Shown one piece after another: positions 1 through 22,266 of a DNA stretch of 22,266 nt (its first letter is position 1; the number at the start of each line of letters is the position of its first letter). The position numbers and the translations under genes are program-made. The stretch is from a virus, in IMG/VR virus record IMGVR_UViG_3300035196_000224, positions 1-22,266 of that record, one strand, 5' to 3'. The notes beneath the pieces are model-generated. The model was given only the letters and a program-made list of their open reading frames with translations. It was not told the DNA's origin and did not search any database.

Positions 1-728
1 AACGCTTCGACACATTTAACCAGCCAAGCCCTAGGGATAATTTTCAAACTGGCATCGTCGGGCTTCGCTTTGCCTAACCATACCCATTCGAATTCATCGG
101 GGTTATTCTCCTTAGCGAATGTCGCTTGGCGCAATAAGACCCCAGGTAAGTTAGGGTTTTCAAAATAGTTCTTCTGGATGATGACGCAATCTTCGCCGCC
201 TTTGCGCAATTGCTTAAAGCGAACGTCGATAGGGTCTTTCTCGGTTTGGGGGTTCCAGGTGGCGATAATGCGTGAACCGGGCCTACGCAGCACAGTTGGG
301 AATAGAACGATCAGGCTGGCGTCCGTCACAGCATGAGCCTCTTCGATCCAGGTAAGATCGACGGCTTCGAGCGATTGTAGCTTTGAGACCTTATGACCGA
401 GGCCCTTGAATATAACGCGGGAGCCGGTCGGAACGCATAAAATTTCTTTATCGGTGATATAGAAAAACGCTGCGTACCCCATGCTCTCTATTTTATTTTC
501 AAGTAATGCTTTCGAGCTATCGGCTATGGAGTCCTGAATTTCACGGCAGCATAGTATCAGAATTCTAGACCTAGTCATCTGATCGACGATATACGTCGCG
601 ACGTCGTGTGATTTGGCCGAACCTCGACCACCCACTAGGCCTAGGTATTCGTGTTGATCCCATAGCGCCTTAACTTTCGGGTGTAGCCTATGGATGTTGG
701 TGGGCGATTTAAGCTGCTGCTGGTTCAT
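1..728 (-). CDS. terL: Terminase large subunit (PBSX/Terminase_3 type), 3' part outside window
   Basis: Motor ATPase that drives genome packaging into the procapsid and cuts the concatemer. Only the N-terminal 242 codons lie in the window; the nuclease half is beyond the left edge. Residues 33-40 read GGRGSAKS, a Walker A loop; residues 125-130 read LTWIEE, the Walker B strand with its catalytic Glu; residues 155-160 (IATWNP) are the coupling motif usual in PBSX-like large terminases. The chosen ATG at 728 lies inside the last codons of the small-terminase gene (20-bp overlap), a typical terS-terL arrangement implying translational coupling; no strong Shine-Dalgarno is visible. Neighbouring structural genes should follow on the minus strand to the left. 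Confidence 0.93.
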   Translation of the reverse strand, partial: MNQQQLKSPTNIHRLHPKVKALWDQHEYLGLVGGRGSAKSHDVATYIVDQMTRSRILILCCREIQDSIADSSKALLENKIESMGYAAFFYITDKEILCVPTGSRVIFKGLGHKVSKLQSLEAVDLTWIEEAHAVTDASLIVLFPTVLRRPGSRIIATWNPQTEKDPIDVRFKQLRKGGEDCVIIQKNYFENPNLPGVLLRQATFAKENNPDEFEWVWLGKAKPDDASLKIIPRAWLVKCVEA

Positions 729-1194
729 CAGTGGGCTCATCAACGGTCTCATCAGTGGGATCATCAGTGGGCTCATCAGTAGGCTCGTCAGTGGACTCCT
801 CAGCGAATTCAATTGCAGGCGGTTTGAATTCTAACGACCCGCTGATTTTCTGATTGTCGATAGCGAGCCCGAATAATTTAGCCTTGCCTGTGAGACCAGC
901 TATAACCGCCGATGATTTACCAAGGCTCGAGGCTTGTGATATGGCAGCGTCGTACTCACGAGCAAGGGTATCGACGGTCACACCATGGGCCTCACGATGC
1001 TCATTCAATAGCTCGTCAATCTTCAACGACACGGCTGTATGGCGCAGCACGCGACTAGCATCGACCGTAATAGCATTATCGGTCCAGCCGTCGGTGCTGT
1101 ACGCCATCTTGTAAGCTGTAACCGCATTTTTAAACTCGACGTACGAGTATGCGAATAGTTGCTGACGTGGTGTGAGTCTTCTTAATTTTTTCAT
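709..1194 (-). CDS. terS: Terminase small subunit (Terminase_2-like) with acidic repeat tail
   Basis: DNA-recognition subunit of the packaging terminase. The N-terminal part reads LTPRQQLFAYSYVE then NAVTAYKMAYS, the Terminase_2 signature (LTpkQ..F...Y....NAt.AY..AGYs), followed by a helical region. The last ~25 residues are repeats of the type DEPT, encoded by imperfect 12-bp direct repeats at about 726-800; such an acidic tail could contact TerL or the portal (inference). An in-frame TTG further upstream (1263) would add 23 residues, but the ATG at 1194 matches the start of the conserved region and is preferred. A perfect TATAAT box ends only 6 bp upstream of this ATG, so the mRNA may be nearly leaderless or initiation may lie elsewhere. 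161 aa. Confidence 0.85.
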   Translation of the reverse strand: MKKLRRLTPRQQLFAYSYVEFKNAVTAYKMAYSTDGWTDNAITVDASRVLRHTAVSLKIDELLNEHREAHGVTVDTLAREYDAAISQASSLGKSSAVIAGLTGKAKLFGLAIDNQKISGSLEFKPPAIEFAEESTDEPTDEPTDDPTDETVDEPTDEPAAA

Positions 1195-1200
1195 GCAGCG

Positions 1201-1230
1201 ATTATACTCACAGGGATGATGATGATGCAA
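1201..1230 (-). promoter_or_regulatory. Candidate sigma70-type promoter for terminase genes
   Basis: On the minus strand TATAAT (1206-1201) is a perfect -10 box, and 18 bp upstream lies TTGCAT (1230-1225), a weak -35. Transcription would begin at or next to the terS ATG, giving a leaderless or nearly leaderless message. The palindrome array at 1270-1357 lies 40-130 bp upstream of the -35. The weak -35 would fit an activated promoter, but that is inference. Confidence 0.4.
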
Positions 1231-1269
1231 GTGCTGATAATTATTCTCACGAGGAAACAACAAGGCTCA

Positions 1270-1357
1270 TGTTCACGCCTTGAACGCCCGAATACTGGGG
1301 ATCATGTTCACGCCATGAACACTGCAAATATCCAGGATCATGTTCACGCCATGAACA
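1270..1357. repeat. Three-copy palindromic operator-like array
   Basis: Three copies of a 17-bp palindrome, TGTTCA-N5-TGAACA, at 1270-1286 (last base differs), 1305-1321 and 1341-1357, start-to-start spacing 35 and 36 bp. The second and third copies are identical, including the spacer CGCCA and the preceding GGATCA. Dyad-symmetric sites at regular spacing upstream of a transcription unit are typical of binding sites for a dimeric regulator. A replication-origin iteron role is an alternative, since an AT-rich stretch follows at 1541-1590. No cognate regulator can be assigned; the TetR-like protein at 6961-7302 and the winged-helix protein at 3863-4321 are candidates in the window. Confidence 0.7.
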
Positions 1358-1740
1358 TCACAGATTATGGTCACAGGACAGATATCCGGGGTTCTGAGTT
1401 GAATTATTCCGTGTTTCCAATGTTTTCAATGGCTTACTAGTAGTGAAGTCCAAAGACAGCCCAAAGACAGAGCTCACTGACACACGATAATTGTTTAATA
1501 TCAGTAACTTAAGCCAATTCTGTCTTAGAGACCCTAGCTCTTTCTATTTTAAAAGAAAGTAATATAATATATAAGGGTATAGGTAGTATATACGCAGCAC
1601 CACTATAGGGCCTGGGGGAATAGAGAAGCTAAGTCCTGGAGGCATAATCGCTAAGTCGTTGATACTAAATATGTATCGTGTGCCAGTGGGGTGTCAGTGG
1701 GCTTTAGGATAACCGGAAAAAATTTAAGTATAATAAAAGG
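1358..1740. other. Intergenic region without a convincing gene
   Basis: This stretch separates the leftward terminase genes from the rightward pentapeptide operon. I see no ORF with coding character. It contains an AT-rich segment at about 1541-1590 with a TATAAT at 1563-1568 but no matching -35, a short inverted repeat CTTTCT/AGAAAG at 1539-1558, and scattered GT-rich direct repeats. The segment CACTATAGGG near 1602-1611 resembles the core of a T7-type promoter only by chance, as far as can be judged here. Confidence 0.5.
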
Positions 1741-1770
1741 TTGACCTAATTATCAATTTTCGGCTATAAA
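1741..1770 (+). promoter_or_regulatory. Sigma70-type promoter of the pentapeptide-repeat operon
   Basis: TTGACC (1741-1746), an 18-bp spacer and TATAAA (1765-1770) form a strong sigma70-like promoter. Transcription would start near 1777, leaving a 5' leader of about 45 nt in which the 9-bp repeats (1787-1813) and the ribosome-binding site AAAGGA (1813-1818) lie. Confidence 0.75.
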
Positions 1771-1786
1771 GAGACTGAATTTAACG

Positions 1787-1813
1787 AATAAATTAAATAA
1801 ATTAAATAAATTA
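1787..1813 (+). repeat. Three perfect 9-bp repeats in the 5' leader
   Basis: AATAAATTA occurs three times head to tail between the promoter and the ribosome-binding site of the first pentapeptide gene. The otherwise similar leader of the second pentapeptide gene (around 2489-2505) has no such expansion, so the copy number has changed since the duplication, most simply by replication slippage. Confidence 0.85.
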
Positions 1814-1822
1814 AAGGACTAA

Positions 1823-2449
1823 ATGAGTATGATCAAATTTTCAGTTAACAATCGTTTTTCCGGTGTTGAAATGTTTACAGCATCAATCGATTGTGAAGAA
1901 TCCGAGAATGAGGGGACTAAAGCGGGTCTATCTATAAAGTGGGCTATTGAAAATGAGGTCGACCTTTATGGTGCCGATCTTCGTGGTGCCGATCTTTACG
2001 GTGCTAATTTTCGCGGTGCTAATCTTCGCGGTGCTGAGATCCAAGGTGCTAACCTTTATGGTGCCGATCTTTCCAATGCTGACCTTTCCGGTGCTAATCT
2101 TCGCGGTGCCGATCTTCGCAGTTCCAACCTTTATAGTGCCGACCTTCGCGATGTCGACCTTTACGGCGCTGATCTTTACAGTGCTAATTTTCGCGGTGCT
2201 TTAATCAAAAACAACATTAAGTTAACCGGCAAAGATCCGATATTTACAATGACGCCTGTAGGATCGGAAAGTAGAACACTATCTGCTTTTAACACAGATA
2301 AGGGCGTTTTTATCAAGCGTGGTTGTTTCTTCGATACGTTTGATTTTTTTAAAACCACTGTCGAAGAAACACAGTTATCAAATGAATATAGTGCGACCTA
2401 TCTTGTTGTGATCGCATTGATTGAAACTCTCTGGAATGACACCCTATAA
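1823..2449 (+). CDS. Pentapeptide-repeat protein, short paralogue
   Basis: A 208-aa protein with three parts: a conserved N-terminal cap (1-45), about 16 tandem pentapeptides of the A(D/N)LxG type (about 46-128), which fold as a right-handed quadrilateral beta-helix, and a C-terminal domain (130-208) with the motif IKRGCFFDTFD and a final helix rich in Leu/Ile. This kind of C-terminal domain follows pentapeptide repeats in other phage proteins; its function is not known to me. Pentapeptide proteins such as Qnr and MfpA mimic DNA and bind gyrase, so a DNA-mimic or gyrase/defence-related role is possible but unproven. The start is set by AAAGGA five bases before ATG. First gene of a plus-strand operon; paralogue of 2506-3492. 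Confidence 0.88.
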   Translation: MSMIKFSVNNRFSGVEMFTASIDCEESENEGTKAGLSIKWAIENEVDLYGADLRGADLYGANFRGANLRGAEIQGANLYGADLSNADLSGANLRGADLRSSNLYSADLRDVDLYGADLYSANFRGALIKNNIKLTGKDPIFTMTPVGSESRTLSAFNTDKGVFIKRGCFFDTFDFFKTTVEETQLSNEYSATYLVVIALIETLWNDTL

Positions 2450-2452
2450 GCC

Positions 2453-2477
2453 GGTATGGATATACCGACGAACTAAA
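2453..2477 (+). pseudogene. Relic of the zinc-ribbon gene start
   Basis: These 25 bases match 3520-3544, inside the zinc-ribbon gene (codons for WYGYSDELK), at 23 of 25 positions. Immediately before them, the ends of both pentapeptide genes also align, except that about 25 bases present at 3495-3519 are missing here. The stretch is therefore a decayed remnant left when a block containing a pentapeptide gene plus the start of its downstream neighbour was duplicated in tandem. Confidence 0.8.
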
Positions 2478-2505
2478 TTTCCAGTTTAACGAATTAAAGG
2501 ACTAA

Positions 2506-3492
2506 ATGAGTATGATTAAATTTCCAGTTAATAATCGCTATTCCCGTTCCGTAATGTTTACGGCTTCAATTGATTGTGGAGAATTCGAGAATGAGGGGAC
2601 TAAAGTAGGCCTAGCTGTAAGATGGGCTATTGAAAATGAGGTTGAGCTTTACTGTGCTGACCTTCATTGTTCTGACCTCCACGGTGTCGACCTTCGTGGT
2701 GCTAACCTTCGTGGTACCGACCTTCAAGGTGCTAACCTTAGAGATGCTAACCTTAAAGGTGCTAACCTTCGCGGTGTCGACCTTCAAACTACTGACCTCC
2801 ACAGCGCCAACCTTAAAGGTGTTAACTTCCACCGTGCCGATCTTCACGGTGCCGAGCTTTACGGTGCCAACCTTCAAGGTGCTAACCTTTACGGTGCTAA
2901 CCTTAACGGTGCCGATCTTAAAGGTGCTAACCTTTACAATGCTAACCTTAACGGTGCTAACCTTCGCCGTGCCGACCTTCGCTGTGTAGACCTTCACGAT
3001 GCCGACCTTCGTGGTGCTACCCTTGAAGGTGCCGATCTTCAAGGCGCTAACCTTTCTGGTGCCGACCTTCGTGATGCCGATATTCGCGGTGTTGACCTTC
3101 GTGGTACCGACCTTAACGGTGCACGGCTTAACGATGCCAACCTCAAGGATGCCGACTTTCAAGGTGCCGACCTTTACGGTGCTAACCTTAACGGTGTCGT
3201 AATCAAAAAACACACTAAGTTAATCGGTAAAGACCCGATATTCACAGTGACACCAATGGGTTTGGAAAGTGGGCCATTGTTCGCTTTTAACACAGACGCG
3301 GGTATTCTTATCAAGTGCGGTTCTTTCTTCAACACGTTTGATCATGGTGTTTCAGTTAGGGGCGCTTGTTTCTTCGACACGATTGATGTTTTTAAAACCA
3401 CTCTCGAAGCAGCAGATGCACCAAATAAATATAGTGCGAGCTATCTTGCTGTGATTGCACTGATCGAAACTCTCTGGACTGAAATCTCATGA
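2506..3492 (+). CDS. Pentapeptide-repeat protein, long paralogue
   Basis: A 328-aa protein with the same architecture as the short paralogue: cap 1-45, about 37 pentapeptides (about 46-233, roughly 185 residues), then the C-terminal domain. The cap, ribosome-binding site and leader (AAAGGACTAA before ATG) are nearly identical to those of 1823-2449, showing recent tandem duplication. The beta-helix would be more than twice as long as in the partner. The C-terminal domain carries a 15-residue insertion that duplicates the FFxTxD motif (about 274-279 and 289-294). The TGA stop overlaps the ATG of the zinc-ribbon gene (ATGA). Cell role unknown; a DNA-mimic function is an inference from the fold only. 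Confidence 0.9.
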   Translation: MSMIKFPVNNRYSRSVMFTASIDCGEFENEGTKVGLAVRWAIENEVELYCADLHCSDLHGVDLRGANLRGTDLQGANLRDANLKGANLRGVDLQTTDLHSANLKGVNFHRADLHGAELYGANLQGANLYGANLNGADLKGANLYNANLNGANLRRADLRCVDLHDADLRGATLEGADLQGANLSGADLRDADIRGVDLRGTDLNGARLNDANLKDADFQGADLYGANLNGVVIKKHTKLIGKDPIFTVTPMGLESGPLFAFNTDAGILIKCGSFFNTFDHGVSVRGACFFDTIDVFKTTLEAADAPNKYSASYLAVIALIETLWTEIS

Positions 3493-3866
3493 GCCGGGTA
3501 CTGTGTCAAGGGTGCAGCTGGTATGGATACAGCGACGAACTAAAGTCGCTTCAATCTGTGGCTGGTCCTAGTCTTATTAATACTTCAGTCGATACTAGTC
3601 ATTGCCTGTGTCCACTGTGTGGCGATTATCATATCCGTCACAGCCCCGCTGGTGAGAATAAGGGTTGCGCCATCATACAACAGCAGGACGAGTACTCATG
3701 CTCCACGTGTGCTATGCGGTGGGGGGTCGGCGAGAAGGCCCCCCAGTGCGAACGCGGTGTTCTAAAAAAACGCATTATGGAGATTGAAATGACGGGAAGT
3801 ATCATAGGTCGCGAAAAAGCTGAATACCGTCGACTGAAAGATAAATTAAGGGAACTAGTAAAATGA
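3489..3866 (+). CDS. Zinc-ribbon protein with charged C-terminal helix
   Basis: A 125-aa protein of unknown function. Cysteine pairs occur at C6/C9, C41/C44 (with C39) and C71/C74 (with C87), enough for one or two zinc ribbons; the last ~35 residues (from about 91) are highly charged and predicted helical or coiled coil. It begins inside the stop codon of the long pentapeptide gene and its TGA overlaps the ATG of the next gene, so all three are translationally coupled and probably act together. A relic of its start follows the first pentapeptide gene. I do not recognise the family. Confidence 0.75.
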   Translation: MSRVLCQGCSWYGYSDELKSLQSVAGPSLINTSVDTSHCLCPLCGDYHIRHSPAGENKGCAIIQQQDEYSCSTCAMRWGVGEKAPQCERGVLKKRIMEIEMTGSIIGREKAEYRRLKDKLRELVK

Positions 3867-4321
3867 CTGGACCAGCTACCAGACCCCCTACCGCCGGTGC
3901 TCGGGTGCTAGGGGTTATGTCAGACGGTAATCCCATAAACACAGCGGGGATTTTATCAGCGCATGGAACTATGTACGGTGCTGGTAAAATTTCATTAGGT
4001 TATTTGAAGCTGGTTATTCGAAAACTCTGGGATGATGGAGAAATCATAAAAGTATCACCCGGTATTTACGAGATCGCCACCGGATCCTATCGTGGTATCA
4101 GGAGGGCGGTTAAATCGACTACCAAACCCGATACCGTTGGCGATCGGGTGCTAAGGCTCATGGCAGATGGAAAACCCACAAAACCCGGGTTCATTTTATA
4201 TTACTATAAAATTGTATACGGTGAAACTTCAATAGGTTATTTGAGGTGGGTCATTAAAGAGCTCGTGATCGCTGGTAAAGTCCGAAAAGTAGCACGTGGT
4301 GTTTTCGCGAGGATAGTTTAA
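3863..4321 (+). CDS. Protein of two winged-helix-like repeats
   Basis: A 152-aa protein with an internal duplication: residues about 12-72 and 92-151 share the pattern G.RVL..M.DG.P......I......YG...I.YL..VI..L...G.(I/V).KV..G(I/V)(Y/F). Helix-helix-strand content and the closing G(I/V)(Y/F) beta hairpin resemble a winged-helix DNA-binding domain, so a single chain may bind DNA as a pseudo-dimer (inference). A basic linker (about 77-88) joins the repeats. Last gene of the pentapeptide operon; a possible regulator of that operon or of the palindromes at 1270-1357, though nothing in the sequence proves this. Confidence 0.7.
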   Translation: MTGPATRPPTAGARVLGVMSDGNPINTAGILSAHGTMYGAGKISLGYLKLVIRKLWDDGEIIKVSPGIYEIATGSYRGIRRAVKSTTKPDTVGDRVLRLMADGKPTKPGFILYYYKIVYGETSIGYLRWVIKELVIAGKVRKVARGVFARIV

Positions 4322-4400
4322 AGATTAACCTTGATATCATCTGAAGAATAGAGTTATACTGAGTTCGAACACCCTCCCTTGTTCACACTCATAACCTTGA

Positions 4401-4435
4401 CCCGACATCATTTATTTGGTGTCGGGTTTCTTTTT
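4401..4435 (+). terminator. Intrinsic terminator of the pentapeptide operon
   Basis: CCCGACATCA (4401-4410) pairs with TGGTGTCGGG (4417-4426) with one G-U pair, followed by TTTCTTTTT. It lies 80 bp after the last plus-strand gene of the operon. Confidence 0.9.
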
Positions 4436-4458
4436 ATGCGCAAGCCGCCAGGTCCCAT

Positions 4459-4500
4459 TAAAAAACCCGACGCCAAATAAATAGCGTCGGGTTTAGTTTT
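4459..4500. terminator. Bidirectional intrinsic terminator
   Basis: CCCGACGC (4466-4473) pairs perfectly with GCGTCGGG (4484-4491). It is flanked by an A tract on the left and TTTAGTTTT on the right, so it can stop transcription from both sides: readthrough from the plus-strand operon and, mainly, the leftward replication operon ending at 4520. Confidence 0.88.
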
Positions 4501-4519
4501 ATACGGGTGCCGGGTGTTA

Positions 4520-6964
4520 TTACATCTTGTAACCTTGATCTTTGATATAATCCCCCATTAAATCATTGATCGTCTCGACGCCAGGGTTCTGAGAGTAGAT
4601 CACAGGTCGACCGCGTTCATTGACTAAGTCTTTGGTGAATCGACCGACTGTTCTATACCCGAGAGTTTCAAGCATTGCCTGACGTTTGTTACGGTTAACA
4701 TAATTAGCCTTACCGCTTCGTTTTAATAGTTCGTCGAGGGCAATAGATGAAATCCAGCCTCCTCGGAACCCTTGTATATTTTCATCAATAGCATTCAAGA
4801 TCTCTTGTTCGACAGCGCCAACCGATGCCTTAATAACTTCAGCTGTTGTCGACGTGGTTGGTGCGCGGTGTAGCTCTGTAGCCGGGTTTAGGTGATCTGG
4901 TATGTCATAGGTCTCCAGGTAGTTCGTCACCATTGCGTAACCGTCGGCGTTTAACCATCTATATAAATCAGGGAAGTAATCACCACCCATACCAGATGAT
5001 AATAGATCACTGTAACTCTGTTGTGCTGTGTAGAACACGGCATAGCGTCGGTCGTTCTCTGTTTTATGTACGGCGTCGCGGTGGTTACTGCACATAATGA
5101 AATTCGCGCGATTGTCGCCGCTGTACTGGTTACCGCCTTTAGCCTGTACCTCAATTCGGTCATTTGTAATCAGGATCTTTAAGGCGTCGATAGCGTCGCG
5201 GCGATCAGATATTTTGATTTCTTCAATACCGATAAACGCTTTTTGCTCTATCCAGGCATTAAATTTATTCGAAATATCGTTAGGGTTTGGAAAATGAGAC
5301 ATCCTGTTACCGACAGCATGTGCCACCACGCGCATTATCATGGATTTGCCATTACCCTCGGCACCCTGTAAGAGCGGGCACCATTGAAATTTAGTACCGA
5401 TATATTGCTTACATGCCGCCATATAAGCGAGCATGATAGCGCGGTCCTTATCGTCGGGTAGTAACTTCGCCAGAAAGTCGAGGAACGGTGTCACGTCGCC
5501 AGGAATCGAGCGTACGGATACAGGATAGAATGTATTTACTAACTCTCTCCCTTCTAGTGTGATGATCGTACCTGGCCTTAATTCAGGTCGAAACGCAGTA
5601 CCGTGGACCTTCGGAAATGATATTGCGTGAGATTTTAAAAACGTTTCCCAAGCGCATTTACTGGTCTGTTCATTCGAATTATCGAAAGCAAATACATAAA
5701 TCGAATAGCGCGCTTTAAACTGTTCTGGTGTAACGACTGAGCCGTCAGCTATTAAAATACTGTGACTGTCTTGAATGTATACGCAACCTTTGAAAAATTC
5801 TAATTGCTGATCAGGGTCAAGATACTGATAACTACCCATCCGTAACGCACCGTGATTAAACAAGGTGGGTGTTTCGGGTGTCTCGTCAGTCGAGACGCCG
5901 ACCGGCGAGTCGAATGAACCAGCGCCGTCAGTCGAGATATCCACATCAGGGGCACAAGGTGCTTTGTTAGTCGAGATAGCGCAAGGTGCTTCGATTACTG
6001 TAGAGCGTGGGTCTTTATAAACGTTCTGACAAAACCCGACCGCTTTCGGTATCGTGAATTCTTTTAAATATGACTGGTGCGTATCCCATTTGGCTCGATA
6101 GAGCCCTGACCTGCGTGCGATACGTTCCATACGTTCACAATTACAGCCACACCAGAACGCTAGGTGAGAGAAAAACGCTGCGTCTACGCTCGATGCGTCG
6201 AATGAACCATCGCCGTCAGGGTAGGTATTGGCGAACGACGCTGTGTCGTTGTTCCATAGGCTGACCAAGGACGTTTTACCAGAAAACAACGTGTCCGCTG
6301 AAGGTCGCGCGGAGAGCATACGTCGAATGAGTTCATCGTCGTCGTCTGGACCTTGCCAGTCATCGCGCTCTGTTGTCGACCATTCCGCCGATTGACTACC
6401 CGACGTCGTCTCCATATATGACGATAGGAAAATATTTAAAGCCGCCTGGTGATTTATTTCAGTTGTGCCTCGTTCGCCGTTTCGAGTGATAGCTATATAG
6501 CGACCATGGTCATAGACCTCTAACCCGAGAGCCTGGTTTTTGTTTTTGAAACCTTCAGGTATTTTACCTTGTGCAATAATATGGAGCCCGTTGCCGGTAT
6601 GTGATACCTCAACATAAGCGCCGGGGAATTGCTCACAGATCGACACGGATAGAGCTGACCATGTGTTGTCGGCTTCTAACGCGTAATCAATGTCAACTAC
6701 GAAATAATCATCGTCAGCACCGAATACAAAACCTGTGTATTTGGAGCGCTCAGCGACGGTCTCATAGTCAGACCAGTTAACCGGGTTTAGGTGATTTATA
6801 CCACCATGAACATGGATAACGTCTGGTTTGTCTGGTACCGGGTTTGGTGTCTCAGTAAATGTCACAGGCGTAAGGCCGTCGTACGGAACCTTACGCGGCT
6901 TCTTTTCGCCTGGAATCTGTAACGGTTGCCAGTTTACCCACTGGCTCGATGTAAATATACTCAT
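4520..6964 (-). CDS. Primase-helicase: prim-pol-like N-terminus plus D5/SF3 helicase
   Basis: An 814-aa two-part replication enzyme. N-terminal half: an archaeo-eukaryotic-type primase/prim-pol fold with the catalytic acids DID (91-93), SHTGNGLH (121-128, catalytic His) and the family hallmark GLEVYDHGRYIAIT (147-160); then a helical segment GHLAFW-like (about 260-294) typical of such phage primases. C-terminal half: SF3/D5-type ATPase with Walker A GAEGNGKS (534-541), Walker B FIGIEE (577-582), sensor NFIMCSN (621-627) and arginine finger ENDRR (636-640). The linker (about 325-365) contains a thrice-repeated STD/STN motif. It would unwind the origin and lay primers for the family B polymerase. 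Last gene of the leftward operon; its ATG overlaps the stop of the TetR-like gene. Confidence 0.9.
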   Translation of the reverse strand: MSIFTSSQWVNWQPLQIPGEKKPRKVPYDGLTPVTFTETPNPVPDKPDVIHVHGGINHLNPVNWSDYETVAERSKYTGFVFGADDDYFVVDIDYALEADNTWSALSVSICEQFPGAYVEVSHTGNGLHIIAQGKIPEGFKNKNQALGLEVYDHGRYIAITRNGERGTTEINHQAALNIFLSSYMETTSGSQSAEWSTTERDDWQGPDDDDELIRRMLSARPSADTLFSGKTSLVSLWNNDTASFANTYPDGDGSFDASSVDAAFFSHLAFWCGCNCERMERIARRSGLYRAKWDTHQSYLKEFTIPKAVGFCQNVYKDPRSTVIEAPCAISTNKAPCAPDVDISTDGAGSFDSPVGVSTDETPETPTLFNHGALRMGSYQYLDPDQQLEFFKGCVYIQDSHSILIADGSVVTPEQFKARYSIYVFAFDNSNEQTSKCAWETFLKSHAISFPKVHGTAFRPELRPGTIITLEGRELVNTFYPVSVRSIPGDVTPFLDFLAKLLPDDKDRAIMLAYMAACKQYIGTKFQWCPLLQGAEGNGKSMIMRVVAHAVGNRMSHFPNPNDISNKFNAWIEQKAFIGIEEIKISDRRDAIDALKILITNDRIEVQAKGGNQYSGDNRANFIMCSNHRDAVHKTENDRRYAVFYTAQQSYSDLLSSGMGGDYFPDLYRWLNADGYAMVTNYLETYDIPDHLNPATELHRAPTTSTTAEVIKASVGAVEQEILNAIDENIQGFRGGWISSIALDELLKRSGKANYVNRNKRQAMLETLGYRTVGRFTKDLVNERGRPVIYSQNPGVETINDLMGDYIKDQGYKM

Positions 6965-7302
6965 GTACTAGCCCCTGGAACGATTCTTACTAGGTCTTGT
7001 AAAAGCTGTTCTTTGATACTTTGCGGAATCGATTCGGTTCCGTGGTGTTTCATCGAAACGGCATGGGCTAAAATCGTATCGTAGTGGCTGCCATATTCCC
7101 GAGCGTAAGCGATAACAGCGGCGCGGAGTTCCGACTGTGTGAAATAACCTTTAACAGTCGATTTACTGCAATCGGGTAAGAGTTTAGAGACACTAGAGAG
7201 GCTGATGTTAAAGACGCCGTGGGTTAACGAGTCTTTGACAGCGGCGACAATAATCTGCCGTTTTCTTTGATCGGGGGTTAGTCGTGTGCGTGGGCGATGC
7301 AT
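6961..7302 (-). CDS. Short TetR-type helix-turn-helix protein
   Basis: A 113-aa protein whose N-terminal ~50 residues have the TetR DNA-binding pattern: a basic helix RKRQIIVAAVKDS, then G-FN-SL-SVSKLLP (helix 2), then STVKGYF (recognition helix with the usual Y-F) and a further helix. TetR proteins are normally about 200 aa; the ligand-binding domain is absent or reduced to ~50 residues. It may be a phage regulator acting on its own replication operon, or a replication accessory protein. An AGGAG ribosome-binding site lies 8 bases before ATG, inside the end of the VRR-NUC gene (25-bp overlap). Confidence 0.7.
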   Translation of the reverse strand: MHRPRTRLTPDQRKRQIIVAAVKDSLTHGVFNISLSSVSKLLPDCSKSTVKGYFTQSELRAAVIAYAREYGSHYDTILAHAVSMKHHGTESIPQSIKEQLLQDLVRIVPGAST

Positions 7303-7766
7303 AGTTCATACTCCTGTATTGATTTGCCGAATGTGGCGAAGCCGCCGTAACGCTGTACGACTTGCATGTATTTCTGTTGCGCTAATTCTCTACCGGTACC
7401 TCTAAATTTCCAGTTACCGGCCTTAGATTCGTGAGCTGTAAAAACGCCAAGCATACGTCCGACGTGATGAGGCGTGATGGTCACCGGTGTTATGCCTATT
7501 AAATCAGAGGATTTAAAGTGTCTATTTATTTTTTCGCTATCGTTACCGAGACCGAACCGAATATGACGACGGTCCTCAGTCGTTACAGCGCCGGAATTGT
7601 TACGCCATAAGATACGACCAGTCTTTGACGCGTGTAAGCGTATGTCCTGGGATATAGCAGCCTCGCTACCAGTCGCGCGCGTTGTTTCCGGCACAGTCAC
7701 AGAGAGTAGTTCGTCAAGCGCCTGTGCGGGTATATTCCAGCGCTGAGCCCATTCATGGATGTTCAT
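7278..7766 (-). CDS. VRR-NUC domain nuclease
   Basis: A 162-aa nuclease of the PD-(D/E)XK superfamily, VRR-NUC branch, often found in phage replication modules and thought to act on branched DNA. Visible catalytic elements: SEA(A)IS (E35), SSDLIG (D88), the E-x-K of HESK (E113, K115) and the downstream QQKYMQVV helix (Q131) with the terminal GG-A-FG pattern. An N-terminal extension of about 30 residues precedes the domain. Start and stop overlap both neighbours (ATGA with the 73-aa gene; 25 bp with the HTH gene), so it is translated in concert with them. Confidence 0.87.
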   Translation of the reverse strand: MNIHEWAQRWNIPAQALDELLSVTVPETTRATGSEAAISQDIRLHASKTGRILWRNNSGAVTTEDRRHIRFGLGNDSEKINRHFKSSDLIGITPVTITPHHVGRMLGVFTAHESKAGNWKFRGTGRELAQQKYMQVVQRYGGFATFGKSIQEYELCIAHAHD

Positions 7767-7984
7767 TCGTCATATGCCTCGTGTAATGCGCTATTTAAAC
7801 CGTGTGATAAATTCTCGATCAATTCAGATACCGAACTATCTGGTTCTTTTAATGGGTGAGATATCGACCCCTCGCAAATAAAACCATCATTCCGAATATC
7901 TAAATGGATATACATCGGTCCGAATGGTGTATCGACTTTACTTGTTACACACTCTGTACGATTGATTTTATTCGACATAGTCAT
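7763..7984 (-). CDS. Small unknown protein of the replication operon
   Basis: A 73-aa acidic protein that I do not recognise. It has a probable beta-rich first half (residues about 15-38, with FGPMYIHLDIRNDGF) and an amphipathic C-terminal helix. The ATG at 7984 is chosen because GGAG lies 10 bases upstream; the ATG at 7978 lies too far from it. It overlaps the helicase end by 17 bp and the VRR-NUC start by 4 bp. Confidence 0.7.
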   Translation of the reverse strand: MTMSNKINRTECVTSKVDTPFGPMYIHLDIRNDGFICEGSISHPLKEPDSSVSELIENLSHGLNSALHEAYDE

Positions 7985-9617
7985 TTTTGATCTTCTCCAT
8001 TATTTCTGTTGAATCTGTTCGGTTCAGAGCTTGCGCGCTCAATACGTCCATCCCGAATCGGTGAAAAAATCGCCTGTATGATTGGCTCTCCGATTCTCCA
8101 GCCTCTTCGCGGTGACCTCGCCATAAGTTAATAGCTTCGACGAGTGGTATTCGTGCGGCGATTGCTGCGCGTCTGTGGTTAACCTGGCCTCTAATCGCGG
8201 CCGGTGGTAACATCGTATCTTCATTTAATCGTTTCGCTAAATCGGCTGGAGATTCGTTCACCGTTAATATCTCGCCACGAAGCATAGCGAGAACGTCGGC
8301 GTTCAATTCGGTTAAATCGCCGTCGACCTGATCGGGTCTTGATCGACCTTCAGGTTCGGGGTGATGGCCGCAATAGGGACACGATGCATATATTTTTTCA
8401 TAGATCGACATACATTCAACACAGGCGATCACAGGTATAATACTCTCGTCTCGCTTACCGCGTACGCCGCGTTCCCGTGCGTCGAGTGACCATGTTCGCG
8501 GCGCGTCTGGTAACCCGTGTCTGATGACGTTACCGACGTGATCAATAATAATAGCGACTGCTTTACCCTCAAGAATTCGAAGACCTCGCCCGAACTGTTG
8601 AGCATACAAAGCGTAAGACTGTGTTGGTCGTGCCATAATAACGACCTCAATAGCGGGAAGATCAAAACCCTCGCCGAAGAGATCCACGTTTACTAACATT
8701 AATATTTCACGACGCCGCAAACGAGAGAGCAATTCGACGCGCTCACGGTTGCCGGTCTTTGAACTGATCACGGCTGCGGGAACACCAAGCGCGTTAAATC
8801 GTTGCGCGATTTCGGTCGCTGTGTCGATATCGACCGAAAAGCAAACGCCGACTTTACCAGTAGCGATTTTGATATATTCCGTTACGACGTCGCCGACGAT
8901 ATGGGATTTTTTCGACGCCTGTCGTAACTGGTGATGGTTAAAGTCGCCGGTTGTTTTACTGACGTCGACGCTGGATACGTCAAAATCTGATGCAGGCGCG
9001 AAAATACGATAGTCGGTTAGATATCCCTGGTTAATTAAATCCCGCATAGAGGGGCCACGAACAAGCTCGTCGAATAGGCCGTGAGAGTGGCGACCTAACC
9101 CTTTACCGTCGGCTCGAACTGGTGTCGCTGTTACACCGAGTCCGTAAGCGTTCGGAAATAACGCGGCGGCTTTACCCCATTCATTTTCTCTTAAAACGTG
9201 GTGCGCTTCGTCTTGCGACCATAACGTAACCTGATGGGGCCATGAGCCTAAGTCGCGTCGTATTAATGTTTTCACACCCGATACGACCGTCGGCGATTGT
9301 GGATGGAAAAATGATTTACCGATTTCGAGGGTGTGGCATTGTGAGACAAATTTAACGACCGACGGCGGCGCTATGATATTATGATAAACACCGACCTGAG
9401 CGAGCCCCAATGATAATTGAGATACGAGTTCCTGACGGTGCGCGATTGATACTGACGCGCTACCTGGGGGCCGATCATTGAATATATCGGACACGACGAC
9501 AGTCTTACCCGCGCCGGTCGGCATTTCAATAAGTACGTTTTTAGCGCCGTCCGACCACGCTTGATACGCCTCGTTTTTAACCTGTGTCTGATAAGGTCGC
9601 GAAGTGACATTGGTCAT
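7968..9617 (-). CDS. SF2 DNA helicase with C-terminal zinc finger
   Basis: A 549-aa superfamily 2 (DEAH/ResIII-like) helicase. Motifs in order: Q-like start SRPYQ (6-10), Walker A PTGAGKT (33-39), DEAH (136-139), TATP (163-166), motif IV region VCFSVDID (258-265), motif VI QFGRGLR (341-347). After the motor follow C399, C402, C413 and C416, a zinc ribbon, and a helical tail of ~130 residues. In phages such helicases aid replication, recombination or fork restart. It begins 2 bp after the clamp-like gene, with no strong ribosome-binding site, so reinitiation is likely. Confidence 0.92.
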   Translation of the reverse strand: MTNVTSRPYQTQVKNEAYQAWSDGAKNVLIEMPTGAGKTVVVSDIFNDRPPGSASVSIAHRQELVSQLSLGLAQVGVYHNIIAPPSVVKFVSQCHTLEIGKSFFHPQSPTVVSGVKTLIRRDLGSWPHQVTLWSQDEAHHVLRENEWGKAAALFPNAYGLGVTATPVRADGKGLGRHSHGLFDELVRGPSMRDLINQGYLTDYRIFAPASDFDVSSVDVSKTTGDFNHHQLRQASKKSHIVGDVVTEYIKIATGKVGVCFSVDIDTATEIAQRFNALGVPAAVISSKTGNRERVELLSRLRRREILMLVNVDLFGEGFDLPAIEVVIMARPTQSYALYAQQFGRGLRILEGKAVAIIIDHVGNVIRHGLPDAPRTWSLDARERGVRGKRDESIIPVIACVECMSIYEKIYASCPYCGHHPEPEGRSRPDQVDGDLTELNADVLAMLRGEILTVNESPADLAKRLNEDTMLPPAAIRGQVNHRRAAIAARIPLVEAINLWRGHREEAGESESQSYRRFFHRFGMDVLSAQALNRTDSTEIMEKIKNDYVE

Positions 9618-9619
9618 GA

Positions 9620-10177
9620 TTAAAGAATCATGAACGGAATTTCGGGGTTAATCACTAGACCGTCCTCCGGTTTGCACGGCATGATCACAGAGAACAGGTT
9701 AGGAAAAGCAGAGTACCGAACCAGAACGGGCGCGGATGCATCATCACCACCGAACGTCACGAAGTTGATTTCGTCCCCGAGCGCGTCACAGGTCTTTATG
9801 ACTTTATCAAATACGTCGGATCGATACCCTACCACAGCCTGAGGTACTGCGTCTTGAAAGTCTGGGATAACCCGAGACCAGTCGATATACTTTTTATCGA
9901 TAGTTATAAGCAGTTCGTCAAGATCGACAGGGGGAGCTATAATCGATAGAGTGTCAATCATAGCGGGAGAGATTTCAAAAACAACACCCTCGTCATGATC
10001 TAAAACACCGGTTTTGTCATGCGCCACTGTGATTATATGACCGTTCGTCGCAACGATCAAAAGACCCTCAAGCATATGACGGGTAACGAATACGCCGTTT
10101 AATTCAGGTCGGTTATCTTCTACGCCTTGAGCTACAGCCACAGCCGCTAATAATTTTGGGTCTACATTGGTTGACAT
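9620..10177 (-). CDS. Short sliding-clamp-like (DnaN-like) protein
   Basis: A 185-aa protein resembling the bacterial beta clamp. RPELNGVF (23-30) and LLIVATNGHIIT (39-50) match the DnaN pattern (YLNGVL...L..VATDGHRLA), and the C-terminal end PNLFSVIMPCKP matches the closing vMPmR strand. E. coli DnaN has three such domains in 366 aa; this protein has room for about two, so a closed ring might need three subunits as in PCNA (inference). It would tether the phage polymerase. First gene of the leftward operon, with GAGG 8 bases before ATG. Assignment rests on two motifs; a structure prediction would settle it. Confidence 0.7.
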   Translation of the reverse strand: MSTNVDPKLLAAVAVAQGVEDNRPELNGVFVTRHMLEGLLIVATNGHIITVAHDKTGVLDHDEGVVFEISPAMIDTLSIIAPPVDLDELLITIDKKYIDWSRVIPDFQDAVPQAVVGYRSDVFDKVIKTCDALGDEINFVTFGGDDASAPVLVRYSAFPNLFSVIMPCKPEDGLVINPEIPFMIL

Positions 10178-10221
10178 GGTTTAACCTCGTAATATTTTTT
10201 AGTCTTGTGTGAAAAACGTTG

Positions 10222-10250
10222 TTGACTAGTGAGTTAATACTGGGTAATAG
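10222..10250 (+). promoter_or_regulatory. Rightward sigma70-type promoter of the plus-strand replication operon
   Basis: TTGACT (10222-10227), 17-bp spacer, TAATAG (10245-10250). Start near 10257, about 33 nt before the ATG at 10290. Shares almost all its DNA with the leftward promoter. Confidence 0.8.
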
Positions 10251-10262
10251 TTGCGTCGTCAA
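10234..10262 (-). promoter_or_regulatory. Leftward sigma70-type promoter of the minus-strand replication operon
   Basis: On the minus strand TTGACG (10262-10257), 17-bp spacer, TATTAA (10239-10234). Start near 10227, about 50 nt before the clamp ATG at 10177. Its -35 covers the start site of the rightward promoter and vice versa. Confidence 0.8.
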
Positions 10263-10289
10263 CAACAATTTGAGCAAGGATTTTAAAAC

Positions 10290-11108
10290 ATGGCTAAATT
10301 TACCATTACCGATTTGAACCGTTCTGAGCTGGATACTTGCCTATCTGTGCTGGATGGTAGAAGTATCGCTTCTGTAGCTGAACTTACACTAGTCGAACCC
10401 GCAGCTGGACTTACACCAGTAGCACCAACGACAGAAACTACACTCGCACCATCCGTTGATTCGTCAGGTCTATTGTATGACGAGCGAATCCATTCCAATG
10501 GAGGTGTTACTAAACGATTGAAGCAAGACGGAACCTGGAGAAAGAAAAGCGGCGTGAGTGACGAATTCATCACCGAAGTCGAAGCTGAGTTGCGTGATCT
10601 TACACCAGTAGCACCAGTAGCACCCGACGCACCCGACGCACCAGCCGTCGAAAAAATCAAACAAATGACTGACCTTGCTAGTGGTGTGTCATATGATGAT
10701 TATATCGAAGCCGGCTGGACCGATGACACTATGATCGACCGGGGCCATATGGTGCTAGTTGATCCAGTATCAGCCACACCAGCAGTGCCAGCAGTACCAA
10801 GTGTACCGATGGCGCCCGACGCACCAGTCGACGTTGAAGACGCACCAGTCGACGTTGAAGACGAGCCAGTCGACGTTGAAGTTGACGTTGAAGACGAGCC
10901 GGTCGAATCGCCGGTCGACGCTCACAAGTCACTAATGACCGCGATTAACGTCGCGCTCCAAGCTAAGACGCTTTTAGCGGGTGACCTACCTACCTTTTGC
11001 GCTCATTACGGTATTTCGGTTATGCAAGACTTCCTGACAAAAGCACCGCAACACATCGCCGAAGCTCAGGCGCATATTGTCGACGGTACACTGCCGAGTG
11101 CCAAATAA
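10290..11108 (+). CDS. Phage replication-module protein with RIHS/GTWR motif and Pro/Ala linkers
   Basis: A 272-aa acidic protein of unknown function. A conserved block at about 62-100 (YDERIHSNGG, then DGTWRKKSGVSDE) resembles a motif seen next to SSB/DUF2800 genes of other phages (WDaRIHs...GtWr.rrGvd). A second motif, YDDYIEAGWTDDTMIDRG (135-152), recurs at the C-terminus of the SSB-like protein (12220-13140). The motifs are joined by low-complexity Pro/Ala/Val and DVED linkers; the C-terminal 60 residues are helical. AAGGA lies 9 bases before ATG. It shares a TAATG overlap with the next gene and leads the rightward replication operon; it may link the SSB to other replication proteins (inference). 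Confidence 0.8.
   Translation: MAKFTITDLNRSELDTCLSVLDGRSIASVAELTLVEPAAGLTPVAPTTETTLAPSVDSSGLLYDERIHSNGGVTKRLKQDGTWRKKSGVSDEFITEVEAELRDLTPVAPVAPDAPDAPAVEKIKQMTDLASGVSYDDYIEAGWTDDTMIDRGHMVLVDPVSATPAVPAVPSVPMAPDAPVDVEDAPVDVEDEPVDVEVDVEDEPVESPVDAHKSLMTAINVALQAKTLLAGDLPTFCAHYGISVMQDFLTKAPQHIAEAQAHIVDGTLPSAK
10401..10427 (+). repeat. Linker repeat shared with the SSB gene
   Basis: A 27-bp stretch encoding AAGLTPVAP that matches 12892-12918 in the SSB gene at 26 of 27 positions, differing by one C/T. Confidence 0.85.
10818..10880 (+). repeat. Three 21-bp tandem repeats in coding sequence
   Basis: Units at 10818-10838, 10839-10859 and 10860-10880 encode DAPVDVE, DAPVDVE and DEPVDVE; partial copies follow to about 10910. 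The number of acidic linker repeats can change in frame by slippage. Confidence 0.9.
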
Positions 11109-12220
11109 TGCAAGTCGCAACACAACCAGTGACGATAGCAAGCACAGCGCCGGTATGGGTGAAATGTCCCGTATCGGCGTGGATTGCGCAGCTATATAAG
11201 CAGCCGAAAAGCCTTCAAGCACTCGAAGGTGAGGCGGCTCATGAAATGGCACAATTCGTTTTATCTGGCGAAGTAGAGAGCCCTAACGAATTAGTAGACA
11301 GGGCGGCGACTAACGGTGTCATTTTCTCTAGAGAAATGGTCGAGCCTGTGACTATCTATATTAATGAGGTTCGTCGCGGTGGCCCTGGTTTTTGGGTTGA
11401 GGAGAGCATTTCGATAGAGACACCTCATGAACCCGTAACGGGTCGCTGTGATGGTGCTAATTTTTATCTAGATAAGGAGCTGGGTTTTCTTCGGGTCATC
11501 GATTTTAAATACGGTTACAGCACTATCGAAGTCGACGAAAACTGGAGCATGTTAGCGTATAGTATTGATATCGCTACTCGTTTGACTGAAGAGGGTCACG
11601 AAGTTAACGATGTCGAACTGGTAATCGTACAGCCTCGCGCGTATCATCACGACGGCGCTATACGGTCGTGGTCTTGCTCAGGTGCTCAGTTAATGCGTTA
11701 TCACGGTTTGCTAATGGCGGCTGTTGAGGCCGTTTATTCTGAGGACCGAGAATGTGTAACCGGAAATCACTGTAATAAATGTAACGCACGGGCTAATTGT
11801 CCAGTAGCTAAAATGGCGGGTATGAACGGTATCGATATAGCACACGCGCCGTTACCAGACACAGACACACCCGATCAGGTCGCCGCATTGCTCGACACTC
11901 TCGACCGGGCATTAGACGTAATAAAACACACACGGTCAGCAATGGAGGAACGCGCCGTAAACATGATTTCAAACGGTCAGGTAATCCCAGGTCGATCTAT
12001 GAAACCTGGTAAAAGTCACCGTAAATTTACCAACGAAAAAGAAACCAGAGAATACGCAAAAATTATGGGTATCTCTGTCGATAAAAATAAGGAACTATGT
12101 ACACCAGCCGAAGCTGTGCGCCGTGGTCTAGTGGTCACGGGTATTACGCACAGTCCCTCAACAGCACCTAAACTCGTAAAATACAGTGCTGCAACTCAAG
12201 CCAATAAGGTTCTAAAATAA
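11108..12220 (+). CDS. DUF2800 family PD-(D/E)XK nuclease with Cys cluster
   Basis: A 370-aa protein of the DUF2800 type, a RecB/Cas4-like nuclease family of phage replication/recombination modules. Visible: GEAAHEMA (H45), GRCDGANF (D115), VIDFKYG (D132 and K134, the D-x-K core), LVIVQPRA (Q175), and C216, C222, C225, C231 placed as in Cas4/AddB-like iron-sulphur nucleases. The start is the ATG at 11108, overlapping the previous stop (TAATG); longer in-frame forms would run into the previous gene. The C-terminal ~100 residues are helical. It is followed by the SSB with another 1-bp overlap, the DUF2800-DUF2815 order common in phages. Confidence 0.9.
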   Translation: MQVATQPVTIASTAPVWVKCPVSAWIAQLYKQPKSLQALEGEAAHEMAQFVLSGEVESPNELVDRAATNGVIFSREMVEPVTIYINEVRRGGPGFWVEESISIETPHEPVTGRCDGANFYLDKELGFLRVIDFKYGYSTIEVDENWSMLAYSIDIATRLTEEGHEVNDVELVIVQPRAYHHDGAIRSWSCSGAQLMRYHGLLMAAVEAVYSEDRECVTGNHCNKCNARANCPVAKMAGMNGIDIAHAPLPDTDTPDQVAALLDTLDRALDVIKHTRSAMEERAVNMISNGQVIPGRSMKPGKSHRKFTNEKETREYAKIMGISVDKNKELCTPAEAVRRGLVVTGITHSPSTAPKLVKYSAATQANKVLK

Positions 12221-13140
12221 TGGGTGAAATCCAAGAAGTCCAAATCCCTCGTGCTCGTCTCATTTACGGGCATCCTATGAAGCTAACCGGTAAAGTTAAC
12301 TACAACACCGGTCAACCCGATATCGACGACGCAACAGGTCTGCAGAAGCAAATCTGTATCTTCCATCTGGCAATTCCAAAGACAGATCCTGCGCTAACCG
12401 ATGTGTTTACAAAGTTCGCAGCCGCAGCCGGCCGTGAGTGGGTTGCAGATCCCGACAATGATCCGTCGCGCTTTAAGTGGAAAGTCTCAGACGGTGACGG
12501 TCAGCGTCTTGACAAAAAGAAAAATGGAATGGTCGACTACCCTGAGTATTGCAAGGGTCACTATATTATCAAGGTGACGTCTCACGGGTTTATTGCAAAC
12601 TGTGTCTATCAGCCCGGACCGGGTCAGCCACACCGCGATATTATCGAACCGTCAGCAATCAAATGTGGTGACTATGTCGACGGCTTTCTAAAAGTTGAAA
12701 GCAACAATGCCTCCGGTGAGCAGGCCGGTATCTACGTTAACCCCGGTTTTATTCGTTTTCTTGAGGCCGGCGGTGCAATTGCTACAGGTGGTGGTATGGG
12801 TGCAAGTGACGCCGACACTCTGTTAGCTGATAACCCGACACCGGGCGCGATTGCGACACCCGCAGCTGTACCTACACCACCAGCAGCACCTGCAGCTGGA
12901 CCTACACCAGTAGCACCACCGGCACCACCAGCAGCACCTGCAGCTGGACCTACGCCACCGGCACCACCGGCACCACCGGCACCACCGGCACCACCAGCCA
13001 CACCGGCGAAACAAATGTTACCAGCCGCAGCCGGTATGACTTACGAGCAATACATCGCGGCTGGATGGAATGATCAGCAAATGATCGACGGGGGTCTACT
13101 AATGCCGCCGGCAAATTTCGCGGCTGGGCCAGGTGCTTAA
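12220..13140 (+). CDS. DUF2815-type ssDNA-binding protein with Pro/Ala linker
   Basis: A 306-aa protein. Residues 1-185 fit the DUF2815/T7 gp2.5-like OB-fold ssDNA-binding family: IPRARLIYG near the start, FHLAIPKTDPA (48-58), the GHYIIKVTS strand (113-121), and the closing DYVDGFLKV...GIYVNPGFIRFLEAGG (151-185). Residues about 205-264 are a Pro/Ala linker from 9- and 30-bp repeats, and the C-terminus carries the motif YEQYIAAGWNDQQMIDGG (275-292), shared with the 10290-11108 protein. Phage SSBs often end in an acidic tail that recruits partners; here that place is taken by this motif. It protects single-stranded DNA at the fork. Confidence 0.88.
   Translation: MGEIQEVQIPRARLIYGHPMKLTGKVNYNTGQPDIDDATGLQKQICIFHLAIPKTDPALTDVFTKFAAAAGREWVADPDNDPSRFKWKVSDGDGQRLDKKKNGMVDYPEYCKGHYIIKVTSHGFIANCVYQPGPGQPHRDIIEPSAIKCGDYVDGFLKVESNNASGEQAGIYVNPGFIRFLEAGGAIATGGGMGASDADTLLADNPTPGAIATPAAVPTPPAAPAAGPTPVAPPAPPAAPAAGPTPPAPPAPPAPPAPPATPAKQMLPAAAGMTYEQYIAAGWNDQQMIDGGLLMPPANFAAGPGA
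12892..12918 (+). repeat. Linker repeat shared with the 10290-11108 gene
   Basis: Second copy of the 27-bp linker repeat (26 of 27 identical to 10401-10427); a third, more diverged copy begins at 12940. Confidence 0.85.
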
Positions 13141-13159
13141 CTTGTCGCGTGGCCTGTAA

Positions 13160-13185
13160 CTACAATCCCATTGTAGGGGATTGTA
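13160..13185 (+). promoter_or_regulatory. Two mutually exclusive hairpins
   Basis: CTACAAT (13160-13166) pairs perfectly with ATTGTAG (13170-13176), loop CCC. Alternatively TACAATCCC (13161-13169) pairs perfectly with GGGATTGTA (13177-13185), loop of 7. The left arm cannot be in both, so the RNA has two competing folds. It lies 20 bp after the SSB stop and before the thioredoxin gene. Confidence 0.6.
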
Positions 13186-13202
13186 TACCTTTCTAAAATA
13201 TT

Positions 13203-13228
13203 CCCGACGTCGAATAAACGGCGTCGGG
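13203..13228 (+). terminator. CCCGAC-type hairpin lacking a U tract
   Basis: CCCGACGTCG (13203-13212) pairs with CGGCGTCGGG (13219-13228) with one G-U pair and an AATAAA loop. The stem belongs to the same sequence family as the two terminators at 4401 and 4466, but ATAACCC follows instead of a U tract, so it may be a weak terminator, a processing site or an mRNA-end stabiliser. Confidence 0.5.
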
Positions 13229-13249
13229 ATAACCCATGGATTTAAAATA

Positions 13250-13576
13250 ATGAAAAAAGAAGTAACTGACGCCTCATTTGACACCGATGTACTTAATTCT
13301 TCGAAACCTGTGCTTGTGGACTTTTGGGCAGAATGGTGCGGTCCTTGCAAACAGATTGCACCAACGCTGGATGAAATGGCCAGTGAGATGGAAGACCGCC
13401 TGACAATCCTCAAGATGAACATCGACGAAAATCCCAGCATTCCATCCAAATACAACGTGCGTAGCATTCCCACACTGATGATTTTCAAGGACGGCCAGGT
13501 GGCCGCCATGAGGGTTGGTTCTGTGCCGAAAAGCGAGTTGGTGGAATGGGTGAAATTGGTGGAATCCGAGACTTGA
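13250..13576 (+). CDS. trxA: Thioredoxin
   Basis: A 108-aa classical thioredoxin, a full-length single domain. The active site WCGPC is at 29-33, preceded by PVLVDFWAE; the cis-proline motif is in RSIPTLMIF (about 75-83), and the C-terminal helix is present. It reduces protein disulphides in the cytoplasm; in T7 the host thioredoxin also serves as polymerase processivity factor, but that binding loop belongs to family A polymerases and the polymerase here is family B. Phage copies may support ribonucleotide reductase or redox balance. The ATG at 13250 is chosen by family length; the in-frame extension upstream is non-coding. Sequence composition looks more bacterial than its neighbours, suggesting acquisition from a host. 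Confidence 0.95.
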   Translation: MKKEVTDASFDTDVLNSSKPVLVDFWAEWCGPCKQIAPTLDEMASEMEDRLTILKMNIDENPSIPSKYNVRSIPTLMIFKDGQVAAMRVGSVPKSELVEWVKLVESET

Positions 13577-13584
13577 TTAATCCG

Positions 13585-13613
13585 TTGACAATCAAGTTTA
13601 GTGGGGGTATAAG
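13585..13613 (+). promoter_or_regulatory. Strong sigma70-type promoter before the outer-membrane gene
   Basis: TTGACA (13585-13590), a perfect -35, 17-bp spacer, TATAAG (13608-13613). It starts 9 bp after the thioredoxin stop and would make a leader of about 295 nt before the outer-membrane protein gene. Confidence 0.85.
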
Positions 13614-13915
13614 AAGACAGTCACGCCGAAACAGAAGGATTTAAGATTACCGTATCCGTCACAACCCCGCTAGTTTCCCCCTATGTGATTTATCACCGCG
13701 TACCCTGGACTTAGCGCCGGGGTTTCGTGGTACTGGATGGTTACGAGTGTGATTGTCTATTGTTCAATAGCCTACGGAAGGTGTACTATGTAGCTACTAT
13801 GAGAGGCCCATATAGGCGAGGGCGCTAACATGCACAGGAGCAACAACCTGCCTCGCCGCCTTTCACGTTACTACATTAACAAGTCACCTTTTACTTTAAC
13901 ACAGGAACTATCCAC
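13614..13915 (+). other. Long 5' leader of the outer-membrane protein gene
   Basis: No long ORF. Visible structures: a hairpin CCCTGG (13703-13708) with CCGGGG (13717-13722) followed by TTT; a Arg-rich 9-codon ORF at 13799-13828; the leader ORF 13830-13919; and the hairpin 13815-13857. The long transcribed leader with small ORFs points to translational or attenuation control, but this is inference. Confidence 0.55.
13815..13857 (+). promoter_or_regulatory. Hairpin that would hide the leader-ORF ribosome-binding site
   Basis: GGCGAGG (13815-13821) pairs with CCTCGCC (13851-13857), and inside it CAGG (13835-13838) pairs with CCTG (13847-13850). The left arm contains the GAGG Shine-Dalgarno of the leader ORF, and the loop holds its ATG (13830). 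Confidence 0.5.
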
Positions 13916-13919
13916 ATGA
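13830..13919 (+). CDS. Possible 29-aa leader peptide
   Basis: A short ORF, basic in its first half (LPRRLSRYY), starting 8 bases after GAGG (13818-13821) and ending in a TGA that overlaps the ATG of the outer-membrane protein gene (ATGA). The arrangement allows translational coupling: ribosomes finishing the leader can restart on the next gene. Not a recognised protein; short ORFs like this can arise by chance. Confidence 0.4.
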   Translation: MHRSNNLPRRLSRYYINKSPFTLTQELST

Positions 13920-14524
13920 ACAAACTATTACTTACGGCAACAACCAGTGCATTCATTGCGCTGTCATTCTCAACTGCGCACGCGGTTGATCTTACGCCAC
14001 TCGAAGGCTTTTATATTTCAGGCTTCGGCGGTGTGGTCATGGAAGGCCATACGAAATGGAAGCAGGGGGATGTCTCCTCGAACGAAGACTTCGATCACGA
14101 TCTATTGTCCTACGGCGGCGCAGTCGGTTATGACTTCGGCGACTATCGATTTGAAGGCGAATTATCGCACTTATCTGCGTATGGTGAAACCATGCAGAGC
14201 GAAACGCACAAGCTATCGAGCGAAATCTCAGCAACTGCACTCATGGTTAATGCTTGGTACGATGTCGACACAGGTACCGACTTCACACCTTACGTTGGTG
14301 GTGGCGTTGGTGCTGCAGAGATCGAGGTTGATTCCACTAAAACCTGGCCAGAAGGGTCTTTTTCTGGATCTGGGTACTCTAGCACAGAGTACGCGTACCA
14401 AGTTGGTACTGGCGTGGACTACTCAGTCACAGAAGGCGCGACTGTTGGCCTTGGATACAAGTATCTATCCGCAGGCGACCAGAGCTTTCACACTGTGAAT
14501 GCGGGAATGCGTTACACGTTCTAA
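13916..14524 (+). CDS. Outer-membrane beta-barrel protein (phage moron)
   Basis: A 202-aa secreted protein. Residues 1-23 are a signal peptide (basic MNK, hydrophobic core, cleavage after AHA). The mature part alternates aromatic and Gly residues in short beta strands (GFYISGFGGVV, YVGGGVGAAEIEV, GTGVDYSVTEGATVGLGYKYL) and ends in MRYTF, the terminal-Phe strand recognised by the BAM machinery. It fits the 8-stranded OmpA/Lom/Ail-like barrels. Phage morons such as lambda Lom sit in the host outer membrane and alter adhesion, serum resistance or superinfection. It has its own strong promoter and long leader, with AGGA 9 bases before ATG, and interrupts the replication operon, so it is probably expressed on its own schedule. 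Confidence 0.88.
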   Translation: MNKLLLTATTSAFIALSFSTAHAVDLTPLEGFYISGFGGVVMEGHTKWKQGDVSSNEDFDHDLLSYGGAVGYDFGDYRFEGELSHLSAYGETMQSETHKLSSEISATALMVNAWYDVDTGTDFTPYVGGGVGAAEIEVDSTKTWPEGSFSGSGYSSTEYAYQVGTGVDYSVTEGATVGLGYKYLSAGDQSFHTVNAGMRYTF

Positions 14525-14530
14525 TCGACT

Positions 14531-14558
14531 ACCCGCCTCATGGAAACGTGGGGCGGGT
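14531..14558 (+). terminator. Stable hairpin with GAAA loop after the outer-membrane gene
   Basis: ACCCGCCTCATG (14531-14542) pairs with CGTGGGGCGGGT (14547-14558), 12 bp with two G-U pairs, closed by a GAAA tetraloop. It begins 7 bp after the stop. AAAAAGG follows, which is the next gene's ribosome-binding site rather than a U tract, so it may protect the upstream mRNA's 3' end or control the next gene instead of terminating. Confidence 0.6.
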
Positions 14559-14573
14559 AAAAAGGACTACACG

Positions 14574-14864
14574 ATGGATACGGCTTTGAAAGCATCGATA
14601 GCTAATGGTTTTAGAAATACTACCTTAGGGTTTTTGAGAATACGGAAGAACCTGAACGTCACTCATTTTTCAGACGTTGAAACAGAGGGATATCTAAAAG
14701 ATATTCTCTTATCAACTCCTCTTGAAGATATAGAAACGAAGGGCAAGAACCATTATTTCAGATGCGTTAGGAGGGGTGCGGTTTTAACTGTTAACTCACA
14801 TAGCTTTACGATCATAACGGCAAAAACGATCAACCACCCAGCAACAATGCAAGCTCCTCTATAG
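14574..14864 (+). CDS. DUF3781-like protein
   Basis: A 96-aa protein of the DUF3781 type, function unknown. Family features: an early helical part with GFLRIRKNLNV, then KGKNHYFRC (61-69) and LTVNSHSFTIITAKTI (75-90), matching the GKNWY...iTVN..s..iITa pattern. The ATG at 14574 follows AAAGGA by 7 bases, immediately after the GAAA hairpin. It ends 13 bp before the polymerase gene and is probably co-transcribed with it. Confidence 0.75.
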   Translation: MDTALKASIANGFRNTTLGFLRIRKNLNVTHFSDVETEGYLKDILLSTPLEDIETKGKNHYFRCVRRGAVLTVNSHSFTIITAKTINHPATMQAPL

Positions 14865-14877
14865 GAAACAATCGGCC

Positions 14878-16872
14878 ATGAATTACGTTTACGATCTTGA
14901 GATTTACCCTAATGTCTTTACGGCTTCGTTCCAGTGTATCGAAACCGGGGACCGCTGGTACTATGAAATCTCAGAACGTCGTAACGATCTTTCAGCGTTA
15001 ACTACTTTTCTTTTTGCGTTACGTGATTCTCGCGCGACCATGGTCGGTTATAATAATTTCGCTTTCGACTGGCCTATCTGTAATTTCATTCTCGAACGCT
15101 ATGTACCCTGGTTGAATTTAACCGACGCTGCTGTGACTGCTTTCATTTATGAATTCATGCAGTCGATTTTTGCCGCTTCAAAAGAACAAAAATTCGATAT
15201 GATTCTTTGGCGGCCCATTATTCGTCAGATTGACCTGTACAAAATCCACCACTTTGATAATTTCGCGCGCGCGACGTCGCTGAAAATGCTTGAATTTAAT
15301 ATGCGGTCTACAAATATTAAAGACCTACCCTACCCCCCAGGGACACCTTTAACCGTCGATCAGATACCAGTTTTAGCGTCTTACAATATGCACGACGTCG
15401 CCGAGACGGTTAAATTTTATCATGAGTCTCTCAAGTATATTAAGTTCAGAGAATCGCTAACCGGAAAATATGACAAAGATTTTACTAATTTCAGCGACGT
15501 AAAAATCGGTAAAGAGCTTTTCATAATGCACTTGGAAAAAGCGAACCCTAACGCGTGCTTTTATAAAGACGCGAACGGTGATCGACAGCCACACCAGACC
15601 CTGCGACCGACGATCAATTTAGCCGACGTTGTGTTCCCATACGTGAAATTTAACCATCCTGAATTTCAGCGTATCCATAATTATTTTTTATCTCAGACGA
15701 TTACCCAAACTAAAGGCACGTTTGAGGGTCTGGAATGCACCGTTAACGGTTTCAAATATGTATTCGGTCTCGGTGGTATTCACGGCTCGGTAAATAATAA
15801 AGCCGTTCACGCTTGCGATAAATATGAAATCCTCGATATCGATGTCACGGGCTTCTACCCGAGTGTGGCAATTGTTAATCGGGTCTTTCCAGCGCACCTT
15901 GGCGAAACATACTGCGATATTTCAAAAAGTATCTTTGACGAGCGCGCAACATACCCAAAGACCGCACCCGAATCGCAAGCCTTAAAACTGGCATTAAACG
16001 CGACATATGGTAACAGTAATAACAAGCACTCGCCTTTTTATGACCCTTTTTATACAATGACGATCACGATTAACGGCCAGTTGCTTTTATGTATGCTCGC
16101 CGAAAGCCTTCAGCATATTCCAGAACTCGAAATGATCCAGATCAATACCGACGGTCTAACGATTAAGATACCGCGAACTATGCGAGCGCAAGTCGATGAT
16201 CTGTGTAAATCATGGGAAAATATGAGCCGCCTAGAACTGGAATCGGTAAATTATGAATCTATGTTCGTTCGAGACGTTAACAGTTATATCGGTGTTTTTG
16301 AAGACGGTACGACAAAGCAGATAGGCGCATTTGAAACCAAACACCCGCGCGATCGTAAGCCGATAGGGTGGCACCAGAACCTTTCGGCGATGATTGTACC
16401 GAAGGCGGCTAGCGCGGCACTGGTTGAAGGCGTTGACCTGGTCGAATACATTACGTCACCCGAGCGCGATATCATGGATTTCATGTTACGCACAAAGATC
16501 GACCGTAGCTCCCGCCTGGTTGTCGTAGATGATTTGGGTGGTGAGATAGACCAGCAACGTATAAGCCGCTATTACGTGGCGCACACGGGCGGCTCACTAA
16601 TGAAATTATCACCGCCGACAGTACCGCACACCGAAGGCACGTTTAAAAAAGCGTCTGGTGTGACCGATGCCGAATATTTCAGCCATGACCCCAAGGTGTG
16701 GCGCGAGGGTATACACACAAAAAATCGAAGCGTCTACGCTACCCGCACTATGGGTATCGACGTTGGCTGGAAAGTCGAAATCTGTAACGATATTAGCCAC
16801 GTTAACGGTTTGAACATAAATCACGCTTATTATATCACTGAAGCGAAAAAACTGATTGAGAGAATCAAATGA
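14878..16872 (+). CDS. Family B DNA polymerase with 3'-5' exonuclease
   Basis: A compact 664-aa replicative polymerase. Proofreading exonuclease: Exo I DLE (D6, E8), Exo II VGYNNFAFD (56-64), Exo III YNMHD (Y169, D173). Polymerase: motif A LDIDVTGFYPS (319-329, metal-binding D322), motif B KLALNATYG (370-378, the K-x3-N-x2-YG core), motif C INTDG (422-426). In motif C the usual DTD is NTD: the first Asp is Asn, while the catalytic second Asp (D425) is kept. The protein is shorter than the usual ~800-900 aa, and I see no obvious terminal-protein-priming signature. It would copy DNA primed by the 4520-6964 enzyme. AGGA lies about 12 bases before ATG, and the stop overlaps the next small gene. 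Confidence 0.93.
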   Translation: MNYVYDLEIYPNVFTASFQCIETGDRWYYEISERRNDLSALTTFLFALRDSRATMVGYNNFAFDWPICNFILERYVPWLNLTDAAVTAFIYEFMQSIFAASKEQKFDMILWRPIIRQIDLYKIHHFDNFARATSLKMLEFNMRSTNIKDLPYPPGTPLTVDQIPVLASYNMHDVAETVKFYHESLKYIKFRESLTGKYDKDFTNFSDVKIGKELFIMHLEKANPNACFYKDANGDRQPHQTLRPTINLADVVFPYVKFNHPEFQRIHNYFLSQTITQTKGTFEGLECTVNGFKYVFGLGGIHGSVNNKAVHACDKYEILDIDVTGFYPSVAIVNRVFPAHLGETYCDISKSIFDERATYPKTAPESQALKLALNATYGNSNNKHSPFYDPFYTMTITINGQLLLCMLAESLQHIPELEMIQINTDGLTIKIPRTMRAQVDDLCKSWENMSRLELESVNYESMFVRDVNSYIGVFEDGTTKQIGAFETKHPRDRKPIGWHQNLSAMIVPKAASAALVEGVDLVEYITSPERDIMDFMLRTKIDRSSRLVVVDDLGGEIDQQRISRYYVAHTGGSLMKLSPPTVPHTEGTFKKASGVTDAEYFSHDPKVWREGIHTKNRSVYATRTMGIDVGWKVEICNDISHVNGLNINHAYYITEAKKLIERIK

Positions 16873-16991
16873 ACGACCAGATTAAGCGAGCACGTATCGA
16901 CGCCCGAAGAATCGTATTGAATGGCGACAATCACACCGAAAACCAGCGACGGTTAGCCTGGTATATTTTAATAAGCCATGGTGTGAGCTAA
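16869..16991 (+). CDS. Small basic protein of 40 aa after the polymerase
   Basis: The ATG overlaps the polymerase TGA (ATGA) and the stop overlaps the next ATG (TAATG). The protein is Arg-rich and helical (IKRARIDARRIVLNG...ENQRRLAWYIL), with a short hydrophobic end. It keeps the operon's overlap pattern, which supports a real gene, but I do not recognise it. Confidence 0.6.
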   Translation: MNDQIKRARIDARRIVLNGDNHTENQRRLAWYILISHGVS

Positions 16992-17035
16992 TGGCTTATG
17001 CTAACGTGTTACTAAATATAAAGGAACTAATGTAA
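16991..17035 (+). CDS. Possible 14-aa coupling ORF
   Basis: Short ORF (MAYANVLLNIKELM) that begins in the previous stop and ends in the next gene's start (TAATG), covering the AAGGA ribosome-binding site of that gene. It may only serve to carry ribosomes to the next gene. Confidence 0.3.
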   Translation: MAYANVLLNIKELM

Positions 17036-17361
17036 TGACTAATCGTTGTGTTCATTGTAATAGAGTAATGGTTAAACAGATTGACAACTCGTGTGGGACG
17101 TGCGGAAAACCACAGACAGCCGAGGTGATCAGAAATAAATACGTCGATCAGCCACCGGTTACCCCCATAGCCCGAAAGTCGCCGCCGGTGACGACGCCGA
17201 CGCAGGTCGATATATTAGCGCTTCAAAATAAATTGACCCGGTATCAGGACATGTTAGTCAGGATCGCAGAGGGTCAAACGAACGGGAGGCCATTAAACGC
17301 GCAAACCAGCCAAAGCCACGCGATAAAGGTATTGAATGGAACAGAGGATAAATATTATTAA
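17035..17361 (+). CDS. Small zinc-ribbon protein
   Basis: A 108-aa protein of unknown function. The N-terminus has C5-x2-C8 and C20-x2-C23, a zinc ribbon; the middle is Pro/Thr-rich and disordered, and the C-terminal part is helical. AAGGA precedes ATG by about 9 bases. It is the last gene of the rightward operon and converges with the lysis block, overlapping the stop of the papain-like gene by 4 bp. Confidence 0.65.
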   Translation: MTNRCVHCNRVMVKQIDNSCGTCGKPQTAEVIRNKYVDQPPVTPIARKSPPVTTPTQVDILALQNKLTRYQDMLVRIAEGQTNGRPLNAQTSQSHAIKVLNGTEDKYY

Positions 17362-17930
17362 ACCTTTAGAGCGACCGCGACACCCCAATTAAAACCAACG
17401 CATAATTTTAAATCAGCGTCACAGTCTGTAGGTGTGTATTCGTTTGCCGACTCTCCGTCTTCACTAACCATGCCCATTACACGGGCAGCCGAAACGTATG
17501 TTTCAGAACAGAACACGCTCGAAATATCTGGCTTGTTCTTATGCCAGGGTAGTGGCCCATCGATTTCAGCGTTTGCGAGCTCCCAATACGAACCCTCGTA
17601 AGGTTTACCGTACCAGTCGTCAATAAATTGATATAACGCGTCAAGCTGTGACTGTGTTCGAACACCGTTAATCGACCGACAGAAGACCTTACCATCGTAT
17701 GACTCGACTCGATCAGCGAACCTAGTCAATTGAACACCCTTAACCAGTTCACCATTTACGAGGTCGATCTCTACACCGACTGAAGTCGACTCGAATAGAC
17801 ATGGGCCATACTTAGGGTGATCGACATACATAGCGACGTGAGAATATCTCGCCTCAGTCGGTGCGGTTATGATTGCGGAAAACGCCCCATTGCCCTTAAA
17901 CAGAATTACGTCACCAGTTTGATGAATCAT
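17358..17930 (-). CDS. Permuted papain-like amidase/peptidase (YiiX-like)
   Basis: A 190-aa protein of the circularly permuted NlpC/P60 type, in which His comes before Cys. It opens with GDVILFKGNG, then RYSHVAMYV (catalytic H31), LFES (E47) and VFCSETYVSA (C141 as nucleophile). Such enzymes cleave peptidoglycan cross-links or amide/ester bonds of lipids. It follows the M15 endolysin by 5 bp and no signal peptide is visible, so export would depend on the holin-like proteins. It may be a second lysis enzyme or act on the host envelope. Confidence 0.75.
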   Translation of the reverse strand: MIHQTGDVILFKGNGAFSAIITAPTEARYSHVAMYVDHPKYGPCLFESTSVGVEIDLVNGELVKGVQLTRFADRVESYDGKVFCRSINGVRTQSQLDALYQFIDDWYGKPYEGSYWELANAEIDGPLPWHKNKPDISSVFCSETYVSAARVMGMVSEDGESANEYTPTDCDADLKLCVGFNWGVAVALKV

Positions 17931-17935
17931 TTTTT

Positions 17936-18355
17936 CTAACCCCTATATCTCGTTAATTGCCAGTGCGGTCGATCCCATTTCCACAGGTCGAAACCCCAAT
18001 CGAGAGGTACGTTTAAAATTTCCGTCGCTAGTTTTATAGCTCTGACCATTCCATCCCATGCCGCTCTTTCGTCAGTCGTTTTATACGACCATATAGCTTT
18101 ACCATTTGCCCAAGGCACAGCGTCGACAGCGAGAGATTCAGGGTCGTCGCTTTCGTCATTATGGTATGAGTTAGGATATTTGACTTTTGACGCACCAGTC
18201 ATAAAATATTCGGTCTGTTTTTCTTCAGATCGCAAGCCTTCAGCGATGAAAAAATCGACATCGGTGAGATAAAGCGCCAAGCGCATTACGTGCTTAATAT
18301 CATGGTGACAAGTTTCGAGGCGTTGTGTCGATGTTTTGCTAAATTTAAGTGTCAT
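17936..18355 (-). CDS. M15 family endolysin (L-Ala-D-Glu peptidase type)
   Basis: A 139-aa peptidoglycan peptidase of the M15/VanY, T5-endolysin kind. Zinc ligands H65 (SYHN), D78 (LAVDAVPW) and H131 (DRPHW) are present, with the usual D128 before the last His and GLRS (40-43) before the site. Between H65 and D78 there are 12 residues, several acidic, longer than the usual loop. It cuts the stem peptide to release progeny. The ATG at 18355 overlaps the preceding stop (ATGA); a GTG at 18376 is a longer alternative. No signal peptide, so it needs a holin. Confidence 0.85.
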   Translation of the reverse strand: MTLKFSKTSTQRLETCHHDIKHVMRLALYLTDVDFFIAEGLRSEEKQTEYFMTGASKVKYPNSYHNDESDDPESLAVDAVPWANGKAIWSYKTTDERAAWDGMVRAIKLATEILNVPLDWGFDLWKWDRPHWQLTRYRG

Positions 18356-18699
18356 TTCAAATATCCCATAATCCACATTCCGAAACCACCAAGAGCGAGT
18401 GGAATACTGTAACCAATTACAGCATATTTTACCCGGCGTTTAGTGTCTGTTGAGTCTTCAACAGCCTTAATACTGTATCGTATACCAGCGCGGATCATCT
18501 CGGCATTTTCAAGCGGTTCGCCAGTTAACTCAAGTACATGCTCGCGATATCTTTCATACGATACCTTATCCCATTCGGTCTGCCATAATTGCATTTTATT
18601 ATCAATCGTGACACCGACTTCTTTAGCGACGGTTAGTGACATATTTTCAAGGGTTAAAGCCAACTCGCGCCGGGTTAGTAGTGTCTCATCGTTGCTCAT
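18352..18699 (-). CDS. Tail-anchored membrane protein, candidate holin/antiholin
   Basis: A 115-aa protein with a soluble helical N-terminus (1-88) and one C-terminal transmembrane segment (about 92-113, AVIGYSIPLALGGFGMWIMG) preceded by a basic KRRVK. It sits directly before the endolysin and starts inside the previous stop (ATGA). Position and topology suggest a lysis-control protein (holin, antiholin or spanin-like), but I do not recognise the family. An upstream in-frame start would add seven residues. Confidence 0.6.
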   Translation of the reverse strand: MSNDETLLTRRELALTLENMSLTVAKEVGVTIDNKMQLWQTEWDKVSYERYREHVLELTGEPLENAEMIRAGIRYSIKAVEDSTDTKRRVKYAVIGYSIPLALGGFGMWIMGYLK

Positions 18700-19415
18700 G
18701 ATGACCACTCCCGACGCCAACGAGCGAACACAGTAAAACAGTTATTCCATATCGACCATCTCATACCGACAAGCTTATCTAACTCAGCTATTTTATCAGG
18801 TGAGCGCCTACCGCAATCAATCATACGCTTACCTTTATACCAGTCAGGGTCGGTTGTCTTGACTAACGCACCTTTTTCGGAGGAGAACCAATAACAAACA
18901 CCATCGACGTATACGCTGGAACCACCACCGAGACCCGACCAGAATAGACCGAGCATACCTAGAAAGTTATGAGGTTTTGTGACGATCAAATAAATCGTGC
19001 CGTCTTCAGGTTTATGAAACTTATCGCTTGACAACCGAAGCATAAACCGAAGTAAAAATAGATGAAGCGATATAATCAGCAGCGTGAAAAACAAAGCTAG
19101 ATTAATAGGCTCGGGGAGATTTAAAAGTCCAATGATGTTATTTGCAATCGCAATATTTGCGGCGACGATCACAGCGGACAATGACACCCCTTTTAGAATG
19201 GTTGACGTGTATGACAACGCAAAATAGCAAGCAAGAGCTAGCGCTACTGTGCTCGTATCCTCACATGCAAAATAGATTAACGAATACAATTCGTCTGTGA
19301 AACTCGACGGCACAAAAACGGGTGCAAATTCAAGGATCACCCACAACGAAAAGAACCCAAGCGGGGTTCTATATCGTGGATCTATTCTTCGTAGGTTTAC
19401 GTCCTCGCATACCAT
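18696..19415 (-). CDS. Polytopic membrane protein with C-terminal Cys domain
   Basis: A 239-aa protein with about four transmembrane segments (about 19-36, 43-70, 78-100, 104-125), then a soluble domain from 135. That domain has an IYLIVTKP strand, a GGGSSVYVDGVCYWF strand pair and LVGMRWSIWNNCFTVF, resembling the end of papain-like lysis proteins (NNC with the Cys), although the His position before the strand is Ser. This suggests an inactive or divergent peptidase fold fused to a membrane anchor (inference). AAGGA lies 5 bases before ATG. It is a possible multi-span holin. Confidence 0.6.
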   Translation of the reverse strand: MVCEDVNLRRIDPRYRTPLGFFSLWVILEFAPVFVPSSFTDELYSLIYFACEDTSTVALALACYFALSYTSTILKGVSLSAVIVAANIAIANNIIGLLNLPEPINLALFFTLLIISLHLFLLRFMLRLSSDKFHKPEDGTIYLIVTKPHNFLGMLGLFWSGLGGGSSVYVDGVCYWFSSEKGALVKTTDPDWYKGKRMIDCGRRSPDKIAELDKLVGMRWSIWNNCFTVFARWRREWSS

Positions 19416-19479
19416 CCTTTTTCACTCCTAAACGTTCGGCAATCATTTCAACTAGTAGCTTGATATCATCGTCCGACAC
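19369..19479 (-). CDS. Small basic ORF with GTG start
   Basis: A 36-aa ORF: acidic-to-amphipathic start (SDDDIKLLVEMIAERLG), then KKDGMRGRKPTKNRS. AGGGGA precedes the GTG by 7 bases and the ORF begins 11 bp after the stop of the fibre-associated gene. It overlaps the membrane protein start by 47 bp in another frame. The good ribosome-binding site supports it, but its length leaves doubt. Confidence 0.45.
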   Translation of the reverse strand: MSDDDIKLLVEMIAERLGVKKDGMRGRKPTKNRSTI

Positions 19480-19489
19480 TATATATCCC

Positions 19490-20095
19490 CTACGGCAACT
19501 GTGTGACGGTACGGTCAGACCAACCGTTATCTTGATCAGCTTGTGGCCAGGTGACGGTCCAGTCGATACCAGCTACGTCATACGCTTCCACGTCGGCTTG
19601 CTCGGTACCTGTCGGCACCTGGGGATACCCAAGGTCGTGTAAGAGCGCGTCTTCGAAAATCCGAATACCGGAAATTTCATCACCCCACATACCACCAAAC
19701 AGACACAACTCGCGAAGACCGTCGTCGTCGATACTGAACTGCTCGCTGTTAGACTGGACAAACCCGTTATGTGGATTAACGCGACTTTCGTTCAGTTTCG
19801 CAAGCTGGCGTACCATCCAATTATGCATTCGATCGTCAAGCCCGACGGTGTATTCGTCGCTAGCACTGTCATGCTTCCAGATAATACCCTGTGTAATACG
19901 CGCATTCATGGCTTCTGTGATAGCGGCTTTCTTTGTTTCAACGATGTGCTCTATCGGCGTCACCCAAGCCGAACCATCCCATACATCGCGGGCATGCAAC
20001 GGCGGCTCGGATACTTCTGTTGAACCGGTAGGCGGCTCGGCGCCATCAAAAGCGCCAATATAATTACCGTTTTCGTCTACAAAATGTTTTGTCAT
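19490..20095 (-). CDS. Tail-fibre-associated protein (DUF4376-like)
   Basis: A 201-aa protein. The N-terminus (FVDENGNYIGAFDG then PP...ARDVWDGSAW, about 5-44) has the pattern of phage tail-fibre accessory proteins, followed by a helical region beginning ETKKAAITEAMNARITQGI, as in DUF4376, and a C-terminal part rich in Trp and Asp. The ATG at 20095 is chosen because it overlaps the previous stop and has GAGG 8 bases upstream; the ATG at 20101 is too close to it. It probably helps assemble, or decorates, the fibre encoded next door. Confidence 0.65.
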   Translation of the reverse strand: MTKHFVDENGNYIGAFDGAEPPTGSTEVSEPPLHARDVWDGSAWVTPIEHIVETKKAAITEAMNARITQGIIWKHDSASDEYTVGLDDRMHNWMVRQLAKLNESRVNPHNGFVQSNSEQFSIDDDGLRELCLFGGMWGDEISGIRIFEDALLHDLGYPQVPTGTEQADVEAYDVAGIDWTVTWPQADQDNGWSDRTVTQLP

Positions 20096-20802
20096 GCCCA
20101 TGCCCTCACTAAAAGACGCCAGTTTGTATAAGACATTGTTCTACCCGTACCCGATGTTTTATCAACGTAGGCAATGCCGTCGCTGCTACTAAACCTGATT
20201 GAAATATTTGTGGCATCGGTAAGTAATCCATATCCTGAATTACCAGAGAGCCCCGGTCGCATATGGATTATATCACCGACATTATAATTAAAATTAGTAA
20301 TTGCACAAACAGCCCACACCTGAACATTATAAGGTACTGACGCTAACCCGTGAGCAAGGGTTAATAAACCACCGACAGTCATTGTTTGCTCACCAGAGTC
20401 ATATGATTCCGTAAATTCTGGTTCGACTGGTGTGGGTGGTGTCACTGGAATTATACTTTCCCAGAACGTTTCACTACCTGTAGCGCCAGGTAGTCTCGTC
20501 ACAGAACTCGGACCGTTCGCGAGCAAGCAGATATATAACACACCCGCCTCGGTAACGATACCGTCAGGTAGAAAATCAATCGTTAGCGAGTATGGCAACC
20601 CAGCACCGTATTGGGATACGTCTTTACCCATAGCGTAAAGCTGTTGATAGATTTTATTCGTACCCTCTCGCGTCGGTTTTTTCCCGGCGGTCTGTTCGAA
20701 AGCTAATTCATAGCCTTCGGCAAAGTTCGCCACGGTCGGTGCCGCGGTGTCTCCAGTGTCGGCGAAAATTATAGGAACTTCGCCTCGTGTGTCTCTAGCC
20801 AT
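20092..20802 (-). CDS. Tail fibre protein
   Basis: A 236-aa fibre-like protein. The N-terminal part (1-60) probably attaches to the baseplate; the middle has a TPPTPVEPEF Pro linker (about 120-129), and the C-terminal third is rich in Ser, Gly and Asn with alternating strands (SIRFSSSDGIAYVD, NWRLLVRAWA), like receptor-binding tips. AGGAG lies 9 bases before ATG, 1 bp after the DUF2612 stop. It determines host binding; such genes vary quickly. Confidence 0.75.
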   Translation of the reverse strand: MARDTRGEVPIIFADTGDTAAPTVANFAEGYELAFEQTAGKKPTREGTNKIYQQLYAMGKDVSQYGAGLPYSLTIDFLPDGIVTEAGVLYICLLANGPSSVTRLPGATGSETFWESIIPVTPPTPVEPEFTESYDSGEQTMTVGGLLTLAHGLASVPYNVQVWAVCAITNFNYNVGDIIHMRPGLSGNSGYGLLTDATNISIRFSSSDGIAYVDKTSGTGRTMSYTNWRLLVRAWA

Positions 20803-20803
20803 T

Positions 20804-21442
20804 TTAAATAACTCCTACAAAACTAGCCTGATTAAAACCTGTCGAATCTGCTTGACCCTCGAAACCATACGCGCCTTCGGGGTGTGTAATCTCTATAGCT
20901 GTTATAGAGACTCCTGCGGGCTTTGGCAATAACCCAATTTGCGCCGCTACTATGACAACCTCGTCAGCCACACCCGAAAGAATAATTGTCGTGGCCATGT
21001 TCTGTTCGTCGAGATAGGTTGCATTACCATATGCTGCTGCGGCGATCCTGGACAAGTCAGGCTGTGAGCCATCCGTTAACAATTCACCACCGCGAGCGAT
21101 CAAATATATCCTATACGTGGCATCATCTACGGGAATATAATTAGGATCTTCGCCGATACTCGCAAAACGCCCCTGGTTAAAGCTCACTGTATCGTCAGCA
21201 CCATTAAAACCAAAAATTTTAGTTTCTGTCGAGGGTACACCGGGGCGATCTAAACCGACGCGCTCGCCGATACGATCTAGCCAGACACCCGACGCAGTGT
21301 TAACCGCAGCCTCTAAAGCCAACTGGTTCGCCGCGTCAATAAGGTCAGCTTGCACAATATCGCAAAACGTCGAAATAAGGTTAACGAGTTTCGGCGAGTT
21401 TCTATATTGAGCTATGATTAAATCGCGGCAATCTGTTGTCAT
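20804..21442 (-). CDS. DUF2612 tail/baseplate protein
   Basis: A 212-aa structural protein. It has the DUF2612 pattern: QYRNSPKLVNLI (11-22), then TASGVWLDRIGERVGLDRPG (about 50-69), then YRIYLIARG. Two copies of an FGFNG...FNQ-type motif occur, at about 82-95 and at the C-terminus (YGFEG...GFNQASF). Proteins of this type lie between baseplate J and the tail fibre in contractile-tail phages and likely connect baseplate wedge and fibre, as P2 gpI does. Its ATG overlaps the stop of the J-like gene. Confidence 0.8.
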   Translation of the reverse strand: MTTDCRDLIIAQYRNSPKLVNLISTFCDIVQADLIDAANQLALEAAVNTASGVWLDRIGERVGLDRPGVPSTETKIFGFNGADDTVSFNQGRFASIGEDPNYIPVDDATYRIYLIARGGELLTDGSQPDLSRIAAAAYGNATYLDEQNMATTIILSGVADEVVIVAAQIGLLPKPAGVSITAIEITHPEGAYGFEGQADSTGFNQASFVGVI

Positions 21443-22194
21443 GATGTGACCGTAACCGTTACATCGGCGAGGGATTCGATCATAGCGCGTTCGTCAAACT
21501 TCACGACTAGCGTATTAACATCAACACCGCCGAATACCTTCAACGTAAGAGTGTTAACCTCATGACCCGGTACGCTATTTATAGGCGTATATAACCTGCT
21601 CTTTAAGACGTCTTCTCCAATCTGAATACCGTCAGTCTCGAACACATTGTCTCCGAGGTTAGGCAAACCAGTCGCAAAACTCTCAAAATACTCCCCAAAA
21701 TAAGCTGCGATGCGCTGTTTGATCAATGCTATACCGTTCGCGGGGAATCTCGAATTCGTGGTAATATCGACGTCGATCACCGTGCGTAATTCAGTCACAC
21801 GATAGAACGATATATCGATATCAGGTCCGTCGGCGCCGTTCCCCTGTGCTTGTGGTACCGTTACGGTAGTGGTTCCGATACTCAGAGCCCCTATCGTTTT
21901 TTTAATCTGAATAGCTTTCGCTATATCGATATCGACGCCGCCTTGAACGGCAACACCTATCGAGTGAGCGGCGAAGTTAACACCGTCGACTACGACTGGC
22001 GCGCTCGTATCGTTTTCAGCGACTTGAGCGTCTGTGACACCGTCGACAGCGAGAACAGACGCCAGGACGCTATCTAGAGGCGAGCGCGCGTTTCGTGACA
22101 GACTGAGCAGATAACGACGTAGATAGTTTTCGTCGGTTTCCTGGTCCGCGCCAGGGGTTTGAACACCCCCATGAGGGTTATCGAGAGTCTTCAT
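21439..22194 (-). CDS. Baseplate J-like protein, N-terminal region missing
   Basis: A 251-aa C-terminal portion of a baseplate J-like wedge protein. It starts at the conserved middle: LDNPHG then GADQETDENYLRR (the NP...G.D.ETDE..R signature), then VDGVTDAQVAEND (GV..v.V.EN), HSIGVAVQGG, the DIAKAIQIKKT...G segment, and the C-terminal beta domain. Family members have another 100 residues or more before this. The ATG at 22194 (or GTG 22197) has no clear ribosome-binding site, and the same frame continues upstream across two TGA codons (22209-22207 and 22203-22201) into further coding-like sequence. It may be a broken or split gene. Confidence 0.78.
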   Translation of the reverse strand: MKTLDNPHGGVQTPGADQETDENYLRRYLLSLSRNARSPLDSVLASVLAVDGVTDAQVAENDTSAPVVVDGVNFAAHSIGVAVQGGVDIDIAKAIQIKKTIGALSIGTTTVTVPQAQGNGADGPDIDISFYRVTELRTVIDVDITTNSRFPANGIALIKQRIAAYFGEYFESFATGLPNLGDNVFETDGIQIGEDVLKSRLYTPINSVPGHEVNTLTLKVFGGVDVNTLVVKFDERAMIESLADVTVTVTS

Positions 22195-22206
22195 CACTTT
22201 TCATGA

Positions 22207-22266
22207 TCAATTTCTTGTTCTTTTTTCCTTTACTGCAGTTACGGTTGTCACGATTACAGTTGTACA
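22207..22266 (-). CDS. 3' end of upstream gene, perhaps the N-terminal part of baseplate J
   Basis: The last 19 codons before a TGA (22209-22207), in the same frame as the J-like gene. They read ...TTVIVTTVTAVKEKRTRN. The beta-strand pattern TV-V--VTAV resembles the strand that precedes the NP...ETDE motif by 25-30 residues in intact baseplate J proteins. Too short for certainty; it runs off the window. Confidence 0.4.
   Translation of the reverse strand, partial: CTTVIVTTVTAVKEKRTRN

Follow-up and report, generated by a model that had tools for sequence, protein, structure and literature searches.

A four-gene cassette between the terminase and primase operons

Four small genes lie between the terminase and primase operons of an uncultured phage, and their arrangement raises the question of whether they form one dedicated system or simply share a place in the genome. 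It also asks whether the two pentapeptide beta-helix proteins encoded there are directed at host gyrase or restriction enzymes. The window analysed here is the whole of a 22,266-base linear virus record from IMG/VR, and its DNA has no near match among phage records. The four open reading frames are all on the plus strand (cassette span, 1823–4321) and are flanked on the minus strand by the primase gene (4520–6964) and by the terminase genes (from about 1194 downwards). The features of the cassette are as follows:

1741–1770, plus strand: putative sigma70-type promoter, TTGACC-18-TATAAA (consensus match only)
1823–2449, plus strand: P1, pentapeptide-repeat protein of 208 amino acids (PF00805, 1e-27; AF2 model, pLDDT 85.6)
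2506–3492, plus strand: P2, paralogue of P1, 328 amino acids with 37–38 pentapeptides (PF00805, 3e-83)
3489–3866, plus strand: P3, zinc protein of 125 amino acids (phrog_35049, 2e-6)
3863–4321, plus strand: P4, basic protein (pI 10.2) of 152 amino acids with two 66-residue winged-helix-like repeats (AbiEi_4 match below cut-off)
4399–4428, plus strand: intrinsic terminator of the cassette, a hairpin (fold z = -6.0)
4463–4494, minus strand: mirror intrinsic terminator of the primase operon (z -6.1)

ATGA stop-start overlaps couple P2 to P3 and P3 to P4, and the leaders of P1 and P2 are almost the same (AATTAAAGGACTAAATG). The exact promoter pattern has a chance of 0.02, yet it was picked post hoc. 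An earlier note on this DNA described four genes with their own promoter and terminator, opposed to both flanking operons; the coordinates and the strong terminator bear this out, and the promoter is plausible. Its description of an independent accessory cassette, read against both neighbours, also agrees with the variability of the slot in relatives. An Rfam match of the terminator pair to MIR1319 (28 versus 116 bits) was taken as chance, and a T7-promoter-like string at 1601 (CACTATAGGG) was dropped because half of the shuffles match at one mismatch.

On balance, and with modest confidence, we read this stretch as a variable accessory slot between the primase and terminase operons whose parts are independent (a regulator, P4; host-interaction proteins, P1 and P2; and a separate P3) rather than as a dedicated four-part system. 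The candidate four-part system gives way to a proposed lineage-specific slot regulator and a widespread, uncharacterised family of phage proteins.

The same slot in related phages

Relatives were drawn from a primase scan (L015) and a helicase scan (80 loci). The nearest are the phages of L015 (51% identity in the primase), L043 (63% in the helicase) and L044 (57% in the helicase). Each of these three closest relatives, the only close ones found, has a small-gene cassette convergent with the primase that includes a P4-type protein (E of 7e-7 in L043 and 9e-12 in L044), and PF00805 is absent from their entire records of 49 kb, 43 kb and 17 kb, the 17-kb one being a fragment. Other relatives carry pentapeptide genes near the primase, singly or in tandem and independently of zinc-knuckle genes. 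In L078 and L085, too, two pentapeptide genes stand in tandem and convergent with the primase, which suggests that the slot has acquired such pairs more than once.

The earlier note had proposed a joint role for the four genes, a proposal that these relatives do not support. Concerted action of the pentapeptide, zinc-knuckle and winged-helix proteins in one module is consistent with the overlapping genes, the common terminator and a gene fusion in L015 that joins the tail of P3 to one P4-type domain; L015 has its zinc-knuckle gene separately. Furthermore, an unannotated pentapeptide ORF of 165 amino acids in Vibrio phage CP-T1 (L003 2646–3143, about 12900–13397) directly follows the zinc-knuckle gene gp15, and pentapeptide and zinc genes lie within 1.3 kb of each other in L060, a locus with less than 3.5 kb of room after the primase. 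Some functional link between pentapeptide and zinc proteins is therefore possible. However, some relatives have P4 and no pentapeptide genes, and others have pentapeptide genes and no P4. The 34 dereplicated loci that have 3.5 kb or more beyond the primase (L060 left out) include 7 with pentapeptide genes and 6 with zinc-knuckle genes, and the window is the only locus with both (Fisher p = 1). A joint four-gene module is thus very unlikely.

P4 as a candidate regulator of the slot

The independent-parts reading gives P4 a regulatory role. The two repeats of P4 are 77% identical in DNA over their best 64 bp, and its homologues have one or two such repeats. In the L044 phage, the cassette opens with a gene (L123 1342–1905) for a double winged-helix-like relative that has a Pro/Ala-rich tail and aligns to both repeats (5e-11). 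Whole-record searches of the relatives found P4 homologues only in the L015, L043 and L044 phages, and P4 had no match among phage records and no relative in a single-protein scan of viral contigs. Of the DNA-binding-like protein of two repeats described earlier, the repeats stand; the fold is better called winged-helix-like, as it is suggested by weak AbiEi_4 profile matches and by the homologues, and the structure model is poor (pLDDT 43).

P4 shares with the AbiEi_4 winged-helix regulators (PF13338) a short winged-helix-like motif ending in G-x-Y, which brings up the possibility of an AbiEi-type antitoxin in an abortive-infection pair. PF13338 matches P4 (E 8e-4) and, separately, its L044-phage relative, and the PADLOC AbiEi model also matches P4 (E 4e-4). 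Both Pfam matches nevertheless cover at most 20 residues and stay under the curated cut-off (20 versus 25 bits), and membership was rejected for P4 on its score of 19.8 bits. P4 also differs from these regulators in its two repeats and in having no recognised toxin partner, and P1–P3 have no match to the AbiEii model in PADLOC. We consider an abortive-infection pair extremely improbable. As a slot regulator, the P4 lineage would bind DNA and control the cassette or its divergent promoter region, and the pentapeptide pair may have been acquired into this P4-controlled slot.

P3, a small zinc protein

The CxxC pairs read off the sequence of P3 (C6-x2-C9...C41-x2-C44, with a second set C71-x2-C74...C87) agree with the zinc-ribbon protein described earlier. 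The protein has an N-terminal CxxC/CxxC ribbon, a phrog_35049-like CxxC-W-PxC knuckle and a C-terminal tail, IEMTGSIIGRE. It resembles the small zinc-knuckle phage proteins of phrog_35049 and phrog_8641, such as gp15 of Vibrio phage CP-T1, in the CxxC-x3-W-x(n)-PxC motif and differs from them in the extra N-terminal ribbon and the IEMTG tail, which is common to a protein of the L015 phage (50% identity over 34 amino acids). A single-protein scan of viral contigs returned no relative of P3. These features would fit a separate small zinc protein.

P1 and P2 are tandem paralogues

The two pentapeptide genes form a tandem duplication, and the family of proteins to which they belong is widespread in phages. 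P1 has an N-cap (1823–1957), 16–17 pentapeptides (about 1958–2212) and a C-terminal domain (about 2204–2446). P2 has the same N-cap and C-terminal domain, the latter with a 15-residue insertion, and the main difference between the two proteins is the length of the rod. In a 248-bp stretch of leader and N-cap their DNA is 81% identical, and in a 117-bp stretch of the C-terminal domain 85%. The N-caps are under purifying selection, and dN/dS values of 0.22 and 0.46 suggest that both copies are kept.

The profile scores of P1 and P2 and the confident model of P1 agree with the two pentapeptide beta-helix proteins described in the earlier note. The P1 model, a monomer built with eight relatives, starts with a beta hairpin and a helix, continues with about four beta-helix coils and ends in a mixed C-terminal domain that closes with two helices. 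Among solved structures its core resembles MfpA (Z about 14) and QnrB (Z up to 13.6), a likeness that any pentapeptide protein would give, and the Foldseek and VIA-align matches are likewise driven mostly by the pentapeptide core. Structural matches to SV2, which concern the pentapeptide folds of a receptor, gave no lead. No relative of P1 was returned by a single-protein scan of viral contigs.

Conserved ends and a rod of variable length

The family to which P1 and P2 belong is widespread in phages, and its end pieces are almost constant in length. The N-cap, a beta hairpin followed by a helix, is shared by the window proteins. The C-terminal domain of P1 matches phrog_20532 (1e-12) and gp3 of EBPR siphovirus 1 (3e-7). 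EBPR siphovirus 1 gp3 and MAJJADAN_00005 of Pseudomonas phage Amjad_SA (PHROG 20532 / 7964) likewise have an N-cap, a pentapeptide beta-helix and a C-terminal domain with the pattern GPIGS...GCF...F...Y. P1 and P2 differ from them in standing in tandem within a convergent cassette, in the 15-residue insertion of P2 and in the GPIGS motif, which has drifted to TPVGS / TPMGL.

The number of pentapeptides in the family ranges from 7 to 39. One pentapeptide makes a quarter turn of the beta-helix, and pentapeptide numbers with every residue modulo four were seen (2, 5, 4 and 8 for residues 0 to 3), with no clear bias. In two phages with 99.9% identity over 16.6 kb, the pentapeptide genes (L106 5357–6004 and L107 5372–6004) differ by 15 bp, or one pentapeptide; in another pair the difference is 25 residues, or five pentapeptides. 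The differences in repeat number come from metagenome contigs, where they could be assembly artefacts; the 15-bp difference may reflect repeat slippage or an assembly effect. Because a pentapeptide is a quarter turn and the number varies singly, the two ends of these proteins have no fixed mutual rotation.

The C-terminal domain is portable: in Paenibacillus phage Pd_22F it comes after a repeat of a non-pentapeptide kind, and in Bacillus phage phiAGATE it is attached to a protein of the hexapeptide type; other family members bear DUF5758 in its place. The domain is about 80 residues long; sequence searches gave neither a Pfam match nor a solved relative, and as a query on its own it found nothing in genome contigs. 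Profile comparison (hhalign probability 76%, E 2e-5) suggests that it is probably related to the AGCR-type C-terminal domain found in other pentapeptide proteins of phages. On a bolder reading, less likely than not, the domain would be a phage-wide interaction module on unrelated scaffolds (pentapeptide and hexapeptide), and the rod between it and the N-cap a spacer that slippage lengthens or shortens in single 15-bp units.

Charge and the candidate targets of P1 and P2

Phage pentapeptide proteins are readily presumed to be gyrase-directed, and our search of the open-access literature turned up no experimental work on one encoded by a phage. According to the earlier note, a joint role would be unlikely if the helices lacked an acidic face. 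Sequence charge revealed no clear acidic face on either core: P1 carries -4 in 80 residues and P2 -9 in 185, with more than half of the latter on one face. The weak acidity of the pair stands; it is not a family property, as the core charge of relatives, again from sequence, spans -9.5 to +3.1 per 100 residues.

These values bear on the possibility that P1 and P2 are DNA mimics: like Qnr and MfpA, they would bind the host's gyrase or topoisomerase IV, and they would adjust supercoiling to suit phage replication. Like Qnr, MfpA and AlbG, P1 and P2 have a right-handed quadrilateral beta-helix core, supported by profile and by the model with its MfpA and QnrB matches. Both whole proteins are acidic (pI 4.5 and 5.1), several relatives have a pentapeptide gene immediately after the primase, and HHpred led to the suggestion of a gyrase-type function for a gene of a Listeria phage (PMC12282133). 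However, P1 and P2 differ from Qnr, MfpA and AlbG in their end domains, including the additional C-terminal domain, and score far below the NCBIfam cut-offs for Qnr (36 and 74 versus 240 bits) and MfpA (37 and 70 versus 360 bits), although these models are narrow. Furthermore, the phage family conserves neither charge nor coil number: the core is near neutral or positive in several members, and single-pentapeptide steps rotate one end against the other. A fixed-shape DNA mimic is therefore disfavoured. Given the weak acidic face, the variable charge and the low Qnr and MfpA scores, gyrase or another DNA-binding target is possible but not indicated; restriction, too, is possible but not specifically indicated. 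We regard gyrase mimicry as rather unlikely.

A role for P1 and P2 as anti-restriction or other anti-defence proteins would fit their accessory position in a variable slot, and a fast change in repeat number would suit an arms race. However, the pentapeptide proteins McbG and QnrB failed to block BREX in published tests (PMC7261183). The absence of PADLOC matches to P1 and P2 says little, as PADLOC covers defence rather than counter-defence genes. We consider an anti-defence function unlikely.

The conserved part of the family is the end domains and not the often-cited DNA-like helix, and the variation in charge and length turns attention to these domains first. The conserved ends are better candidates for contacts than the rod. 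As host-interaction proteins in the variable slot, P1 and P2 would be made early and may bind a host (or phage) protein through the N-cap and C-terminal domain, for which the beta-helix would serve as a length-tolerant rod rather than a fixed DNA mimic.

Control region and neighbouring genes

We also identified repeats between the cassette and the terminase genes and a candidate regulator near the primase:

1270–1286, 1305–1321 and 1341–1357: three operator-like palindromes, TGTTCACGCC(A/T)TGAACA, with 35/36-bp spacing
1475–1511 and 1652–1688: arms of a long inverted repeat (0/40 shuffles reach it)
6961–7302, minus strand: small TetR-like protein (phrog_8723), encoded immediately upstream of the primase

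The palindromes lie upstream of the gene for the terminase small subunit, and their exact pattern is absent from the other loci examined. The TetR-like protein is conserved in L043 and L044 and is a candidate binder of the palindromes. Comparable inverted repeats, each again reached by 0/40 shuffles, occur in L015 (13374–13394/13617–13637), L043 (13396–13420/13632–13656) and L123 (1210–1229/1307–1326). In the window and these three relatives the repeats occupy the control region between the cassette and the divergent late genes, with arms of 20–37 nt that are 78–223 nt apart and differ in sequence in each phage. They could be paired operators or an origin.

Beside the replication genes, the window also encodes a phage-borne thioredoxin (13181–13576) and a beta-barrel protein of the outer membrane whose N-terminus is signal-like (13916–14524; PF13505). 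Superinfection exclusion is a possible function here.
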